From the NCBI RefSeq assembly GCF_003634105.1, contig NZ_RBIQ01000010.1:62001-126000 (forward strand): a DNA stretch of 64,000 nt, in the 5' to 3' direction. Of the stretch, positions 1 to 64,000 are shown piece after piece. Origin of the DNA: Maribacter vaceletii. GTDB taxonomy: Bacteria > Bacteroidota > Bacteroidia > Flavobacteriales > Flavobacteriaceae. Position 1 is the stretch's first letter; every line of letters starts with the position of its first letter. The translations under genes and the position numbers were made by a program. The notes below the pieces were generated by a model, which did no database searches, was not told where the DNA came from, and worked only from the letters and a program-made list of their open reading frames with translations.

Positions 1-1844
1 GGAATTATACTTTCTTGATATTCCTCATCTTGTTGTCTAAAAATACCTTCTGAAGGAATGGAAGCTATACTAACTTTTAACCCTTCTTTTTCTTCTAATA
101 AAACAGCCGCTTCTAGTAAAGTTGCAACTTCAGAACCGTTAGCGATTAAAACTACATCTGCATTTGCAGTTTCTTTTACTAAGTACCCTCCTTTTTCGGC
201 ACCTAAAGCTTCGTTATATCTAGAATTCCCCTGAGGTGTAATATCTTTAATTCCTTGTCTAGAAAGAATTAAACCTGTTGGTGTTTTTGTGTTTTCTATT
301 GCCATTTTCCAAGCAACACTAGTTTCTTGAGAATCCGCAGGACGTAATGCAACAAAACTTTGTTCGTGGCTATGGTTCTTTAATTTCTCTAATAAACGTA
401 TTTGAGCTTCTTGCTCTACTGGCTGGTGTGTTGGCCCATCTTCCCCTACTCTAAAAGCATCATGTGTCCAAACAAACTTCACAGGTAATTCTTGAATACA
501 GCTTAAACGTATTGCTGGTTTCATATAATCCGAGAATACAAAGAATGTTGCAACTACAGGAATAATACCGCCATGTAATGCTATACCATTGGCCATTGTT
601 GCCATAGTTAACTCAGCAACACCTGCTTGTAAAAATGCTCCTGAAAAATCTCCTTTTTGTAATACAGATGATTTTTTTAAGAATCCGTCTGTTTTATCAC
701 TATTAGATAAATCTGCAGAAGAAACTATCATGTTTTCTACATTCTCTGCCATATATGCTAACACATTAGAAGATGCTGCTCTTGTTGCAAGACCATCTTT
801 ATGTGTAATAGATTCAAAATCTAATTTTGGCATTTCTCCAGATAAGAAGAAATCTAATTTTGTAGCAAGAGCCTCATTTTCTTTTCTCCAGTTTGCTATT
901 ACTTCTTTTTTAGAAGCTGCATCCTTTGTTTTAGATGCAACAATAGTTTTATAATACTCTTGTACATCTCCATAAATATCAAAAGGATTTTCTGGGTCTG
1001 CTTTTAAATTTAAAAGTGTCTTTGTATAATCTGCACCAGTAGCTCCAATTGGCTTTCCGTGTAACTCACAATGTCCTTCATACATGCTACCATCCTCTGT
1101 AACAGAACCTTTACCCATTATAGTTTTACCTATAATTAAAGTTGGTTTTTCTGTTTCTGCATTAGCATCTTTTAATGCTTTTCTTATTTGCTCATGATCA
1201 TGCCCATCTATAGTAACTACTTTCCAACCCCAAGCTTCATATTTCATTGCTGTATCTTCAGAGGTAACCTCATCTGTCATAGAAGATAGTTGCACATCAT
1301 TAGCATCATAAAACATAATAAAGTTATTTAACCCTAAATGTCCTGCTATTCTACCTGCTCCTTGCGAAATTTCTTCTTGTACACCACCATCAGATATAAA
1401 ACCATAAATTTTATGATCCATCCAATTTCCAAAACGTGCTGCCAAAAATTTTGCTGCAACTGCAGCTCCAACTCCCATAGTATGTCCTTGTCCTAATGGT
1501 CCAGATGTATTTTCTATACCTCTTGCTACATCTACTTCAGGGTGTCCTGGAGTTACAGAACCCCATTGTCTAAAATTAGCAACATCTTCTTTCTTATAGT
1601 TTCCTAATAAATAGTATTGTGCATACATTAATGTAGATAAATGCCCAGCATCCATAAAAAAACGGTCTCTAAAAGGCCAAGACATATCGGTAGGGTCATA
1701 ATTAAAAAACTCTGCGTACAAAATGTGCATAAAGTCTGCTCCTCCCATTGGTCCACCTGGGTGACCTGATTGCGCTTTCTCAACCATAGCAATTGCCAAT
1801 GCTCTAATATTGTCTGCCGATAACTGATCTAATTCTTTGTTCAT
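1..1844 (-). CDS. tkt: Transketolase, C-terminal end cut by window start
   Basis: Thiamine-diphosphate enzyme of the non-oxidative pentose phosphate pathway that moves two-carbon ketol units between sugar phosphates in the cytosol. Reading the minus strand from the ATG at 1842-1844 gives MNKELDQLSADNIRALAIAM, then the conserved QSGHPGGPMG stretch, the SVTPGHPE and GPLGQG segments and the diphosphate-binding region SDGGVQEE...NNFIMFYDAND. Pyrimidine-domain sequence continues to base 1. About 614 codons are present; the family has about 660, so only the end of the C-terminal domain is missing. The gene stands alone in front of the ApbE operon. A long plus-strand reading frame at 589-954 is its antisense shadow. 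Confidence 0.96.
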   Translation of the reverse strand, partial: MNKELDQLSADNIRALAIAMVEKAQSGHPGGPMGGADFMHILYAEFFNYDPTDMSWPFRDRFFMDAGHLSTLMYAQYYLLGNYKKEDVANFRQWGSVTPGHPEVDVARGIENTSGPLGQGHTMGVGAAVAAKFLAARFGNWMDHKIYGFISDGGVQEEISQGAGRIAGHLGLNNFIMFYDANDVQLSSMTDEVTSEDTAMKYEAWGWKVVTIDGHDHEQIRKALKDANAETEKPTLIIGKTIMGKGSVTEDGSMYEGHCELHGKPIGATGADYTKTLLNLKADPENPFDIYGDVQEYYKTIVASKTKDAASKKEVIANWRKENEALATKLDFFLSGEMPKLDFESITHKDGLATRAASSNVLAYMAENVENMIVSSADLSNSDKTDGFLKKSSVLQKGDFSGAFLQAGVAELTMATMANGIALHGGIIPVVATFFVFSDYMKPAIRLSCIQELPVKFVWTHDAFRVGEDGPTHQPVEQEAQIRLLEKLKNHSHEQSFVALRPADSQETSVAWKMAIENTKTPTGLILSRQGIKDITPQGNSRYNEALGAEKGGYLVKETANADVVLIANGSEVATLLEAAVLLEEKEGLKVSIASIPSEGIFRQQDEEYQESII

Positions 1845-1891
1845 TTCCTCTTTTAAGATTAATTTTTATAGATACTAAATACTAATTTCCG

Positions 1892-1899
1892 CAAATATA
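1892..1899 (-). promoter_or_regulatory. Candidate -7 box of the transketolase gene
   Basis: On the minus strand the sequence TATATTTG matches the Bacteroidota -7 consensus TAnnTTTG. It lies about 50 bases upstream of the tkt ATG. I do not see a clear -33 TTTG at the usual distance, so only the -7 element is claimed. Confidence 0.45.
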
Positions 1900-2088
1900 C
1901 CTGATTTGAAGTTCTTTAAAAATAAAAATAAGCACGGAATTAACTTAATTAACGAAAATTATAGATTGTAATTAAAAACCTAACTTTTTACTCGATAATC
2001 GAGATTTATATACTCAGAGGCTTATCCTTAATTTTAAAGGTTATCTATATGGTTTTCTACGCAATTTTTTACTAAAAAATCTTAAGAA

Positions 2089-3417
2089 TTAATCTACTAA
2101 AAATTTAAAGCCTGCAGAAATTATACTAGCCTTTAAACCAGAGTCTCTTTGGTAGTTATTATACTTTAAATCGATACTTTTTAAACCAAATCTCCATACC
2201 TGAAAATTGGTAAAAATATCGGTATAGGTTACCCCTATTCCATATTGATTTGCAGTATACTTAGACAAGTCATAATCTGATGTATAAAACGCACTGGTAG
2301 ACAGGTGTTCATTATATGGAGCAAAATAATTTGCCGCTGTTTGATTGTAAAATCTGTAGAATGGGTAAACCGTAAATTTATCTGATATTTTTATAGGAAT
2401 TTCTATGCTCGCCGTATGGGAATCAATTCCCCAATCATCAGAATAAAACCGATAATAAGTTCTTACTATAAAAGCTTCATTAATATAATAATGCAACCTC
2501 CCACCAATGGCTATTTTAAATCTTGAATCTGGTAACTGTTCTATAGCATCTGCCAAATGAAAATTATCTATAAATGAATCTGACACATCGCTAAAATATA
2601 CTCTCTGGAACGGTGTAGACAATAGTCCTTCTTGCTGTACAAAATCTACCAATAAAGAGCCTTGTAACTTTTTTGAAAGTATCTGTGAAAAACCAAAACC
2701 TACTGCATAAGAGTTTCTTTTTTCATCCTTAAAAGGAGTAAATATTGGATTGTAATTGGTATTTCCTGTAATAGTATTGTTTAAAAAAAGTCCGTTAGCA
2801 ATACCATTCCCATTAGAAGTAAAAGGTCTAAGTTCTACTGGATAAATAGCGCTCCAACTATCTAGATATACATTAGCATTTACACTAACTTCAGTGTTTT
2901 TTTGATTAAATAATTTAGTATATCCTCCTCCAAAACCAAGAGAAAAATAATCGAACTCTTTAGATACCGATATTTTTGCAGAAACAATATCATTTCTACT
3001 ATCAGAACTATGCGAATAACCACCTGTTAAATTTACCCAACCATCTGCGCTAGATGCCCCAGAACTTGCAACAAAAGGGTCTGCAGGCGCACCACCATCA
3101 AAAGGGTCTACATTACTAGAAGATGCAGAGGTATATGCAGATATTCCTGCATCAATTGTAAGCACGTCATCATCATTTAAAGGTATTGAGATTATAAACG
3201 CTCCCGTTACATCTGTTAATTCCTCGGTTCCTAATCCTCCACTTACAGCTGCATTATCTCCGTCTTGTGTATAATAACTGGTTAAAAAATCTATTTCAGA
3301 AGTTTCTAAAACTCGTTTTTTATAAACTTGTGTAGAGTCTTTACGTTGTGTTTGCGACCATCCAAAAACACCTATAAAAAGAGATAACACTACAATTACA
3401 CTATTTCTTTTGTTCAT
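2089..3417 (-). CDS. DUF3570 family outer-membrane beta-barrel protein
   Basis: Unknown function. The ATG at 3417 gives a 442-residue protein starting MNKRNSVIVVLSLFIGVFGW, a clear signal peptide; a longer frame from 3483 would run into the upstream gene. The mature part alternates aromatic and polar residues (for example YFSLGFGGGYTKL, FRFGLKS) and has many Asn/Ser/Gly turns, as in a beta-barrel. DUF3570 proteins are known neighbours of DUF4266 lipoproteins, ApbE and a thioredoxin, exactly the order here. It is the last gene of that four-gene operon. Its job within the set (porin, assembly factor or substrate of ApbE) is not known to me. It is not a SusC-type receptor, because plug and TonB-box regions are absent. 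Confidence 0.8.
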   Translation of the reverse strand: MNKRNSVIVVLSLFIGVFGWSQTQRKDSTQVYKKRVLETSEIDFLTSYYTQDGDNAAVSGGLGTEELTDVTGAFIISIPLNDDDVLTIDAGISAYTSASSSNVDPFDGGAPADPFVASSGASSADGWVNLTGGYSHSSDSRNDIVSAKISVSKEFDYFSLGFGGGYTKLFNQKNTEVSVNANVYLDSWSAIYPVELRPFTSNGNGIANGLFLNNTITGNTNYNPIFTPFKDEKRNSYAVGFGFSQILSKKLQGSLLVDFVQQEGLLSTPFQRVYFSDVSDSFIDNFHLADAIEQLPDSRFKIAIGGRLHYYINEAFIVRTYYRFYSDDWGIDSHTASIEIPIKISDKFTVYPFYRFYNQTAANYFAPYNEHLSTSAFYTSDYDLSKYTANQYGIGVTYTDIFTNFQVWRFGLKSIDLKYNNYQRDSGLKASIISAGFKFLVD

Positions 3418-3439
3418 TATTACACTATCTTTTCCTCTA

Positions 3440-3652
3440 TTAATTACAACCACAACCACCACCTGTTTTTCCTCCATTTGCACCTACTGCTGCTTCTCTA
3501 TAAGAATGAAAGGTGCTAATATTACGATCCGATTTTTTATCGGACAAAATCATATCTGGATCATTTAAATTTACCTTGTCATACTCTTTTACAGCAACAC
3601 AAGAAGTGCTACAAATAAGAAGACCTAATGCAAATACAAAACCTTTTATCAT
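3440..3652 (-). CDS. DUF4266 small lipoprotein with Gly/Cys-rich tail
   Basis: A 70-residue lipoprotein of unknown function. The signal peptide MIKGFVFALGLLICSTSC ends in a lipobox with Cys18 as the likely lipidated residue. The body (VAVKEYDKVNLNDPDMILSD) carries the family signature, and the C terminus ends in GGKTGGGCGCN, giving two closely spaced cysteines that could bind metal or form a disulfide. The start codon overlaps the apbE stop by four bases (ATGA, 3649-3652), so translation is probably coupled. The thioredoxin two genes upstream is a plausible partner for the terminal CGC pair; this is inference. Confidence 0.8.
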   Translation of the reverse strand: MIKGFVFALGLLICSTSCVAVKEYDKVNLNDPDMILSDKKSDRNISTFHSYREAAVGANGGKTGGGCGCN

Positions 3653-4632
3653 AATGTATTTATTTTTATATTTTTAGATGTGCTAACTTTTCCTATATCG
3701 TCTACAATTACACATTCTATATTTGGTAATTGATTTATTCTATTTAGTCCTACTTCTTTACCCATTACAAAAACAGAAGTTGCCAATGCATCTGCAAGTT
3801 CTGCTTTTGGAGCAAAAACGGTAACACTAATAATTCCGCTAGACGGGTACCCTGTTCGTGGGTCTATTATATGAGAATATCTTTTGCCATTAAGCATTAC
3901 AAATTTCTCATAGTTACCAGAAGTAACAACTGCCCCATTAGTAATAGGTAATAATGCAAAGGCTTTATTCTTATTCATAGGGTTTGTAATGGCCACCTTC
4001 CACTCTTCTCCGTTAGGTTGCTTTCCCCATGTATTCATATCTCCAGATGCATTAATTATACCCGAAGCAACTCCTTTTTTTACAAGTAATGCTTTGGCTT
4101 TATCTGCGGCATAGCCTTTTCCTATAGCGCCAAAGCCAATTTTTATTCCTTCTTGCTTTAGATAAACTGTACTTTTTTCTTTATTTAAAATAATGTTTTT
4201 ATATCCTACTTTAGCTACGGATTGTTTTATTTGTTTAGTATTTGGCATTTGTGTCATACTACCATTAAACTGCCAAATTTTATCCATAGAAGCATAAGAA
4301 ATATCAAAAGCACCATCGGTTAACTTGCTAATACTAATAGACCTCTCTATTAAATCATAAAGCTCTTTACTAACTTTTACTGGTGCTATCCCAGCATTTT
4401 TATTAACTAAAGTAGTTTCTGAGTTTTTATCCCAAGAAGAAATAAGCTTTTCTATTCTTGTTATTTCACTAACTGCTAGTGTAATATAAGAACTAGCTTT
4501 AATAGAATCTTTAGCTACTACCGTAATATCAAAACGGCTCCCCATAAGCTTCATTGTTTGCTTATAAGCTTGCTGACCGTTTACTAAGACACAACTAAAA
4601 AGGATTAAAAATATAAGTGTTTTTTTTTTCAA
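3649..4632 (-). CDS. apbE: FAD:protein FMN transferase (ApbE family)
   Basis: ApbE transfers FMN from FAD onto a Thr or Ser of exported proteins. The 327 residues begin with a signal peptide (MKKKTLIFLILFSCVLVNGQ), followed by MGSRFDITVVA, the segment GFGAIGKGYAADKA (about residues 165-178), the DMNTWGKQP region and HIIDPRTGYP near residue 255, all typical of the family. It would act outside the cytoplasm. It is second in a thioredoxin-apbE-DUF4266-DUF3570 operon, 2 bases after the thioredoxin gene and overlapping the next by four bases. No canonical flavinylation motif (S/T-G-A-T) is obvious in the two downstream products. DUF3570 has TDVTGAF, which lacks the acceptor Thr after Ala, so the natural target is open. 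Confidence 0.92.
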   Translation of the reverse strand: MKKKTLIFLILFSCVLVNGQQAYKQTMKLMGSRFDITVVAKDSIKASSYITLAVSEITRIEKLISSWDKNSETTLVNKNAGIAPVKVSKELYDLIERSISISKLTDGAFDISYASMDKIWQFNGSMTQMPNTKQIKQSVAKVGYKNIILNKEKSTVYLKQEGIKIGFGAIGKGYAADKAKALLVKKGVASGIINASGDMNTWGKQPNGEEWKVAITNPMNKNKAFALLPITNGAVVTSGNYEKFVMLNGKRYSHIIDPRTGYPSSGIISVTVFAPKAELADALATSVFVMGKEVGLNRINQLPNIECVIVDDIGKVSTSKNIKINTL

Positions 4633-4634
4633 AA

Positions 4635-5075
4635 TTACCCTTTAAAGGATTCTAACAATTTAATATATGCTGCAGGAGTTACCTTTTTATAACTGGTTTG
4701 CCCTAAAACATTACCATCTTTATCTAATACTACCACAAAAGGAAAATATCCTTTAGAATTATACTGCTCTGCTAGTGCTTTATTTTTTTCAGCCTGTTCC
4801 TCAGATAAACTATTTTTTTTCTTTTTAGGAAAATCGGCCTGTAGCATCACAAAATTTTCTTTTGCATAGTTTTTAAACTCTTCTGTACTCCAAATTTCTT
4901 TATCTAACTTAATACATGGCGCACACCAATCCGAACCCTGAAAAACTAATACAATAGGAATATTATTTTTAGAAGAAAGCTCCTTTGCTTGTGTAAAATC
5001 TGTTTGCCATTCTTGAGAAAATAACATACTAGTAGCGCTTACTATAAAAAATACAACCAAAATTATCTTTCCCAT
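4635..5075 (-). CDS. Exported thioredoxin-fold protein (WCAPC)
   Basis: A 146-residue thioredoxin-like protein with signal peptide (MGKIILVVFFIVSATSMLFS) and active site W50-C51-A52-P53-C54 in QGSDWCAPCIKLDKEIW. The KGYFPFVVVLDKDG segment supplies the cis-proline region in a form common to thioredoxin_7/DUF255-like proteins. It is the first gene of the operon with apbE, DUF4266 and DUF3570. It probably reduces or isomerises thiols in the periplasm, perhaps those in the CGC tail of the DUF4266 lipoprotein; the last point is inference. Confidence 0.88.
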   Translation of the reverse strand: MGKIILVVFFIVSATSMLFSQEWQTDFTQAKELSSKNNIPIVLVFQGSDWCAPCIKLDKEIWSTEEFKNYAKENFVMLQADFPKKKKNSLSEEQAEKNKALAEQYNSKGYFPFVVVLDKDGNVLGQTSYKKVTPAAYIKLLESFKG

Positions 5076-5184
5076 ATATGCATCTTTTAACTTTAGATAA
5101 TCAAAATTTAAACCAAAATTGCCTATTTACAATTTAAAGTTACTGTTTTTTTATCGCCTAGTAATTACAAATATTACACAAACA

Positions 5185-5214
5185 AAAAACCACCCTAAAA
5201 ATAGAGTGGTTTTT
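5185..5214 (-). terminator. Rho-independent terminator after the lipoprotein gene
   Basis: AAAAACCAC at 5185-5193 pairs perfectly with GTGGTTTTT at 5206-5214 around a 12-base loop. The A-rich arm gives a T run on the minus strand, which fits termination of the gene ending at 5235. Confidence 0.75.
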
Positions 5215-5234
5215 AATACTTTTTTCTTTGGGTA

Positions 5235-5765
5235 TTAAATACCTAAAATTTTAGCATCTACAAAGAACACAGTTTCTACATCAATATGATAGTCTTCTGT
5301 AATAACTTTATCGGTAACCGTTTCTAGTTTTAAACTAAACACATCTTTCTTTATATATTCTTTTATATCTATATCAAAAGTTTCTAAATCTATAGTATTA
5401 CCTACCGTATCTGGAACTTCGGTTATAGATGCAATTTTAACATCTTCCAAACCTTCAGCAGAAATAAACACTTCTAAAGATTCTAAAAAAGTAAAATCGC
5501 CATCGTCTGGTGTAGTAATAATTAACTTTAAATTCTTTAATCGTATATCTTCAATTAAATCTTTACGCGTGTCATTTATTTCAAATTCAGATTCTGAATT
5601 TGTTTCTACATCTGGAGACTGTACACTAAATGGTAAGTTTACATTTACTGCAGACTCTATAACCACACTGGTATCAAACTCCATATCAAATTTTGTAAGA
5701 TCATCTAGCTTATCGCAACTAGTAAAGGCTATTAAAGCACAGAATAAGAAAACTATTTTTTTCAT
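5235..5765 (-). CDS. Hypothetical lipoprotein
   Basis: A 176-residue protein with lipoprotein signal MKKIVFLFCALIAFTSC (Cys17). The mature part is acidic and predicted beta-rich (for example DVKIASITEVPDTVGNTIDLETFDIDI) with no cysteines or motifs I recognise. It stands alone, between the thioredoxin operon and the divergent DUF4331 gene, with its own downstream hairpin. It resembles small surface or periplasmic lipoproteins common in flavobacteria; no function is proposed. Confidence 0.7.
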   Translation of the reverse strand: MKKIVFLFCALIAFTSCDKLDDLTKFDMEFDTSVVIESAVNVNLPFSVQSPDVETNSESEFEINDTRKDLIEDIRLKNLKLIITTPDDGDFTFLESLEVFISAEGLEDVKIASITEVPDTVGNTIDLETFDIDIKEYIKKDVFSLKLETVTDKVITEDYHIDVETVFFVDAKILGI

Positions 5766-5906
5766 TTTTTAAGGGGATTTATTAGTATTTACAACAACGT
5801 AACTACTTAAATTATATTGCTTCTATTATTTGTAGAACGTAAACAAGACAACACTTTTTTTCTTAGGTTTTATTTCTTTTTCTATTTAACATTTTTTTAA
5901 CATTTA

Positions 5907-5935
5907 AAACCAAACCCTCCAAATTTAACTTCGTA
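5907..5935 (+). promoter_or_regulatory. Possible ECF-type promoter of the DUF4331 gene
   Basis: An AAC-containing element (AAACCAAACCC, 5907-5917) is followed after about 15 bases by CGTA at 5932-5935, the general AAC...CGTA arrangement of ECF promoters. It lies 38 bases before the ATG at 5973. An ECF sigma gene at the other end of this cluster (14,511-15,044) makes the idea reasonable, but I did not find the same pair of boxes in front of the sigma gene itself. Confidence 0.25.
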
Positions 5936-5972
5936 GGTAAGGGTGAATTAATAATCTTTTAAAAACGTAATA

Positions 5973-6653
5973 ATGAAAAAAACAAAACTTTTTGCAGGTC
6001 TGGGAGCACTAGCCTTAATTGGCGGTGTATTAATCGCAGCGGATCACATTGATGCGCCTTCTACTATGGGAACAACAGCAGATATTGCTGATTTTTATGG
6101 ATTTGAACCAAGTACAGGTTCTGACAATACCGTATTTGTGGTAGACTTACAATCTAATGTATTACCAGATTTAGCATACGGAACATTTGACGAAAGTATT
6201 TTAACCGAAATTAATATTGATACTAATAACGATTTAGTAGAAGATATGGTAATACAAGCCATTCCTAGAGATGGTAAAATGTACTTTTTTGGGCCAGCAG
6301 CACCTTCTACAACTGGTGTAAGCGGAACTATTCTTGTAGATTCTCCTTTAGGGTCTGTAGCTATTTCGGAAACCGATGCAATTACAGAAACCACAGCTAG
6401 TGGTGTTAAACTTTTTGCTGGACCTAGACAAGATGCTTTTTTCTTTGACTTTTTCCAGTTTAATGCTGTTATAGGTGGTATGGCTCCAGGTGGTTTTAAG
6501 ACTGCGGACGAAGCACAAGATACTTTCGATGGTGCTAACACAATGTCTATTGTTGTAGAAGTACCAAATAGCCTATTGGGAGCTACAACAGGGCAAAATG
6601 CTTTAGGTCTTAGTGTTTACAAAACGTGGGTAACTACAAACAAAAAACAATAA
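5973..6653 (+). CDS. DUF4331 domain exported protein
   Basis: A 226-residue DUF4331 protein. It starts with a signal sequence (MKKTKLFAGLGALALIGGVLIA) followed by the family hallmark ADHIDAPS, then ADIADFYGFEPSTGSDNTVFVVDLQ, which corresponds to the N-terminal half of longer DUF4331 proteins. The family is usually 400-500 residues; here the C-terminal half is missing and a second small gene immediately downstream supplies sequence like the rest. It is first in a row with the next lipoprotein, TPR and TonB genes. DUF4331 proteins are exported and often encoded beside ECF sigma factors; their biochemical role is not known to me. Confidence 0.85.
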   Translation: MKKTKLFAGLGALALIGGVLIAADHIDAPSTMGTTADIADFYGFEPSTGSDNTVFVVDLQSNVLPDLAYGTFDESILTEINIDTNNDLVEDMVIQAIPRDGKMYFFGPAAPSTTGVSGTILVDSPLGSVAISETDAITETTASGVKLFAGPRQDAFFFDFFQFNAVIGGMAPGGFKTADEAQDTFDGANTMSIVVEVPNSLLGATTGQNALGLSVYKTWVTTNKKQ

Positions 6654-6677
6654 TAATTTTTATTAAAAACATATAAC

Positions 6678-7358
6678 ATGAAAAAGAGTATCTATTATTT
6701 TACAATGCTTTTATCTGCTACTACTCTATTTGTAGCATGTAATAACGATGACGATTCTACAATGCCTAAAGAAAAGGAGATGATGCCAGATTTTACTGGA
6801 ACCTATACCCAAGTAGATTTTATGGGAAGGCCTGGCATTAATACTGTTTTAAGTGCAGATGACGCTACAAAAGATGAACACAATTTAGCAATACCTTCGG
6901 AAATGGCTGCTACTTTTCAAGCGCGTTTTGAAGCTAGATTAGAACAATACCATGATGTTTATGCAGGTCTTTTAGGTGCAGACCCAGCAGATGTAAATTA
7001 TGAAAATAATATTCTTGGTTTAGATGCACCTACATTAACTGGTTATTTAGCTGCTGATGTTTTAGAAATTGCTCCGGATTTACCAACAACATATTTTAAC
7101 CCTGGTGAAGATGTAGATATGGATGGTAGTGTTTTAGTTCCAGATGGCGATGAAGTTGCTTTAACTGGTAGAACATTACAGGATGACATTATTGATGTTT
7201 CTCTAATTCTTTTATTTGGAGGAGAAACTGGAGACCGTTTTAGTGGTCAAGACACAGATGGCGATGGTACTGCAGATTTACCTAGACTTACTTCAGACGG
7301 TGTTTCTTTAACCGCAACACCATCAGATAGCTTTCCTTATTTAGGTGCTCCTGAATAA
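6678..7358 (+). CDS. Lipoprotein resembling the C-terminal half of DUF4331 proteins
   Basis: A 226-residue lipoprotein (signal MKKSIYYFTMLLSATTLFVAC, lipid Cys21) with an acidic linker (NNDDDSTMPKEKEMMPD). The middle MGRPGINTVLSADDATKDEHN resembles the segment of full-length DUF4331 proteins in which a conserved MGRPxxNxV precedes a substrate-binding-like C-terminal domain. DTDGDGTADLPRL near residue 190 looks like a calcium-binding loop. It starts 24 bases after the DUF4331 gene, so the two products are probably partners, as a split version of one longer protein. The relationship is my reading of the motif, not a search result. Confidence 0.6.
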   Translation: MKKSIYYFTMLLSATTLFVACNNDDDSTMPKEKEMMPDFTGTYTQVDFMGRPGINTVLSADDATKDEHNLAIPSEMAATFQARFEARLEQYHDVYAGLLGADPADVNYENNILGLDAPTLTGYLAADVLEIAPDLPTTYFNPGEDVDMDGSVLVPDGDEVALTGRTLQDDIIDVSLILLFGGETGDRFSGQDTDGDGTADLPRLTSDGVSLTATPSDSFPYLGAPE

Positions 7359-7387
7359 GTTTTTTTACACCTTGTAAAAAGAGTTTT

Positions 7388-7414
7388 TTGGGAGGGTAAC
7401 TTTTATCCTCCCAA
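7388..7414 (+). terminator. Hairpin between DUF4331 pair and TPR gene
   Basis: TTGGGAGG (7388-7395) pairs with CCTCCCAA (7407-7414) around an 11-base loop. There is no strong T tail, so it may be an attenuator or processing site that lowers expression of the following TPR and TonB genes. Confidence 0.5.
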
Positions 7415-7445
7415 TTAAATTATAATAACCAAAAAATATATTTCC

Positions 7446-8723
7446 ATGAAACACATATCTCTACTATTCTTAATCTTAAGTATATACTCTTGTAATACAG
7501 AAAAAGAAAATAGTATTACAAATACAGAAGATTATAACCAATATTTACATTCTACTACAGTTAAAACAACTTCTAAGTATTTTGAATTATGGAACTCTAA
7601 AATACAACCAGACAGTATGCAATTACTTAGTTTTGGTATTGTAGGTAGTGAATATAATAGATATTTTAAAAATACTGGAGATATAAAATTCTTAAAAAAA
7701 GCAGAGCAATCTTTAAAAAAGGCTGTGAGTATTGCTGCTACAGGAAGAGCTGGCTATAATAGAGCACTTGCCAGAAACTACATATCACAACATAGATTTA
7801 AAGAAGCCTTGGTCCTTGCAAAAAAAGCCCTTGAAATTGGAAATGGAGTAGATGACACTTATAGTTTATTGTTTGATATTCACATGGAACTAGGTAATTA
7901 TGAGGAAGCCAACAACTACCTAAAAAAAATTAAAAACTTTTCTAATTTTGGTTACCTAATTAGGTTAGCTAAATGGAATGACCATCTTGGTAATTTAGAT
8001 ATAACCATACAAATGATGGAAAAAGCTACTTCTATTGCAGTTGCTAAAAAAGACGAAAATTTAATCCTTTGGTCCTATACCAATCTGGCCGATTATTATG
8101 GCCATGCAGGAGAATTAAAAAAATCCTATAACCATTATCTAAAATCTTTAGAGTTAGACCCTAATAATGCCTATGCAAAGAAAGGAATTGCATGGATTGT
8201 TTTTTCTCACGAGAGAAACCCTAAAGAAGCTCTTAGAATATTAGATTCTGTAACACAAGATTATAAAGCTCCCGATTACTATATTCTAAAAAGTGAAATT
8301 GCAGAATATTTAGGAAACGAAAGAGAACATTTATACAACTTAGATGAATATTTTAGTAAAGTTACGAACCCAGATTATGGAGATATGTACAACACGTATA
8401 CAATTAATCTTTATTTAGAAAATACCCAACAATATATAAAAGCTATTACCCTTGCCAAAAAAGAAGTAGAAAATAGACCCACGCCAGAATCTTACGGTTA
8501 TTTAGCTTATAGTTATCTTAAAAATGGCGAAAATAAAAAAGCTTTGCAAATTGTAACAAACCATATAGAGAATAAAACTTTTGAACCAAATATACTACTA
8601 CAAGCTGCTGAAGTTTATAAAAATTCTGGGCAAGAAAAAAAGGCATTAAAACTAAAACAAGAACTATTAGATGCTAGCTATGAGCTTGGCCCAGCAACTA
8701 CTTTAAAAATTGAAATGCTTTAA
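7446..8723 (+). CDS. TPR-repeat lipoprotein
   Basis: A 425-residue protein with a lipoprotein signal (MKHISLLFLILSIYSC, Cys16) and a helical body of tetratricopeptide-like repeats. Examples are GYNRALARNYISQHRFKEALVLAKKALEIG, then SYNHYLKSLELDPNNAYAKKGIAW near residue 230, and a last pair around residues 330-400. Such proteins act as scaffolds at the outer membrane or periplasm. The position between the DUF4331 pair and a TonB receptor suggests a role in the same uptake or surface complex. Nothing catalytic is visible. Confidence 0.8.
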   Translation: MKHISLLFLILSIYSCNTEKENSITNTEDYNQYLHSTTVKTTSKYFELWNSKIQPDSMQLLSFGIVGSEYNRYFKNTGDIKFLKKAEQSLKKAVSIAATGRAGYNRALARNYISQHRFKEALVLAKKALEIGNGVDDTYSLLFDIHMELGNYEEANNYLKKIKNFSNFGYLIRLAKWNDHLGNLDITIQMMEKATSIAVAKKDENLILWSYTNLADYYGHAGELKKSYNHYLKSLELDPNNAYAKKGIAWIVFSHERNPKEALRILDSVTQDYKAPDYYILKSEIAEYLGNEREHLYNLDEYFSKVTNPDYGDMYNTYTINLYLENTQQYIKAITLAKKEVENRPTPESYGYLAYSYLKNGENKKALQIVTNHIENKTFEPNILLQAAEVYKNSGQEKKALKLKQELLDASYELGPATTLKIEML

Positions 8724-8777
8724 TTAATTTTGCCGTCTTTAAAATAAAAAACATCCCTCCTATTTTAAAATTTACCT

Positions 8778-11000
8778 ATGAAATATATTTTTTTTATTCT
8801 ATTCCTTTTCAGTTCGTTATATATATCTGCCCAAGAGTTTCAAGGGTATATAGAAACCAGTAATGGAACGCCTATTGAAGGTGCTTATATTTTTAATAAA
8901 AACTCTCAGAAACATGCACATAGTAATGAAAGTGGATACTTTTTAATAGAAAAAACAAACCTAGGAGATAGTTTGCAAATTGGGAGTTTAGGATACAAAA
9001 ACAGTAATACAATTATTAAAAATACATCTAACAAAAGAAACACTTATGTATTAAATGAAGCTCCTTTTGAATTAAATGAGGTAGTTATAAGCCCTAAAAT
9101 TGATGCTTTATCTGTTGTAACAAAAATAGATTTACAAACAAACCCCGTAGGTTCTTCTCAAGAAATATTGCAAAAGGTTCCTGGGTTAATTATTGGTCAA
9201 CATGCTGGTGGTGGTAAAGCAGAACAATTATTCCTTAGAGGGTTTGATATTGACCACGGTACAGATATTTCTATAAATGTTGATAATATGCCCGTAAATA
9301 TGGTATCTCATGCACATGGACAAGGGTATGCAGATTTACATTTTGTTATTCCAGAAACCATAGAAAAAATAGATTTTGGGAAAGGTCCTTATAATGCACA
9401 ATATGGAAACTTTGCAACAGCTGGTTATGTAGGTTTTGCATCTAAAGAAGCTTTTACAAAAAACACCGTTAAATTTACTTATGGCGATTATGGTTATAAG
9501 AGAAATCTTGGATTATTTAACGTCCTAAACACTAAAAAAGAAAAAGCTTATATAGCAACAGAGTTAATAGGGTTTGATGGCCCTTTTGAAAGTTCTCAGA
9601 ATTTTGAAAGATTTAATGTAATGGCTAAATATTCTTCTCGTTTAGACGCCAACAGTAAATTTTTTACAAGCGTTTCTCATTTTACTAGTTCATGGGATGC
9701 CTCTGGTCAAATACCTGAACGTGCTGTAAATAGTGGTTTAATAACAAGATTTGGTGCAATAGATGATACCGAAGGTGGTAAAACAAGTAGAACAAACCTT
9801 AATATTGGTTTACAAAAAAACATTGATAAAAACACCTTTTTTAAAGCAAATACATACTATAGTAACTACAACTTTTTGTTATTTTCTAATTTTACTTTTT
9901 TCTTAGACGACCCACAAAATGGAGACCAGATTAAACAAGAAGAATCTCGTAATTTATTTGGTTTAAACACCCAATTAAAAAAGAATCTTAACTGGGGAGA
10001 AGCTAATGTAAATTTAGAACTTGGTTCTGGTTTTAGAACAGATAATAGCACGGGTAATGAACTGTCTCATACTGCAAATAGAAAAACAACTTTAAATAAC
10101 ATACAGCTAGGAGATATTAAAGAAACTAATATTTTTGGTTACTTAAACGCCAACTTTACTTTAGGTAATTTCACTTTATCCCCTGCGTTAAGGTTAGATA
10201 ATTTTAATTTTAAGTATGCTGATGCTCTTTCTGAGGTTTACGATAATAAATCGGTATCAAAAACAGCTTTTTCTCCAAAATTAAATTTGGTGTATCATCC
10301 AAATAAAAACACACAATACTATCTTAAATCTGGTATTGGTTTTCATTCTAATGACGCTCGTGTTAGCGTTGCTCAAAATGGACATAAAATACTTCCTAAA
10401 GCTTACGGTCTAGACCTTGGAACTATATTAAAGCCCACAAAAAACTTTTTTATAAATGCTGCCGCTTGGTACTTATATTCCGAACAAGAGTTTGTTTATG
10501 TAGGCGATGCTGGTATTGTAGAACCAAGCGGTGCATCTAAACGTTTAGGTATAGATTTTGGGGCTCGTTACCAATTTACAAATTGGTTGTTTTTTAATAC
10601 AGACCTTACGTATACCGTAGCTCGCTCTGTTGATGAAAATAGTGGGGAAGATTATATTCCACTAGCTCCTGACTTTACTTTAGTTGGCGGATTAAATGTA
10701 ACGAACTTAGGTAAGTTTTCTGGAGGTTTACAATATAAACACTTAAATAATAGACCTGCAAACGAGGATAATAGCATTGTTGCAGAAGGGTATACTGTAT
10801 TTAATTTAAATGCAAATTACCAGTGGAGTTCTTTTATTAGTACAGGTATAACTATAGACAATGTTTTTGATGTAGAATGGAATGAAACGCAATTTGCTAC
10901 TACTACTAGATTACAAAATGAAACTAACCCTGTAGAAGAAATTCATTTTACACCAGGCACACCTTTCTTTATAAAAGCGAATCTTACTTTTACTTTTTAA
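8778..11000 (+). CDS. TonB-dependent outer-membrane receptor with carboxypeptidase-like N-domain
   Basis: A 740-residue TonB-dependent receptor. The signal peptide (MKYIFFILFLFSSLYISAQ) is followed by a CarboxypepD_reg-like domain (about 20-95, IEGAYIFNKNSQKHAHSNESGYF), a plug (about 115-225, with GGKAEQLFLRGFDIDHGTDISI) and a 22-strand barrel ending in the aromatic LTFTF. The plug stretch DNMPVNMVSHAHGQGYADLHFVIPE is very His-rich and is shared by a subfamily whose ligand I do not know; metal or metallophore binding is possible. It is the last gene of the DUF4331-TPR-TonB row and converges with the DUF547 gene, 1 base away. Confidence 0.9.
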   Translation: MKYIFFILFLFSSLYISAQEFQGYIETSNGTPIEGAYIFNKNSQKHAHSNESGYFLIEKTNLGDSLQIGSLGYKNSNTIIKNTSNKRNTYVLNEAPFELNEVVISPKIDALSVVTKIDLQTNPVGSSQEILQKVPGLIIGQHAGGGKAEQLFLRGFDIDHGTDISINVDNMPVNMVSHAHGQGYADLHFVIPETIEKIDFGKGPYNAQYGNFATAGYVGFASKEAFTKNTVKFTYGDYGYKRNLGLFNVLNTKKEKAYIATELIGFDGPFESSQNFERFNVMAKYSSRLDANSKFFTSVSHFTSSWDASGQIPERAVNSGLITRFGAIDDTEGGKTSRTNLNIGLQKNIDKNTFFKANTYYSNYNFLLFSNFTFFLDDPQNGDQIKQEESRNLFGLNTQLKKNLNWGEANVNLELGSGFRTDNSTGNELSHTANRKTTLNNIQLGDIKETNIFGYLNANFTLGNFTLSPALRLDNFNFKYADALSEVYDNKSVSKTAFSPKLNLVYHPNKNTQYYLKSGIGFHSNDARVSVAQNGHKILPKAYGLDLGTILKPTKNFFINAAAWYLYSEQEFVYVGDAGIVEPSGASKRLGIDFGARYQFTNWLFFNTDLTYTVARSVDENSGEDYIPLAPDFTLVGGLNVTNLGKFSGGLQYKHLNNRPANEDNSIVAEGYTVFNLNANYQWSSFISTGITIDNVFDVEWNETQFATTTRLQNETNPVEEIHFTPGTPFFIKANLTFTF

Positions 11001-11001
11001 A

Positions 11002-11793
11002 TTATAATGCTATAAAATTATTTAAATATAAAGTCCAGTCATAATTCTTATATATAATCTCTACTCCTTTAGTAGTGGGGATTATATTATTCTCTTTAAG
11101 AATTTTTTTTGCACCACTCTTTCCGCCAAAATCTCCTCTAAACCAACTAAAAAGAGAAGTTACAGTCACCGTATTTAATTCTTCATTATAACTAGACATG
11201 GATTTTAAAAAATGTTTAGTACCAGTATTTAACTGTTCATTTATACGTTCCGTAGTATAAATAGTTACAGGTGGGCAATCTTTAGCGCCACAATTTAATG
11301 CAAAATGAATACGGAAATCTCTTTTCTTTACTCTTAACTTTCTTTCTAACTTATCTGGAAACCACTTTCTTACATACCCCAAACCTAAAGGCCATTGCGA
11401 TTTTCTTATAATACCATGCTCTATTTTTTCAAAAGACAAAATACTACCAGCTATGGGTATTTGCTCTTTTTTAAAAAAAGCACTTCTATCCTTATATAAA
11501 TCTGGTTTTTCTGATAAAATAACTTGTATATACCCGTTATAAATATTTAGCCAAAAAGCTAATTTTTGCTCGTCTGTTAACAACCCTTTTTCTAAATCAT
11601 CTAAACTTAGTTCTGCTAATTCTTTCCTTATCTCTTCCGTATTTCCTTTCTCTTTAACACAGTTAAGAAACTCTTCAGACAATTTATTATAATCTACCTT
11701 AACTATACCAGTATTTACTTTTGATGCTTCACTAGTATAAAAACAAAAGATTGTTAAAAAAAGGAGTAATAGTTTAGATTGTAGCTTATTCAT
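11002..11793 (-). CDS. DUF547 domain protein
   Basis: A 263-residue exported protein (signal MNKLQSKLLLLFLTIFCFYTSEAS) of the DUF547 family. The signature is clear: KLAFWLNIYNGYIQVIL (about 86-102), then IEHGIIR, and HFALNCGAKDCPPV with two cysteines near residue 165, which with nearby His may make a Cys/His catalytic or metal site. DUF547 shows remote resemblance to papain/transglutaminase-like folds; no activity is established to my knowledge. It is convergent with the TonB receptor and divergent from the glycosyltransferase gene. Confidence 0.87.
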   Translation of the reverse strand: MNKLQSKLLLLFLTIFCFYTSEASKVNTGIVKVDYNKLSEEFLNCVKEKGNTEEIRKELAELSLDDLEKGLLTDEQKLAFWLNIYNGYIQVILSEKPDLYKDRSAFFKKEQIPIAGSILSFEKIEHGIIRKSQWPLGLGYVRKWFPDKLERKLRVKKRDFRIHFALNCGAKDCPPVTIYTTERINEQLNTGTKHFLKSMSSYNEELNTVTVTSLFSWFRGDFGGKSGAKKILKENNIIPTTKGVEIIYKNYDWTLYLNNFIAL

Positions 11794-11928
11794 AATTCAC
11801 AAATTCTTAATATGAAAATATATCGTTTTTTAAGTCGAAAAAAGAAAACCCTTATTACAAACCTACGTATATATAATTATAAAAAGTATACCACTTTTCT
11901 TTTATAAACAGTACTTTTAAATATATTT

Positions 11929-12627
11929 ATGAGAATGATTTCTATAATAATACCATCGCATAACGAAAAGAAAAATTTAGAAAAGCTACTTCCGCACATA
12001 GAAAATCTTAAAACAACCATTTCTTATGAAATAGTAGTAGCAACTTCTCCAAATACTACAGATGGTACTAATTCTATTGTACATTCTAAAAAAATTCTAC
12101 TTTTAAAATGCCCAAAAAAAGGAAGAGCTGCTCAAATGAATTATGCTGCAAAACATGCTAAGGGTTCTATTCTTGTTTTTTTACATGCAGATGTATTACC
12201 CCCAAAAACATTTTTATCAGATATTCAACAAGCATTATCCAAAAATATAGACGCAGGTTTTTTCTCTTATAAATTTGATAGCACTAATTTTTTTCTTAAA
12301 ATAAACGCTTCATTTACTAGTAAAGATGGTATTTTTACAGGAGGAGGAGACCAGTGTCTCTTTATTAAGACAAAAAAATTCAATGCTTTAAAAGGCTTTA
12401 ATGAAGAACAAGTTTTAATGGAAGACTTTGAGTTTTTTAAAAGAATTAAAAAAAATAAAATACCTTACACCATCATAAATAACGATTTAATAGTTTCTGC
12501 AAGAAAATATGAGCATAACTCCTATTTAAGGGTTAATCTATCAAATCTTATATTAGTTGTTTTATTTAAATTTGGTTGTTCCCCTAAAAAGTTAAAAAAA
12601 ATACATTCTAAACTTATCAAAACATAA
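11929..12627 (+). CDS. GT2 glycosyltransferase (TIGR04283-like)
   Basis: A 232-residue family 2 glycosyltransferase. Visible are ISIIIPSHNEKKNLEKLLPHI at the N terminus, GRAAQMNYAAKHAKG (about 65-79), the DxD-like HADVLPP near residue 85 and the acceptor-side GGGDQCLFIKTKKF...EDFEFFKRIKK. The short length and RAAQMN motif match the TIGR04283 group often found beside DUF547 and radical SAM genes. It has no membrane anchor. It forms a two-gene operon with the VOC protein, 7 bases downstream. The sugar and acceptor are unknown. The arsenosugar role given to some TIGR04283 proteins cannot be assigned here, because no ArsM/ArsS genes are present. Confidence 0.85.
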   Translation: MRMISIIIPSHNEKKNLEKLLPHIENLKTTISYEIVVATSPNTTDGTNSIVHSKKILLLKCPKKGRAAQMNYAAKHAKGSILVFLHADVLPPKTFLSDIQQALSKNIDAGFFSYKFDSTNFFLKINASFTSKDGIFTGGGDQCLFIKTKKFNALKGFNEEQVLMEDFEFFKRIKKNKIPYTIINNDLIVSARKYEHNSYLRVNLSNLILVVLFKFGCSPKKLKKIHSKLIKT

Positions 12628-12634
12628 CACCAAG

Positions 12635-13711
12635 ATGCGTGAGTTGACTGATGAAATTACATTAAATGGGATTCAACAAATAGGGATTGGAGTTCAAGAT
12701 GCTAATAAAGTATTTAACTGGTATAGACGTAATATTGGTTTTAATTTATTAGTTTTTAAAGATGAAGCAACTGCTTCTTTAATGACAAAATACACTGGTG
12801 GTAAAGCATGGGACAGAAAAGCTCTTTTGTCCTTAAACCTTGCTGGAGGTGGCGGTTTAGAAATTTGGCAATATACTAACAGAAACCCTATTCCACCATT
12901 AGAATCTATTAACTTAGGAGATTTAGGGATAAACATTTTAAAGTTAAAAAGTAAAAATATTACTAGCGTTCATAAGAAATTACAAACATTAAATTTAAAC
13001 CTCTTATCCCCTATTTCTACTTTTGATAATCAGGAGCATTTTTTCTTTAAAGACCCATGGGATAATTTGGTACAAATAGTAGCTTGTACTACAAATTTTA
13101 CTGAAAGTGATGAAGATTGTGGTGGGGTTCTAGGTGTAACTTTAGGCGTTTCAGACATAGATACATCTATTACTTTTTATAAAAATCTTTTAGGCTTTGA
13201 TACTGTTGTATATAATGAAAATAACACCTTTGAAGATTTTTCTTTTGTAGAGAATCAAGAAAATAAGTATAGAAGAACATTACTAAGAAGAAGTGAAACA
13301 AAAGTGGGAGGTTTTGGTACCCTTTTAGGTCCTTGTGAAATAGAATTAATTCAGAAAGAAAATACTACTCCTAAAAAAATATATGCCAATCGCTATTGGG
13401 GAGATTTAGGGTATATACATCTTTGTTTTGATGTGTCTGGTATGAAAGCTTTAGGAGAAAAAGCTAAAAAACTTAACCACCCTTTTACTGTAGATAGTAG
13501 TTCTAGTTTTGATATGGGAGAAGCCGCAGGACATTTTAGTTATATTGAAGACCCAGATGGCACCCTATTAGAGTTTGTAGAAACACATAAAGTTCCTATT
13601 TTAAAAAAACTAGGCTTATTTATAAATCTAAAAAAGAGAGACCAACATAAACCCTTACCAAATTGGCTTATAAAATTAATGCGAATTCATCGTGTAAAAA
13701 AAGACCTTTAA
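12635..13711 (+). CDS. VOC (glyoxalase/dioxygenase superfamily) protein, two domains
   Basis: 358 residues with two vicinal-oxygen-chelate modules: about 14-152 (IGVQDANKVFNWYRRNIGF ... FFFKDPWDNLVQIV) and about 165-320 (LGVTLGVSDIDTSITFYKNLLGF ... SYIEDPDGTLLEFVET). The metal ligands expected at the start and end of modules are partly kept (Glu in LLEFVE, His in IHLCFDV), so it may bind a divalent metal. The substrate cannot be read from sequence; families with this fold include lactoylglutathione lyases, extradiol dioxygenases and ArsI-type lyases. It follows the GT2 gene by 7 bases and converges with the anti-sigma gene. Confidence 0.85.
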   Translation: MRELTDEITLNGIQQIGIGVQDANKVFNWYRRNIGFNLLVFKDEATASLMTKYTGGKAWDRKALLSLNLAGGGGLEIWQYTNRNPIPPLESINLGDLGINILKLKSKNITSVHKKLQTLNLNLLSPISTFDNQEHFFFKDPWDNLVQIVACTTNFTESDEDCGGVLGVTLGVSDIDTSITFYKNLLGFDTVVYNENNTFEDFSFVENQENKYRRTLLRRSETKVGGFGTLLGPCEIELIQKENTTPKKIYANRYWGDLGYIHLCFDVSGMKALGEKAKKLNHPFTVDSSSSFDMGEAAGHFSYIEDPDGTLLEFVETHKVPILKKLGLFINLKKRDQHKPLPNWLIKLMRIHRVKKDL

Positions 13712-13712
13712 T

Positions 13713-14510
13713 TTAACTAGAAGATACAACCCCTAAAGTATATAATTGCTCCAAGTTTGGAGATTTACTACCTCCAGCAGGTTCTAGAGTAATTCCAAAT
13801 GCCTCAGATGCATTTGCATTCGTTAAATTAAAAATGCGATTATCATCCTCTATAAAATCTTCTAATAAACCTACACTTGTTGGTGTAAGCGGATTTAATT
13901 TTAAGGACCATACTTGGTACACCATACCATCTGGAGGTTCTGGTAAACCTTGCGCATCTATATAAAGTTTTTCTTCTTTTTTATTCCAATAAACTTTAGC
14001 ATAAGATGTAGGAGAAACTTCTTGACCTCCTAAAGGAATAACTGTTATATTTTTATCTCTAATAGTACTTAACAAATCTTCCGATTTAGCTAATGAAGTT
14101 TTTGCGTCAGAAATTTGCTCCTCCAAATTAATACGTTGCCCTTCTACTACTTCTATTTGAGATTGTAATTTTTCATTTTGATTATACAAATACGCTCCAC
14201 CTATTATTAAAAGGATAGATGCTGCCCAACCCATATAAGAAGTCCAATTTGTTTTATTTTCTTTTAAAGGAACTACTTTAAAGGAATTTAGATTTTTAAT
14301 TTTATCGTAAACTTTAGCAAAATCTAAAGGCATTTTTGGAGCTGCAGTTTTTGAAAGTGCTAAAATAGATGCCTCTATAGCTATAATTTCTTTTTGTACA
14401 TCTGGATACAAACTAGCATGCTCTGCCACCTTCAGATTTTCATCTTCTGAAAGTTGACCAGCTACATATAGCTCTAGTATACCCGATTCTATGTACTCTT
14501 TTACATTCAT
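13713..14510 (-). CDS. Anti-sigma factor, RskA type
   Basis: A 265-residue membrane anti-sigma factor. The N-terminal cytosolic part (MNVKEYIESGILELYVAGQL) is the zinc-free sigma-binding domain. A single membrane helix (WTSYMGWAASILLIIGGAYLY, about 88-108) follows, then a coiled coil (about 110-145) and a periplasmic RskA-type beta domain (YAKVYWNKKEEKLYIDAQGLPEPPDGMVYQVWSLK). Its ATG directly follows the sigma factor stop (TAAATG), so the two are translated from one message. Family logic: it holds the sigma factor inactive until a periplasmic signal triggers its breakdown. Confidence 0.9.
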   Translation of the reverse strand: MNVKEYIESGILELYVAGQLSEDENLKVAEHASLYPDVQKEIIAIEASILALSKTAAPKMPLDFAKVYDKIKNLNSFKVVPLKENKTNWTSYMGWAASILLIIGGAYLYNQNEKLQSQIEVVEGQRINLEEQISDAKTSLAKSEDLLSTIRDKNITVIPLGGQEVSPTSYAKVYWNKKEEKLYIDAQGLPEPPDGMVYQVWSLKLNPLTPTSVGLLEDFIEDDNRIFNLTNANASEAFGITLEPAGGSKSPNLEQLYTLGVVSSS

Positions 14511-15044
14511 TTATAACTGCATGTTTTCTCTAAGTTGAGAAATACAACTTCTATTTCTTGTTTTTACTGTTCCTACAGGAATATCTAATTCTTCAGACAC
14601 TTCTTTTTGTGTATATCCTTTAAAATAAAGAAGTTCTATTACTTGAATACATTTTTCCTTTAATTTAGAAACCAAACTATGAAGGCCTTTCGTATTAACT
14701 TCTTTTTCTTCACCTTCTGATTTGCTTTCAAGGATACTTACGAAGTAATCTGCAGAAAGGTTCTTTTTTTGGTTTTTATAATTTTTAGAGCGCATTACAT
14801 CTATAGCTGCATTCCTTGCAATATTTACTATCCAAGTAAAAAAGCGACCTTTAGAACTATTATAACTTAAAGCATTATTCCAAACCTTTACAAATACATC
14901 TTGGCAAATTTCTTCAGCCAAATTATCATCTTTAACTATTGTATTAATTACACCACAAATATTTTCTGCATACATAGAATGTAGTCTCTCAAAAGCGAAA
15001 GTATCTTTTTGCTGAAAACGTGTTATTAATTCTTCTAATTGCAT
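14511..15044 (-). CDS. ECF RNA polymerase sigma factor
   Basis: A 177-residue ECF sigma factor with region 2 (FERLHSMYAENICGVINTIVKDDNLAEEICQDVFVKVWNN, about 18-58, then RFFTWIVNIARNAAIDVMRS) and region 4 (KCIQVIELLYFKGYTQKEVSEELDIPVGTVKTRNRSCISQLR, about 132-173). It is paired with the RskA-type anti-sigma gene immediately downstream. Because the DUF4331, TonB, DUF547, GT2 and VOC genes surround this pair, they are candidates for its regulon; that link is by position only. Confidence 0.92.
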   Translation of the reverse strand: MQLEELITRFQQKDTFAFERLHSMYAENICGVINTIVKDDNLAEEICQDVFVKVWNNALSYNSSKGRFFTWIVNIARNAAIDVMRSKNYKNQKKNLSADYFVSILESKSEGEEKEVNTKGLHSLVSKLKEKCIQVIELLYFKGYTQKEVSEELDIPVGTVKTRNRSCISQLRENMQL

Positions 15045-15162
15045 AAGCTTTTTTAGGCTCTTTAATTAAATAGGTTACCTTCAAAAATAAGGTATTATTA
15101 ATTAGTACTCTTTATTTTAGAGAAGTATTCCATATAAATTAAAATCAAAAAATTATATATTT

Positions 15163-15335
15163 CTAATAAACCCTCATTGCAAATAACTAAATGAAGGCTA
15201 TCGCCTACTTATTTTTTTTCCAATCGCTTACAAAAAAAGAAAAAGGATTTACATAATCCTAATAAACCCTCGTTGCAAATGATAAAATGAAGGCTATCGC
15301 CTACTCATTTTTTATTTGCAATCGTTTACAAAAAC
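15163..15335. repeat. Two tandem imperfect palindromic repeats of about 75 bases
   Basis: Two copies, 15,163-15,238 and 15,259-15,335, begin CTAATAAACCCTC and share the core ATGAAGGCTATCGCCTAC. In the second copy TTGCAAATGATAAAATGA pairs almost completely with TCATTTTTTATTTGCAA around AGGC-TATC-GCCT, making a hairpin of about 50 nt. The first copy is the same fold with more mismatches. They lie in a gene-free stretch upstream of the ECF sigma gene. They could be dispersed palindromic elements or a small structured RNA pair. Confidence 0.7.
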
Positions 15336-15361
15336 TATGTTTTTGACACTATAGAAAATAA

Positions 15362-15389
15362 AAAATGAACTGTTTACACAGTTCATTTT
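15362..15389 (-). terminator. Terminator probably belonging to a tRNA-Pro gene
   Basis: AAAATGAACTGT (15,362-15,373) pairs perfectly with ACAGTTCATTTT (15,378-15,389). On the minus strand it is followed by a T-rich run. It lies directly behind the tRNA-Pro-like 3' end at 15,396-15,410, as a tRNA terminator would. Confidence 0.7.
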
Positions 15390-15395
15390 ACTATT

Positions 15396-15410
15396 AAGTC
15401 GGGATGACAG
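15396..15410 (-). other. Likely attachment-site half: 3' end of a tRNA-Pro gene
   Basis: On the minus strand the 15 bases CTGTCATCCCGACTT equal the usual end of a Bacteroidota tRNA-Pro (T-arm end, acceptor strand CATCCCG, discriminator). The remaining tRNA does not continue toward higher coordinates, where element DNA begins, and a terminator hairpin sits on the other side. This is what remains when an element integrates into a tRNA 3' end and the restored tRNA lies at its far end. The tRNA identity is from memory of tRNA-Pro sequences. Confidence 0.55.
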
Positions 15411-15469
15411 AACTAACAACCCATCCATATATCATTAATAATCAAATAGTTACTGTTATTTTTCAAAAC

Positions 15470-15488
15470 AGGTAACCGAATAGGTAAC
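15470..15488 (+). promoter_or_regulatory. Direct repeats AGGTAAC near the element end
   Basis: AGGTAAC occurs at 15,470-15,476 and 15,482-15,488, about one DNA turn apart and about 60-80 bases inside the presumed attachment site. Spaced short repeats like this are typical arm-type sites for tyrosine recombinases. A separate palindrome TACTAT-AAA-ATAGTA follows at 15,527-15,541. The rest of the gene-free stretch up to 15,595 shows nothing else I recognise. Confidence 0.3.
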
Positions 15489-15595
15489 TTTTGCTTTGAT
15501 TCTATTTCTTTTTGATTGTACTAAGATACTATAAAATAGTAAGTAAACTAAATCAAATATTTTGGACTAATACCGCTACCATTTTAGACATAAAA

Positions 15596-15617
15596 AAAGC
15601 GTCTTAATAGACGCTTT
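15596..15617 (-). terminator. Terminator of the tra operon
   Basis: AAAGCGTCT (15,596-15,604) and AGACGCTTT (15,609-15,617) form a perfect 9-bp stem with a 4-base loop. On the minus strand the stem runs into seven T. It lies 20 bases after the traN stop. Confidence 0.85.
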
Positions 15618-15636
15618 AGGAAATTAACAAAAGAAA

Positions 15637-16437
15637 TCATAACGCTTTATTCAAAACCACCTTCCTACTCCCTTTTAATTCTTTCAACTCAATTTCTAAT
15701 CTTTCATTATCTCCTAAAACAAACTTAGGAAGCACATAAACAAATCTTTGATACAAACCTCTCATAATAGATTTTGGCATTTTATGTTTGTATATAACTT
15801 CTTGTTGTAGGCTTTGGTAAGAAGCTTTCCTTTTGGCGTTTCCATTGGTTACGTAAATGTTAAGATAGTCCACATCAAAATTTATTTCCGAGGTATTTTT
15901 GATTTCAATGGCCAGATATACTTCATCACCATCATAGACCAATTTTTGCAATTGCAACTGCATACCTTCTTTTCGTATCGTTGCTAAAGTCTCATACTTA
16001 GAATTAAGTACATAGGTGCAAGCTCTATAAAAATAATCCATTTTATCTTTTTTCAAATAAGTTACTTTCTTCTCTTTTATAGCCGGTAAAACCTTTGGCT
16101 CTTCGTTACCGATACTTTCGTTTTCGAGAATAAAATAATTCAACTTTGGTAATTCTTCAGCGTACTTTAAAATATACGAATACACCTTTCCATTATTCGT
16201 TACTGCAAGCAGATTACTTTCTATTCCTGGCTTTGCTTGGAGTAATCCAAAATACTGCTCCTTTTCTCTATTATAAGTAAATACAAAATGGGTAGCTCCA
16301 GTAATTCCCTGGCGAATAGGCTTAGGAAAAAATAAAGCTACATTCTTTTTATCATTAGCATAAATAGTATCTAATGATTGCTGTGCTATTATTGAATTGG
16401 AACAGATAATGAATAAGATTATAATATATGTTTTCAT
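15637..16437 (-). CDS. traN: Conjugative transposon protein TraN
   Basis: A 266-residue exported protein of the Bacteroides-type conjugation system (TraN/DUF4138 family, related to VirB9-like outer-membrane core components). A signal peptide (MKTYIIILFIICSNSIIAQ) precedes the family stretch LDTIYANDKKNVALFFPKPIRQGITGATHFVFTYNREK and a beta-rich C-terminal domain (VYLAIEIKNTSEINFDVDYLNIYVTN). It is the last gene of the tra operon and is followed by a strong terminator. TraO, TraP and TraQ, which follow in CTnDOT-like elements, are not present. Confidence 0.9.
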   Translation of the reverse strand: MKTYIIILFIICSNSIIAQQSLDTIYANDKKNVALFFPKPIRQGITGATHFVFTYNREKEQYFGLLQAKPGIESNLLAVTNNGKVYSYILKYAEELPKLNYFILENESIGNEEPKVLPAIKEKKVTYLKKDKMDYFYRACTYVLNSKYETLATIRKEGMQLQLQKLVYDGDEVYLAIEIKNTSEINFDVDYLNIYVTNGNAKRKASYQSLQQEVIYKHKMPKSIMRGLYQRFVYVLPKFVLGDNERLEIELKELKGSRKVVLNKAL

Positions 16438-16511
16438 AAGAGTGCGTTTAACAAGTGCTCTTTTAAGGGCTTTTATAAGGTTGTGTTTTAATTAGTGCTT
16501 TTTAAAAGCCT

Positions 16512-17504
16512 TTAATACTTGGGCATTATGGGCTTTCCAAATAATTGGCTCAATGTTGGTTTCGGGGTTCTTAAAATGAGTTGGTAATTATCGGTTACCG
16601 TCACTTTTACATTTCGGTGGTTCCGCTGGAATATCTTTCTAACACCACTAACTTGTGGCACACCGGTAATATTTATTTCATCCACCAAATCTCCCACTAC
16701 TTCATTGGTTGCTTCTGCTCTAAAACTATTTTCTACATAAATACCCTCGCTCCCATCTTGTAAATCAAAAGCTTTCAGCTTTACTGGCTTATGATTGATG
16801 TTTTCAATGATTATCATAGTTCTGTTCGCTTTAAAGCTTACAAAACCATAGATAGTCGCGTTTTTGCTTACCAAAATATTATTGATGTAGGCAGCCTTAG
16901 TCAGTCGCATTTGCAAGCGGTAATTATTCTTTATGGTTTGCTTCCCATCAACACGTACATAAATAAAAGCGTCCGTATTTTGGGTATTCATTACTTGGTT
17001 AGCTATCGGGTGTGAAGCAAAAAAGAGCTGATGTTCCAAACTGCGTTCTTTGGCGGCGACATTCGTTTCACTTTCTGCAATACCATCATTATCTATAGTA
17101 TCTTTTTCTATTGTTTTGGGGGATGCAATAGGTTTTTGTTCCGATTGCCGATACCCTCTATCGGTATAATTAATACGGCCTTGACTATAGATACTATCTA
17201 CCATTCGCATCTTTTCTTTATCTAAAAAATCGGCGTCATAGACTCCTGTAGAATCTAATAATCGTTCATCATAAATACTAGGTGCATTATTCTCTCTTAC
17301 TTCCTTTAAGGCATCTAACGCTTCCAATTTAGAATCATATTCTACTTGTCCTTCTTCTAGTTTAGGAACTGGTATTTTATTATTCTCCATAGTTGACTCT
17401 TCCTCTTCTCCTAGAATTATTGCGGTATAGGCTCCAATAAAAAGAACCACACATAATAAGACTACCCCAAAGACTATTTTATTCTTTTCTATTTTCATAA
17501 TCAT
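16512..17504 (-). CDS. traM: Conjugative transposon protein TraM
   Basis: A 330-residue TraM-family protein (VirB10-like). A short cytosolic start, one membrane helix (IVFGVVLLCVVLFIGAYTAIIL, about 10-31) and a charged, Glu/Asp-rich periplasmic linker (about 35-165) lead to a conserved C-terminal domain. That domain contains IYGFVSFKANRTMIIIENINHKPVKLKAFDLQDGSEGIYVENSF. It would bridge inner and outer membranes of the mating channel together with TraN. It sits between traN and traK with short spacers and no TraL gene between. Confidence 0.9.
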   Translation of the reverse strand: MIMKIEKNKIVFGVVLLCVVLFIGAYTAIILGEEEESTMENNKIPVPKLEEGQVEYDSKLEALDALKEVRENNAPSIYDERLLDSTGVYDADFLDKEKMRMVDSIYSQGRINYTDRGYRQSEQKPIASPKTIEKDTIDNDGIAESETNVAAKERSLEHQLFFASHPIANQVMNTQNTDAFIYVRVDGKQTIKNNYRLQMRLTKAAYINNILVSKNATIYGFVSFKANRTMIIIENINHKPVKLKAFDLQDGSEGIYVENSFRAEATNEVVGDLVDEINITGVPQVSGVRKIFQRNHRNVKVTVTDNYQLILRTPKPTLSQLFGKPIMPKY

Positions 17505-17537
17505 CCTCTTTTTAATGCTAATATGGGCTTATGGCTT

Positions 17538-18152
17538 TTACTGTCCGTTAGGGACTTTTTTTAGTTTATTTTCAAAAAAATTGGTAATCAAAAGCCCATG
17601 GGTATTATTAGGAAAGTTCCTATCTACATGCATTACATTTCCAGAAGTGGTTAATTCATAGGTATCTGTTATAGATCCTCTATTAATTTCAAAAATGGTA
17701 GTACTTTCAAAGCGATATGGCTCTTGCGTAATATCTATTTTTGAATCTATGCGCAACACCTTTTGTATCAAAGAATACTGCAATATGCGGTTGTATACGC
17801 CGTCTGTTTTTTTTTGTTGGTACAAAGCATCTACAGAACTGTCTCCTAACCACAGAGCTTTTTCTAAATGCTTTTCATAATTACTGGCATCGATATGATA
17901 AAAATAGGTGTGAAAAAGCTCTAGATGTGCCAGTAATTCTACTTCTAAATTTTCGTGTTGCGAAACCAACTGTAAAGGAATTACACTACCGTCTGTATTT
18001 ACAACAAAGGCATTGTTAACGGTTTCCTTGTGCAACTTAACTACCATCAAAATAGAAACAATACTGGTAAGTACTGCCCCTATAACTACTGTTAAAACGA
18101 TAAATCGATTTTGTTGAAGAATAGTATATATATTTTTATAAGGTGTTTTCAT
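17538..18152 (-). CDS. traK: Conjugative transposon protein TraK
   Basis: A 204-residue TraK-family protein, VirB8-like. It has an N-terminal membrane helix (FIVLTVVIGAVLTSIVSILMVV, about 17-38) and a periplasmic domain with AHLELFHTYFYHIDASNYEKHLEKALWLGDSSVDALYQ, the most conserved part of the family. It contributes to assembly of the type IV secretion channel. The gene lies between traJ and traM in the same direction. Confidence 0.9.
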   Translation of the reverse strand: MKTPYKNIYTILQQNRFIVLTVVIGAVLTSIVSILMVVKLHKETVNNAFVVNTDGSVIPLQLVSQHENLEVELLAHLELFHTYFYHIDASNYEKHLEKALWLGDSSVDALYQQKKTDGVYNRILQYSLIQKVLRIDSKIDITQEPYRFESTTIFEINRGSITDTYELTTSGNVMHVDRNFPNNTHGLLITNFFENKLKKVPNGQ

Positions 18153-18194
18153 AATGGTTTTACTCTTTTAATTATTCCATGTGCATAGGCCCAC

Positions 18195-19037
18195 TTATCC
18201 GCCTGAAAAAAGTTTGAAGACGAAAGAGGTGGCTCTTCTGTAGAGTTTAAATTTTAATAGCACTATAAACCCTATAGAGCCAAATTGTAATAATGGTGCA
18301 AAAAAGTTACTTCCCCAATCGGTGCCAAAAAGACTACTCCAAAAATTAGTATTGATTTCTGTATAGAGATTATTGACAAATACATTTACAAGAAAAAAGG
18401 CGGGTACCAACATATATACTCCTGCATAGAGTTTAAAGAAATTATACGCTAGGCTTCTAAATTTCTCAAATACGGCAAGACTAATTACCAAAGGAAAAAA
18501 TGCTTGCATTATGCCTAATAAAAAATAACGTTCTGCCAGAAACAATGGATAGATAAACAAATCTAGCAACCATAGAAACATAGCTACAATAAAGGACAAC
18601 ATTTTAAGACCATACAATGGGGTTACCAAGGCTTCATAAAGCATAGCCATTGCTTTTTTGGCGGCTTCCAAAGCACCCACATCCTGTTCCAAGTCCACAT
18701 CTTGTAATTGTAACGGGAGGAGTGCTGGAGCCGTATCTCTATATTGTCCTTCAATAGCTACCAATATGGTATCAAAAACAGTCAATACCTGGGTAGAAAA
18801 AATAACTAGAATAATTACCGCAAAATTCTTGGCTAATTCTGCTGGGGTTAATCCCCAAGTATACCCTTCATTATTCGCTACGCCTTCATTGTATTTTTTT
18901 AAGATATTAATTAGAAAGAACAGAATAGCAAGGGTTTTCATTCCTGTCATGGTGTATTGCGAAAAATCACTATTCTTAATCGTGGTAAATACCGCATCTA
19001 CATATTCTAATCCTATACTTAAAGCTAGACCTGACAT
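18195..19037 (-). CDS. traJ: Conjugative transposon protein TraJ
   Basis: A 280-residue polytopic membrane protein of the TraJ family (VirB6-like). Several hydrophobic segments are visible, for example LAILFFLINILKKY, FAVIILVIFSTQVLTVFDTILV, LSFIVAMFLWLLDLFIYPLFLA and VYMLVPAFFLVNVFVNN. The family-typical phrase EGYTWGLTPAELAKNFAVIILV is present. Its start is 3 bases after the stop of the VirB5-like gene, indicating translational coupling. It forms the inner-membrane part of the mating channel. Confidence 0.9.
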   Translation of the reverse strand: MSGLALSIGLEYVDAVFTTIKNSDFSQYTMTGMKTLAILFFLINILKKYNEGVANNEGYTWGLTPAELAKNFAVIILVIFSTQVLTVFDTILVAIEGQYRDTAPALLPLQLQDVDLEQDVGALEAAKKAMAMLYEALVTPLYGLKMLSFIVAMFLWLLDLFIYPLFLAERYFLLGIMQAFFPLVISLAVFEKFRSLAYNFFKLYAGVYMLVPAFFLVNVFVNNLYTEINTNFWSSLFGTDWGSNFFAPLLQFGSIGFIVLLKFKLYRRATSFVFKLFSGG

Positions 19038-19040
19038 CCG

Positions 19041-19652
19041 TTAGTATTTTGCTTTCCTGCTGTTGATAACGGACTGCATTTCTCTAAAAGAAATAATCTC
19101 TCGATAACGCCTGGTCTTTGCTTCTATTTCCGCCACCATTTCTTTAGATTCTAGCTCTTTTGCTTTTAATACTTCTGCCCGTTCAGCATCGCTCATTTTT
19201 AGGCTGCCATTGGAGAGTATCTGATCTATATAATCCATTCCTTCCATAGAATTTTCTATAATAGCATTAAAGGACTCGGATATCCGATTTACTTCATGCG
19301 GTTTTATATAGGGTGAATTAAAAATCTCACGTAAATCTACCTGTACCATATCAAATAATTTTTGATTGTTGCTTGCCAGTTCCTTCACTGCCTTCAATTG
19401 TTTTATGACATTATTGACTTGTTCCACATTCTCCTTTTGCTTTTTTAGAAACTTTACGGTTTTTAATAATTGAGAGGTCTGTTTCCCTGATTCTAACAGG
19501 GATTTAATAAAGCTAATAAAATTGGTATTATCATACACCGGCACCCCTTGGGCCGTAGCACGGCCAGGCAATAAAAGGATTAAGGTCAAAGTCAGTACTA
19601 TTCCTAATGTTTTCATTTTCTGTTTCATAATTTTTTTGATTTTAACAGGCAT
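19041..19652 (-). CDS. traI: Conjugative transposon protein TraI (VirB5-like)
   Basis: A 203-residue exported helical protein. After a possible internal start at 19,628 (MKQKMKTLGIVLTLTLILLLPGRATA) comes GVPVYDNTNFISFIKSLLESGKQTSQLLKTVKFLKKQKENV, a coiled-coil-rich region typical of TraI/DUF4141, the minor-pilin or channel-associated component. Either start yields a signal peptide; the second gives a more ordinary one. It lies between the VirB4-like ATPase and traJ. Confidence 0.8.
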   Translation of the reverse strand: MPVKIKKIMKQKMKTLGIVLTLTLILLLPGRATAQGVPVYDNTNFISFIKSLLESGKQTSQLLKTVKFLKKQKENVEQVNNVIKQLKAVKELASNNQKLFDMVQVDLREIFNSPYIKPHEVNRISESFNAIIENSMEGMDYIDQILSNGSLKMSDAERAEVLKAKELESKEMVAEIEAKTRRYREIISFREMQSVINSRKAKY

Positions 19653-19665
19653 TGCCTGGTTTTTA

Positions 19666-22071
19666 TTAATAATTCTTTTCTATAAATTCATTGATAGCGG
19701 TCTCCATATTTTGAGTTTCCTCATAAATGGCCATTATGGCCTCGCTTTCTTTACCGTCGGTTAGGTATGCGGCATACACTTCGTTTGGGACTTCCAATCG
19801 GAAAATATTGCTTTCCTTTCCTATTTTGATAAACATCTCCGTGTACTTTCGTTCTCCAGTAAGATTGTTTCGGATAGATTTTAATTGATTTAAATCGTGA
19901 CTAGATAGGCTAAGCCTATTTTTTAATTCTTCGTAGCCTTTTTCATTATTCAGGCTATAAATCACTTGGGTATTTTCTAGAATACTTGCCGAAGTGGAAT
20001 TGTTAGGGAGTTGATTAATCGATTGTAGAATAATACCGATAGCTCCGTTTTGTTTTCGAATCGCTTGATAATAGAATTCTACACTTTCTAATACATTGTC
20101 GAATTTCAACTGCTTGGCGAACTCATCAAAAAGAATGATGCCTTTTTCCGCTTTGTTGCGCCAAATGGTTCGTTGTATGGCGGACTTAATTAGCTTTAAC
20201 ATTACCGAAAGGATTTCCTTATTATCTTTTACTTCATCCAATTCAAATACTATCATCCGCTTGTCTTCTATTTTATACGTCTGATCTTCGCTTACATGGA
20301 ATAGAAAACTGTATAATCCATTATCCACATATTCCGAAAGGATGTGTAGAAAATTGTAGACACTGAAATGTGTTTCTCTTACTTTGATTTCCTCCATAAG
20401 GATATCCTTTTTCGCATCTACAAATTGATATAAAGTAGCTAAGGAATGTCCTGTTCTAACGGTAGCATAATAATGCAACAACACTTTTTTAACGGCTACT
20501 TCTTCCGCTTTGGTAGTTTCTTTTCCAGAAGCCAACAGCTCTAGTATAAATACAGCTAAATCTTCTAATCGTTCTGGAGTTAAATCACTTTCATTAGAAA
20601 TATAAAACGGATTAATTCCCAAGTTTTTTCCCTGTTCGTAACGTAGAATAATATGATCGTCTGGATAGAGTTTGGCAAACTTAGAATACGAGCCTCCTAA
20701 ATCTATAATCACTAACCGAACACCATCCTCAAAGTATTGGCGAAGTATATTATTGGCTAAAAAAGATTTCCCTTCTCCTGTTGGAGCGAAAATGGCAAAA
20801 TTTCTGGCTTTGATACGCTTTTTCTTTTCATCCCAAACATCTTTGAGTACTGGAATATTATGCTGCCGGTCATTAAATAAGATGCCCGTTGCATCCGATT
20901 TATAATTGGTGTTATTGATATACAAACACAAGGCATGTTTTAAATCTGTTACATACAAATCTTCATTAGAGAAGTTGGAAGAAAAACAGCAATAGGAATT
21001 CAGAAAATAATTTTTCCGCTCCTCCCCTTTTGGGTAGTACGGAACAATATCCAATTCCTTAAATTCCGTTTTTATTTTGGAGGCAATAGTACATAGCTGT
21101 TGGGCTTCTTGCGACCAGAAAATAATATTGAGATGCCCGCGTATAATTCTTGAGCTGTCATCTTCATTAATTTTAGCAACAATAGCCTCAATCTTTTTTT
21201 GAATGACTTTGTTCTGTGTTCCGAAGTTTGAACTCTTACTGAGTTCTTCAATTTTCTTATCTAATAGTTTTCTCCATTTGTGTTTATCATCTAGATAGAT
21301 GATTTGATTAAGGATATGGTTTTCATTCAGATTCAATCCTAATCCATCCATAAAACCTTGATGGAATACAAAATCGTCGGAAGTGAATTTATCATTGGTT
21401 TTACTACTCTGTACTACATCTCCAAAACAGAGTTCGCTATTGACTGCCAGAACATCAAAATGGTTGTTTCCAATTTCAATATTCTCTTTTTTCAGTTGTA
21501 TATCCGTATCAAAACCTTCATTAAATCCATTAAAGTAGGCATCGCATACATTTAGTATTTCACTCTCGTTTAATGGCTTTAGTGCCACTTTGCGGCTATT
21601 ATTGATAAAAGAAACGGCATCCTTTACAGAGCCTATAAATTCCTGAACATTCGTATCTAATTCTTTAGAAATACCTTTCTCTACTTTCCGAAATGGGTTA
21701 GTAAACTTAGCCGCATTCAAAGCTTTGTTATTTGGCAAAATAAAATAGAGGTAGCTGGAATGTACTAGGTATTCTCGTCCTTTAAAATAGCTATTTGTAG
21801 CCCTTTGTAAAAAAGTACTATTAGGTAATTTATCTGCCGAATATTCGTCCTTTTTGTAAATATCTTGTTTATGGATAACTGTGCTTGTGGGTAAGGATTT
21901 AAAAGCCTGAAACCACGAACCGTGCATATCTTCAAAGTCTTTTTCGGATAAGCAGTAGATTTCGGGGGAATCTACTTTATAACCAAGAACAACATTACCA
22001 TTATTAGCGAATATTATGTTGTCTTGTATATCTATAATCGGATGGTATGCGGATAGATTTAGTTTTTTCAT
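19666..22071 (-). CDS. traG: TraG-family conjugation ATPase (VirB4-like)
   Basis: An 801-residue cytosolic ATPase that powers assembly of the type IV secretion channel. The N-terminal domain (NLSAYHPIIDIQDNIIFANNGNVVLGYKVDSPEIYCL) is characteristic of Bacteroides TraG. The Walker A motif FAPTGEGKSFLANN lies near residue 430, GLGINPFYI-like sequence follows, Walker B (KGIILFDEFAKQL) lies near 640-650 and the arginine/sensor segment AIRKQNGAIGIILQSINQLP near 670. The length matches the family (about 800-830). In this nomenclature TraG is the VirB4 homologue; the separate coupling protein is at 33,679-35,121. Confidence 0.93.
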   Translation of the reverse strand: MKKLNLSAYHPIIDIQDNIIFANNGNVVLGYKVDSPEIYCLSEKDFEDMHGSWFQAFKSLPTSTVIHKQDIYKKDEYSADKLPNSTFLQRATNSYFKGREYLVHSSYLYFILPNNKALNAAKFTNPFRKVEKGISKELDTNVQEFIGSVKDAVSFINNSRKVALKPLNESEILNVCDAYFNGFNEGFDTDIQLKKENIEIGNNHFDVLAVNSELCFGDVVQSSKTNDKFTSDDFVFHQGFMDGLGLNLNENHILNQIIYLDDKHKWRKLLDKKIEELSKSSNFGTQNKVIQKKIEAIVAKINEDDSSRIIRGHLNIIFWSQEAQQLCTIASKIKTEFKELDIVPYYPKGEERKNYFLNSYCCFSSNFSNEDLYVTDLKHALCLYINNTNYKSDATGILFNDRQHNIPVLKDVWDEKKKRIKARNFAIFAPTGEGKSFLANNILRQYFEDGVRLVIIDLGGSYSKFAKLYPDDHIILRYEQGKNLGINPFYISNESDLTPERLEDLAVFILELLASGKETTKAEEVAVKKVLLHYYATVRTGHSLATLYQFVDAKKDILMEEIKVRETHFSVYNFLHILSEYVDNGLYSFLFHVSEDQTYKIEDKRMIVFELDEVKDNKEILSVMLKLIKSAIQRTIWRNKAEKGIILFDEFAKQLKFDNVLESVEFYYQAIRKQNGAIGIILQSINQLPNNSTSASILENTQVIYSLNNEKGYEELKNRLSLSSHDLNQLKSIRNNLTGERKYTEMFIKIGKESNIFRLEVPNEVYAAYLTDGKESEAIMAIYEETQNMETAINEFIEKNY

Positions 22072-22089
22072 ATAGATTAATAGTTTTAG

Positions 22090-22389
22090 TTATTTGAGAA
22101 CCGAATGACCTTCTAAAATACCTGCGATGCAGGCATTTTTATTACTGATGGTTTGCGGAAATACCTTCTTAAAGTGCAATAGCGAAGGGTTCTTTGTAAA
22201 ATGTGTTAATGCTATATACAAGACTCCATTAAGTACGAAAACACAAAGGATGACTAGAAAACTAAAAGAAAAAATGATAAACAATAGCGAACCAATTACG
22301 GATGTCATCATTAAAGCAAACAGCGATATGGGCAAACCCATAATTACCGCTCGTTTTCTAATATTTTTATATACTTCGTATTTTTTCAT
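22090..22389 (-). CDS. traF: Conjugative transposon protein TraF (DUF4133)
   Basis: A 99-residue membrane protein with two adjacent hydrophobic helices (about 14-35 and 39-60: VIMGLPISLFALMMTSVIGSLLFIIF then FSFLVILCVFVLNGVLYIALTHF). It corresponds to DUF4133/TraF, the VirB3-like component. It lies between traE and the VirB4-like ATPase gene, the usual order (VirB2-B3-B4). Confidence 0.85.
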   Translation of the reverse strand: MKKYEVYKNIRKRAVIMGLPISLFALMMTSVIGSLLFIIFSFSFLVILCVFVLNGVLYIALTHFTKNPSLLHFKKVFPQTISNKNACIAGILEGHSVLK

Positions 22390-22437
22390 ATAACATCATT
22401 TTTCATAATACATTCATACTTAATGTCGCTTAGCGAC

Positions 22438-22731
22438 TTAGACTACGATACCGATTAGGTAAGTGAAAATCCCTACTACTGCACCTGCAATAAGTACAAA
22501 TACCAATACCCGGGTGATTCCTTTTTTTAAATCTGCATTTTCACCAAAAAAATGTCCTGCATTGAATAGAAAACCTATTAAAAAAATTATTCCTAGAATT
22601 ATGGGAAAGATGGTTCTTATAGTATCCGAAACATCGGTAACAGAATCTTCAATACCTCCAATTTGTGCAAAAATGGAGTTGGTTATAAATAATAAAAATG
22701 CGCTTAGATAGATTGATTTTTTCATGCTCAA
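22438..22731 (-). CDS. traE: Conjugative transposon protein TraE (DUF4134, pilin-like)
   Basis: A 97-residue VirB2-like protein: signal peptide (MKKSIYLSAFLLFITNSIFAQ, from Met3), a short polar part with IGGIEDSVTDVSDTIRTIF, and two membrane helices (IFPIILGIIFLIGFLFNAGHFF; GITRVLVFVLIAGAVVGIFTYLIGIVV). It is the first gene of the tra operon, divergent from the amidase gene across about 170 bases that must hold both promoters. Confidence 0.87.
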   Translation of the reverse strand: MSMKKSIYLSAFLLFITNSIFAQIGGIEDSVTDVSDTIRTIFPIILGIIFLIGFLFNAGHFFGENADLKKGITRVLVFVLIAGAVVGIFTYLIGIVV

Positions 22732-22757
22732 ATAGTTTAAATTATATTACATTTTCG

Positions 22758-22782
22758 TTGTAATAAAAATACACTATATTTG
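22758..22782 (+). promoter_or_regulatory. Candidate promoter of the amidase gene
   Basis: TATATTTG at 22,775-22,782 is a perfect match to TAnnTTTG. A TTG at 22,758-22,760 lies closer than the usual 19-21 bases, so the -33 assignment is weak. The divergent tra operon must start in the same gap, but I see no clear box for it. Confidence 0.4.
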
Positions 22783-22902
22783 AATTCAAACAACTGATTA
22801 TCAATATTTTACATAAATAATATTGTTTGAATTGTTTTGCTTTTAATGGAGAATAAAACGAATCAAATCTTATTAGAAACCTGCAATAAAATCATCTCGA
22901 TT

Positions 22903-23550
22903 ATGAAAATACGTTGGAAAAAGATGCTCCAAAACGTCAGCTTTATGCTTTTGCTACTGAAAATGTGTTTCCTTTTTGGACAACAAAAAGTGATTGTTAT
23001 AGATCCTGGACATGGCGGAAAAGATACTGGCGCTATCGGTATACATGGAATTCTAGAAAAAGAAGTGGTTTTACATATTGCTAAAGAAATTATTAGACTG
23101 AATAAAACACTTTTAGAGGGTAACTTTGATATCTACTTAACCCGATATAAAGACACTTTAATTTCTTTATCCGATAGGACTCAATTAGCTAAAAGGTTGC
23201 ATGCAGATGCATTTGTGTCTTTACATTGTAATGCTTCACCAACGTATTCTAAAGGAATGGAAGTTTACGTCCATACTTCAGATAATTTGTATACCAAGGT
23301 GTCTATTGCTTTAGGATTATCTATACTCCAGGAAAGTACTGAAAAGTTAGGCTTTAAAAAACGTGGGGTAAAATTTGCTAATTTCCAGGTACTTCGGGAA
23401 ACAGTTTCTGTTTTTCCGGCAGTGCTTGTGGAAATGGGGTTTATTACCAATACAGATGAAGCCGACTATTTTTTAAAGCCTAAAAATAGTAAGGCTATGG
23501 CATTGGCTGTATTAATAGGGATTACTAATTATTTAAATTCGGCATTATGA
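22903..23550 (+). CDS. N-acetylmuramoyl-L-alanine amidase of the conjugative element
   Basis: A zinc amidase (Amidase_3 fold) that cleaves peptidoglycan stem peptides. From the ATG at 22,903 it has a signal peptide (MKIRWKKMLQNVSFMLLLL...FGQ), then VIVIDPGHGGKDTGAIG with the first zinc His, the ligand Glu in GILEKEVVLHIAK, FVSLHCNASP with the next His, and catalytic Glu in VLVEMGFITN. An upstream in-frame ATG at 22,846 would give an unusually long leader. It points against the tra operon but lies beside traE, and would open the cell wall for the mating channel. Confidence 0.88.
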   Translation: MKIRWKKMLQNVSFMLLLLKMCFLFGQQKVIVIDPGHGGKDTGAIGIHGILEKEVVLHIAKEIIRLNKTLLEGNFDIYLTRYKDTLISLSDRTQLAKRLHADAFVSLHCNASPTYSKGMEVYVHTSDNLYTKVSIALGLSILQESTEKLGFKKRGVKFANFQVLRETVSVFPAVLVEMGFITNTDEADYFLKPKNSKAMALAVLIGITNYLNSAL

Positions 23551-23627
23551 AAGAGTTTTTTGTTGAGATAGTGAGGGGTTTGAGGGAGTTAATTTTAGCT
23601 GTTTTTAAATCTATTAAAAGAATTTAG
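23547..23627 (+). CDS. 26-residue amphipathic peptide overlapping the amidase stop
   Basis: The ATG at 23,547 overlaps the amidase stop (ATGA) and opens a 26-codon frame, MKEFFVEIVRGLRELILAVF followed by KSIKRI, ending TAG at 23,625. The pattern of hydrophobic and charged residues makes one amphipathic helix with a basic tail, like small membrane-active peptides. Coupling to the amidase suggests it is really translated. It could help the amidase act on the envelope, or be chance; it is too short for homology. Confidence 0.4.
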   Translation: MKEFFVEIVRGLRELILAVFKSIKRI

Positions 23628-23669
23628 TTCTTTTATCAAACAACTTTTATAGAAAAACCTCTTAATTTG

Positions 23670-25358
23670 TTAAGTGTCTGGATACATTTCATTACTCGTT
23701 TCAATGAACCTTCTCCAAAAGAATGGGAATGGTAGTTCACGATGATACAGACTCGTAATTGTAAAAATAAAATCATAACCGACTTTAATGGAATCAAATT
23801 CTTTTTCTGATGAGAAAAGTTCGACTTCTTCTTTCATCTCTTTTTTATAATCTTCTAATAAATCATATAGTGTAATTGAATGTTTAACTTTACCCGATTC
23901 CCTACTATACAAGTTGTTCAAATAAAATTCTTCTGTTTCCGATTTCGGAAACCAAATTTGAAGATTTAGTTTTTTGTCAAAAAGTTCTAGAATTTTTTTC
24001 AAATCCTCATATGCTTCATTGCTATTTAATATAGCACACCAGTCAGCAAGAAACGTAAGAAGCATACTTGATTTTTCATCTTGCTTTTTAGTACCTATAT
24101 AATAATCTACTAAGCTTTCATAATTTTCTCTGAATAAAGGAAAGAACCCCTTTAATATTTTTGCATCATGAATTCCTACAACTAATGTCCTTAGCCATTT
24201 TATACATTCATCTTTTTTCCCTGTTAGATAGAGAAATCTCATTGCTGGTTCAATATCAATTATATGATTATCATAAAGAGGGTAGTGAGATGGAGGGTTT
24301 GTCTTAATTAAAGAAACCAAAGCTTCAGATATAGTGATTACTGACCTCTCATAAACTGTTGCAAGTTCTTGAGTTTTTTGATTCAAATGATATTGATAAT
24401 GTCTAATTTCGGTTAAACCAATATTAGCAAGTATTCCTATCTCTTCCCAAACGGTCAAACTATATTCAATTTGATTTTTCGAATAACGTTGTAAACTATG
24501 TTCAACGAAATAATAATTATTAACTTTATTGAAATATGCTATGCCTATTTCACGTCTTATAGAATGAAGGTTGTAAAACTCTAAATAAACATATTTTTCC
24601 TTAAAATGGTCTTGACTATTTAGCCATTCAAATGATTTTAAGATGGTTTTATCAGCAGCATATATGGCTGACTTAATGTAACCATTATCTTCTGCCCATT
24701 TAAAAACGATACTAAGGCATATTTGTAATAGTTTTAATCTCTTGAGTACAGGTTTTTTTGTTTTAAGCGGTTTATCTAGAATTAGATTTACGAGCTTTTT
24801 ATAATGATTTAAGTCATAATCTTTAAGTTCCAAAAAAGCTAATGTCTTCTTTAAAAGCGAACGCATTTCGGAATTAAAGAGTCTTTCAGAAAGAAGATTT
24901 TCTGAAACCATTTTGGATATATCGTCAATACCCCAAAAATCGAACTCAAGACCTTCTTCTTTAAATTTTTCGGTATACTGAGCCCAACTAATTTGTATAG
25001 TTTGCTCAAGGACACCGTTTGTAGCAACGACAATTACTTTTGGAAGCTTTTTTTGACGAGCAGTTAATGATGTGTTTATGTAAGCTTCCCTTATTTCATT
25101 TAGGGATTGTCGAACACTATTTTGTCCAGAGTCCCAAACAGAACGAGCAATATTTCCTTGCTTTACAGTTATAAGAAATAATTTTTCGACTTTATCCTTA
25201 TCTTTTCCAATGGCTGCTATATCCACACCATACTGTCTACCCTTTTGCGGTTTAGATATAGGAGTAATACCCTTACTATTGAGAATATCAATCAGTAAAG
25301 TGTCAAGTTCACCATCTTCTTTTAATAATGCTAAGTATTCGCTAGTTAGAAAGTTCAT
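23670..25358 (-). CDS. Uncharacterised protein with nuclease-like (PD-(D/E)XK/Mrr-like) N-terminus
   Basis: 562 residues from the ATG at 25,358 (a GTG one codon earlier is less likely). Residues 15-150 read as a restriction-nuclease-like fold: LIDILNSKGITPISKPQKGRQYGVDIAAIGKDKDKVEKLFLITVKQGN, with Asp in YGVDI and Lys in TVKQ as candidate catalytic residues; the usual Glu or Gln before x-K is Thr here. A beta strand PKVIVVATNG then follows. Residues 180-562 are helical with no motif I know. The start overlaps the end of the upstream alpha-solenoid gene, so the two form a pair. It ends facing the amidase gene. The location in element cargo suggests phage or plasmid defence; that is inference. 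Confidence 0.65.
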   Translation of the reverse strand: MNFLTSEYLALLKEDGELDTLLIDILNSKGITPISKPQKGRQYGVDIAAIGKDKDKVEKLFLITVKQGNIARSVWDSGQNSVRQSLNEIREAYINTSLTARQKKLPKVIVVATNGVLEQTIQISWAQYTEKFKEEGLEFDFWGIDDISKMVSENLLSERLFNSEMRSLLKKTLAFLELKDYDLNHYKKLVNLILDKPLKTKKPVLKRLKLLQICLSIVFKWAEDNGYIKSAIYAADKTILKSFEWLNSQDHFKEKYVYLEFYNLHSIRREIGIAYFNKVNNYYFVEHSLQRYSKNQIEYSLTVWEEIGILANIGLTEIRHYQYHLNQKTQELATVYERSVITISEALVSLIKTNPPSHYPLYDNHIIDIEPAMRFLYLTGKKDECIKWLRTLVVGIHDAKILKGFFPLFRENYESLVDYYIGTKKQDEKSSMLLTFLADWCAILNSNEAYEDLKKILELFDKKLNLQIWFPKSETEEFYLNNLYSRESGKVKHSITLYDLLEDYKKEMKEEVELFSSEKEFDSIKVGYDFIFTITSLYHRELPFPFFWRRFIETSNEMYPDT

Positions 25359-26934
25359 CACGTTTCATATTTTGCCACATTAATCTAAGCTTCTCTTGAC
25401 CTATTTCGTCAATAGATTGAACACGAGCTACCTCGAAACTGCTTCTGAAACTTTGCATTTCAGATTCCTGAGAGTATTCCCCTTTGTGCTTTGAAAAAAA
25501 GGATTTACCGGCTCTAAGATTCACATTTGTTAGCATATCCAAAAAGGAGTCTCTTTTATTTTCAGAAGTATCCATTAGTTTTTGTATTTGAACGTTTTGT
25601 TGTTTTAGAAAGTACTGCATTCGTTTATCAGAAGGCTCAAACTCGTTTACCAACTCTAAATCAGAAACTTGCTGATAATATTGTTCCGAAGCATCGATTA
25701 TTTGGTCGATAACAGACTTAATGACTTTGTTCGCTGATTTTTTTTTCTTCTTTAAAATCTCTGTGACAGAGTAATAATTTATTATTAAGTATTTTACAAA
25801 TAATGTTGCAATATGGTTTCTTACACGTTCACTATTATATTTTACCTCTAAAATACTGAAAAGCATCTCTGAGGCATATTTTCTGTCTAGAATATGACCT
25901 ACAATCATATATACTATATAAACGGAATCTACATCGGAAAAATCTTTTAGTGATTCTTTCTCAAGTCCAATACTATCTACTTTAGAGCTTAAGTTACTTA
26001 TTACGAATGGTAAAGCAAATTTGTACAAATTATTATCAGAATTCAACCAATCCAAAAACAACTTTTCGATAACTTTGGGGTGATTAAAATAAAGTTCTTG
26101 TACTATACCTTCTAAAACTGAAATTCCTTTGAGATTATTATTATTATTATTAACCCAATTATTAATAAACTCCTCTATAACATCAGGATGTGAAACTGTT
26201 ATGCTTTTTAACCTATATTGTATTGTACTATAAATACCTTTGTATTTAGCATCAGTATAAGTCAATAAATTCAAGCAGTTTTGAAAGTAATCTTTATCCT
26301 CGTCAAGCTTAAATTCCTCATTTATAGACCTAGCTACTTCATTTTGAACATCTATATTTTTTAGTGATAACAACTTTATAATGATTCCTTTTGCGCCATC
26401 TATTTTTTTTAAGTACTTATTATAAAATCTTGTTATAATTCCTAAGCTTTTTTTAGAATTCCTCTCTGCTACCTTCTTTATGCTATCTTGAATTTTATTT
26501 AAAAATATTAGTTCTTCTTTTGGGTCTTTTATCACAACTTGATAAGCTGCACTAATCCCTAAATGAGTCACATCTTCACTAGAGCTATTAATAAGTGATA
26601 AAATTTTATCTTGATATGGATAATCTGTTTTGCTTTCAGATAGACCACCAAATATTGCAGTGTTAAATTCAAAAATATCCGGATTTCCCTCTTCTTCAAT
26701 CATATGCAATATCTCGATTGCATCTTCAGGTTGTTTACAGGTATACTTTCTAAGTGATTCATAAATTGAATAGCCCGCCATATTATTCTTAATTCTATTA
26801 GATATTAGTGGCAATAGTTCAATAAACTCTTTTTTATCTGGTATATCAAAATCTCTACAATACGCATGAAAATCTTGCCAGAATTCAAAATATTCAGGAT
26901 TTTCTTTCAAGCGTTTTAAAAATAAACTAAGCAT
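25342..26934 (-). CDS. Uncharacterised alpha-solenoid (HEAT-like) protein
   Basis: A 530-residue soluble protein built almost wholly of helices, with repeat-like units such as GAKGIIIKLLSLKNIDVQNEVARSINEEF and SHPDVIEEFINNWVNNN...NHPKVIEKLFLDWLNSDN, where two copies of HPxVIExFxxxW are visible about 40 residues apart. A run of six Asn (bases about 26,135-26,153, repeated ATT on the plus strand) separates them. This suggests a HEAT/ARM scaffold that could sense or bind a partner. It overlaps the nuclease-like gene by 17 bases, so the pair is translated together. I know no family name. Confidence 0.6.
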   Translation of the reverse strand: MLSLFLKRLKENPEYFEFWQDFHAYCRDFDIPDKKEFIELLPLISNRIKNNMAGYSIYESLRKYTCKQPEDAIEILHMIEEEGNPDIFEFNTAIFGGLSESKTDYPYQDKILSLINSSSEDVTHLGISAAYQVVIKDPKEELIFLNKIQDSIKKVAERNSKKSLGIITRFYNKYLKKIDGAKGIIIKLLSLKNIDVQNEVARSINEEFKLDEDKDYFQNCLNLLTYTDAKYKGIYSTIQYRLKSITVSHPDVIEEFINNWVNNNNNNLKGISVLEGIVQELYFNHPKVIEKLFLDWLNSDNNLYKFALPFVISNLSSKVDSIGLEKESLKDFSDVDSVYIVYMIVGHILDRKYASEMLFSILEVKYNSERVRNHIATLFVKYLIINYYSVTEILKKKKKSANKVIKSVIDQIIDASEQYYQQVSDLELVNEFEPSDKRMQYFLKQQNVQIQKLMDTSENKRDSFLDMLTNVNLRAGKSFFSKHKGEYSQESEMQSFRSSFEVARVQSIDEIGQEKLRLMWQNMKRDELSN

Positions 26935-27008
26935 TGTTTGACTTTGGTTAAATAAAAAATGAATGTATATATAAATGCGTTAATAGTTCTTTTTTTTTGT
27001 CAAAAACA

Positions 27009-27716
27009 TTATGTTGTATCATAAGACTCAACTAGTCTTTTAGCATAAGCGAAAGCAACTGTTTTAATCCATGATTTTTTTATTATAAAAATCCAAAAAA
27101 CTAATAGAATTCCTAAAAGTGATAGTGAAATAATTGCGCCTGATGTTAGGTTAAACATCTTAATATTTGAATAATATTCCGATAGTAAAATAATTAAAAC
27201 ACCAACCATAATAAATATTATGGCAGGTACTTTTAAAGCCCATAAATTTCTACGAAACCCATAATTGATATTTTCATTAAATAGTAACTTATATTTCGCT
27301 GTGTCTCTAGTTAAACTTCTTAATTTATGACACCATGTTTCATAAATGTTATCTGCTTTTTCTGGGTTCTTACGCTCTAAGCTTTTCATGTTTTCAGAAC
27401 CAATTCCTGTAGAATCAGCCATTTTAGCATGAATATCTTTTTTTAAATATTTAGTCAGAGAATTATTTGAAAATCGCAAAATTTGAGTACTCGGAGCTCC
27501 TCCCCATTCATTCCAAAGCCTATTTTCAGATTTCTTCCCTTTGTCTCGACCTAACTGACCTAGAACAAAAGTTAAAATAGTTGTCAGACCTAACCCTCCG
27601 ATAAGACTATAAATATTTTGGTAATCAATTGAAAAGTATAATCCAACAATGATTATTGGCAATAAAGTTATTACACTTGGATATACTCTTGCTTTTAACT
27701 CATATTTATTTATCAT
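27009..27716 (-). CDS. Four-TM membrane protein paired with an MBL-fold hydrolase
   Basis: A 235-residue protein with two N-terminal membrane helices (about 13-31 and 37-55), a soluble middle part (about 60-160, with LGRDKGKKSENRLWNEWGGAPSTQILRFSNN) and two C-terminal helices (about 167-186 and 194-216). No catalytic motif is seen. The ATG overlaps the stop of the metallo-beta-lactamase gene by four bases (27,713-27,716), so expression is coupled. A small membrane protein tied to a cytosolic enzyme is the usual shape of an effector and its sensor in abortive defence, but no known system is recognised here. Confidence 0.6.
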   Translation of the reverse strand: MINKYELKARVYPSVITLLPIIIVGLYFSIDYQNIYSLIGGLGLTTILTFVLGQLGRDKGKKSENRLWNEWGGAPSTQILRFSNNSLTKYLKKDIHAKMADSTGIGSENMKSLERKNPEKADNIYETWCHKLRSLTRDTAKYKLLFNENINYGFRRNLWALKVPAIIFIMVGVLIILLSEYYSNIKMFNLTSGAIISLSLLGILLVFWIFIIKKSWIKTVAFAYAKRLVESYDTT

Positions 27717-28777
27717 TCTTGAACTTTGTTTTGAAAAGTGAAGGGAACTGCTGTACCATAACCATTGCGAGTATTACAATTTAAATGATGATTCAAAATA
27801 TTACCCTCAGTTGTATAAACATTTGCACCTCTTCGTATATATGCATTAGTTACCTTATAACTAGGGTGTTTCGGCGCTCCCTTTGATGCTGAGACAAATG
27901 CATATTCCGTTTTTATCTCATCTAATATTGAAGGGGAAATATTTCTATGACTTCCATGATGTGGAACTTGCTTCCAATTAACTCTTGAAATATCTATACC
28001 ATAAACTTTAGAATACTCTATGACTTTCTTCAATGCTGGAATGCCTGAATCTCCTGTAAATAAAAACTTCTTATTATCAAAATTTAATAAGTTAACAACA
28101 CTAGAATTATTTTCTGAGGAAGTGTCCCCAGATTCGTCTAATGTTTCAATATCAAAAGTTTCTTCAATCCAACTTAAAACTGTAGATTTTGCTGAAGCAA
28201 AAGTTCTTTCAAGACTCCCGACTAAGCCTGCCATTTTTTGTTCTGGTGTTTTAGCTGAATTTACAAGTAATTCCTCATAATACTTTTCAGTAGGCCCAAG
28301 AACTTGAATAGTCCCATTTAAAAAACTAGTACCAGCAAAAGGCTCTTCTATCGGTATGTTTTTTTCATTAGCTATTTGTTCAAGTTCATATGCATAACGA
28401 TATGCCTTTCTCATCCTTTCTTTAAGACTCTCGTCTGTAATTCGTCCATCATGAAATAAATCACGAATTCTGTCAGAATGATTCCATGGTAAATGCATCC
28501 ATAATTTACCTACAGACATTTCTTCTAGTATCACTCGTAATCCTGACGTATGGTCACTATCTGGATGTGTCGAGATAACTAAATCAACATAGTTCATCCC
28601 ATATTGATTTTTAATTAGTTCTACTAGTTTTTTTCCAGAGTCTTTACTACCTCCATCAATAACTACGATGTATTGTTCTTTTTCTTTATTACTAAAGTCC
28701 CCAAAACGCATAGCTAATGCATCTCCACTTTTCTCTCCATCACCAACGGGAAGCATATCTATTTCTAATTGATTCAT
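27713..28777 (-). CDS. ComEC/Rec2-type metallo-beta-lactamase fold hydrolase
   Basis: A 354-residue cytosolic hydrolase. The metal motif is VISTHPDSDHTSG (about 82-94), the ComEC-like H-x-D-x-D-H version. The later ligands are in FLFTGDSG (near 240) and the C-terminal segment WKQVPHHGSHRNISPSI, where HHGS is the ComEC signature. It has no membrane segments, unlike ComEC itself. An insertion between 120 and 220 is family-unique as far as I can tell. Substrates of the fold include nucleic acids and cyclic nucleotides. It is the first gene of a two-gene unit with the four-TM protein. Type I AVAST also uses an MBL protein but needs a STAND NTPase, which is absent here. Confidence 0.75.
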   Translation of the reverse strand: MNQLEIDMLPVGDGEKSGDALAMRFGDFSNKEKEQYIVVIDGGSKDSGKKLVELIKNQYGMNYVDLVISTHPDSDHTSGLRVILEEMSVGKLWMHLPWNHSDRIRDLFHDGRITDESLKERMRKAYRYAYELEQIANEKNIPIEEPFAGTSFLNGTIQVLGPTEKYYEELLVNSAKTPEQKMAGLVGSLERTFASAKSTVLSWIEETFDIETLDESGDTSSENNSSVVNLLNFDNKKFLFTGDSGIPALKKVIEYSKVYGIDISRVNWKQVPHHGSHRNISPSILDEIKTEYAFVSASKGAPKHPSYKVTNAYIRRGANVYTTEGNILNHHLNCNTRNGYGTAVPFTFQNKVQE

Positions 28778-28874
28778 AATTAAATTGGTTTGCGATATTT
28801 CTACTACTTATTCAAAAACCTCTCCAATATTAAATTACTGACAAGCTGACACTTACAAATGAGTAATCAAAATA

Positions 28875-29224
28875 CTACCTCTTATCCCCACAACCCTTAT
28901 CAAAGGCTACCAAATTAAATAACTGTCGCATTCTAGAACGAACTCTGTTACCATAGCGCTCCTCCAGTTCTTGAGCATTAAGATTGGTTGTAGCATGTGT
29001 TTTTACTCTTCTACTAAGCTCTGGATGACAAAATAAATCATAACGAGAAAGCAGAATCTCCCCCATCACATTACAATCTTTACCATAATGTCGTCCGATT
29101 GGTTCAACACCTAAATCATCAAAACAGAAGTATTGACTATCACCATAGTCCTCTATCGTTTTATAACCAATATGGTTAAACCCAAAAGCAATGTTTCTAG
29201 TTGGAATGATTTTATACGGTTTTC
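28875..29224 (-). pseudogene. Truncated 3' copy of the element ATPase gene
   Basis: In-frame sequence KPYKIIPTRNIAFGFNHIGY through ELEERYGNRVRSRMRQLFNL and a stop at 28,875 corresponds to residues about 110-221 of the complete ATPase encoded at 30,958-31,623. Walker A and everything before it is missing. The copies differ by many silent changes and by the insertion FCHPELSRRV in place of FLQTKM, so this is not a fresh duplication but a piece from a related element. It begins only 5 bases after the AbiEii stop. Confidence 0.88.
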
Positions 29225-29229
29225 ATTCA

Positions 29230-30225
29230 TCATGAAACTGTTTTAATTCTAGTATTCAATTCAGTAATTCTTTCCATCAGCTTGTCAAAACTAATTGTAG
29301 TACCATAAAACATACTTTCTTGCATAGTTTTATAATTTTTCTCCCAATCTTTAATGGTTTCTTCTGGCGGCAGAATACTAATTAATTGGGGGCTATGGTT
29401 TGCGTAGTCAATACCTCTTATGGCATTAAAGTTTTTTCTGTGTGCAACAATTGTATCGTATAATTCAACATCTTTCAGGGCTTCTGTGCCGTGAGTTGTA
29501 TCCATTAGTTTTTCTAAATCATACAAATGACGACTCATTCTTTCTACTCTTATAAACTTAGTGTCTTTTTGAAATTCCTCATGTAATAGGAATACCTTCT
29601 CCAAAAAGGTTCGCTTAGGAGAAACAACAGGTATTATTATTTCTGTTTCCGCAAATGGGAGTTCTCTAAATACCTCTGAAACCATAGAAATAATAGCTTT
29701 GTTTTCTACTGGCTCCATTAAGGAACGTGCGCCAACTTCTATCAGCACTCTAGGTCTTAAATAGTCCGATTTTTCTGTTAAAGATGTATATCGTAATTCA
29801 ATAACTAAAGGATCAGTGTCTGTGTCTTTTGTTTCTTGAACAACTAATTCATAATCTGGAACACCTAGTTTAGTTAAAGCAGCATTGATGTCTTTATAAA
29901 ATTCACCCCCAATAAAGGAGCAAGATGCCTTACGTAATTTTTTAACTTGAGTTTTACTCAATTGACCTTCAAAACCTAAATGTTTTCTGTCAATTACCAA
30001 GTCAATATCTTCTGAAAAACGCTCTATTAAATTCCAAGCTTTACTCAAAGATGTTCCTCCTTTAAAAACAATATGTTTTGAATACGACAAAGAAAATATA
30101 ATATGCAATGCTAAAGTTACCCACCAATCTTTTTCAACTGCAGAAGATGGAAGCCCAGTTTTTTCACTGACTTGATTGAATATGTTCAGTTTATCTTTAT
30201 TGCTAAGTTGTATAAACGCTTTCAT
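29230..30225 (-). CDS. AbiEii-type nucleotidyltransferase toxin
   Basis: A 331-residue nucleotidyltransferase of the AbiEii/AbiGii toxin family (type IV toxin-antitoxin). Motif I is HIVFKGGTSLSKAW (G56-G57-T58-S59) and the metal-binding acidic pair is SEDIDLVI (D73, D75). The conserved AVEKDWWVT (about 29-37) and the C-terminal helix pair are also present. AbiEii proteins block growth by modifying nucleic acid, and work as abortive phage defence. It lies 2 bases after the AbiEi-type gene. Confidence 0.9.
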   Translation of the reverse strand: MKAFIQLSNKDKLNIFNQVSEKTGLPSSAVEKDWWVTLALHIIFSLSYSKHIVFKGGTSLSKAWNLIERFSEDIDLVIDRKHLGFEGQLSKTQVKKLRKASCSFIGGEFYKDINAALTKLGVPDYELVVQETKDTDTDPLVIELRYTSLTEKSDYLRPRVLIEVGARSLMEPVENKAIISMVSEVFRELPFAETEIIIPVVSPKRTFLEKVFLLHEEFQKDTKFIRVERMSRHLYDLEKLMDTTHGTEALKDVELYDTIVAHRKNFNAIRGIDYANHSPQLISILPPEETIKDWEKNYKTMQESMFYGTTISFDKLMERITELNTRIKTVS

Positions 30226-30227
30226 GT

Positions 30228-30821
30228 TTAATTATTCTTCATGATTTTTGATATCCAAGCAGGTGCTAGTTTAGCATCATGTCCAATAATTTCTTGCTTT
30301 TCTTTTTCAAGATGTATTTTAATTTTTTCTAATTGGGCTGCTGTTACATTGTCCTTTCCAATTTCCTTAAGCGCTTGAATAATTAAACTTGTAATTTCTC
30401 CTTTTACAGCTAAGTTCTTTGGAGAGGTTCGTTTAAATTTTATGGTTCTTTTACCAACTACTATACTTCTTGGAGCTCCGTCCGTTAAGAAAACAACGTT
30501 CATTGGAATTTGAGTTGATAATCCTAACTTATTAAGAGCTGTTGTTCCTGTTGGGATAATTCGTGCTTTATCTCGGGCAGCAATTGCTACTGCAATTTCT
30601 TCTATTGTAGGATATAAAACGCCTAAAAGTTTGTCTTGTTTTGGGTATAGATATATTCCATGAGCTAGCCTGACTAAGAACTTTTTGTTTTCAAGCCTTA
30701 ATAATGATTTTTTTACCACTTCAACATTCCCCATATCATCAAAGTTTGAAGGGAATAGAATACTCCCTTTCTTCATTGATTTTATTTCGTTTTCAATTCT
30801 AGTTTGAACTGAATTAGTCAT
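30228..30821 (-). CDS. AbiEi-type antitoxin (DUF6088)
   Basis: A 197-residue DNA-binding antitoxin. The N-terminal winged helix covers about residues 15-60 (KKGSILFPSNFDDMGNVEVVKKSLLRLENKKFLVRLAHGIYLYP) and the AbiEi-like second domain contains RIIPTGTTALNKLGLSTQIPMNVVFLTDG. It forms an operon with the toxin gene and is preceded by a perfect palindrome overlapping a TAAATTTG -7 box, consistent with autorepression known for AbiEi. Confidence 0.87.
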   Translation of the reverse strand: MTNSVQTRIENEIKSMKKGSILFPSNFDDMGNVEVVKKSLLRLENKKFLVRLAHGIYLYPKQDKLLGVLYPTIEEIAVAIAARDKARIIPTGTTALNKLGLSTQIPMNVVFLTDGAPRSIVVGKRTIKFKRTSPKNLAVKGEITSLIIQALKEIGKDNVTAAQLEKIKIHLEKEKQEIIGHDAKLAPAWISKIMKNN

Positions 30822-30838
30822 TCCTTATTTATTTATTA

Positions 30839-30867
30839 TGTCCCAAATTTAGTAAATATTTGGGACA
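30839..30867 (-). promoter_or_regulatory. Operator and promoter of the AbiE pair
   Basis: TGTCCCAAAT (30,839-30,848) and ATTTGGGACA (30,858-30,867) form a perfect 10-bp inverted repeat 18 bases upstream of the antitoxin ATG. On the minus strand TAAATTTG (30,851 to 30,844) inside it matches TAnnTTTG. A repressor bound here would cover the promoter. Confidence 0.65.
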
Positions 30868-30957
30868 ATTGCCTAACTTATTTCGAATACTATTCTTGAG
30901 AGCATTATTGACCTAAGCAGAAAACGGGTGTATATAAAAGCCAGAGCGAGTAAATAT

Positions 30958-31623
30958 TCAACATCTTTTGTCAACTGACTTTGCGTCAAAACTTATTAAG
31001 TTAAACGTTTGCCGCATTCTAGAACGCACCCGATTACCATAACGCTCTTCTAGCTCTGCCGCGTTTAGATTCGTAGTAACATGGGTTTTCATTTTGGTTT
31101 GTAAAAAGAACTCATATCGCGAAAGCAATATTTCCCCCATCACATTGCAGTCTTTTCCATAATACCTCCCCATAGGTTCTACACCTAAATCATCAAAACA
31201 AAAGTATTGGCTATCACCATAATCTTCTATGGTTTTATAACCAATATGATTAAACCCAAATGCAATGTTTCTAGTAGGAATGATTTTATACGGTTTTTGA
31301 TGTGGTACAATATGACGTAGTAATTTCATTAAACTGGTCTTACCACAACCAACAGGCCCAGAAAGTAGGATTCCTTTATTGGGGTCTATATTTAGCTTTT
31401 TACAATTTGCTTCGTCTTTGATAAAGTAATTGCACAGCTTAAAAAGTATCTCCCGGTCTGCTTCGTAAATTTTAAAGTTTTTACCAAACAATAGTTTCCC
31501 TTTTGCTTGGAGATAGATGAGTATTTTATCAAAATCATAAATTACACTACTGCCATCAAAATCTCCAAGTGTATATTGTGCACTCCCTTCTACAATGATA
31601 TGTGGTAATATTCTACTCTTCAT
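30958..31623 (-). CDS. DnaC/IstB-like ATPase of the conjugative element
   Basis: A 221-residue AAA+-type ATPase: Walker A GPVGCGKTS at 89-97, Walker B in YFCFDDLGVEP near 143, and an arginine-rich C terminus LEERYGNRVRSRMRQTFNLISF that matches DnaC-like helicase loaders. It probably loads replication proteins during transfer. Downstream the element carries cargo genes and a diverged second 3' copy at 28,875-29,224. It lies 32 bases after the 181-residue gene with which it probably forms an operon. Confidence 0.85.
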   Translation of the reverse strand: MKSRILPHIIVEGSAQYTLGDFDGSSVIYDFDKILIYLQAKGKLLFGKNFKIYEADREILFKLCNYFIKDEANCKKLNIDPNKGILLSGPVGCGKTSLMKLLRHIVPHQKPYKIIPTRNIAFGFNHIGYKTIEDYGDSQYFCFDDLGVEPMGRYYGKDCNVMGEILLSRYEFFLQTKMKTHVTTNLNAAELEERYGNRVRSRMRQTFNLISFDAKSVDKRC

Positions 31624-31655
31624 AATTTAAGGACATCGGTTTGTGGTACCGAGAG

Positions 31656-32201
31656 TCATAGTGGCTCATCATAATTTTTATTTGAACTGGTCTTTAGGTT
31701 GTCCTGATATGAAACAGTTGCGTTTTGTTTTTCTTCTGTTTTAGAATTCTGAGAATTTAAAATTTTAAAATTTTTAGGTTTGTTTAAGTTTTTACTGTTT
31801 TCTATAGTTTGTATATGTTTGTTTATAGATACCAATGCTTGTCCAGCACTTGTACCTATTTCGGTACGACTTGGGTACAGAGCTTGTTCGGTACTTGTCC
31901 CAAAATGAAACATCTTAATTCTACTCCCTTTAAATGGGTTGTGCGATGGCGTGTACAGTAAATATTCCCAATGACTTAATTCCTTTATACATCTATGGTA
32001 CGTAGACTTAGAACCAATCTTTGAAAACTCCATAACTTCTGCCCTATTCACATAGAATTCTTCTTTAAAAAAGTTGGTATTCCAAATTTGAAATAACCCC
32101 ACATACAAACTGATATGGGTTGGATTCAATCTACTATCCTTGGAAAATTGCGCAAACACACCATTGAGATGTTTTATATAATTTATCTCTTGCAGAATCA
32201 A
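31656..32201 (-). CDS. Element-encoded helix-turn-helix protein, replication or regulatory
   Basis: A 181-residue protein with a winged-helix-like N-terminal region (SRLNPTHISLYVGLFQIWNTNFFKEEFYVNRAEVMEFSKIGSKSTYHRCIKEL, about 20-75) as in replication-initiator or regulator families. The low-complexity C terminus is rich in Asn, Lys and Ser (about 125-181). It lies between the excisionase-like gene and the ATPase gene, the usual neighbourhood in flavobacterial conjugative elements. The exact role is not known to me. Confidence 0.65.
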   Translation of the reverse strand: MILQEINYIKHLNGVFAQFSKDSRLNPTHISLYVGLFQIWNTNFFKEEFYVNRAEVMEFSKIGSKSTYHRCIKELSHWEYLLYTPSHNPFKGSRIKMFHFGTSTEQALYPSRTEIGTSAGQALVSINKHIQTIENSKNLNKPKNFKILNSQNSKTEEKQNATVSYQDNLKTSSNKNYDEPL

Positions 32202-32204
32202 CCC

Positions 32205-32483
32205 CTAAAATTTGTTATGAATTCTGTTTTGCTCTAAAACCTGCATGATTTCTTGATAATCATAATACAGTACCCCTCCTATTTTGGTATAGGGCAAAGT
32301 GCCATTGATTCGTAGATTTTGTAAAGTGCCTGGAGAAATCCCTAAAAGGTCTCTAACTTCTGGAGATTTTAGCCATTTTTTTGCGGAATGTCCAGATTGG
32401 TTATTTAATAATTGTTTAATATCATCGAGTAATTCCATTTTAAATTCTCGAAGATCTTCGGTGGTAATAATAGTTGCTCCCAT
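32205..32483 (-). CDS. Excisionase-like helix-turn-helix protein
   Basis: From the ATG at 32,483 the protein is 92 residues, MGATIITTEDLREFKMELLD onward; a longer frame from 32,522 adds 13 residues of poor match. The C-terminal half has a MerR/excisionase-type HTH: WLKSPEVRDLLGISPGTLQNLRINGTLPYTKIGGVLYYDYQEI. In CTnDOT small proteins of this kind (Xis2c/Xis2d) are activated by RteC. Here the rteC-like gene lies just upstream and two identical palindromes lie between the genes, so this is the probable target of RteC. Confidence 0.75.
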   Translation of the reverse strand: MGATIITTEDLREFKMELLDDIKQLLNNQSGHSAKKWLKSPEVRDLLGISPGTLQNLRINGTLPYTKIGGVLYYDYQEIMQVLEQNRIHNKF

Positions 32484-32601
32484 TTGTAAAACTGTTTTTA
32501 AAAACAAAGCCGCCAAGGTCAAATTTTTAAATGACGACTTTGCTTTGATTTGACTTTCGTTCTACAAAAATGATAGTTCATCTTGGTATTTAATCAGAGT
32601 C

Positions 32602-32619
32602 ATAACCGAGTTCGGTTAT
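32602..32619. promoter_or_regulatory. Palindromic operator 1 upstream of the excisionase-like gene
   Basis: ATAACCGA-GT-TCGGTTAT, a perfect palindrome with 8-bp arms, about 120 bases before the ATG at 32,483. The position suits an activator site. Its core is repeated at 32,721-32,734. Confidence 0.7.
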
Positions 32620-32720
32620 ATTTTAACATTCCTAAAAATTGATTCTATTTAACTTATTTTGAGGGGATATTTATATTAAACAGACATTATAAACCGCTTC
32701 TAAAACGAAAACAGATGTGC

Positions 32721-32734
32721 AACCGAGTTCGGTT
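32721..32734. promoter_or_regulatory. Palindromic operator 2 at the end of rteC
   Basis: The same 14-mer AACCGAGTTCGGTT as operator 1, overlapping the rteC stop codon. Two identical palindromes 117 bases apart suggest cooperative binding of one regulator. Confidence 0.65.
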
Positions 32735-33572
32735 ACAATTCATCTTTGTGAAAACCATCTTCTTGATCCATTTTATCTAACAATTTCTGGGCAGCTTCTT
32801 CTAAAAATTTTACACGAGAACCTTTGCGTGCTTTAATCTCACTATACGTTCTTGAAAAATTTCCTTTCTTAATATTTAAAAAATCTGCAAACAGATCAAA
32901 AATGTGGTTATTACTAGTATTTCCATTATTGAAATATCCCATAGATTGGCAGGCATATAATAATTCCACCAAAGCAGAATAAGGCCCTGTCCAACTTATT
33001 TTACTTTCTTTAATAATTCTATCTGCATTTTGTACTTCTTCTTTTTTATGCTTGAGATACTTTATAAAAATTGCAAGCCCTTTTATTCTTGCCCATGTTT
33101 CATCGTGTGAAGTATTAAACACGGTATCCTTAAAATAAGGGTAGCTTTTAACTATTGGTATATGGTTTAGATGTTCTCTGGTAAAATAATGCGTATCGAA
33201 ATGTGTATATCCTTCTTCCATATACAATAGGAATTCGGTATGCCTACCAAATAGGGTATTGACTTTATTGATTTGTTTATTTAGGAATTCCAGTTTTGGA
33301 GATACGCCAATCTTAGGCATACGCAGTTCACAAGAGCGCACCTCTGTATAGTAAATTAAATACTTCATAGGAATTACCTTAATGGTTTTAAAGAATTGAA
33401 TTTCTGCTTGGTTATTTTTAAATCCTTTTTCTTGCACCACTTTTTTTAATGTTCCTAAAGTTTGTATACAAAGTACATTGACTAAATTGGATTCATTTAA
33501 AAAAGTAAGATTTCTACTTTGTATTTTCTTTAGCTTTGTATTAAAATCTAACAATATATTCTGGTAAGCCAT
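32733..33572 (-). CDS. rteC: RteC-family regulator of element excision
   Basis: A 279-residue protein of the RteC family, which in Bacteroides CTnDOT activates the excision operon. It starts MAYQNILLDFNTKLKKIQ and carries KYLIYYTEVRSCELRMPKIG, FLLYMEEGYTHFDTHYFTRE and the C-terminal HTH-like part LVELLYACQSMGYFNNGNTSNNHIFDLFADFLNIKKGNFSRTYSEIKARKGSR. No rteA/rteB two-component genes are present, so its expression is controlled differently from CTnDOT. It is upstream of the excisionase-like gene. Confidence 0.87.
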   Translation of the reverse strand: MAYQNILLDFNTKLKKIQSRNLTFLNESNLVNVLCIQTLGTLKKVVQEKGFKNNQAEIQFFKTIKVIPMKYLIYYTEVRSCELRMPKIGVSPKLEFLNKQINKVNTLFGRHTEFLLYMEEGYTHFDTHYFTREHLNHIPIVKSYPYFKDTVFNTSHDETWARIKGLAIFIKYLKHKKEEVQNADRIIKESKISWTGPYSALVELLYACQSMGYFNNGNTSNNHIFDLFADFLNIKKGNFSRTYSEIKARKGSRVKFLEEAAQKLLDKMDQEDGFHKDEL

Positions 33573-33678
33573 ATATACACACTTAGGCGATGTTCTCAGA
33601 AATAATTATTCTTTCAAAAATTCCCAAAATTTCATCTACGAAAGTTAATTCTCTCAATCATAGTCGTATACACATACG

Positions 33679-35121
33679 TTACTTTACAATTATCTTTTTT
33701 ATTTCTCTATAAATTCGTTCAAAGTTTAATCGTAAGTCTTCCGATGAATAGTCTTTCTTAGTTTTGGGAAGCTCCTTAATTATAGGCTGTAATTTAAAAT
33801 TTACTCGTTTATCTCTACCATCGGCAAAAGCTATAAATTCCCCTTGTTTCAGTCTAAAAAAAATATCTGCCCTGCGTTTAGATACTTCCTTCTCCCCTTT
33901 GGTAATTCGAGTATCAAAATTGAGATTAAACCCTTTATTAACACTTGTGGTTTCCATCTTTACCAACTCAAAAAAACGTTCATAATATTTGGCAGTATCT
34001 GGGTCGTTCACTTTTCCGAAGAACTGATACGAAAGATTACTCAAAATCGCTTTACTTGCTTTTTCACCATAGAGCATATCATTCTGAATCTTGTCTTGCA
34101 TTACATAAACCGTAGCAATATCATAGCTTCGTAAGGTTGCAGGAATACGATGCATATTCAATAGCTTTATTGTGGGAGCCTCTTCCATTAAAATAAATGA
34201 AGATTCTCGATTCCGCAAACTCATTTGTTTTACTACGGTATGCATTATCATAGCTATGATTGGAGAATAAGCCGATTCATATTGCGGATTATTTACTATA
34301 GAAATAACTGCTTTGTTTTCCGAGTTATTAATATCCAAAGGAACTTCATCTGCAGACAGCACCAGGAATAGTTTTTTGGAGCTTATTTTTTTAAAGGCAT
34401 TGGCTAGAGTACTTTTAACACCTGCGGTTTGTTTTTCAGATTCTATTCCATTAATAAAAGCACTCGCCATACTTTTAGAGGTTAAATCGGAACTTAAAAA
34501 AGTAACTAGCTTTTTTGTATTCATGGACTGAAACAAGGCTATTACATGTGGTAAAGTACAATAGTCCTGATATGCTGTTTTTAATTTCCAAATCAAACCA
34601 CTTAATAAACCTTCTACGGCATCTGCAAAGAATTTGCTACTCCCTGAAGCTTCCGAAAGATTCTGTTCCAGTAAATTTTCGAGTAACACTTTAGACACCT
34701 CATTTACGCTTTCTTCATTAGGCAAATACCTGGGCGCAATAGGATTTACTCTAAAATGAATTTCATCAAATGAAATTGTATAGAACTTAATGTCCTTATT
34801 ATCAAATAGTGGATAAGCAATTTCAGTTAACTCAAAATCCTTATAATCGTGTATTATTCCACAGAATTCATTTTTGCTAAAATGCTGCATAAAATTATAA
34901 ATGACACTCTCCGTTTTTCCACTTCCAGCTGCTCCTATTATGGAAACACCTCTTTTAATATTCTCAATTTTAAAGGTGCCTCTTTTTAATTTAAAACGAA
35001 CGCTATACTTTTTATCTGTAGTCGTGGATCGCTCCTGATGAAAGAATACATATAAAACAATGCTTACCATTAGTAATGGAATAATAATGTAAAGGATGCT
35101 ATGTGCAATAGAAATACTCAT
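33679..35121 (-). CDS. Type IV coupling protein (VirD4/TraD-like)
   Basis: A 480-residue membrane ATPase that brings the relaxase-DNA complex to the channel. One N-terminal helix (ILYIIIPLLMVSIVLYVFF, about 9-27), Walker A in SIIGAAGSGKTESVIYNF (about 61-78), Walker B SFILMEEAPTIKLL near 310 and the C-terminal YVMQDKIQNDMLYGEKASKAILSNLSYQFFG region are visible. It is shorter than classical VirD4 proteins, as usual in flavobacterial elements. Its start overlaps the relaxase stop by four bases. Confidence 0.9.
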   Translation of the reverse strand: MSISIAHSILYIIIPLLMVSIVLYVFFHQERSTTTDKKYSVRFKLKRGTFKIENIKRGVSIIGAAGSGKTESVIYNFMQHFSKNEFCGIIHDYKDFELTEIAYPLFDNKDIKFYTISFDEIHFRVNPIAPRYLPNEESVNEVSKVLLENLLEQNLSEASGSSKFFADAVEGLLSGLIWKLKTAYQDYCTLPHVIALFQSMNTKKLVTFLSSDLTSKSMASAFINGIESEKQTAGVKSTLANAFKKISSKKLFLVLSADEVPLDINNSENKAVISIVNNPQYESAYSPIIAMIMHTVVKQMSLRNRESSFILMEEAPTIKLLNMHRIPATLRSYDIATVYVMQDKIQNDMLYGEKASKAILSNLSYQFFGKVNDPDTAKYYERFFELVKMETTSVNKGFNLNFDTRITKGEKEVSKRRADIFFRLKQGEFIAFADGRDKRVNFKLQPIIKELPKTKKDYSSEDLRLNFERIYREIKKIIVK

Positions 35122-36146
35122 GTACCAATAGAACCAGATTGTATCGCTTTGTCTAAACCTTGTTTTAATTTATTGATGACCTTAATGGCTAACTGTATTT
35201 TATTTGTTGGAATCTTCATAATAGGTACTCCAGATTTAGAAAGCAGTTTGTAAGCAGTAGCTTTTTCATTCGTTGGAAGCCCTGAAAGGACGGAGAAATA
35301 TAACTTTGGGTTTTTAAGAAACGTCTTTCTACCTTGATACGTTTCTACATAATTTCGTTTGTATTTAAATACACTATCAAAAGTCTTTTCTGAAGTTGCA
35401 AAGAATGCATCCCTATTAAACCCTCGTTTTACAGATTTACCGTGCATAGTTACTTCCGAAGCTTTGTGTTTGCTTCCAGGAGAAAGACTCACGGAATTGG
35501 AAATATCTTTGCGACTGACAATAATATGGATGTGACTCTGTGAGCCTTCTTTTGGCATGCCTCTTACAATACGTTTACCATTTTGTTGGTGTGGCGCTTC
35601 CTTTTCTAATTGCGCAATTTTGTTTTCTATTGTTTTTACGTTCCCCACTAATCTACCTGCTTGAATTTCTCTAATGTCATGTTTCAACTGAAGTATCTTT
35701 GTGGCATAGGGTTGGTTTTCTTGTATTTGCTTATCCGTTCCTTTATAGGTCCTCACCTTTTCAATTTTGGCATAGTATTTAATATCCTCTACTGTTACAG
35801 CTCGTCCATGGATTTCACGATTAAAAGCTTTAGCATAATCCTTCATCAATTCTCGTGTATACGTTTTTAAATCCTTTTTAGGATCTTGTAATTGTTTAAG
35901 TTCTCTTTGGCTGGGATTGATCGTGATGGAATAAAACTTAGGTTCTGTTTTCTTTAGTTTTGCAGTATTACCATCAATCTCTTTTATAACTTCTGCTCCA
36001 GTAATTTCTTCTCCATATTGATTGAAAAAATGCTCCTGGTCAATTATAGCCTTTCCTTCATTTTCCTTTTCTAGATAGGCTACAAAATCCGCAGAACTCT
36101 GCGCATAGTTTCCATCGGTTTTGTGTGGTGTAATTGTGATATACAT
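35118..36146 (-). CDS. Relaxase / mobilisation protein MobB-like (DUF5712)
   Basis: A 342-residue relaxase-type protein. The N-terminal MYITITPHKTDGNYAQSSADFVAYLEKEN and the metal-binding motif SQSHIHIIVSRKD (HxH near residue 205) are typical of DUF5712/MobB proteins of flavobacterial elements. Tyr residues in the first 40 positions (Y2, Y14, Y24) include possible nicking residues. It lies between the BfmA/BtgA-like gene (1 base upstream) and the coupling protein gene (ATGA overlap). It would cut oriT and pilot the strand. Confidence 0.85.
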   Translation of the reverse strand: MYITITPHKTDGNYAQSSADFVAYLEKENEGKAIIDQEHFFNQYGEEITGAEVIKEIDGNTAKLKKTEPKFYSITINPSQRELKQLQDPKKDLKTYTRELMKDYAKAFNREIHGRAVTVEDIKYYAKIEKVRTYKGTDKQIQENQPYATKILQLKHDIREIQAGRLVGNVKTIENKIAQLEKEAPHQQNGKRIVRGMPKEGSQSHIHIIVSRKDISNSVSLSPGSKHKASEVTMHGKSVKRGFNRDAFFATSEKTFDSVFKYKRNYVETYQGRKTFLKNPKLYFSVLSGLPTNEKATAYKLLSKSGVPIMKIPTNKIQLAIKVINKLKQGLDKAIQSGSIGT

Positions 36147-36147
36147 C

Positions 36148-36660
36148 TTATAATTTTTTCTTTAGTTCTTCCAAAGTTTCTTTATCCATTTCTATTTTAA
36201 AATATCCGTTTCCAAAGTTGCTTCGTACATATTGTTTTTTATGTAGGATGCTTTCCAAATCCTGTTTCAACCCCTGGTAGTTTTCTTTAACCCTGAAATA
36301 TTCCTTTCGGTAATAATCTAGTTCTTCATGTTCCGTTATTAAACTTGGTGTTTCAATTGCAAAACTTTCTTCTTCATTTTCAAGTTTAGTAGTTTCTTCA
36401 AACAAGGTTTGTATCATTGCAGCAGTTGGTTTAGTCTGGTACTTCTCTATATTCTTTAGAATAGCTATAACAGCATTAATACGTTTATTGGTTCGCTCAT
36501 TTTTAACTCCCAAATTATCGTTTGGAGAAAGGTCGTTCCAATCGAAAAAATTGAGCATAGCTTCCATAGCCTCCGTATGCGTTTGTGCAACTTGCTTAGA
36601 GAACTTCCTAAACCTATTGGCAACTTTTATTTTAAATCGTATGGTAGAAAAAGTATCCAT
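36148..36660 (-). CDS. BfmA/BtgA-like mobilisation accessory protein
   Basis: A 170-residue protein whose N-terminal FSTIRFKIKVANRFRKFSKQVAQTHTEAMEAMLNFF resembles a ribbon-helix-helix-like DNA-binding start, as in BfmA/BtgA proteins. A helical linker and a C-terminal coiled coil (DYYRKEYFRVKENYQGLKQDLESILHKK) follow. It would help the relaxase bind oriT. A 12-bp perfect inverted repeat starts 21 bases upstream of its ATG and is a natural binding site. Confidence 0.8.
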   Translation of the reverse strand: MDTFSTIRFKIKVANRFRKFSKQVAQTHTEAMEAMLNFFDWNDLSPNDNLGVKNERTNKRINAVIAILKNIEKYQTKPTAAMIQTLFEETTKLENEEESFAIETPSLITEHEELDYYRKEYFRVKENYQGLKQDLESILHKKQYVRSNFGNGYFKIEMDKETLEELKKKL

Positions 36661-36680
36661 TTTTAATTATTCTCTCCTTT

Positions 36681-36732
36681 TTTGACGCAAAAAATGACTG
36701 TTTTATTGGGATTGGGTGCGTTTTGCGTCAAA
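36681..36732. other. Candidate oriT or operator: 12-bp inverted repeat
   Basis: TTTGACGCAAAA (36,681-36,692) and TTTTGCGTCAAA (36,721-36,732) are perfect inverted repeats with 28 bases between, directly upstream of the mobilisation genes. Related CGTTTTGC words recur at about 36,763. A second hairpin, GTTCGC-CCAAA-GCGAAC, lies at 36,845-36,861. The remaining gene-free bases to 37,060 show nothing I recognise. Confidence 0.5.
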
Positions 36733-37064
36733 CACATATCTTCATCACAATAGGACGTTTTGCAAATAGCTTAAAATCAGCAGGTTAAAACTAAAATGAA
36801 TAAAAAACATCGCTTTGCGTGTTATCCTCTTGCTTCACCTTTTCGTTCGCCCAAAGCGAACAAAATTTCGAACAACCAGATTAAAAAAACGGTTGCCTTT
36901 TTCTAAATATCTAGCCTTATAAATCTATCTATTTGAATTGAGAAATTGAAACGTAGAATGATGCCAAATACCCTGTTTTTATGGTATTGAATATGATTTG
37001 AAGATTTCGTATAAAATAAAGTGTCAGGTTTTAAAATATCCTATGCAGCAATAGCAAAAAAAAA

Positions 37065-37088
37065 AGACCCTTGAAAATTCAAAGGTCT
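37065..37088 (-). terminator. Terminator of the ssb-radC unit
   Basis: AGACCCTTG (37,065-37,073) pairs with CAAAGGTCT (37,080-37,088) with one mismatch, followed on the minus strand by a run of ten T. It ends the unit whose last gene is at 37,107-37,304. Confidence 0.75.
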
Positions 37089-37106
37089 AAGAGGTTTTTT
37101 AAAAAA

Positions 37107-37304
37107 TTAAATATTAAAAATATAGTGATAACTGTATAAATTCTTGACAGCTTCTTCATATAGAATGGTAGTATACTCTATATGATTTTCCTTCGCATAA
37201 ACTTTTAAATCCTCGCCAAATTTACGCTCTACCTCTTTCTTAGAAACGGAAAGTAAATGTTGCTGTGTTTCTTCGTCTAGGTTGTTATAATTTAAGTATA
37301 CCAT
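37107..37304 (-). CDS. Small hypothetical protein of the conjugative element
   Basis: A 65-residue soluble protein (MVYLNYNNLDEETQQHLLSV...), largely helical with mixed charge and no motif I recognise. It lies 12 bases after the radC-like gene and before a strong terminator, so it is the last gene of this unit. Small proteins of this type recur beside radC in flavobacterial elements. Confidence 0.65.
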   Translation of the reverse strand: MVYLNYNNLDEETQQHLLSVSKKEVERKFGEDLKVYAKENHIEYTTILYEEAVKNLYSYHYIFNI

Positions 37305-37316
37305 GATTACTGTATA

Positions 37317-37766
37317 TTATAATAGATTATTATCCGCAAAACTATAATACGCTCCATTTGGAGTAATAATCAAATGGTCTAATACTTTCACATCCAAAAG
37401 TTCCGCAGCTTTCTTAATTTTTTCGGTTATTCGTTTATCCGCTTCGCTTGGCTCTAATTTTCCTGATGGATGGTTATGACATAGTATTATAGCTACCGAT
37501 ACCGTTTTTAATACTACGGCAAATAATATGCGTAAATCAATAAGGGTTCCTGTAATACCACCTTCTGATAATTGATAAATACCTTTTACTTTATTACTGT
37601 TATTTAATAACATCACTTTAAAGGATTCGTGTAGCTCTATAGTATTTTTATTCCAATGCTGAAATAACAAATCACTTGCATCCTGGGATGAACTTATCTT
37701 TTGCCAAAAAGGGGCTGGCACTCGCTCTTTGTAACTAACTTGTATTTCGTTAACTTTGTTTTTCAT
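37317..37766 (-). CDS. radC: RadC-like JAB-domain protein
   Basis: A 149-residue RadC-like protein containing only the JAB/MPN metallohydrolase domain. The metal motif is HNHPSGKLEPSEADKRIT (near residues 96-113) with the distal SEGGITGTLIDLRILF region. The N-terminal helix-hairpin-helix of full RadC is missing, as is usual for mobile-element copies, which are sometimes linked to antirestriction. It is expressed with the small gene downstream. Confidence 0.88.
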   Translation of the reverse strand: MKNKVNEIQVSYKERVPAPFWQKISSSQDASDLLFQHWNKNTIELHESFKVMLLNNSNKVKGIYQLSEGGITGTLIDLRILFAVVLKTVSVAIILCHNHPSGKLEPSEADKRITEKIKKAAELLDVKVLDHLIITPNGAYYSFADNNLL

Positions 37767-37795
37767 TGTTCTTTTCTTAAGAGATTAATAATGAA

Positions 37796-37831
37796 AAAGA
37801 GGGCAGAACTTTTGCGAGAGATGCCCTCTTT
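37796..37831. terminator. Hairpin between ssb and radC
   Basis: AAAGAGGGCA (37,796-37,805) pairs perfectly with TGCCCTCTTT (37,822-37,831) around a 16-base loop, T-rich on both sides. It can terminate or attenuate transcription from ssb into radC. Confidence 0.7.
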
Positions 37832-37842
37832 CTTTTTTTGAT

Positions 37843-38178
37843 TTACTTAGTACCCATTAATAGTATTTCATTTGCTTCTACTTCGGTAACATAACGTTGG
37901 TTTCCTTCTTCGGTTTCGTAGGTTCTAGTCTTTAGTTTTCCTGCAATTCCGACCTCTTTTCCCTTGTTTACAAATTTTTCAATGATTTCTGCTGTCTTAC
38001 CCCAAGCAACAACCGTATGCCAATTCGTATCGGTTTGTTTTTCGCCTTTACTGTCCTTGTAATTCTCATTGGTAGCTAAAGAAAAACGAGCTACTTTTTT
38101 ACCACTTTCCAAATTTGTAATAGTTGGTTCTTGTCCAACATTTCCGATTAACTGTACATGATTTTTAATAGTACTCAT
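37843..38178 (-). CDS. ssb: Single-stranded DNA-binding protein
   Basis: A 111-residue SSB, essentially one OB fold: MSTIKNHVQLIGNVGQEPTI, KVARFSLATNENY, TNWHTVVAWGKTAEIIEKFVNKGKEVGIAGKLKTRTYETEEG. The flexible linker and acidic C-terminal tail of chromosomal SSB are missing, typical for element-borne copies that protect transferred single strands. The start codon overlaps the stop of a small upstream frame. Confidence 0.93.
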   Translation of the reverse strand: MSTIKNHVQLIGNVGQEPTITNLESGKKVARFSLATNENYKDSKGEKQTDTNWHTVVAWGKTAEIIEKFVNKGKEVGIAGKLKTRTYETEEGNQRYVTEVEANEILLMGTK

Positions 38179-38333
38179 ACGTATAGATTTAAAAGATTAA
38201 TATTCATTTGTTTTAATAGTGATTTACTTAGTATATCCAGAGTGTTTTCCTTTTTTGATTTTTCTTTAGTTCCACTTCCTTGTTGGATATTTTGAGATGA
38301 TTTCATAACTCGATATTTTGATTTACTTCCCAT
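38175..38333 (-). CDS. Possible 52-residue protein coupled to ssb
   Basis: The ATG at 38,331-38,333 opens a 52-codon frame (MGSKSKYRVMKSSQNIQQGS ... ENTLDILSKSLLKQMNINLL...) whose TGA overlaps the ssb ATG (ATGA, 38,175-38,178). The N terminus is basic and polar and the C terminus could form a short amphipathic helix. The tight overlap argues for translation. I know no homologue, and it may be the remnant of a longer gene. Confidence 0.35.
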   Translation of the reverse strand: MGSKSKYRVMKSSQNIQQGSGTKEKSKKENTLDILSKSLLKQMNINLLNLYV

Positions 38334-38702
38334 AGAGCCTTCGTTGTTACCTTTTTTTGATGCACTGTGTTATTCAATATTCAGATTTGATAAGACGTAT
38401 AAAAAAGAGCGAAGTATGAGCCTGGTTTATGCCGTAGTTCAAAACAGAATGTTGTTGTTTTGCTAACAAAAAAAGGTGATAATGGAGGTTCGGTAAGTGA
38501 ATTAAAAACTATGTGAAGTTTAAAATGGAAGGGAGTGGGACTAAGTAAATTATTTATACATTTATACCTAACAACAAAGTCCATATGGCAACAAATAAAA
38601 TAGTATCTGCAATTAAAAACGGAAACTATTTCATTCTTCTCAATTTCAGAAATAACAATTTTTGAATATAATTACTGGCTCTAAGCAAAAAAATTGATGA
38701 TT

Positions 38703-38870
38703 TTAATTACCAACCACACTGCTTAACTTAAACATAGGTAAATACATAGCGACTAAAATTACGCCAAATAAACAGATGTAATAAAGTTTCCTAGGTAAGG
38801 GATTCTTTGTAAAAAAAGTCTTTTCTTCTTTTAAAACCTTTTGAATTAGAAAAAGTTTTTCGCAGGACAA
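38703..38870 (-). pseudogene. Possible gene remnant with a membrane segment
   Basis: In a gene-free stretch of about 600 bases, a 55-codon minus-strand frame reads CEKLFLIQKVLKEEKTFFTK then NPLPRKLYYICLFGVILVAM, with one clear membrane helix near the C terminus. No ATG precedes it (only TTG at 38,870), so it could be the tail of a lost gene. A 67-codon frame at 38,381-38,584 has no such features and is left out. Nothing else is visible between 38,334 and 38,931. Confidence 0.2.
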
Positions 38871-38931
38871 TTAAAGACCCTAAACACAATATAAGTATTA
38901 AACCTTAATCTTTTATAAAGTTCGATGCGTT

Positions 38932-40219
38932 TGTTCGTAAAGGAACATAATTTACACAAATTAAAGATTAGGATTTACACTAAATTAGTTTCTAACCTTG
39001 TCGATTGTTGTTTTTTTCTAAGATGTTTTTCATCAAAGTATCCTAAAAATACGTTTCTATAAAATACTTTCCAAATTCCATTTCCAAGGTTTTCAATAGC
39101 AGCATATTTTCCTTTTAAAGCTGCAGATACATATACCCAATAATAGGACTTCCATCTAATAGCTCCACTTTCTGTTACTTTAAGAACTTTATACTTAGTA
39201 TCATAATCAAAGTTAGGTATTCTTTCCGGAAAAGCTCTGGTAGAAAAGTCATGTATATCGGCAGGTGTTTTCATGCCTAATGCTTCATGTGGTCTTATGT
39301 TATTATACTCCTTTACAAAGTGATTTAAACGTCTTTGTTGAGTCTTTAGGTCATAAGCAGAAGGTTTGGCACAAGCGGCCTTTAAATCACGATGCATACG
39401 TTCATGTCTTCCATTTTGTTGCGGACTAGCAGGGTCAGAAAATACTGGAGCAATACCAAGTTCTATAAACCAATAGGAGAGTTGTGTAAATCGTTGAATA
39501 GCTCTAACAGAACCAAAAGGACTTCCATTGTCTGTGTGTATTTGTTTAGGGATACCATATATTCTAAAAACCCTTTTAAATTCAGCCTTAGCAGACTTTA
39601 AGTTTTCTTTATAGTGACCTTTAGCGGTGAATAAGAATCGGCTTCTGGAGTCTGCAATTGTCAATGGATGACAATAGATTTTATTCCCCATTAAGAACTT
39701 TCCTTTGTAATCAGCACTCCATACTTCATTACAAGATTTAGGGTCAAAAATAGGGTGGACTGGTTTTACTCTTCGCATTCTTTTTTGAGGACATACTAAA
39801 CCGTTCCTTTTAAGAATATTGTGAACCGTAACCACCGAAGGCACTTCTTGGGTTGTAAATTCTTTAAACAATAATTCTCTTATTTTCTTAGCTCCCCAAA
39901 GCTTGTATTTCTTTTTTAATTTTAAAATACTTTCAACGATATTCTCTTTAGTTGCATTAGGGTGTTTTCCAGGAGCTCTAGAGTGTTTTTTTAAGCCTTC
40001 AAACCCTTGATTTTCAAATCTGCTTATTAACTTATAAGTGGTAGGTCTAGAGATTTTAAACTTTTACATAATTCCGTTATGGTATAATTTCCTGTATGCC
40101 ATTCACAAATAAATTCGATTTTTTGTTCCATAGTAGTTGTTACTTTCCAAGGCATAATTTCTGATTTTACTCAGAAAATTAGTCTTTAAAAAGTGTAAAC
40201 TATGTGCCTTTAACGTACC
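38932..40219 (-). mobile_element. IS481-like insertion sequence
   Basis: An element of about 1.29 kb with imperfect terminal inverted repeats. The left end is CGTAAAGGAACATAATTTACAC (38,936-38,957) minus its first bases; the right end, read inward on the minus strand, is TTAAAGGCACATAGTTTACAC (from about 40,213). The two match except for a few bases and a one-base gap. The exact outer ends and any target duplication are uncertain. It holds one transposase gene broken by a frameshift. It lies between the conjugative element and the fucose locus, where an integrase gene might have been lost. Confidence 0.75.
38975..40155 (-). pseudogene. IS481-family transposase, frameshifted
   Basis: The reading starts MPWKVTTTMEQKIEFICEWH with an HTH region, then must change frame near 40,061-40,066 (AAAAG on the minus strand, one A short) to continue KFKISRPTTYKLISRFENQG and into a complete catalytic domain. 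That domain has Asp in WSADYKG, Asp in HTDNGSPFG and Glu in NGRHERMHRDLK, the DDE triad of the rve/IS481 group. Downstream of the shift the frame is open to the stop at 38,975. IS481 transposases are normally a single frame, so a one-base deletion is more likely than programmed frameshifting. Confidence 0.8.
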
Positions 40220-40424
40220 CACTTATCAAATTCTATTTTACAACATAAAGTCATACAGAAAACTATTTTCTTTTAGCTCTCTCAACTTCATTCATTTCCT
40301 CTCAATGATTTTTCGTTTTAACTTCGCAAAGTTCTTTCTTAACTATGTTTTCAAAACGATACAATTAGACCTCATTTTGTTTTTTTGCACAGGTTTACAA
40401 AATATGCTAAAGGCCGTTTATTTT

Positions 40425-41024
40425 TTAAGTCATTTTGTTGACATGCTTTTTGCAATCAAAAAGAAGAAAAATAATGGGAAGTATTTTTCTTCCTAGTTTT
40501 TTTCCTAATATTTTAAATGCTCTAGTTATGTGTCCCTCCACTGTTTTTAAAGATATGTTAAGATATTCGGATATTTCTGTATGAGAAAGGCCTTCTTTTT
40601 TGCTCAATAAAAATATCTGTTTACATTTTGAAGGAAGTTTTTCAATTTCTAAGTTCACTAATGCCATCAATTCCTCCAAATTATCCTGTTCATTTTGAAC
40701 AACCAAATTTACAGCCTTTAAATATTTTTTCTCTAAATATATGACCGGTTGGTTTTTTCTGTATTGGTCTATAAATCCATTGTAAACAGACTTATAAAAG
40801 TAACTTGTTATTGAAAAGCTAGGATTTATGTTTTTTCGGTTAACCCATATCTCAACAAATACATTTTGCACAATATCTTCAGCATTATCATGATTCTTGG
40901 TCAACGTATACGCATAAGCACATAGTTTTTTATAGAGGGAATCCATTAAAAAATCATACGCTTTTGAGTTTCCTAATTTCAACTGTTGTGCAAGCAAAGT
41001 GTTATTTCCAAAAGGAGATTCCAT
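40425..41024 (-). CDS. ECF sigma factor of the fucose locus
   Basis: From the ATG at 41,024 a 199-residue ECF sigma factor of the Bacteroidetes PUL type: region 2 AYDFLMDSLYKKLCAYAYTLTKNHDNAEDIVQNVFVEIW (about 19-57) and region 4 LPSKCKQIFLLSKKEGLSHTEISEYLNISLKTVEGHITRAFKILG (about 135-180). It is divergent from the fecR-like gene, with about 110 bases between. By family logic it is released when the SusC receptor signals through FecR, and it transcribes the susCD operon. Confidence 0.9.
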   Translation of the reverse strand: MESPFGNNTLLAQQLKLGNSKAYDFLMDSLYKKLCAYAYTLTKNHDNAEDIVQNVFVEIWVNRKNINPSFSITSYFYKSVYNGFIDQYRKNQPVIYLEKKYLKAVNLVVQNEQDNLEELMALVNLEIEKLPSKCKQIFLLSKKEGLSHTEISEYLNISLKTVEGHITRAFKILGKKLGRKILPIIFLLFDCKKHVNKMT

Positions 41025-41091
41025 GTTGTATATTAATAAGTAATTGTGGTAGATATTTGTCAAAAATAAAAAAAAAACAGCTAAAAATAGA

Positions 41092-41114
41092 GGGGTTATC
41101 TATTTTTATCCGTA
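41092..41114 (+). promoter_or_regulatory. Possible ECF-type promoter of the fecR-like gene
   Basis: GGGG at 41,092-41,095 followed after 15 bases by CGTA (41,111-41,114), 20 bases before the ATG. This resembles the GGGG...CGTA pairs seen before PUL anti-sigma genes in Bacteroides; the comparison is from memory. Confidence 0.35.
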
Positions 41115-41134
41115 ATAAATATATAATTCGCAAA

Positions 41135-42304
41135 ATGAAAGAGTTAGAAATAGAAAGAATAATCGTAAAATTTCTAAATAGGGAAGCAAATATTCAGGAG
41201 CTGAATATTCTCGATGCGTACCTAAGAAAAGAAGAAAACATTGACACTTTTAATCTTTTTGTTAAAACAGAATTTATAAGTACCTCTAGTATGGCAGAAT
41301 ACGATGTTGATAAGGCAAAAGAGACGATAAGACTTAAATTAAAGAATAAGGAGCAAAAACGAAAATTTACAGTTGTTTATAGATATATAGCTATAGCTGC
41401 TTCTATTGCCTTGATTTTTGGAGTCACGTTTTTTATGATGCGTGATGCTAAGTCTGAATTGGAAATTACTAATGAGGCATCTATTGAAATTAAGGCAGGC
41501 TCAGATAAAGCTATTCTTACACTCGATAATGGTAATGAAGTTGTCTTGGAAAAAGGAAAAGAATACCAAGAAGGAAAAGTGATGAGCGATGGAAAGGAAC
41601 TTATATATGTTCCAGGCAAAAATAAAGGCAATTCTGAGCAAGGGTTGAAGTACAATTACCTGACAATACCAAAAGGAGGACAATTCTTTGTACAATTATC
41701 GGATAGCACCAAGGTTTGGTTGAACTCGGAATCTAAATTAAAATACCCTGTAAGGTTCCAAAAAGGGAAAACACGACAGGTAGAATTGGTGTATGGTGAA
41801 GCTTTTTTTGAAGTATCTCCAAGTATTAAGAATTATGGAACCAAATTTAGTGTGCTTTCCAAATCTCAAGAAATTAGTGTATTAGGTACTCAATTCAATC
41901 TTAGAACGTATAAAGAAGATACTGAGATGGCTACAACTTTGGTAGAAGGAAAAGTAAGAGTTCAAAAGGGAGGCAATAGCAAGGTTTTAAAACCTAACCA
42001 ACAATCCAAAACAAGTTCAGATACGGATAAAATCGATATTGAAGAGGTAGATGCATCTGTGGAAATTGCTTGGGTACATGGACTATTTTCTTTTAATGAA
42101 GAATCCTTGGGGGAAATCATGACAGTACTATCTAGATGGTATGATGTAAGTGTCTTTTTTAAATCTGAAGAGAAGAAAAAGTTTCTTTTTTCGGGAAAAG
42201 TAGAAAGGACGAAATCTATTGACAATATTCTCAAATTAATTGAGGAAACCAGCACAGGACAAATAGAATTTGAAATTAATGATAAGATAATAATTGTAAA
42301 ATAA
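41135..42304 (+). CDS. FecR-family anti-sigma factor
   Basis: The ATG at 41,135 gives a 389-residue protein starting MKELEIERIIVKFLNREANI. It has an N-terminal sigma-binding domain (1-80), one membrane helix (YRYIAIAASIALIFGVTFFMM, about 83-103), a FecR domain (about 150-300, with YNYLTIPKGGQFFVQLSDSTKVWLNSESKLKYP) and a C-terminal DUF4974/secretin-like domain (ISFSFNEESLGEIMTVLSRWYDV). It would relay the state of the STN domain of SusC to the ECF sigma factor across the inner membrane. Confidence 0.92.
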   Translation: MKELEIERIIVKFLNREANIQELNILDAYLRKEENIDTFNLFVKTEFISTSSMAEYDVDKAKETIRLKLKNKEQKRKFTVVYRYIAIAASIALIFGVTFFMMRDAKSELEITNEASIEIKAGSDKAILTLDNGNEVVLEKGKEYQEGKVMSDGKELIYVPGKNKGNSEQGLKYNYLTIPKGGQFFVQLSDSTKVWLNSESKLKYPVRFQKGKTRQVELVYGEAFFEVSPSIKNYGTKFSVLSKSQEISVLGTQFNLRTYKEDTEMATTLVEGKVRVQKGGNSKVLKPNQQSKTSSDTDKIDIEEVDASVEIAWVHGLFSFNEESLGEIMTVLSRWYDVSVFFKSEEKKKFLFSGKVERTKSIDNILKLIEETSTGQIEFEINDKIIIVK

Positions 42305-42442
42305 TATTTACTTACAATAGAATAATGTATGAACAAAATCATGAAGTTATAAAAGCTAAAAATTTAATACCAAAAATGGCTGTTATAAAACGAGCTCAAC
42401 ACAAGAAAATCTAGCTTCATTGTTAGATTTTAAATAAAAAAA

Positions 42443-42481
42443 GGAAAAGGTTAGTACATTCCACAGCAGTAACCTTTTTCC
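42443..42481 (+). terminator. Hairpin between fecR-like and susC-like genes
   Basis: GGAAAAGGTTA (42,443-42,453) pairs with TAACCTTTTTCC (42,470-42,481) with one bulged T. It is a terminator of the fecR unit or an attenuator in front of susC. Confidence 0.6.
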
Positions 42482-42528
42482 AAGTAGATCAATTAAAACT
42501 AAATGTTTAACTAAACCATTACAAATTT

Positions 42529-45500
42529 ATGAAAATTAAATTTAGAAGAAGGTTATTTTCCAATAATGGAAACTTCCTATTAAAACTAATTATGAGAACC
42601 TTTATCTTTTTATGCTGCTCAATTGCTTTTGCGGTCGGATCCGAAAAAGGAATAGCCCAAAATACTAAAATTGTCATTAATACCAACAAGACCATTTCAG
42701 TAAAACAGGTATTTCAATTAATTAATAAACAAACAGATTACAAATTCATTTACCGACATGATTTAATTAAGGCCGCACCTGACATAAACTTAAAAAAAGG
42801 AACTATCAAGGTAGGTAAACTATTAAACAAATGCCTAACCCCGATAAACTTTACTTATGAATTTAAGGATGGGAGTACTATTGTGGTAAAAGAAATGCAA
42901 GTACATTATTCAAATATTAATTACCCAGAATCCAATAAAGAAATTCAACAGTTTACTATTTCTGGCACCGTAACAGATGAAAACGGGCAACCCTTGCCGG
43001 GAGCTAATATTTTGGAAAAAGAAACAACGAATGGTGTTACGACCGATTTTGATGGGAATTTTACTATTAACATGTCCAATGACAAAGGTGTTTTAGTAGT
43101 TTCCTATATTGGGTTTGCTACTAAGGAAGTTACTGTAAATGGGCAATCTAAATTGAATATAACGCTCAAGGAAGATTCGTCAGCGTTAGATGAGGTTGTA
43201 ATAGTCGGTTATGGCACAATGAAAAAAGCTGATTTAACGGGTTCTGTAGCAACTGTTAGTAGTGATGATATTACCAAAATTACTTCTAGTAATATTGGTC
43301 AGGCCATACAAGGACGTATGTCAGGAGTTCAAATTACTCAATCTTCAGGAGCTCCTGGAGCATCTTCATCAATAAAAATTAGAGGAGTTGGTTCTATTAA
43401 CTCAAACAATTCGCCATTGGTATTAGTGGACGGAATACCAGGTAATATGAACCTTATTAACGCCAACGAAATAGAATCCCTTACGGTTCTTAAAGATGCT
43501 TCAGCTGCAGCTATATATGGAAACAGAGCTGCAAACGGGGTTATTTTAATAAAAACAAAACGAGGTAAGGCTGGAAAAATCACTGTTAATTTAAAGGTCG
43601 AAAATGGTGTTCAGCAAATTACTAATAATAATGTTGAATATTTAGATAAATATGACTGGGTTGATTTTCAGAATGCTTCTGCTGCACGTAATGGAACTGA
43701 TCGTATATGGGTCGGAGACTTAGCTCCTGAAAATCTTGCAAATACAGATTGGTTGGACTATTCTTTTAATACTTCCCCAGTTAGGACTTACGACTTATCT
43801 ATATCGGGAGGAAGTGAAAAATCAACGTTCTCTTTATTCTTAGGTTATTTTGAACAGGAAGGAATCTTAGGGCAAACGGATGGAGATAATAGTTTCTCCA
43901 GAATTAATACGCGATTAAATCTTGATTCAAAAATATCTGATTCGTTTAAAGTTGGTGCAAACTTTTCTTTTGTAAGATCTCAAAATAATACAACAACAGA
44001 TTATAACAACCTACTTCTTGGAGCGTCTCGTATTCCTCCAGTAATGCCAATATATAATTCTGATGGAGAACCAGCAGGAACAGCACACACTTTAAATCTT
44101 AACGACTTTACTCCTGCAGGTGCTGCAAATGCTTTTGACAATAGAGATATTACAAACAGGACTCAAATAGATTTATTTGCAGAATTAAGCTTCTTGAAGG
44201 ATTTTAAATGGAAATCCACGTTTAGCGGACTGATTTCTGATGGTTGGCGTCAGAATTACATAAGGAAATTACAATTTTATCACGTAGATGATACTGAACA
44301 ACTATCTCCTAATTATCAAATCCCTAGAGCAGTATTATCAAACTTTGATAATACCTATTATAGAGTTCAACTCAATAGTGTTTTAAATTATTCAAAAAAA
44401 ATAGGGCTACATTCTATAGAAGCCTTGGTTGGTATTGAAATGGCGGAAAGCGATACTAAGGAATTTAATGCATTAGGAGAAAATTTTCCCAATGATGAAT
44501 TACGAATTCTTAATGTTGCTCAGGAAAATTGGACAATAGGTGGTACAGCAGCCGAAACATCAATTTCATCTCAATTTGCCCGTGTAAACTATAACTATGA
44601 TCACAAATATTTATTTCAGGCTAATGTTAGAAGAGATGGTTCATACATTTTTGCAAAGGAAAACCGTTGGGGTTGGTTCCCTTCTTTTTCTGCAGGTTGG
44701 AATATTTCTGAAGAAAATTTCTTAAAAGAAAACCCCTCAATTAGTAAACTTAAATTACGTGGAGGATATGGAACTTTAGGTAATTCTCAGATTAGCCCTT
44801 TCCAATGGGTATCTACTATAAGTGCAAATGATAATACGGTTATGGGGAGTTCGCAATCTGTTGTTCCAATAGCTTATTTAACAGGGTTTTCTAATAAGAA
44901 TATAAAATGGGAAAAAACATCAACATCAAATATTGGTGTTGACATGGGGTTATTTAATAGTAAACTAGACATTGTATTTGATCTTTACAAACGTAAAACT
45001 AGTGATATGTTATTGCGTTTACCGGTCCCTCTGTCGACTGGATTTTCAGAGGAAAATGAATACCCGTTTGTTAACCTTGGAGCTGTTGAAAACAAGGGGT
45101 GGGAATTGGCTATTAACTTTGATGATGTAACGGCCTCTGGATTAACTTATGGTGCAGGTTTTAACATCTCACAAAATAATAACAAGGTGACCGACATGGG
45201 AGGGCAACCTGCCATAACTTCTGATTTTTATAGAACAGAAGAGGGAGAGTCTATAAACTCTTATTTTGGTTTTAAAACTCTTGGAATCTGGCAATCAAAT
45301 GAAGAAATAAACAATAATCCATCTCGTAGTAATGTCCAACCTGGTGACATTCGAGTAGCAGATATTAACAGTACAGACCAAAATGGAAATATTATAAAAG
45401 GAGTTCCAGATGGTCAAATAACTACCGCTGATATGACAATATTAGGAAATTCAAATCCTAAATTCTACTATGGTTTTCATACCAATCTTAGCTGGAAAGG

Positions 45501-45954
45501 GTTTGACTTTAATATATTCTTCCAAGGAGAAGCAGATAAACAGACATATATGAGCAGTACGTTTGCAAATGATTTAAGCGGAAGAGGGTTCGAGAATATT
45601 CTCAAAAATCTGTGGGATGAAAGAACAATTCTTAATGATGATTTTTCAGCCGTAACCCAGGCTGGTAAATATCCAGCCGTTGGCACAAGCAAAAGTAATA
45701 TAGCAGCTGATCTGTGGCTAGAAGATGCCAGTTATTTAAGAATTAAAAACATGCAGTTTGGATATACTTTTCCAGACAATCTTTCAGATAAATTAAATAT
45801 AAATAGTCTACGTATTTATTTAAATGCGACCAATTTACATACGTTTACTAAATACCGTGGATTTGATCCTGAAACGAATGATCTCTCCTCAAATGGAGGG
45901 GCTTTATACCCACAAAGCCGCACTTATACATTTGGTGTAAATTTTTCTTTCTGA
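42529..45954 (+). CDS. SusC/RagA-family TonB-dependent transporter with STN domain
   Basis: A 1141-residue outer-membrane transporter for glycans. After the leader (membrane part MRTFIFLCCSIAFAVG) come an STN signalling domain (about 48-112, TKIVINTNKTISVKQVFQLINKQTDYKFIYRHDL), a CarboxypepD_reg domain (about 143-222, ISGTVTDENGQPLPGANILEKE), the plug with VVIVGYGTMKKADLTGSV and SIKIRGVGSINSNNSPLVLVDG, and a barrel ending YTFGVNFSF. The STN domain links it to the FecR/ECF pair. It is followed by the susD-like gene 35 bases on and the fucosidase gene, so the imported glycan probably contains fucose. Confidence 0.95.
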   Translation: MKIKFRRRLFSNNGNFLLKLIMRTFIFLCCSIAFAVGSEKGIAQNTKIVINTNKTISVKQVFQLINKQTDYKFIYRHDLIKAAPDINLKKGTIKVGKLLNKCLTPINFTYEFKDGSTIVVKEMQVHYSNINYPESNKEIQQFTISGTVTDENGQPLPGANILEKETTNGVTTDFDGNFTINMSNDKGVLVVSYIGFATKEVTVNGQSKLNITLKEDSSALDEVVIVGYGTMKKADLTGSVATVSSDDITKITSSNIGQAIQGRMSGVQITQSSGAPGASSSIKIRGVGSINSNNSPLVLVDGIPGNMNLINANEIESLTVLKDASAAAIYGNRAANGVILIKTKRGKAGKITVNLKVENGVQQITNNNVEYLDKYDWVDFQNASAARNGTDRIWVGDLAPENLANTDWLDYSFNTSPVRTYDLSISGGSEKSTFSLFLGYFEQEGILGQTDGDNSFSRINTRLNLDSKISDSFKVGANFSFVRSQNNTTTDYNNLLLGASRIPPVMPIYNSDGEPAGTAHTLNLNDFTPAGAANAFDNRDITNRTQIDLFAELSFLKDFKWKSTFSGLISDGWRQNYIRKLQFYHVDDTEQLSPNYQIPRAVLSNFDNTYYRVQLNSVLNYSKKIGLHSIEALVGIEMAESDTKEFNALGENFPNDELRILNVAQENWTIGGTAAETSISSQFARVNYNYDHKYLFQANVRRDGSYIFAKENRWGWFPSFSAGWNISEENFLKENPSISKLKLRGGYGTLGNSQISPFQWVSTISANDNTVMGSSQSVVPIAYLTGFSNKNIKWEKTSTSNIGVDMGLFNSKLDIVFDLYKRKTSDMLLRLPVPLSTGFSEENEYPFVNLGAVENKGWELAINFDDVTASGLTYGAGFNISQNNNKVTDMGGQPAITSDFYRTEEGESINSYFGFKTLGIWQSNEEINNNPSRSNVQPGDIRVADINSTDQNGNIIKGVPDGQITTADMTILGNSNPKFYYGFHTNLSWKGFDFNIFFQGEADKQTYMSSTFANDLSGRGFENILKNLWDERTILNDDFSAVTQAGKYPAVGTSKSNIAADLWLEDASYLRIKNMQFGYTFPDNLSDKLNINSLRIYLNATNLHTFTKYRGFDPETNDLSSNGGALYPQSRTYTFGVNFSF

Positions 45955-45989
45955 GTTAAAAATAATTAACAATAAAAATATCATATAAA

Positions 45990-47684
45990 ATGAAATATAT
46001 ATATATAATCCTATTGGTTTTTCTTTCAATAAGTTGTGAAGATTTTCTTGAAAAAGAACCTCTAGACTCCTTAAGTGAATTAACATTTTATAAAACCAAA
46101 GAGGATTTTGAAATGACAGCAAATTCAATGTATGCGCCATTACGAAATCTACAACACGAAGTTATGATGTTAGATGCAATTACTCCTTACATTGTCGGTG
46201 GTAACGATACTGTTAGTGATTATTGGGATTTTGGAAATTTAAATGCTGATGCGTTATGGCCATCCGTTGAGGTTTTTTGGGAAACATATTATAAAATAAT
46301 ATCTAGGGCAAATTTAATCCTGGCTAATATTGACAACCCAGAACTTGATTTACCAGAAAACTTTAAACATAGAATTAAGGGCGAAGCCCTATTTTTAAGA
46401 GGATTTTCCTATTTTTATTTAATTAATTTATATGGAAATAAATCTTATAATGGTGTTGAATTGGGAGGTGTGCCTCTTATATTAGATCCACAGGAATTTA
46501 ATGATTCTTTTACTCCAAAATCCTCTGTAGACGTTGTATATGCTCAAATAGAGGAAGATCTTAAAAACGCAGAAATGCTACTTCCTTCTGTTACAGAATA
46601 TAGAGGTACTGCCTTTTTAGGAAAAGCTTCTAAAGGAGCAGCCCAAACCATGCTTGGAAAAACGTATTTATTTCAAGGAAAATGGAGTGAAGCAGCTACT
46701 GAACTCCAAAAAGTAGTCAACTCTAACGATTATGAATTATTGCCCAATTTTAATGACAACTTTTGGCCTGAGTATGACAATTCTGTTGAATCAATTTTTG
46801 AAATACAATTTCAATCAGGCGTTGGGCTTGGAAGTGATTATAACAAATGGATTGGTCCTATTGCATCTGGAGGTATCTCCGTAAGAGGATTTTTCAAGAA
46901 CCAACCAACTTCATTGTTAGTTGATAAATTTCAAACACTTGATGGTTACGATGTACAAAGTGAATATGTAAATACTGACACTAATTATTTGGTTACAGAT
47001 TATCTTGGAAATACTGAATTACTTGGCAAAGAAAATTATACATATTTAGATATTTACAATTTCAGTTCAGATGACCCTAGTTTTAATCTAGATAGACCAT
47101 TTGATAATAGAGATCCAAGACTGGATTATACGGTTATGTATATTGGATCAAAATATATACATGACAAGTTTGAAACCAGAGCATCCAAACCAGGATATTA
47201 TATACCCTTTGGTGATGCCTATTGGAGAAGAACAAATTACAGTGCGATTAAATATGAAGTTGGTAGTGACTATGATCCGGGCAGTGACAGTCCAAAAAAC
47301 CAACACTATTTAAGGTATTCAGACGTATTATTAATGCTTGCCGAAGCTAAATTTCAACTTAATGATAAAGAAGCCGCAGCTGAGAATATAAATATAGTAC
47401 GTGATCGTGTCAGTATGACTCAGCTTAATGCTTCTTTAATATTAGAAGATATCTTAGACGAGAGAGTAAGAGAGTTAATTATGGAAGCTGGAACACATGT
47501 TTATTTTGACACTAAAAGATACGGAACATTGAAAGGATTAATGGAAGATTTTTGGGACGGTACTCCAAAAATGCGAAACAATTATCCAGCAATTCCGACA
47601 TTTGAAGACTATTTTTATGCTTTCCCAATTCCGCAAAAAGAAATTTTGGCAAATCCAAATCTGGTGCAAAATACCGGATATTAA
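45990..47684 (+). CDS. SusD/RagB-family glycan-binding lipoprotein
   Basis: A 564-residue surface lipoprotein (signal MKYIYIILLVFLSISC, Cys16) that caps the SusC transporter. Family features are EDFLEKEPLDSLSELTFYKTKEDFE, the TPR-like helices with EALFLRGFSYFYLINLYG (about 132-149), YLRYSDVLLMLAEAKFQLN (about 440-458) and a C terminus ending PIPQKEILANPNLVQNTGY. A hairpin terminator follows it. Confidence 0.94.
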   Translation: MKYIYIILLVFLSISCEDFLEKEPLDSLSELTFYKTKEDFEMTANSMYAPLRNLQHEVMMLDAITPYIVGGNDTVSDYWDFGNLNADALWPSVEVFWETYYKIISRANLILANIDNPELDLPENFKHRIKGEALFLRGFSYFYLINLYGNKSYNGVELGGVPLILDPQEFNDSFTPKSSVDVVYAQIEEDLKNAEMLLPSVTEYRGTAFLGKASKGAAQTMLGKTYLFQGKWSEAATELQKVVNSNDYELLPNFNDNFWPEYDNSVESIFEIQFQSGVGLGSDYNKWIGPIASGGISVRGFFKNQPTSLLVDKFQTLDGYDVQSEYVNTDTNYLVTDYLGNTELLGKENYTYLDIYNFSSDDPSFNLDRPFDNRDPRLDYTVMYIGSKYIHDKFETRASKPGYYIPFGDAYWRRTNYSAIKYEVGSDYDPGSDSPKNQHYLRYSDVLLMLAEAKFQLNDKEAAAENINIVRDRVSMTQLNASLILEDILDERVRELIMEAGTHVYFDTKRYGTLKGLMEDFWDGTPKMRNNYPAIPTFEDYFYAFPIPQKEILANPNLVQNTGY

Positions 47685-47717
47685 AGCATTAAGAAATCTA
47701 ATTTAGATTAAAAATTA

Positions 47718-47748
47718 GCATCGTATTGTGTTATTAACAATACGATGC
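47718..47748 (+). terminator. Terminator after susD-like gene
   Basis: GCATCGTATTGT (47,718-47,729) pairs perfectly with ACAATACGATGC (47,737-47,748), followed by CTTTTAT. It separates the susCD unit from the fucosidase gene. Confidence 0.8.
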
Positions 47749-47861
47749 CTTTTATAAAATAATATATTGCTTTTTTTAAAAGAGCTTATAGATGGTTTTA
47801 TATACTTATTATAGAATTATTTTTAACGTAAATGAAAAATGGATACTAAAAGATTAAATAA

Positions 47862-49394
47862 ATGAAAAAAATATTTGTAATAATATTATTGTTTGCTCTA
47901 CAGGTAAACTCGCAAGAATTAAAATTTGATAGCTCATGGAAATCATTGGAACAATATCAATGTCCAGAATGGTTTCAGGATGCTAAGTTTGGTATATGGA
48001 CGTGTTGGAACCCTTATGCTGTTACAGGAGCTGGCGACTGGTATGCACGAAATATGTACATAGAAGGGTCCCGTCAATATAAATTCCATTTAGAGCATTA
48101 TGGACACCCTTCGGAAGTTGGATATAAGGATATTGTTGAAATGTGGAAGGGAAAGAAGTTTGATCCTGAATATATGGTAGATTTATTTAAAGAGGCTGGA
48201 GCTAAATATGTTGTTGCAATGGCCATGCATCACGACAATTTTGATCTTTGGGATTCAAAATATCATGAATGGAACAGTGTTAATCATGGTCCTCATCAAA
48301 ATATTATTGGTAAATGGGAAGCTGCTGTTCGTAAATCAGGACTTCGATGGGGTGTTACTTCACATTTAGAGCGGAGCTGGAATTGGTTCGGCGTAAACAA
48401 AGACGCAGATAAGGAAGGTCCTTATGCTGGTATTCCTTACGACGGAAACAATCCAAAATATTCAGGATTATATTTCAAAAAGTATAAAGGCTATCATGAT
48501 ACAAATCCAATGTTTTCAGTCAATCCTCCTCAAGAAGTTATTGAAGACTATTTTTTACGGGAAAAAGATTTGCTCGATCAGCATAAACCTGATCTTTTTT
48601 ATTTTGATGGTGGTATCCCGTTTGGAGAAACAGGAAGAAAGCTTATGGCGTATTATTACAACCAGAACATTAAAGATAATAATGGTAAGCTTGAAGCTGT
48701 TATGAATGTTAAAAACACTGCAACAAAATGGCCTTTTCTTGGTGATCAAATCCGAAATGGAATTGCTGTTGAAGATGTTGAAGTACACCAATTATCATCT
48801 ATAAATGCATTGCCTTGGCAAACAGATACTTCAATTGCAGATTGGTTTTGGACTACTGACATAGAATACAAGACTCCCAAGTATGTAGTTCACCAATTGA
48901 TTGATATTGTGAGTAAGAACGGAAATCTTTTATTAAATGTTCCACCAAGAGCTGATGGAACACTTGATTCTGAAGCAATAACACTTTTAAAAAAGGTAGG
49001 TAAATGGCTTGATGTGAATGGTGAAGGAATATACGGATCAAGGCCCTATGCCTTTTTTGGTGAAGGCCCTGGTAGCAAAGCCAAAGCAGAAAAGCATTTT
49101 GGCATGAAAGAACTTAGTTCTGATGATTACCGTTTTACCACCAAAGGAGATACTATCTACGCATTTGTTTGTGGTACCACTAAGACAGATATAAACATCA
49201 ATGCTTTTTCAAGTACATTGTATCATAAGATAAAATCGGTTCAAATGCTTGGTGTTAAAGGCGAAATAGAATTTATTCAGGAAAAAGAAAAATTGGTTGT
49301 TAAATTACCACAAAAATTACCGTCAGAATATGCTGTTTGCTTAAAGATTATTCCGGAACTAAATCCAGTTCCAGAATCTATATCAAAATACTAA
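47862..49394 (+). CDS. Alpha-L-fucosidase, GH29
   Basis: A 510-residue exported glycosidase (signal MKKIFVIILLFALQVNSQ). It has the GH29 start WFQDAKFGIWTCWNPYAV, the AKYVVAMAMHHDNFDLWDSKY segment (about 110-135), the catalytic nucleophile Asp in DLFYFDGG near residue 249 and the NGNLLLNVPPRADGTLD stretch near 350, then a small C-terminal domain. It removes fucose from algal or host glycans. It is the only glycosidase in the locus, and no fucose catabolism genes are nearby, so other enzymes must act elsewhere. A separate transcript is likely, because a terminator precedes it. Confidence 0.93.
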   Translation: MKKIFVIILLFALQVNSQELKFDSSWKSLEQYQCPEWFQDAKFGIWTCWNPYAVTGAGDWYARNMYIEGSRQYKFHLEHYGHPSEVGYKDIVEMWKGKKFDPEYMVDLFKEAGAKYVVAMAMHHDNFDLWDSKYHEWNSVNHGPHQNIIGKWEAAVRKSGLRWGVTSHLERSWNWFGVNKDADKEGPYAGIPYDGNNPKYSGLYFKKYKGYHDTNPMFSVNPPQEVIEDYFLREKDLLDQHKPDLFYFDGGIPFGETGRKLMAYYYNQNIKDNNGKLEAVMNVKNTATKWPFLGDQIRNGIAVEDVEVHQLSSINALPWQTDTSIADWFWTTDIEYKTPKYVVHQLIDIVSKNGNLLLNVPPRADGTLDSEAITLLKKVGKWLDVNGEGIYGSRPYAFFGEGPGSKAKAEKHFGMKELSSDDYRFTTKGDTIYAFVCGTTKTDININAFSSTLYHKIKSVQMLGVKGEIEFIQEKEKLVVKLPQKLPSEYAVCLKIIPELNPVPESISKY

Positions 49395-49566
49395 ATGAGA
49401 TAAAATCTATTTTTTTTTTAGATTAAGTTAAAAGAATAATAGTTCCGGATTTGTTTTGTGGCCTAGTAAAGCTGTTCTAACAGTTTATTTAGTAAAAAGT
49501 ATTTAATCAAACGCTGTTTTAAAGGCTTGGAATATAGATTCTAAAAGAATTTAACTAAATCTACGG

Positions 49567-49620
49567 ACTAAAAGGATAAACCCTTTCAAATAAATATTTG
49601 AAAGGGTTTATCCTTTTAGT
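49567..49620. repeat. Perfect 26-bp palindrome after the fucosidase gene
   Basis: Bases 49,567-49,592 (ACTAAAAGGATAAACCC...) are exactly complementary to 49,595-49,620 with only two bases between. The stem is much longer than a normal terminator and lacks a T tail. It may be a bidirectional terminator or the trace of an inverted duplication. The rest of the gene-free stretch 49,395-49,806 shows nothing else I recognise. Confidence 0.85.
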
Positions 49621-49806
49621 ATTATTAGAACAAATCCAAATAAAGACCATCAAAAATGACAGTTGTGTATAAAAGATGGAAATTAGGGCTTAAAATGGTT
49701 CCATCGGCAATCTGTAATAATTACCATTTTAATAATGAGAAATTGTTTAAAAGTATAAATAATAATAGAGTATGCAATAAAATTTTCTATATATTATTGA
49801 CAAGGT

Positions 49807-50455
49807 TTAAGAGTAAGATCCCATAAAATAGCAACATAAACAACGACTTACAAAATTTTTTTTATAATTATTTGGTGTATTCCTATAGAACTTACGGAAA
49901 CATTTCCCAAAATAATTAGGATTACTAAACCCTATCATATAACAAATGTGTGCAATGATATATCTATTTTGTTCTAGAAGCTGAACTACCTTTTTTAGCT
50001 TAATCAATCTTATAAAATCATTAAGCAAATGTCCCTTCAACTTTTTAATCTTTCTAAATATGATAAATAACTTGTTTCTATATCGACTGCTATCTCATCC
50101 AAACAATAAGATTCATTGGCCATATTACCCTCTATTAAATTCATTATGCATTTTAAAAATTCATCATCAAATGAATTTAAAACTTTTGTTTCTGGCGTAA
50201 ATTCTTCTTCCATTTGAAGCTTCTTTCTAATAAGCTCCCTCTACTCAATAAATTTATCAATTCTTAACAAAAGAAATTTCATTCTATATGGCTTTGGTAT
50301 ATATAAGCAACTGCTCCAGATTCGACTCCTTTGCTTCTATGTTCCATGGAATTCAAAGCAGTAAGTAAAACAACAGGTATATGACAGATCTAATATTTGT
50401 CTTCAATGCGTAGCAAAACTCAATTAAGTCCATTTCTGGTTCAAAAATCGATTAT
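49807..50455 (-). pseudogene. Remnant of a hybrid two-component regulator (receiver plus AraC HTH)
   Basis: Broken minus-strand frames. 50,455 to about 50,280 encode pieces of a receiver domain (PEMDLIEFCYALKTN, then in another frame ALNSMEHRSKGVESGAVAYI). 50,210 to 50,040 encode EEEFTPETKVLNSFDDEFLKCIMNLIEGN, and 50,040 to 49,807 encode the AraC HTH NDFIRLIKLKKVVQLLEQNR then IGFSNPNYFGKCFRKFYRN. These join in the order expected at the C-terminal end of a Bacteroidetes HTCS protein, with several frameshifts and stops. Sensor and kinase parts are gone. It may once have controlled the neighbouring glycan locus. Confidence 0.75.
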
Positions 50456-50545
50456 TGTATACCTCCCTCGCCGGGCGAAAGTTAACCACTAAAAAAGTCG
50501 ATTCTATTTGCAAAAAGTCAAAGGTCTTTTTATGTTAAAAAGAAG

Positions 50546-51562
50546 ATGGCCAATAAACAGATATTTATGCGAAAAGTAAAATAGATTTTCAGGCTGTACA
50601 GCAAGGGCATAAGCAAACTACAGATAAGTTCCAGATTAGGAATATCGCGTAAGACGATTTCCAAATACATCAACTTTTTCCAACGTAACCAGTTGATCGC
50701 TTAAGAGGTGTCTGCAATGACCTTGGAAGAACTTGACAAACTCTTCAAATTGAACAAAAAGACTAAAAGCGAGCAACTACTCACCTTAGAAAAGTACTTT
50801 CCTTATTTTGATAAGGAACTTTGTAAAACAGGAGTTACTAAGTAATTCTTATGGGAAGAATCTATTTTGAACCACCCAGAAGGTTTTAATCTTTAACAGT
50901 TTAGATATTGGTACAGAGGATGGAATAAATAAGCCTCTCCAGTGTTAAATTTTACACATAAAGCTGGTGATAACCTATTTATTGATTTTACAGAAAAAAA
51001 GCTAAGCATTGTAGATGAACATACAGGAGGAATACAAAAGTTAGAAGTTTTTGTATTAGTATTGGATAATAGTCAATTCACTTACATTGAAGCCTGTGAG
51101 AGTCAAAAGAAAGCGGATTTTATCAGTTGTTCAGAAAATTCATTATGATATTATGGAGGCGTTCCAAGCGCTCTTGTTACAGATAACCTTAGAATAGTAA
51201 TAAAAAAAGTAGCCGTTTTTTAACCCCTTATCAATGAAACCTTTACTGACTTTTCAGAGTATTACGAAACAGCAGTACTACCAACTAAAGCTTATAAACC
51301 AAGAGACAAAGCTATCGTAGAGAATGCAGTCTATATTATTTATACACGCGTTTTTTCATCATTAAGAAATCAAACCTTCCACAGCAAATCAGCACTCAAC
51401 AAAGCTATTTTAACACTACTTAATGGGTAAAATAATATGTATTTTAGAGGACGTGATCATTCTAGACACTCATTGGTTGAAGATATAGAAAATCGAACTC
51501 TTAAACCACATCCAGTAAAAAAGTATACCCTTAAACAATATGTAAAAGGGAACTGTTCATAA
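50546..51562 (+). pseudogene. IS21-family transposase (IstA) remnant
   Basis: Degenerate plus-strand frames: MANKQIFMRKVK, a stop, then KGISKLQISSRLGISRKTIS (HTH). The catalytic part has Asp in NLFIDFTEKKLSIVDEHTGG, Asp in LVTDNLRI, Glu in AIVENAVYI, and the C terminus KPHPVKKYTLKQYVKGN. At least four stops and frame changes interrupt it, and no IstB partner follows. The longest intact piece is 50,942-51,148. The bases up to 51,720 show no further gene. Confidence 0.8.
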
Positions 51563-51723
51563 GAAAAGTCATATATATAAACAAAGTCAAGCATTACTAA
51601 AGCATTCCTTACAAACACATTGACAATAAAACAAAATCATTATTTACAATTTTCAAAGTATAATGAAAACTCTCCGTTTTTCAAAATTTTCAGCTAGACC
51701 CTGAGGCAGAGCCACGAGGAATT

Positions 51724-52620
51724 CTATAGATTAAATGTTTTTTTTCTATAATTTAATGGAGAAATATTAAATACACGTTCAAACTGCAAAGTAAAATAAG
51801 AAGGACTAGAATATCCTAAATCATAACCTATGACACTTATAGATTTATTGGTGTTTTTTAATAAGCCTTTTGCCTTTTTCATTCGCTGTTCATGAATAAA
51901 CTTAATAGGAGTTGTACCTAAATGATGTTTAAATTGTCTAAAAAAGGTAGCTTTACTCATACAAGCCTTATCTGCTAATGTATTAATATCTACTTTGGAG
52001 CTTAAATTTTCTTTTATATGTTTAATAGCATAAGCCATTGGGTGGTCTAGTAACTTATTATTCTTATAACTATCTATAAGTACTCTATACATATTACTCT
52101 GTAAACTGCATAGTATTAATTCTTCTATCTTAATATCAATCCAATAGTCTTTAAACCTAACATTCCCAATCATTAGGCGTTGAATTTGTTTTAAAGTTTC
52201 CAATACGTACTGCCCTCCAGAACCATAATACAAATCAACAGGAGAAAGATTTTGTTCTTCTTCCATCAATTCGGGCATGCTAAAATCTTCATTAATTTTA
52301 TCTAATATTTTACCAACCTTTTCCTTTGATATTTCAAGAGTAAAGCAAGTAGCTGGCTTAATAGAACTAGTTTCTGGCAATTCTACATGTGCACTCATTT
52401 CTGCCGCGCCCATGACTACCATATTAGGATGTAAATCAAAAATACCGTGATTAGAAACAGAAATGTTTTTTACCCCATTCACAACATGTCCAAATACAAT
52501 ATTATCAAATTGATAGTCTTTACTTTCATTAGTTACATTGTAACTAACCAATAACTCTGCAGATTCTACTGTAGAAACAAATTCCTGAGATGAAAGCTTA
52601 GAAAAATTAATCATAACCAT
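51724..52620 (-). CDS. AraC-family regulator, probably of the divergent catabolic operon
   Basis: A 298-residue regulator. The C-terminal AraC DNA-binding domain (about 195-295) has both HTHs: KVDINTLADKACMSKATFFRQFKHHLGTTPIKFIHEQRMKKAKGLL and SISVIGYDLGYSSPSYFTLQFERVFNISPLNYRK. The N-terminal part (AraC-type ligand-binding, about 10-180) is of the CupR/AraC_N kind. It is divergently transcribed from the acyl-CoA ligase gene across 175 bases, the usual arrangement for an operon-specific activator; the inducer would be a pathway substrate. Confidence 0.88.
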   Translation of the reverse strand: MVMINFSKLSSQEFVSTVESAELLVSYNVTNESKDYQFDNIVFGHVVNGVKNISVSNHGIFDLHPNMVVMGAAEMSAHVELPETSSIKPATCFTLEISKEKVGKILDKINEDFSMPELMEEEQNLSPVDLYYGSGGQYVLETLKQIQRLMIGNVRFKDYWIDIKIEELILCSLQSNMYRVLIDSYKNNKLLDHPMAYAIKHIKENLSSKVDINTLADKACMSKATFFRQFKHHLGTTPIKFIHEQRMKKAKGLLKNTNKSISVIGYDLGYSSPSYFTLQFERVFNISPLNYRKKTFNL

Positions 52621-52795
52621 ATTCTTTAGTCCTGTTAATATACAATAAACTATTTTGATATTATCATTTTATAATTTGAGACTATACTTATATATTAAAT
52701 TCTCATTTTTAACATACTTTACCATAATTAAATTAATGATTCAATAATTATTGCCATAATATTCATTTTACTAACTATAAAATATAATTACCATT

Positions 52796-54346
52796 TTGTT
52801 AAACCTTTCGATTATTTTAGAAGATAGCACTAGAAGATATCCTAATAAAGATGCATTTATTTACAAAGACACGCATCTTAATTTTCTACAACTAAACAGT
52901 ATAGCAAACCAAATTGCAAACGGCATTAAATCATTAGGAATAAAAAAGGGGGATAAAATAGCCCTAAGTTGCTTAAACATCCCTTATTTCCCCATGGTCT
53001 ATTATGGAATTCTAAAAGCTGGCGCAACTATTGTCCCCTTAAGTGTCCTTTTAAAAAAAGATGAAGTCACCTACTACCTTAAAGACTCTAATGCCAAAGC
53101 ATATTTCTGTTTTACAGGAACTACCGAACTCCCCATGGTCGAAGAAGGCTATGCTGGTTTTAAAAATACACCTACTTGTGAACATTTTTTTGTGATTACC
53201 GAAAAACTAAATGATAAATCTCCCATTGATAAAATAAAAACACTTGGAATGCTGATGAATAATCAATCTTCCAAATATAGCACTACAGCAACCAGTGCAG
53301 AAGATACGGCAATAATCATTTACACTTCGGGCACAACAGGCAAACCAAAAGGCGCAGAACTTACACATTCTAATCTTCTACAAAATGCCATACTCTCCAC
53401 AGGAATTGCAAGCACACAAAATGAAGACAACCAACTTATAGTACTTCCGTTATTTCATATTTTTGCTATGACTGTTCTTATGAACGCAGGTATATATAAA
53501 GGCGCCACTAGTGTGTTATTACCTCGTTTTGATGCTAAAGAAGTTTTGAATCTAATGCAACAGCATCGTATATCAATATTTGCAGGGGTACCAACCATGT
53601 ATTGGGGACTATTAAACTATCAAAATGATGAATTTAATCTTGATACAATTACAACCAATTTAAAAACTTGTATTTCTGGTGGAGCATCTTTACCTGTAAA
53701 GATTCTTGAAGACTTTGAATCCAAATACAATATTAAAATCTTAGAAGGATATGGCATGTCTGAGGGTTCACCTGTTGTTACTTTTAACCATATAGATATC
53801 GGAAGAAAACCCGGAAGTATAGGCACACCTGTATGGGGGGTTGAAGTAAAAGTTGTTGATGAAAATGGTAATGAAGTACCTATAGGTGAAAAAGGGGAAT
53901 TAATATATCGTGGCCATAATGTAATGAAAGGATATTATAAAAAACCTGAAGATACTGCCAAAACTTTAAAGAATGGATGGTTATATTCTGGTGATGTGGC
54001 TATAAAAGATGAAGATGGCTTTTTCTTTATTGTGGATCGCACAAAGGATATGATTATTCGTGGAGGATTAAATGTTTACCCTAGAGAAGTAGAAGAAATA
54101 ATGATGAAACATGAATATGTCTCCATGGTTGCAGTTATAGGTAATACACATGAAAAATTTGGAGAAGAAATTAAGGCATGCGTAGTATTAAAAGAAGGTA
54201 AATCTATATCAGAAGATGAACTTAAAGCATGGACTAAAGAAAATATTGCATCCTATAAATATCCACGTATTATTGAATTTATGGATAGTTTACCTATGAG
54301 TGCAACTGGTAAAATATTAAAAAAAGAGCTTAAAAAATCAAATTGA
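52796..54346 (+). CDS. Acyl-CoA ligase (ANL superfamily)
   Basis: A 516-residue AMP-forming ligase that activates a carboxylic acid to its CoA thioester. Motifs: P-loop IIYTSGTTGKPKGAELTHSN (about 174-193), YGMSEGSPVV (about 320), YSGDVAIKDEDGFFFIVDRTKDMIIRGGLNVYPREVEE (about 397-435) and the catalytic Lys in SATGKILKKEL at the end. The start is TTG at 52,796 (no ATG lies nearby). It opens an operon with aldehyde dehydrogenase, OmpW, isomerase-like and flavoprotein genes, so it probably acts on the acid formed by the dehydrogenase. Chain length or aromatic preference cannot be read. Confidence 0.88.
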   Translation: MLNLSIILEDSTRRYPNKDAFIYKDTHLNFLQLNSIANQIANGIKSLGIKKGDKIALSCLNIPYFPMVYYGILKAGATIVPLSVLLKKDEVTYYLKDSNAKAYFCFTGTTELPMVEEGYAGFKNTPTCEHFFVITEKLNDKSPIDKIKTLGMLMNNQSSKYSTTATSAEDTAIIIYTSGTTGKPKGAELTHSNLLQNAILSTGIASTQNEDNQLIVLPLFHIFAMTVLMNAGIYKGATSVLLPRFDAKEVLNLMQQHRISIFAGVPTMYWGLLNYQNDEFNLDTITTNLKTCISGGASLPVKILEDFESKYNIKILEGYGMSEGSPVVTFNHIDIGRKPGSIGTPVWGVEVKVVDENGNEVPIGEKGELIYRGHNVMKGYYKKPEDTAKTLKNGWLYSGDVAIKDEDGFFFIVDRTKDMIIRGGLNVYPREVEEIMMKHEYVSMVAVIGNTHEKFGEEIKACVVLKEGKSISEDELKAWTKENIASYKYPRIIEFMDSLPMSATGKILKKELKKSN

Positions 54347-54373
54347 TTAGAACTGTATTAGCACCTTTTAATT

Positions 54374-55804
54374 ATGAATGAAACTATAAAAACTGTTCCA
54401 GAAGTCACATCAGAAGAATTGGAAAGAATATTTAAGCTTCAAAAAGAAAACCAATTTGCTGTTGGCAATACTACTGTATCACAACGTAAGGCCAAATTAA
54501 AATTGTTACACAAAGCTATCTTAAAGTATCGCCCTGAAATTAAGGACGTAATGTTTAAAGACTATAAAAAACATCCTAGTGAAGTTGATTTAACAGAAGT
54601 CTTTCCTATTACCAGCGAAATTAAACACGCAAAAAGAAATCTGAGTAGATGGATGGGCAAGCGTAAAGTAACGACCCCAATAGCACTACTAGGGTCAAGT
54701 TCATATATAAAATATGAACCCAAAGGAGTAGTACTCATTATTTCTCCGTGGAATTTCCCTTTTAATTTAACTTTTGGACCATTAGTAGGTGCCATTGCTG
54801 CCGGAAATACCGTAATTATTAAACCTTCTGAACATACGCCAAATTCTTCTGCTTTAATGAAAAAAATTATTTCTGAAGTTTTTAATGAAAATGAAGTAGC
54901 ACTAATAGAAGGAAGTATTGAAGCATCCAAAACATTACTAGCACAACCTTTTAATCATATCTTTTTTACTGGCGCTCCAAATATTGGAAAAGTAGTTATG
55001 GCGGCGGCTGCCAAACATCTTACTTCGGTAACCCTTGAATTAGGAGGTAAATCTCCTACCATTGTTGATGAAACTGCTAATATTGACATGGCTGCAAGAA
55101 GAATTGCCTGGGGTAAATACCTTAACAATGGACAAGTTTGTATAGCTCCCGATTATGTATTTGTTCATGAAAGTAAGAAAGAGCTATTTCTTAAAACTGT
55201 AGAAAAATATATTAAAAAATTCTATACTGAAGATATATCTAATGAAACATCTTATTCACGTATTGTAAACGAGCGTCATTTTAATCGTATAAAAGGTTAT
55301 GTTGAAGATGCTATTCAAAAAGGAGCAAAAGTAAATATTGGTGGAGAATTTGACGATGCTCAAAATTATATTTCTCCAACAGTAATATCAGAAGTCCCTT
55401 CAGATGCTGACCTAATGACTAATGAAATATTTGGCCCCATAATGCCTGTATATGCTTTTTCTAATTTAAATGAAGTCATTAATAAAATCAATGAAAAAGA
55501 AAAACCTTTATCCTTATATATTTATAGTAAAAGCAGCAAAAACATTAAATACATACTAAATAATACTCGTGCAGGTGGTGGCTGTATAAATCATTCCGCT
55601 GTACATTTTTTTAATACCAATTTACCTTTTGGGGGATCAAATAATAGTGGCATTGGCAAAGGACACGGTTGGCACGGGTTTCAATCTTTTTCTAACCCAA
55701 GAGGCATATTAAAGCAGCACATTCCTAATGCTCTAGAACTACTACTACCCCCCTACAATGATTTTAAACAAAATTTAATAAACCTAACAATTAAATATTT
55801 TTAA
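54374..55804 (+). CDS. Aldehyde dehydrogenase, class-3-like
   Basis: A 476-residue NAD(P)-dependent aldehyde dehydrogenase. It has GVVLIISPWNFPFNLTFGPL (about 116-135), IFFTGAPNIGKVVM, the general base Glu in VTLELGGKSP (about 221) and the nucleophile Cys in NNGQVCIAPDYV (about 255). The C-terminal PFGGSNNSGIGKGHGWHGF is followed by FSNPRGILKQ, as in class 3 enzymes acting on fatty or aromatic aldehydes. It starts 27 bases after the ligase. In this operon it is the natural consumer of an aldehyde made by the isomerase-like protein. Confidence 0.92.
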   Translation: MNETIKTVPEVTSEELERIFKLQKENQFAVGNTTVSQRKAKLKLLHKAILKYRPEIKDVMFKDYKKHPSEVDLTEVFPITSEIKHAKRNLSRWMGKRKVTTPIALLGSSSYIKYEPKGVVLIISPWNFPFNLTFGPLVGAIAAGNTVIIKPSEHTPNSSALMKKIISEVFNENEVALIEGSIEASKTLLAQPFNHIFFTGAPNIGKVVMAAAAKHLTSVTLELGGKSPTIVDETANIDMAARRIAWGKYLNNGQVCIAPDYVFVHESKKELFLKTVEKYIKKFYTEDISNETSYSRIVNERHFNRIKGYVEDAIQKGAKVNIGGEFDDAQNYISPTVISEVPSDADLMTNEIFGPIMPVYAFSNLNEVINKINEKEKPLSLYIYSKSSKNIKYILNNTRAGGGCINHSAVHFFNTNLPFGGSNNSGIGKGHGWHGFQSFSNPRGILKQHIPNALELLLPPYNDFKQNLINLTIKYF

Positions 55805-55857
55805 AATATAAAACTAATCTATTAATACATAGTACTAACCTAATAACCATAAAAATT

Positions 55858-56553
55858 ATGAAAATATTTAATTATAAGTTAAAACATAAATTTCAATTAA
55901 TAGTAGTGACCTTAGCATTACTACTTGTACCAAAAGTATTTTTAGCTCAAGATAATTCTGATAAAGATAAAGGCTGGTACATACAACCTGGGATACTCTT
56001 AGTAAACTTCTTAGAAGATTCTGAGGTGAGTGCAGCTGGAGCCCCAATACCAGGCGCATCTCTTAAATTATCTAATGATACATCTCCATCTGTTCAATTT
56101 GGTTATAATTTTTCTAAAAAATTCTCTATTTCTAGTTTAGTAGCAATTCCTCCAAAAACAACAGCAACTGGTGAAGGACCTTTAGATGGGCTTACTGCTG
56201 GTAAAGTAAGTTTTGTTCCAATAATATTAAGTGCTAATTATCACTTTACACTAAAAAACTTTAAGCCATTTATTGGTGCAGGTATTAATTATACTATAAT
56301 TTCTAAAGAAGAAGATGCAAATATTATAAATTTAAAAGCAGATAATATGTTTGGACCTATAATTAGAGGTGGTTTTGATTTTATGTTTTCTAAAAAATGG
56401 GGTTTTAATGCTTCTGCTACAATGAATTTTATAAAAACAGACCTTACAGGATCAGTAGATCCTTCAATACCTGATCTTGGTGGAGCTCCAGTGGAAGCCT
56501 CTGTTACGGTAAATCCATTAGCAATACAATTAGGGCTAGTATATAAACTATAA
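55858..56553 (+). CDS. OmpW/AlkL-family outer-membrane protein
   Basis: A 231-residue OmpW-type eight-strand barrel. After the signal peptide (about 1-30, LALLLVPKVFLAQ) comes the OmpW start KGWYIQPGILLVNF, the stretch LKLSNDTSPSVQFGYNFSKKFSISSLVAIPP, then GKVSFVPIILSANYHF and KPFIGAGINYTI, and a C terminus ending QLGLVYKL. AlkL and related OmpW proteins help hydrophobic substrates cross the outer membrane, so a lipophilic substrate for this operon is likely. Confidence 0.88.
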   Translation: MKIFNYKLKHKFQLIVVTLALLLVPKVFLAQDNSDKDKGWYIQPGILLVNFLEDSEVSAAGAPIPGASLKLSNDTSPSVQFGYNFSKKFSISSLVAIPPKTTATGEGPLDGLTAGKVSFVPIILSANYHFTLKNFKPFIGAGINYTIISKEEDANIINLKADNMFGPIIRGGFDFMFSKKWGFNASATMNFIKTDLTGSVDPSIPDLGGAPVEASVTVNPLAIQLGLVYKL

Positions 56554-56602
56554 GTTACCTTTTAATTAACACAAAAGAATTATAAAGTAAAATCATACTA
56601 TT

Positions 56603-57088
56603 ATGAACAAAAAACAACTTAAAATGATAGGTCATGGTTCCATTGTTCTCATCTTTGGATTATTGGCGGGTTTTGGACTTATTATGGATTTAATTGGCGG
56701 GTTTGAAATTTACCCCACAAATGTATTACAGTTTGACATTCCTGGAGATAGTGCTGCATGGGCAAGAGCACACGCAGGAGGCATCATGAATGGTATGCTA
56801 GTAATACTTGTTGCTTTGGTAATGTTTGCCATGAAATTACCAGAAAAACCATCATATCAACTATACTGGATGTTAATTGGTACTGGTTATGCTAATACCC
56901 TATTTTATTGGGGCGGACTAGCAGCCGGTGCACATCGTGCATTAACTTTTGGTAACAATCAACTTGGAGAAACAAGTATAGCAGGTATTCTTGGGTTATT
57001 ACCTGCTTTTATATTTGCTTTTGTTCTTCTAGTTGCTATATGGATACTAATGAAACAAGCTTTTAATATGGCTAAAAAAAATCAATAA
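56603..57088 (+). CDS. Styrene-oxide-isomerase-like membrane protein
   Basis: A 161-residue protein with four membrane helices (about 12-31, 60-78, 88-106, 124-150). It resembles StyC, the haem-containing epoxide isomerase: GHGSIVLIFGLLAGFGLIMD, GGFEIYP, WARAHAGGIMNGML, ANTLFYWGG and HRALTFGNNQLGE follow the order in StyC as I remember it. His57 would match the haem ligand, Asn63 and Tyr102 the substrate-binding pair. The Asp recalled near position 95 of StyC is Thr94 here. The expected reaction turns an epoxide into an aldehyde. The neighbours (aldehyde dehydrogenase, flavoprotein) fit this. The assignment comes from memory, not a search. Confidence 0.8.
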   Translation: MNKKQLKMIGHGSIVLIFGLLAGFGLIMDLIGGFEIYPTNVLQFDIPGDSAAWARAHAGGIMNGMLVILVALVMFAMKLPEKPSYQLYWMLIGTGYANTLFYWGGLAAGAHRALTFGNNQLGETSIAGILGLLPAFIFAFVLLVAIWILMKQAFNMAKKNQ

Positions 57089-57141
57089 CGTAACTAATTT
57101 ATTTCTAAATATTAAGAATAGCTTTTAATTTTACATACAAT

Positions 57142-58455
57142 ATGAAGACTGATTATTTAATCATAGGTGCTGGTGCTATGGGAATTGCTTTTGCAGACGA
57201 AATATTCACACGCAATTCAAACATTACAATAACTCTTATTGATCGCCGTGCTAAGCCTGGCGGACATTGGAATAACGCATACCCTTTTGTTGGATTGCAT
57301 CAACCAGCAGCTTTCTATGGAGTAAATTCGGAAGAATTAGGTACCAATACTACGCATCTTTCTTCAAAGCCAGAAATATTAGATTATTATAAAGAAATAA
57401 TACAAAAATTTGAATCTAGTGGTAGAGTAAAATTTTTTCCAAAACATAATTATTTAGGAAACAACCAAGTAGTAGACCTCAATAATCCAGAAAACATAAT
57501 TACTTTTCAAGTCAATAAAAAAGTAGTCGATGCTACGTATATGAATGTTGAGGTACCCTCTACACACCCTCCTAAATATAAAGTAGATAATGGCGTTCCT
57601 TTAAAGCCATTAAATAACCTTGATGTTGAATATAACAAATGGGGAAGTTTCTACGTAATAGGAAGTGGAAAAACAGGAATGGATGCTATTCTCTATTTAT
57701 TAAAAAAAGGAGTTAACGCAGAAAATATTAACTGGATAGCTCCAAACGATGCTTGGTTGTTTAATCGTAGCCATATACAAGTTGGGAAAATTTCAAAAGA
57801 ATTACTAAAACATGCAGAACTAATAAAAAACGCCAATAAAGTAGATGATGTATTTTTAGAAATGGAAAAAGAAGGGGGCATTTTTAGAATAGATAATAGT
57901 ATTGCCCCTGTTAAGTGGCGTTGTGCAACTGTAAGCCCTGAAGAATTAATTCTGTTACGCTCTATAAAAAAAATAATTCGTAAAGGAAGAATAGAAAGTA
58001 TTACAAATAAAGAAATACAACTTCAAAAAGGGACTGTTGCCTATCCAGAAAACACACTCTTTGTAGACTGTACAGCTAACGGACTTTCTAAGCGTGAAAA
58101 AAGACCAATATTTTCTGAAAAATTAATAACGTTACAAGCCGTATTATTTTGTCAGCAAGTTTTTAGTGCTGCAGTAATAGCTCGTTTAGAACTAACAAAC
58201 ATAAGCGATACAACAAGAAACAATATTGAACCTGTACCCCATCCTGAATTTAAGGAAGATTGGCCAAAATCTATGTCTACAACCATAAATAATTTACTGG
58301 TTTTTCATCGCCATTTTCCTTTATGGATGTTCCGTTCTAGATTAAATTTTATGAGCCATGAGCCTATGCTTCAATATTTTGGTTACGCCATAAAAGCAGC
58401 CCTTTTATCTGGCCCAACAAAAAAAGCTGTTAGTAGATTAGCAAAAATATCTTAA
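57142..58455 (+). CDS. Flavoprotein with FAD and NAD(P) motifs, putative monooxygenase
   Basis: 437 residues with an N-terminal FAD Rossmann motif (YLIIGAGAMGIAFADE, G8-x-G-x-x-G) and a second dinucleotide motif FYVIGSGKTGMDA near 172-184. Together these give the layout of two-domain flavin monooxygenases. Characteristic is RRAKPGGHWNNAYPFVGLHQPAAFYGV (about 36-62). The class B fingerprint FxGxxxHxxxY is not seen, and it is unlike StyA, which has no second Rossmann motif. In this operon it is the best candidate for making the epoxide; function as an oxidoreductase of another kind cannot be excluded. A terminator follows it. Confidence 0.75.
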   Translation: MKTDYLIIGAGAMGIAFADEIFTRNSNITITLIDRRAKPGGHWNNAYPFVGLHQPAAFYGVNSEELGTNTTHLSSKPEILDYYKEIIQKFESSGRVKFFPKHNYLGNNQVVDLNNPENIITFQVNKKVVDATYMNVEVPSTHPPKYKVDNGVPLKPLNNLDVEYNKWGSFYVIGSGKTGMDAILYLLKKGVNAENINWIAPNDAWLFNRSHIQVGKISKELLKHAELIKNANKVDDVFLEMEKEGGIFRIDNSIAPVKWRCATVSPEELILLRSIKKIIRKGRIESITNKEIQLQKGTVAYPENTLFVDCTANGLSKREKRPIFSEKLITLQAVLFCQQVFSAAVIARLELTNISDTTRNNIEPVPHPEFKEDWPKSMSTTINNLLVFHRHFPLWMFRSRLNFMSHEPMLQYFGYAIKAALLSGPTKKAVSRLAKIS

Positions 58456-58517
58456 TTTAAAATTATAACAATCATATTATATAAGAGTGTCTTAAAAAGT
58501 GTTAAACTTTAATAAAT

Positions 58518-58540
58518 GTCCTGTACCACAAGTGCAGGAT
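58518..58540 (+). terminator. Terminator of the isomerase/flavoprotein operon
   Basis: GTCCTGTAC (58,518-58,526) pairs with GTGCAGGAT (58,532-58,540) including two G-T pairs, with a 5-base loop and GCTTTATTTTT after it. It lies 63 bases past the flavoprotein stop. Confidence 0.7.
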
Positions 58541-58654
58541 GCTTTATTTTTAAACATTTCTATAGCTAAAAAAGACGATTGCAAATACTGTTATTACATA
58601 ATCTCGTTACAAAATATCGAATACAATACAGTCCATTTAAAATAAAATAGAATT

Positions 58655-58689
58655 ATTATTGTAATAATCGTTACAATAATGTATTTTTG
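58655..58689 (+). promoter_or_regulatory. tetR promoter with palindromic operator
   Basis: ATTATTGTAA (58,655-58,664) and TTACAATAAT (58,671-58,680) are perfect inverted repeats. A -33 TTG (58,659-58,661) sits in the left arm, and TATTTTTG (58,682-58,689), a perfect TAnnTTTG, follows at the correct 20-base distance. A bound repressor would block the promoter. The same 22-bp palindrome occurs before dsrE. Confidence 0.8.
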
Positions 58690-58708
58690 TTCAAAAGTTG
58701 AATATTAA

Positions 58709-59293
58709 ATGGTTGGTAGACCAAAACATTATCCAGAAAAAATATTAATTAATAAGGCAACAGAAGTGTTCTGGAAAAAAGGCTATACAGCTTCTTCTGC
58801 ACAAGATTTAATGAAAGCTATGGATATTGGTCAAGGAAGTTTTTACAGAACATTCCCAGGTGGTAAAAATGAACTCTATCAAAAAACATTAAATCTATTT
58901 TTAGAACAATCAATTAAATTGTTTTATGAAAGAATAGCAGCAGCAGAAAACCCTGTTCAATTTATTAAAGATTTTTTCTATGCTATCACTTTACGTACAA
59001 ATGATAAAAAAGAAAACGGATGTTATTTAGGAAATGCCATTGTAGAATCTAGTAATTTAGATGAGAATTCAAAATTAATTGCGACAAAACAATTAATTAA
59101 ATTGCAAAAAGGATTTGAGAAAGCCTTAGAAAAAGCGCAAAGTCTAGAAATGTTAAGTGCACAAAATTCTCCTAAATTACTAGCTGCTTACTTAATTAAT
59201 TTATGGAATGGAATTAATGTAACACAAAGGATGAACCTTACTAATAAAGAAATGGCGAAGTTATTGGAATTAAATTTACAAATATTAAATTGA
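58709..59293 (+). CDS. TetR-family repressor
   Basis: A 194-residue TetR regulator. The N-terminal HTH (about 8-50) is LINKATEVFWKKGYTASSAQDLMKAMDIGQGSFYRTFPGGK. The ligand domain (about 60-194) has the ENGCYLGNAIVESSNLDENSKLI segment typical of the YcdC/AcrR-like group that senses small electrophiles. It is followed by dsrE and carries its own palindromic operator; the same sequence precedes dsrE, so it probably represses itself and the redox genes downstream. Confidence 0.9.
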   Translation: MVGRPKHYPEKILINKATEVFWKKGYTASSAQDLMKAMDIGQGSFYRTFPGGKNELYQKTLNLFLEQSIKLFYERIAAAENPVQFIKDFFYAITLRTNDKKENGCYLGNAIVESSNLDENSKLIATKQLIKLQKGFEKALEKAQSLEMLSAQNSPKLLAAYLINLWNGINVTQRMNLTNKEMAKLLELNLQILN

Positions 59294-59308
59294 TATTTTT
59301 TTATAAAA

Positions 59309-59330
59309 TATTGTAATGATTATTACAATA
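59309..59330 (+). promoter_or_regulatory. Second TetR operator, before dsrE
   Basis: TATTGTAAT (59,309-59,317) and ATTACAATA (59,322-59,330) with 4 bases between, the same length and arms as the palindrome in front of tetR. A TTG in the left arm and TAATTTTA (59,332-59,339) could be the -33 and -7 boxes. Confidence 0.78.
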
Positions 59331-59383
59331 CTAATTTTATCATTTTTAGACAGAAAATAAATATAAATTAAAAATTATTTAAA

Positions 59384-59749
59384 ATGAGTAAAACAGCAAT
59401 TATTATTTTATCGGATCCAAAAGGAGGTGCAGAAGAATCAGTAGGACGTCTTTTAAACGGTTTAGCAGCAGCCTATGACTATAAAGAAGCTGGAGATGAC
59501 GTAAAAATTATTTTTCAAGGTACGGGTACTAGGTGGCCAGAACTTCTTCAAAAAGAAGACCATATGGCACATAAATTATATAAGATTCTAGAAGAAAATA
59601 TTGAAGGAGTATCATCTGCTTGTGCTAAAGTTTGGGGAGCTAATCCATCTGGTTTAGATTTAATTGCTAATAATCCTTTACCTAATACCCCTGGATTGTC
59701 TAGCTTTGTAGAGTTACAAAAAGAAGGCTATAACGTACTTACGTTTTAA
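59384..59749 (+). CDS. DsrE-family protein
   Basis: A 121-residue DsrE/DsrF-like protein. The start KTAIIILSDPKGGAEESVGR is followed by LAAAYDYKEAGDDVKIIFQGTGTRW and a C-terminal DLIANNPLPNTPGLSSFVELQKEGYNVLTF, in line with DsrE-like proteins of oxidative-stress clusters. One Cys (SACAKVWG, about residue 79) is the only candidate for sulfur chemistry. It is preceded by the TetR operator and followed by its own strong terminator. Confidence 0.8.
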   Translation: MSKTAIIILSDPKGGAEESVGRLLNGLAAAYDYKEAGDDVKIIFQGTGTRWPELLQKEDHMAHKLYKILEENIEGVSSACAKVWGANPSGLDLIANNPLPNTPGLSSFVELQKEGYNVLTF

Positions 59750-59761
59750 TATCCCAATAAC

Positions 59762-59806
59762 AAAAGGCTTTCTTTTAATAAAAATTATGAGAAGAAAGCC
59801 TTTTTT
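59762..59806 (+). terminator. Terminator after dsrE
   Basis: AAAAGGCTTTCTT (59,762-59,774) pairs with AAGAAAGCCTTTT (59,792-59,804), followed by more T. The loop is 17 bases. It separates dsrE from the PNPOx-like gene. Confidence 0.85.
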
Positions 59807-59829
59807 ATATATAAAATAAATTAATAATC

Positions 59830-60753
59830 ATGGATACAGCATATCATCAAGGAGAAATAGAATTACAAAAAAGATTTGGAGGAACAGATATAGCTGGTAG
59901 AGCTAGCCGTGTTATTAAAGATAAAATTATTCCAGGAGCAATTCCTTTTATAGAAAATCAGCCTTTTGTTATTTTAAGTAGTAAAGATAGTAATGAAAAT
60001 ATTTGGACATCTATATTAATAGGAAAATCTGGTTGGATTGATGCTAAAAAGGAAGGATTAATTAAGTTTTTTTTAGATAAAATGAACAGTATTGATTCCG
60101 ACAACATCATAAAAGAAATTAAAAGTAATGATCAAGTAGGAATGATCGTTATTGAACTAGGTACACGAAGAAGATATCGAATTAATGGCCGCATACAACA
60201 CCATAATACGCATTTAGACTTTATCATTCAAGAAGCTTACCCAAACTGCCCTAAATATATTCAACGCAGAATACCTTCTTTTGTTAATACCGAAAAAGAA
60301 CTAATATCTTCAATAAATGGCGCTACATTAAATTCAATGCAAAAATTATGGATAGCCCAATCAGATACATTTTTTGTTGGCAGCCAATCTAAATCAGGAT
60401 TTTTAGATGCATCACACCGAGGTGGAAATCCAGGTTTTATTGAAATTTTAGAAAATGGTGATTTAAAAATTCCTGATTATCATGGAAACAGTATGTATAA
60501 CACACTTGGTAATTTATTAGAAACTCCTAAAGCTGGACTTCTATTTATTGATTTTGAAAAAGGAAGTATTCTACAGCTAACAGGTACAACTTCTTTTCTA
60601 TTTGACCAATTTTCAGACAAAGACAAAGTAAATACTACAGAAACAGGACGCTATTGGTTGTTTAAAACAGAAGCTTGGATACAGACTAATAAACACCATA
60701 AAGTAGATTGGGAATTAATAGATAATTCTCCTTTTAACCCAAATCATGTTTAA
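59830..60753 (+). CDS. PNPOx-like flavin-binding split-barrel protein
   Basis: A 307-residue protein of the pyridoxamine-5'-phosphate-oxidase-like superfamily. Two split-barrel-like segments are visible: MDTAYHQGEIELQKRFGGTD...FVILSSKDSNENIWTSILIGKSGWID (about 1-80, then a long insert with VIELGTRRRYRINGRIQ) and DTFFVGSQSKSGFLDASHRGGNPGFIEILENGDLKIPDYHGNSMYNTLGNLLETPKAGLLFIDFEKGSILQLTG (about 178-255). It probably binds FMN or FAD and reduces or detoxifies small molecules. It lies in the TetR-controlled neighbourhood. Confidence 0.85.
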   Translation: MDTAYHQGEIELQKRFGGTDIAGRASRVIKDKIIPGAIPFIENQPFVILSSKDSNENIWTSILIGKSGWIDAKKEGLIKFFLDKMNSIDSDNIIKEIKSNDQVGMIVIELGTRRRYRINGRIQHHNTHLDFIIQEAYPNCPKYIQRRIPSFVNTEKELISSINGATLNSMQKLWIAQSDTFFVGSQSKSGFLDASHRGGNPGFIEILENGDLKIPDYHGNSMYNTLGNLLETPKAGLLFIDFEKGSILQLTGTTSFLFDQFSDKDKVNTTETGRYWLFKTEAWIQTNKHHKVDWELIDNSPFNPNHV

Positions 60754-60876
60754 ACAGTCTCAAATAAAAAATATCTATTGGGTAAAATTCTTTAAAAAAA
60801 AAGAACTTAACTTACTATGCAATAACAAAAGAAAAACAATTTATAAAAACCAAGCTGTTCCTTTTCTTTTTTCTTA

Positions 60877-61776
60877 ATGCTAAAGTTTAATAATATGCCA
60901 AGAGAAATAGAAAATATTATATTTTCACGATTTGTAAATCAAGAAATCCCTTTTGAAATTCTAACAATTAAAGAACTCTATGATCGGTGTAAAAAAAGTG
61001 CCTATGACTTATCAAATCCACATAGAATAAAGTTTAATGCCTTAATAATAATTACTAAGGGAAACGGTAAACACATTATTGACTTTAAGGAACAACAACT
61101 ATTTCCAGGTCTTGTTATTCCTCTCACTAAAGAACAAGTTCATTCATTTGAAAAACCATTACAAGTAGAAGGTTTTGTTATTTCTTTTGAAGAACATTTT
61201 ATTACACAAAAAATAAGCGAAAAAGAATTATTTCATTTTCTACAGCTCTTCCACAATCCAGCCATTTTAATTGGAGCAGAAAACCTTCATGTATTAACCC
61301 CTTTAATAAATTTATTAAAAAATATTAATTTAGATACAAACATCAATTTAAAATCAGAACTCATAAAAACTATATTAATGGCGTTACTTTTTCAAATAAA
61401 ACGTCATTCAGTTTACCAACATGAGATTTTTGAAAGTAAACGCTTTAAAGATTTTATAACATTTAAACAATTGATTACTAAAAACTATCAAGATAGTCAC
61501 AACGCTAATGATTATGCAAAAAAAATGACTGTTTCTTATAAGTATTTAAATGATATTTGTAAAGAAATAAGCAAACAAACAGCAAAATCATTTATAGACA
61601 ATTGGTTACTTTTAGAAATTAAAAGAAACATTTCGGAAAATATACATACTTCTCAAGAAATAGCTTTTAAAATGGGCTTTAAAGAACCTTCAAACTTTAT
61701 TCGCTTTTTTAAAAAATTTACTGGTATAACCCCTAATCAATTTCAAAAAATAAATGGTTTTTCTAGCTTGGGTTAG
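60877..61776 (+). CDS. AraC-family transcriptional regulator
   Basis: A 299-residue AraC regulator. The N-terminal sensing domain (about 25-160, with FNALIIITKGNGKHIIDFKEQQLFPGLVIPLTKEQVHSF) is a cupin type. The C-terminal AraC HTH pair (about 195-295) has DYAKKMTVSYKYLNDICKEISKQTAKSFIDNWLLLEIKRNI and SQEIAFKMGFKEPSNFIRFFKKFTGITPNQFQ. A start at MPREIENI (60,895) is also possible. It sits between the PNPOx-like gene and the peroxiredoxin gene and may control either. Confidence 0.87.
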   Translation: MLKFNNMPREIENIIFSRFVNQEIPFEILTIKELYDRCKKSAYDLSNPHRIKFNALIIITKGNGKHIIDFKEQQLFPGLVIPLTKEQVHSFEKPLQVEGFVISFEEHFITQKISEKELFHFLQLFHNPAILIGAENLHVLTPLINLLKNINLDTNINLKSELIKTILMALLFQIKRHSVYQHEIFESKRFKDFITFKQLITKNYQDSHNANDYAKKMTVSYKYLNDICKEISKQTAKSFIDNWLLLEIKRNISENIHTSQEIAFKMGFKEPSNFIRFFKKFTGITPNQFQKINGFSSLG

Positions 61777-61866
61777 ATATTGACTATTTTAATTTTTAGA
61801 TAGACAATTCAATTGGTGCTCTTTACCTCTAACTTTGTGTCATAATAAACATATTAGTCCCAAAAT

Positions 61867-62523
61867 ATGACACTTACAGAACAATTAAAGCAGGTTAAAG
61901 ATACGGTAATGATGCGTATGCCTGAATCAATTATACAAACCTTTAAAGAAGCTATTGAGGAAATAAATACTAATCGTTTAAAAGAAAAAGCACTACAAAT
62001 AGGAGACACAATTACCGGTTTTTCACTTATCAATATTAATGGTAATACTGTAAAATTAGAAGATGTTTTTAACTCAGAGTATTTAGTTCTTAATTTTTAT
62101 CGTGGAGGTTGGTGTCCATATTGTAATATGGAACTTAGAGAATATGAGCGACTTAAAGATGACTTTAAAAATGCAGGTGCTGATATTATAGGAATAAGTG
62201 CCGAAGTTCCAACACTAGCTTCACAAACCAAAGATAAAAACACTCTTTCATTCCCTGTTTTAACAGATAAAGATGCCGAGTTTATGAAAGCAATTGGAAT
62301 TGTATTTCAATTAAATGAAAAAGCTAAAAAAGACTATGTTGGTTTTGGAATGGATTTTACTCAAATTCACGGTAATGAAAATTATGAACTTCCTGTACCA
62401 GCAGTATACATAATAGATAAAAATAGAAAAGTCATTTTTGTACATTTTGAAGCAGATTATATGACAAGAATAGAACCTAAGGAAGTATTAAATTTTATAA
62501 AAAATAATAAAAGTAACTTATAA
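61867..62523 (+). CDS. Peroxiredoxin-like thiol protein (AhpC/TSA)
   Basis: A 218-residue AhpC/TSA-family protein. The active region FYRGGWCPYCNMELREYERL (about 80-99) has a CxxC rather than a single peroxidatic Cys, as in the peroxiredoxin-like subgroup. The fold continues IGISAEVPTLASQTKDKNTLSFPVLTDKDAEF and PAVYIIDKNRKVIFVHFEADY. It would reduce peroxides or disulfides in the cytosol. The next gene, doxX-like, starts 13 bases later, so both form an operon with the enoate reductase. Confidence 0.88.
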   Translation: MTLTEQLKQVKDTVMMRMPESIIQTFKEAIEEINTNRLKEKALQIGDTITGFSLININGNTVKLEDVFNSEYLVLNFYRGGWCPYCNMELREYERLKDDFKNAGADIIGISAEVPTLASQTKDKNTLSFPVLTDKDAEFMKAIGIVFQLNEKAKKDYVGFGMDFTQIHGNENYELPVPAVYIIDKNRKVIFVHFEADYMTRIEPKEVLNFIKNNKSNL

Positions 62524-62535
62524 ATTAAAAAAATT

Positions 62536-62913
62536 ATGAAAACAAACAAAATCATCTATTGGATATCAACGGGCCTTCTTAGTTTCTTCTTTCTTTCAGG
62601 TGCTATGATGTATATTTTTAACTATGAACATGCACATGAATTTTTTATAAGTCTTGGGTTCCCAATATGGATTATTTACCCATTGGCGGCACTTAAAATA
62701 TTAGGAGTTATAACTATAATTTCTAAAAAATCATTGTTTTTAAAAGAATTAGCCTATGCTGGTTTTCTCTTTGATGCTATATTAGCGTTAGCTGCTCATA
62801 TAATAGTTAAAGATGGAGAGCATGTTCCTGCAATAATTAGCTTAGTGTTCATTACTGTTTCGTGGGTATACGATAGAAAAGTATACGGAAACTATACACA
62901 AATTAAATCATAA
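62536..62913 (+). CDS. DoxX-like membrane protein
   Basis: A 125-residue membrane protein with four helices: IIYWISTGLLSFFFLSGAMMYIF, ISLGFPIWIIYPLAALKILGVITIIS, ELAYAGFLFDAILALAAHIIV and AIISLVFITVSWVYDRKVYG. DoxX_2/DUF6 proteins of this kind take part in thiol or quinone redox reactions in the membrane. It is the middle gene of peroxiredoxin-doxX-enoate reductase. Confidence 0.85.
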   Translation: MKTNKIIYWISTGLLSFFFLSGAMMYIFNYEHAHEFFISLGFPIWIIYPLAALKILGVITIISKKSLFLKELAYAGFLFDAILALAAHIIVKDGEHVPAIISLVFITVSWVYDRKVYGNYTQIKS

Positions 62914-62935
62914 CTTAAAAAATTATTAACCAAAT

Positions 62936-64000
62936 ATGTTATCAGAAATAAAATCTATTTTCGAACCTGTAAAAATTGGAAAATACATTGCAAAAAATAA
63001 AATTTTCATGGCTCCAATGAGCCGTTACAGAGCCCAAGAGGGCGGTATAAATCCAGATATAACCATTGAATATTATAAACAGCGTGCTAGTGCTGGATTA
63101 ATTGTAGCAGAATCTACCCAAATTAATGATGGTGCAGGTGGTATTGATTGTCCTGGTATTTATAATGAAACTCAAGCTAAATCATGGAAAAAAGTGACCG
63201 ATGCAGTACATAAAGAAGGAGGGCTTATATTTTTACAACTTTGGCATGCAGGACGTGCTTCTCACCCATCTGTATTACCAGAAGGAAGACAAGTAGTTGC
63301 TCCTTCCGCTATTGCTAGTACGCAAGAAGTAATGACCTATGATGGAATGCAAGTTCCAACAATGCCACATGCTTTATCTTTAAGTGAAATTACCGAAATT
63401 AGAAGTAATTTTGCAACTGCCAGTAAATATGCATTAGAAGCAGGGTTTGATGGTGTAGAAATTCATGCAGCTGGTGGGTTTTTAATTGATTCTTTTTTAC
63501 AAGATCATTCTAATAAAAGAGAAGATCAGTATGGTGGAAGTTTAGAAAATCGCTTTCGTTTTTTAAAAGGAATTTTGGATGATTCTGTGGCTATATGGGG
63601 TAATGATCGCGTAGGAATTAAGTTATCACCTATAAGTCCTTATAATGATATGGGAAAAGGGAATGTATTAGAAACTTTTACCTATGTATACAATCATTTA
63701 AATACGTATAATTTGGCATTTTTAGAAGTTAATGAGGTTATGCCATTTACAGAACTTTCAGAAGAAAATAAAAATATAAATAAAACGTTGCGTAGTTTGT
63801 ATAAAGGAACTTACATTGCAAATGGTGGTTTTAATCCAGAAACTGCTGCAAAACGTATTGACCAAGGTACAGCCTCAGCAATTTCTTTTGGACGACCATT
63901 TATTGCTAATCCAGATTTGCCTGAACGTTTTAAGCAAGATGCCCCTTTAAATGAACTAGATATGAATACCTTTTATGGGGGTAATTATAAAGGTTATACC
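62936..64000 (+). CDS. Old Yellow Enzyme family alkene reductase, 3' end cut by window
   Basis: An FMN-dependent enoate reductase reducing C=C bonds of unsaturated carbonyls. From the ATG at 62,936, 355 codons remain open to the window end: MLSEIKSIFEPVKIGKYIAK, KIFMAPMSRYRA, QLWHAGRASHPS (FMN/substrate His region), FDGVEIHAAGGFLIDSFLQDHSNKREDQYGGSLENRFRF (His and Asn catalytic pair replaced partly by Ala-Gly, Asp-Tyr motif present) and SFGRPFIANPDLPERF. Family proteins have about 360 residues, so only a few codons are missing. The end of the module fits detoxification of electrophilic products. Confidence 0.93.
   Translation, partial: MLSEIKSIFEPVKIGKYIAKNKIFMAPMSRYRAQEGGINPDITIEYYKQRASAGLIVAESTQINDGAGGIDCPGIYNETQAKSWKKVTDAVHKEGGLIFLQLWHAGRASHPSVLPEGRQVVAPSAIASTQEVMTYDGMQVPTMPHALSLSEITEIRSNFATASKYALEAGFDGVEIHAAGGFLIDSFLQDHSNKREDQYGGSLENRFRFLKGILDDSVAIWGNDRVGIKLSPISPYNDMGKGNVLETFTYVYNHLNTYNLAFLEVNEVMPFTELSEENKNINKTLRSLYKGTYIANGGFNPETAAKRIDQGTASAISFGRPFIANPDLPERFKQDAPLNELDMNTFYGGNYKGYT

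Follow-up and report, generated by a model that had tools for sequence, protein, structure and literature searches.

The Maribacter vaceletii window (the whole stretch of DNA analysed, 64,000 nucleotides) carries a divergent AraC-family gene and five co-directional genes at positions 51724–58455, which we favour, with modest confidence, as an inducible catabolic operon that takes a hydrophobic alkene to an acyl-CoA through a flavoprotein (Flavo) and a homologue of the styrene oxide isomerase (SOI) StyC. The substrate is probably an aliphatic or terpenoid alkene rather than styrene. An AlkL-like OmpW porin would admit the alkene, Flavo would epoxidise the C=C bond as a single-component enzyme using FAD and NAD(P)H, and the membrane-bound haem protein StyC would turn the epoxide into an aldehyde (Meinwald rearrangement). 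A class-3-type aldehyde dehydrogenase would then convert the aldehyde to a carboxylic acid and an acyl-CoA ligase would activate the acid for beta-oxidation or a similar route, with AraC sensing the alkene or an intermediate. This order of uptake, epoxidation, isomerisation, oxidation and CoA activation, put forward in the original prediction, fits the gene set; within it, we infer the epoxidase role of Flavo, the direction of flux and the regulation.

Gene content of the locus

An open reading frame check and family profiles recovered all five predicted genes and the divergent regulator, with intergenic gaps of 27, 53, 49 and 53 nt in the operon. The regulator (51724–52620, minus strand) matches HTH_18 (80.3 bits) and AraC_N (27.1 bits) and has a 60% identical counterpart at the same position in a second species (loci L008/L056). 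The first plus-strand gene (52796–54346) encodes an acyl-CoA ligase of the PRK06187 subfamily (PF00501/PF13193) that scores above the curated NF004837 cut-off (491.3 versus 476 bits), carries the motif YTSGTTGKPKG at residue 176 and is 71% identical to the protein of the L008 relative, in which a TTG at the aligned place matches its TTG start. The aldehyde dehydrogenase (54374–55804, plus strand; PF00171, 331.1 bits; ELGGK at 222, GQVC at 253) has class 3 and fatty aldehyde dehydrogenases among its nearest PDB relatives, and its scores of 205.5 and 182.4 bits with the StyD models fall far under the respective cut-offs of 800 and 850. AlkL is an alkane-uptake porin. The suggested comparison with it was borne out for the OmpW-family protein (55858–56553, plus strand; PF03922, 71.7 bits, cut-off 24), for which AlkL (6qam; E = 3e-15) is the top PDB match and nearest solved relative, before OprG and OmpW; the protein falls under the NCBIfam OmpW equivalog cut-off (46.8 versus 287 bits) and, unlike in the AlkL setting, the operon has no alkane hydroxylase. 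StyC (56603–57088, plus strand, 161 residues) and Flavo (57142–58455, plus strand) complete the operon.

The terminator proposed at the operon end corresponds to a hairpin at 58517–58541 (plus strand; 10-pair stem, T-rich tail), a consensus match only; the count of such sites in the region is only modestly above that in shuffled sequences (6 versus 3.4 ± 1.8), so the hairpin is weak evidence by itself. The Bacteroidota-type promoter pattern TAnnTTTG is absent from 52621–52795. Base composition was uninformative about recent transfer, given that the G+C content of the block equals that of the window (31.9% each) and that the window contains no tRNA gene. Upstream, the window also encodes an alpha-L-fucosidase and, judging from sequence appearance alone, SusC/SusD-type proteins.

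StyC homologue

The window StyC exceeds the NCBIfam NF045734 cut-off (159.2 versus 150 bits), as do the StyC proteins of L008, L009, L114 and L115 (167 to 193 bits), and its residues 5–156 align with the solved SOI (PDB 8pnu; E = 4.9e-28), upholding the earlier assignment of the 161-residue protein. This near full-length homology to a haem b Meinwald isomerase (8pnu/8pnv) extends to the haem histidine and catalytic residues: H57, N63, N98 and Y102 (SOI His58, Asn64, Asn99 and Tyr103) are kept in 4 of 4 Flavo-linked StyC proteins and are invariant in a six-row StyC alignment, and Arg112 is likewise common to SOI and the window protein. We therefore regard it as highly probable, on homology, that the window StyC performs the Meinwald rearrangement of an epoxide. 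It differs from SOI in having Thr, Tyr, Gly and Ala for Asp95, Trp97, Phe105 and Phe127. The changes to Thr and Tyr occur in all four Flavo-linked proteins, whereas Asp and Trp occupy these positions in 42 of 42 members of the StyA-type clade; F105 and F127, mostly fixed in that clade, are also changed in the same four, and all four positions are changed across the six-row alignment. In SOI itself, replacement of Asp95 by Ala impaired the enzyme (PMC11374702). Hydropathy gave three transmembrane-like blocks; this crude method can merge helices, so the count was set aside. A phage origin of StyC was rejected, as 0 of 48 viral-contig stretches that fit the StyC pattern were confirmed as relatives.

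Conservation of the StyC–Flavo pair

The six-gene block has a counterpart in a single further species of the genus (L056; 6,779 aligned columns, 70.6% DNA identity), with similarity running from AraC to Flavo and no further and no other blastn match in that comparison. The expectation that the gene set is kept elsewhere thus held for a second species, but the full operon was found in two species of one genus only; the conserved block includes AraC in addition to the five genes first proposed, and StyC–Flavo is the more widely kept unit. The two genes are adjacent in six genomes of two phyla, including four Gammaproteobacteria in which the other neighbours differ: among the open reading frames called there, only StyC and Flavo recur, with one 34% match shared by two of the loci as the sole exception. 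Gene calling in G+C-rich loci relied on a simple script and may have overlooked some neighbours. An exact-peptide-pattern scan of contigs did not list the G718 and G692 pairs, both of which were found by later searches. The single-piece alignment with L056 and the adjacency in six genomes indicate that the arrangement is not chance, and the presence of the enzyme pair in unrelated bacteria makes a real pathway probable. In sampled genomes, StyC was found in 1 of 299 of the family and 1 of 395 of the phylum, and in no other Bacteroidota genus. Flavo homologues occur in nine plasmid records, and no sty genes are annotated on the two such plasmids examined.

The StyC and Flavo trees each separate the paired members from StyA-linked relatives. 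Flavo-paired StyC proteins form their own clade together with one further StyC (L134), and the partner type (StyA, PF10118 or Flavo) changes twice on the StyC tree, the minimum, compared with a mean of 12.2 after shuffling. This count covers the 47 labelled of 59 rows; the StyA label means StyA within the fetched stretch and includes second StyC copies, and short matches such as L054 were excluded from the tree. Among the 12 unlabelled, uncounted rows is L035, whose StyC belongs to a diiron monooxygenase operon and falls in the StyA-type clade. In a separate count over 47 StyC loci, nine lacked all five of the partner types sought, two of these lying close to a contig end, indicating that StyC need not adjoin its oxygenase. 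Within Panacagrimonas perspica, five StyC relatives each have a different setting: with StyAB, with Flavo, with a PF00487 membrane protein and acyl-CoA genes, with a soluble diiron monooxygenase and with a PF10118 protein. StyC-adjacent Flavo proteins also form a separate clade and share a gap of 10 columns following the FAD-binding region. A sister clade lies within StyAB loci (L024, L025, L027 and L116); L029 was grouped with these in the Flavo tree, yet StyA is absent from its stretch and genome. For other Flavo homologues, among them those of the Flavobacteriaceae genomes G212 and G173, the stretch fetched contains no sty gene, and relatives occur in genomes without StyC.

Flavo and the source of the epoxide

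Flavo has the two predicted dinucleotide motifs (GAGAMG at 9 and GSGKTG at 174), and its profile matches are weak and of Rossmann/FMO type. With its AlphaFold2 model (pLDDT 78.7, pTM 0.81), Foldseek placed FMO/BVMO chains at ranks 1–6 (E from 6.6e-10) and YpdA at rank 7, and VIA-align gave Z scores of 14.4–15.9 across 50 listed entries that include DiatB, YpdA, FMOs and disulfide reductases; DiatB came first, tied with unrelated flavoproteins, and was rejected as an identity. Like class B flavoprotein monooxygenases and type I BVMOs, Flavo has two GxGxxG-type motifs per chain, and its predicted structure may resemble theirs; unlike them, it lacks the FMO/BVMO fingerprint FxGxxxHxxx(W/Y/F), absent from 20 of 20 Flavo homologues, and a match to PF00743 at E up to 0.1. 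With the single sequence, resemblance to the structures of CHMO and bacterial FMOs is confined to about the first 100 residues, and the profile match to CHMO extends to about 180. No homologue of established activity emerged when the PDB was searched with phmmer and with profiles; the matches were weak, mostly of FMO/BVMO and Thi4 type, and gave no named function for Flavo.

As predicted, the candidate oxygenase is of another kind than StyA, to which the window genome has only a weak match of about 60 residues (E = 9.4e-4), and no StyB-type reductase is present among the operon proteins. StyA is absent from five of the six pair-bearing genomes; one of these (G687) is a MAG, so its absence there is weak evidence. 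The soluble diiron monooxygenase model PF02332 has no match in the window genome, G681 or G692, leaving three pair-bearing genomes with neither enzyme. Outside the operon, the window genome encodes one P450, and so does G681. This gives some room, at perhaps half the weight of our preferred reading, for an epoxide that is made elsewhere in the cell (for example, by the P450) or imported; Flavo would then perform another oxidation, such as a Baeyer–Villiger-type conversion of a further metabolite or of the carbonyl compound that StyC releases. Class B enzymes are known mainly for Baeyer–Villiger and heteroatom oxygenation. PMC3915288 names Baeyer–Villiger oxidation for these enzymes; the same paper, in favour of an epoxidase role for Flavo, also reports a class B BVMO that epoxidises a C=C bond. 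The alternative gains further support from Flavo homologues in loci that already have StyAB, and from sister-clade Flavo genes followed by a BVMO-like protein in L119 and L120 (Pfam and NCBIfam searched for L119 only). Against it, the adjacent pair is kept in four genomes with otherwise different neighbours, the paired Flavo proteins are a separate clade with its own gap, and the neighbour of StyC in styABC operons is its epoxidase. An alkene epoxidase role for Flavo remains our preferred reading; against the proposed pathway as a whole we count the Flavo homologues beside StyAB, where an epoxidase already exists, and those with no sty gene nearby, the StyC loci that show none of the partner types, the lack of a Flavo homologue of established activity among those found, the weak family matches, the missing fingerprint, the P450, the Asp95-to-Thr change in StyC and the finding of the whole operon in only two species.

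Substrate and relation to known pathways

Detoxification of algal epoxides or aldehydes (defence compounds, oxylipins), in which StyC and the aldehyde dehydrogenase would remove these and Flavo would take a further product, is improbable. The upstream fucosidase and apparent SusC/SusD-type proteins suggest algal life and the distribution of StyC in the sampled genomes is sparse, but an uptake porin together with a CoA ligase would rather suit a compound consumed for its carbon, and no homologue of this aldehyde dehydrogenase lies beside the pair in L009, L010, L114 or L115.

The styABCD operons of styrene side-chain oxygenation in Pseudomonas sp. VLB120 and Rhodococcus (PMC5874493, PMC13101518) share with the Maribacter operon a StyC-family isomerase, an aldehyde dehydrogenase and CoA activation of the acid, and some sty loci have an OmpW porin. 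Here, in contrast, the operon has no StyA or StyB and a single flavoprotein of another family, the aldehyde dehydrogenase lies outside the StyD models, and AraC takes the place of StyS/StyR, although the annotation of one Rhodococcus sty locus likewise includes AraC genes. That Flavo replaces StyAB in a styrene route to phenylacetyl-CoA is very unlikely: StyC family membership and the OmpW genes of 10 of 47 StyC loci (L008 and nine others, eight of which also have StyA or StyB) speak for it, but neither the window genome nor that of the sister species (G681) has a match to PaaA (TIGR02156), which makes such catabolism unlikely, the StyD cut-offs are not reached and the four StyC positions are altered. 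The general acyl-CoA ligase and class-3-type aldehyde dehydrogenase, with the lack of PaaA, likewise argue against styrene, and styrene is disfavoured as the substrate.

According to PMC11374702, no enzyme besides SOI and PenF had been reported to carry out a Meinwald rearrangement, and the role described for SOI in nature is to degrade styrene together with StyA/StyB. A literature search of limited depth (including PMC12502698 and PMC9030188) found no StyC operon without StyA and no Bacteroidota StyC. The enzyme kind of StyC is itself known; the proposed pathway differs in pairing StyC with an uncharacterised flavoprotein in place of the usual styrene oxygenase.

More tentatively than for the operon itself, we suggest that StyC haem isomerases may be Meinwald modules of a plug-in kind, combined in the course of evolution with several oxygenase types that are unrelated to one another, and that the Flavo family may be a one-protein alkene epoxidase. 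StyC–Flavo would then be a two-gene module, spread across Bacteroidota and Gammaproteobacteria, that converts aliphatic or terpenoid alkenes to aldehydes in the anti-Markovnikov sense. If the proposed pathway is correct, StyC and a self-contained flavoprotein would form a compact alkene-to-aldehyde catalyst, and Flavo would represent a new family of flavoenzymes whose reaction can be tested. It would also establish a StyC-type route in Bacteroidota and imply that some marine alkene serves as an as yet unrecognised food source.

Organization of the operon

The predicted five-gene operon with a divergent AraC-type gene is real: these genes occupy window 51724–58455, with intergenic gaps of 27–53 nt in the operon, and Pfam and NCBIfam assign their families. 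The five co-directional genes encode an acyl-CoA ligase (PRK06187 subfamily, above the NCBIfam cut-off), an aldehyde dehydrogenase (ALDH; Pfam PF00171), an OmpW porin, a protein of the styrene oxide isomerase (SOI) family, StyC (56603–57088; NF045734, 159.2 bits against a cut-off of 150), and a flavoprotein, Flavo (57142–58455), with weak matches to dinucleotide-domain models in both databases. A hairpin with a T-rich tail (58517–58541) lies 3′ of the operon. AlkL (PDB 6qam, E = 3e-15) is the nearest solved relative of the porin; among the top PDB matches are class 3 and fatty aldehyde dehydrogenases for the ALDH, and feruloyl-CoA and fatty-acyl-CoA synthetases for the ligase. A TetR-type regulator gene (58709–59293) follows the operon outside the conserved block; its top NCBIfam model is AcuR (48.6 bits against a cut-off of 247). 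On the other side, a 2.3-kb gap (49395–51723) separates a fucosidase gene from the AraC gene, and its sole ORF of at least 70 aa (77 aa; 49807–50040, minus strand) resembles an AraC C-terminal fragment and is perhaps a decayed regulator.

Conservation of the block

Scanning genome contigs with a StyC alignment yielded 47 loci, one of which (L008, from an uncultured Maribacter of the same genus as the window genome) contains the entire block, with identities of 60% (AraC), 71% (ligase), 73% (ALDH), 62% (OmpW), 77.5% (StyC) and 64% (Flavo). The gene set is thus kept together in another genome. A longer stretch of that genome, L056, aligned with the window DNA as a single piece (window 51748–58445; 70.6% over 6,779 columns) and nothing matched beyond it, indicating that the conserved unit begins with AraC, ends with Flavo and lies in different surroundings. 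The StyC family occurs in two of eight genomes of the genus and, among the genomes sampled in the family (1 of 299) and phylum (1 of 395), in the window genome alone; the operon is therefore rare and patchy.

The predicted isomerase

Residues 5–156 of StyC align with 8pnu, a cryo-EM structure of styrene oxide isomerase (phmmer, E = 4.9e-28), a likeness that goes beyond helix composition. For SOI, PMC11374702 describes H58 as the axial haem ligand, N64 and Y103 as positioning the substrate, and a role for N99; the window equivalents are H57, N63, Y102 and N98. R112 is also retained, which, judged by place, we take as the counterpart of R111 of the Rhodococcus enzyme, described as a likely contact with a haem propionate (PMC12502698). 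The Flavo-linked StyC proteins compared (4 of 4) carry Thr for D95, Tyr for W97, Gly for F105 and Ala for F127, and these replacements are invariant in a six-row StyC alignment (A3); an Ala variant of SOI D95 is reported as substantially impaired (PMC11374702). The retained His, Asn, Tyr and Arg residues together with the four replacements suggest that the chemistry of this group is probably kept and its substrate probably different, with W97, F105 and F127 as putative pocket residues.

The flavoprotein

Flavo carries the motifs GAGAMG at 9 and GSGKTG at 174. Among 20 homologues, 49 positions are invariant, including G9, G11, G174 and G176 (the last motif letter is variable), and the FMO/BVMO fingerprint was found in none of the 20. 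An AlphaFold2 model from 8 sequences (pLDDT 78.7, pTM 0.81; weak at 40–76) retrieved FMO/BVMO structures at Foldseek ranks 1–6 (E = 6.6e-10 to 1.4e-08, TM about 0.4–0.55), but VIA-align placed DiatB, disulfide reductases and FMOs all within about 1.5 Z. We found no characterised member of the family. Flavo thus appears to be an FMO-like flavoprotein and is a putative monooxygenase. A class B BVMO is reported to epoxidise an electron-rich C=C (PMC3915288), so epoxidation would be chemically possible.

The StyC–Flavo pair

At two further loci of the 47, both from Panacagrimonas (Gammaproteobacteria), StyC (55–56% identity) is directly followed by Flavo (46–48%), and neither StyA nor StyB, the usual styrene oxygenase, was found in the 20 kb fetched at each. 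Searching for Flavo in 58 genomes from the family to which P. perspica belongs (E up to 0.001) gave matches in 31, most of them weak and N-terminal, and 13 strong matches (E < 1e-80) in 12 genomes. StyC lies immediately upstream of four of the 13 (the two Panacagrimonas pairs above, plus those of G718 and G692), and only StyC and Flavo recur among the ORFs called at these four loci, except for one 34% match between the Panacagrimonas loci L009 and L010. Four others lie in StyAB loci (G688, G689, G690 and G721 contig 11), four lie in fetched stretches with none of StyA, StyB and StyC (G702, G708, G727 and G721 contig 8), and the thirteenth (G714) is on a short locus only. Strong matches in the window's family came from 3 of 299 sampled genomes, namely the window genome, G212 and G173; the latter two (41–43% identical) lack StyC in the 19 kb fetched around Flavo. 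At L116 (G721), StyA, StyB, a regulator-sized ORF and Flavo are consecutive, with no StyC within the 19.5 kb fetched. Sister-clade Flavo genes are followed by one for a BVMO-like protein at L119:8969–12304 and L120:2949–6284; the L119 protein matches PF00743, with the PtlE model below cut-off.

In a 54-row StyC tree, the window, L008, L009 and L010 form one clade (100/95), apart from 42 rows (StyA-linked ones included) and 8 others. A 59-row tree requires one change for the six Flavo-adjacent StyCs, on a branch (99/95) that includes L134, a StyC beside acyl-CoA genes. Its three partner labels (StyA 34, PF10118 7, Flavo 6) need 2 changes, the fewest possible, against a shuffled mean of 12.2; L135 and L136 have very long branches and unsure positions. 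The six StyC-adjacent Flavos are likewise a clade (100/98) in a 20-row Flavo tree, splitting into window plus L008 versus four gammaproteobacterial proteins, a split matched by the 54-row StyC tree for its four rows; the L115 StyC is unresolved in the 59-row tree. Following the FAD-binding region, the six paired Flavos have a gap of 10 columns where the 14 others carry residues. The strongest indication of joint function is the shared inheritance of StyC and Flavo across two phyla.

Candidate oxygenases

StyA was found in one of the six pair genomes, that of P. perspica (G686), with a StyC of its own there; G687, in which it was not found, is a possibly incomplete MAG. The soluble diiron monooxygenase family PF02332 was not found in the window genome, G681 (the L008 genome) or G692; it is present in G718, in G687 and at L135 in P. 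perspica. Flavo is therefore the sole oxygenase candidate found beside StyC in three genomes. P450s occur in all six (one each in the window genome and G681), and one encoded elsewhere is a possible alternative source of the epoxide.

The fetched stretches of the 47 StyC loci contain StyA (27), Flavo (7), PF10118 (6), a soluble diiron monooxygenase (5), an L134-type PF00487 relative (1) or none of these five partner types (9). Five StyC relatives occur in P. perspica, no two of them in the same setting: beside StyAB (L051); beside Flavo (L009); last in a run of acyl-CoA dehydrogenase, PF00487 membrane protein, enoyl-CoA hydratase and PRK06187 ligase (L134); within an operon for a soluble diiron monooxygenase (L135:7402–11201); and after a PF10118 protein (L136). 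The L135 and L136 relatives score 68 and 63 bits, under the StyC family cut-off. PF00487 includes membrane oxygenases and desaturases. Two of the neighbours, StyAB and the soluble diiron enzyme, are known oxygenase families, and by analogy Flavo is a fair candidate for the oxygenase serving StyC.

The PF10118 'predicted metal-dependent hydrolase' directly precedes StyC of a separate clade (L013:9034–10008, L033:5486–6385, L037:9060–9959, L038, L040, L046 and L136:7814–8773; Pfam for L037 and L136, tblastn for the others) and may be an unrecognised partner enzyme. At L035:6410–11581, StyC lies inside a soluble diiron monooxygenase operon. L033 and L037, on contigs titled Klebsiella pneumoniae MAG, a species label that seems doubtful, have StyC and diiron monooxygenase genes.

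Substrate and lifestyle

PaaA was not found in the window genome or G681 (both Panacagrimonas genomes have it), the ALDH fails the NCBIfam StyD models and the ligase belongs to a general acyl-CoA subfamily. These features make a route from styrene to phenylacetyl-CoA appear unlikely and favour an aliphatic or terpenoid alkene. Upstream in the window, an alpha-L-fucosidase and proteins that look by eye like SusC and SusD suggest life on algae. The pathway of the original prediction largely stands, with Flavo as a candidate epoxidase acting on a probably aliphatic or terpenoid alkene, and the operon would represent a StyC-type alkene side-chain route in variant form.
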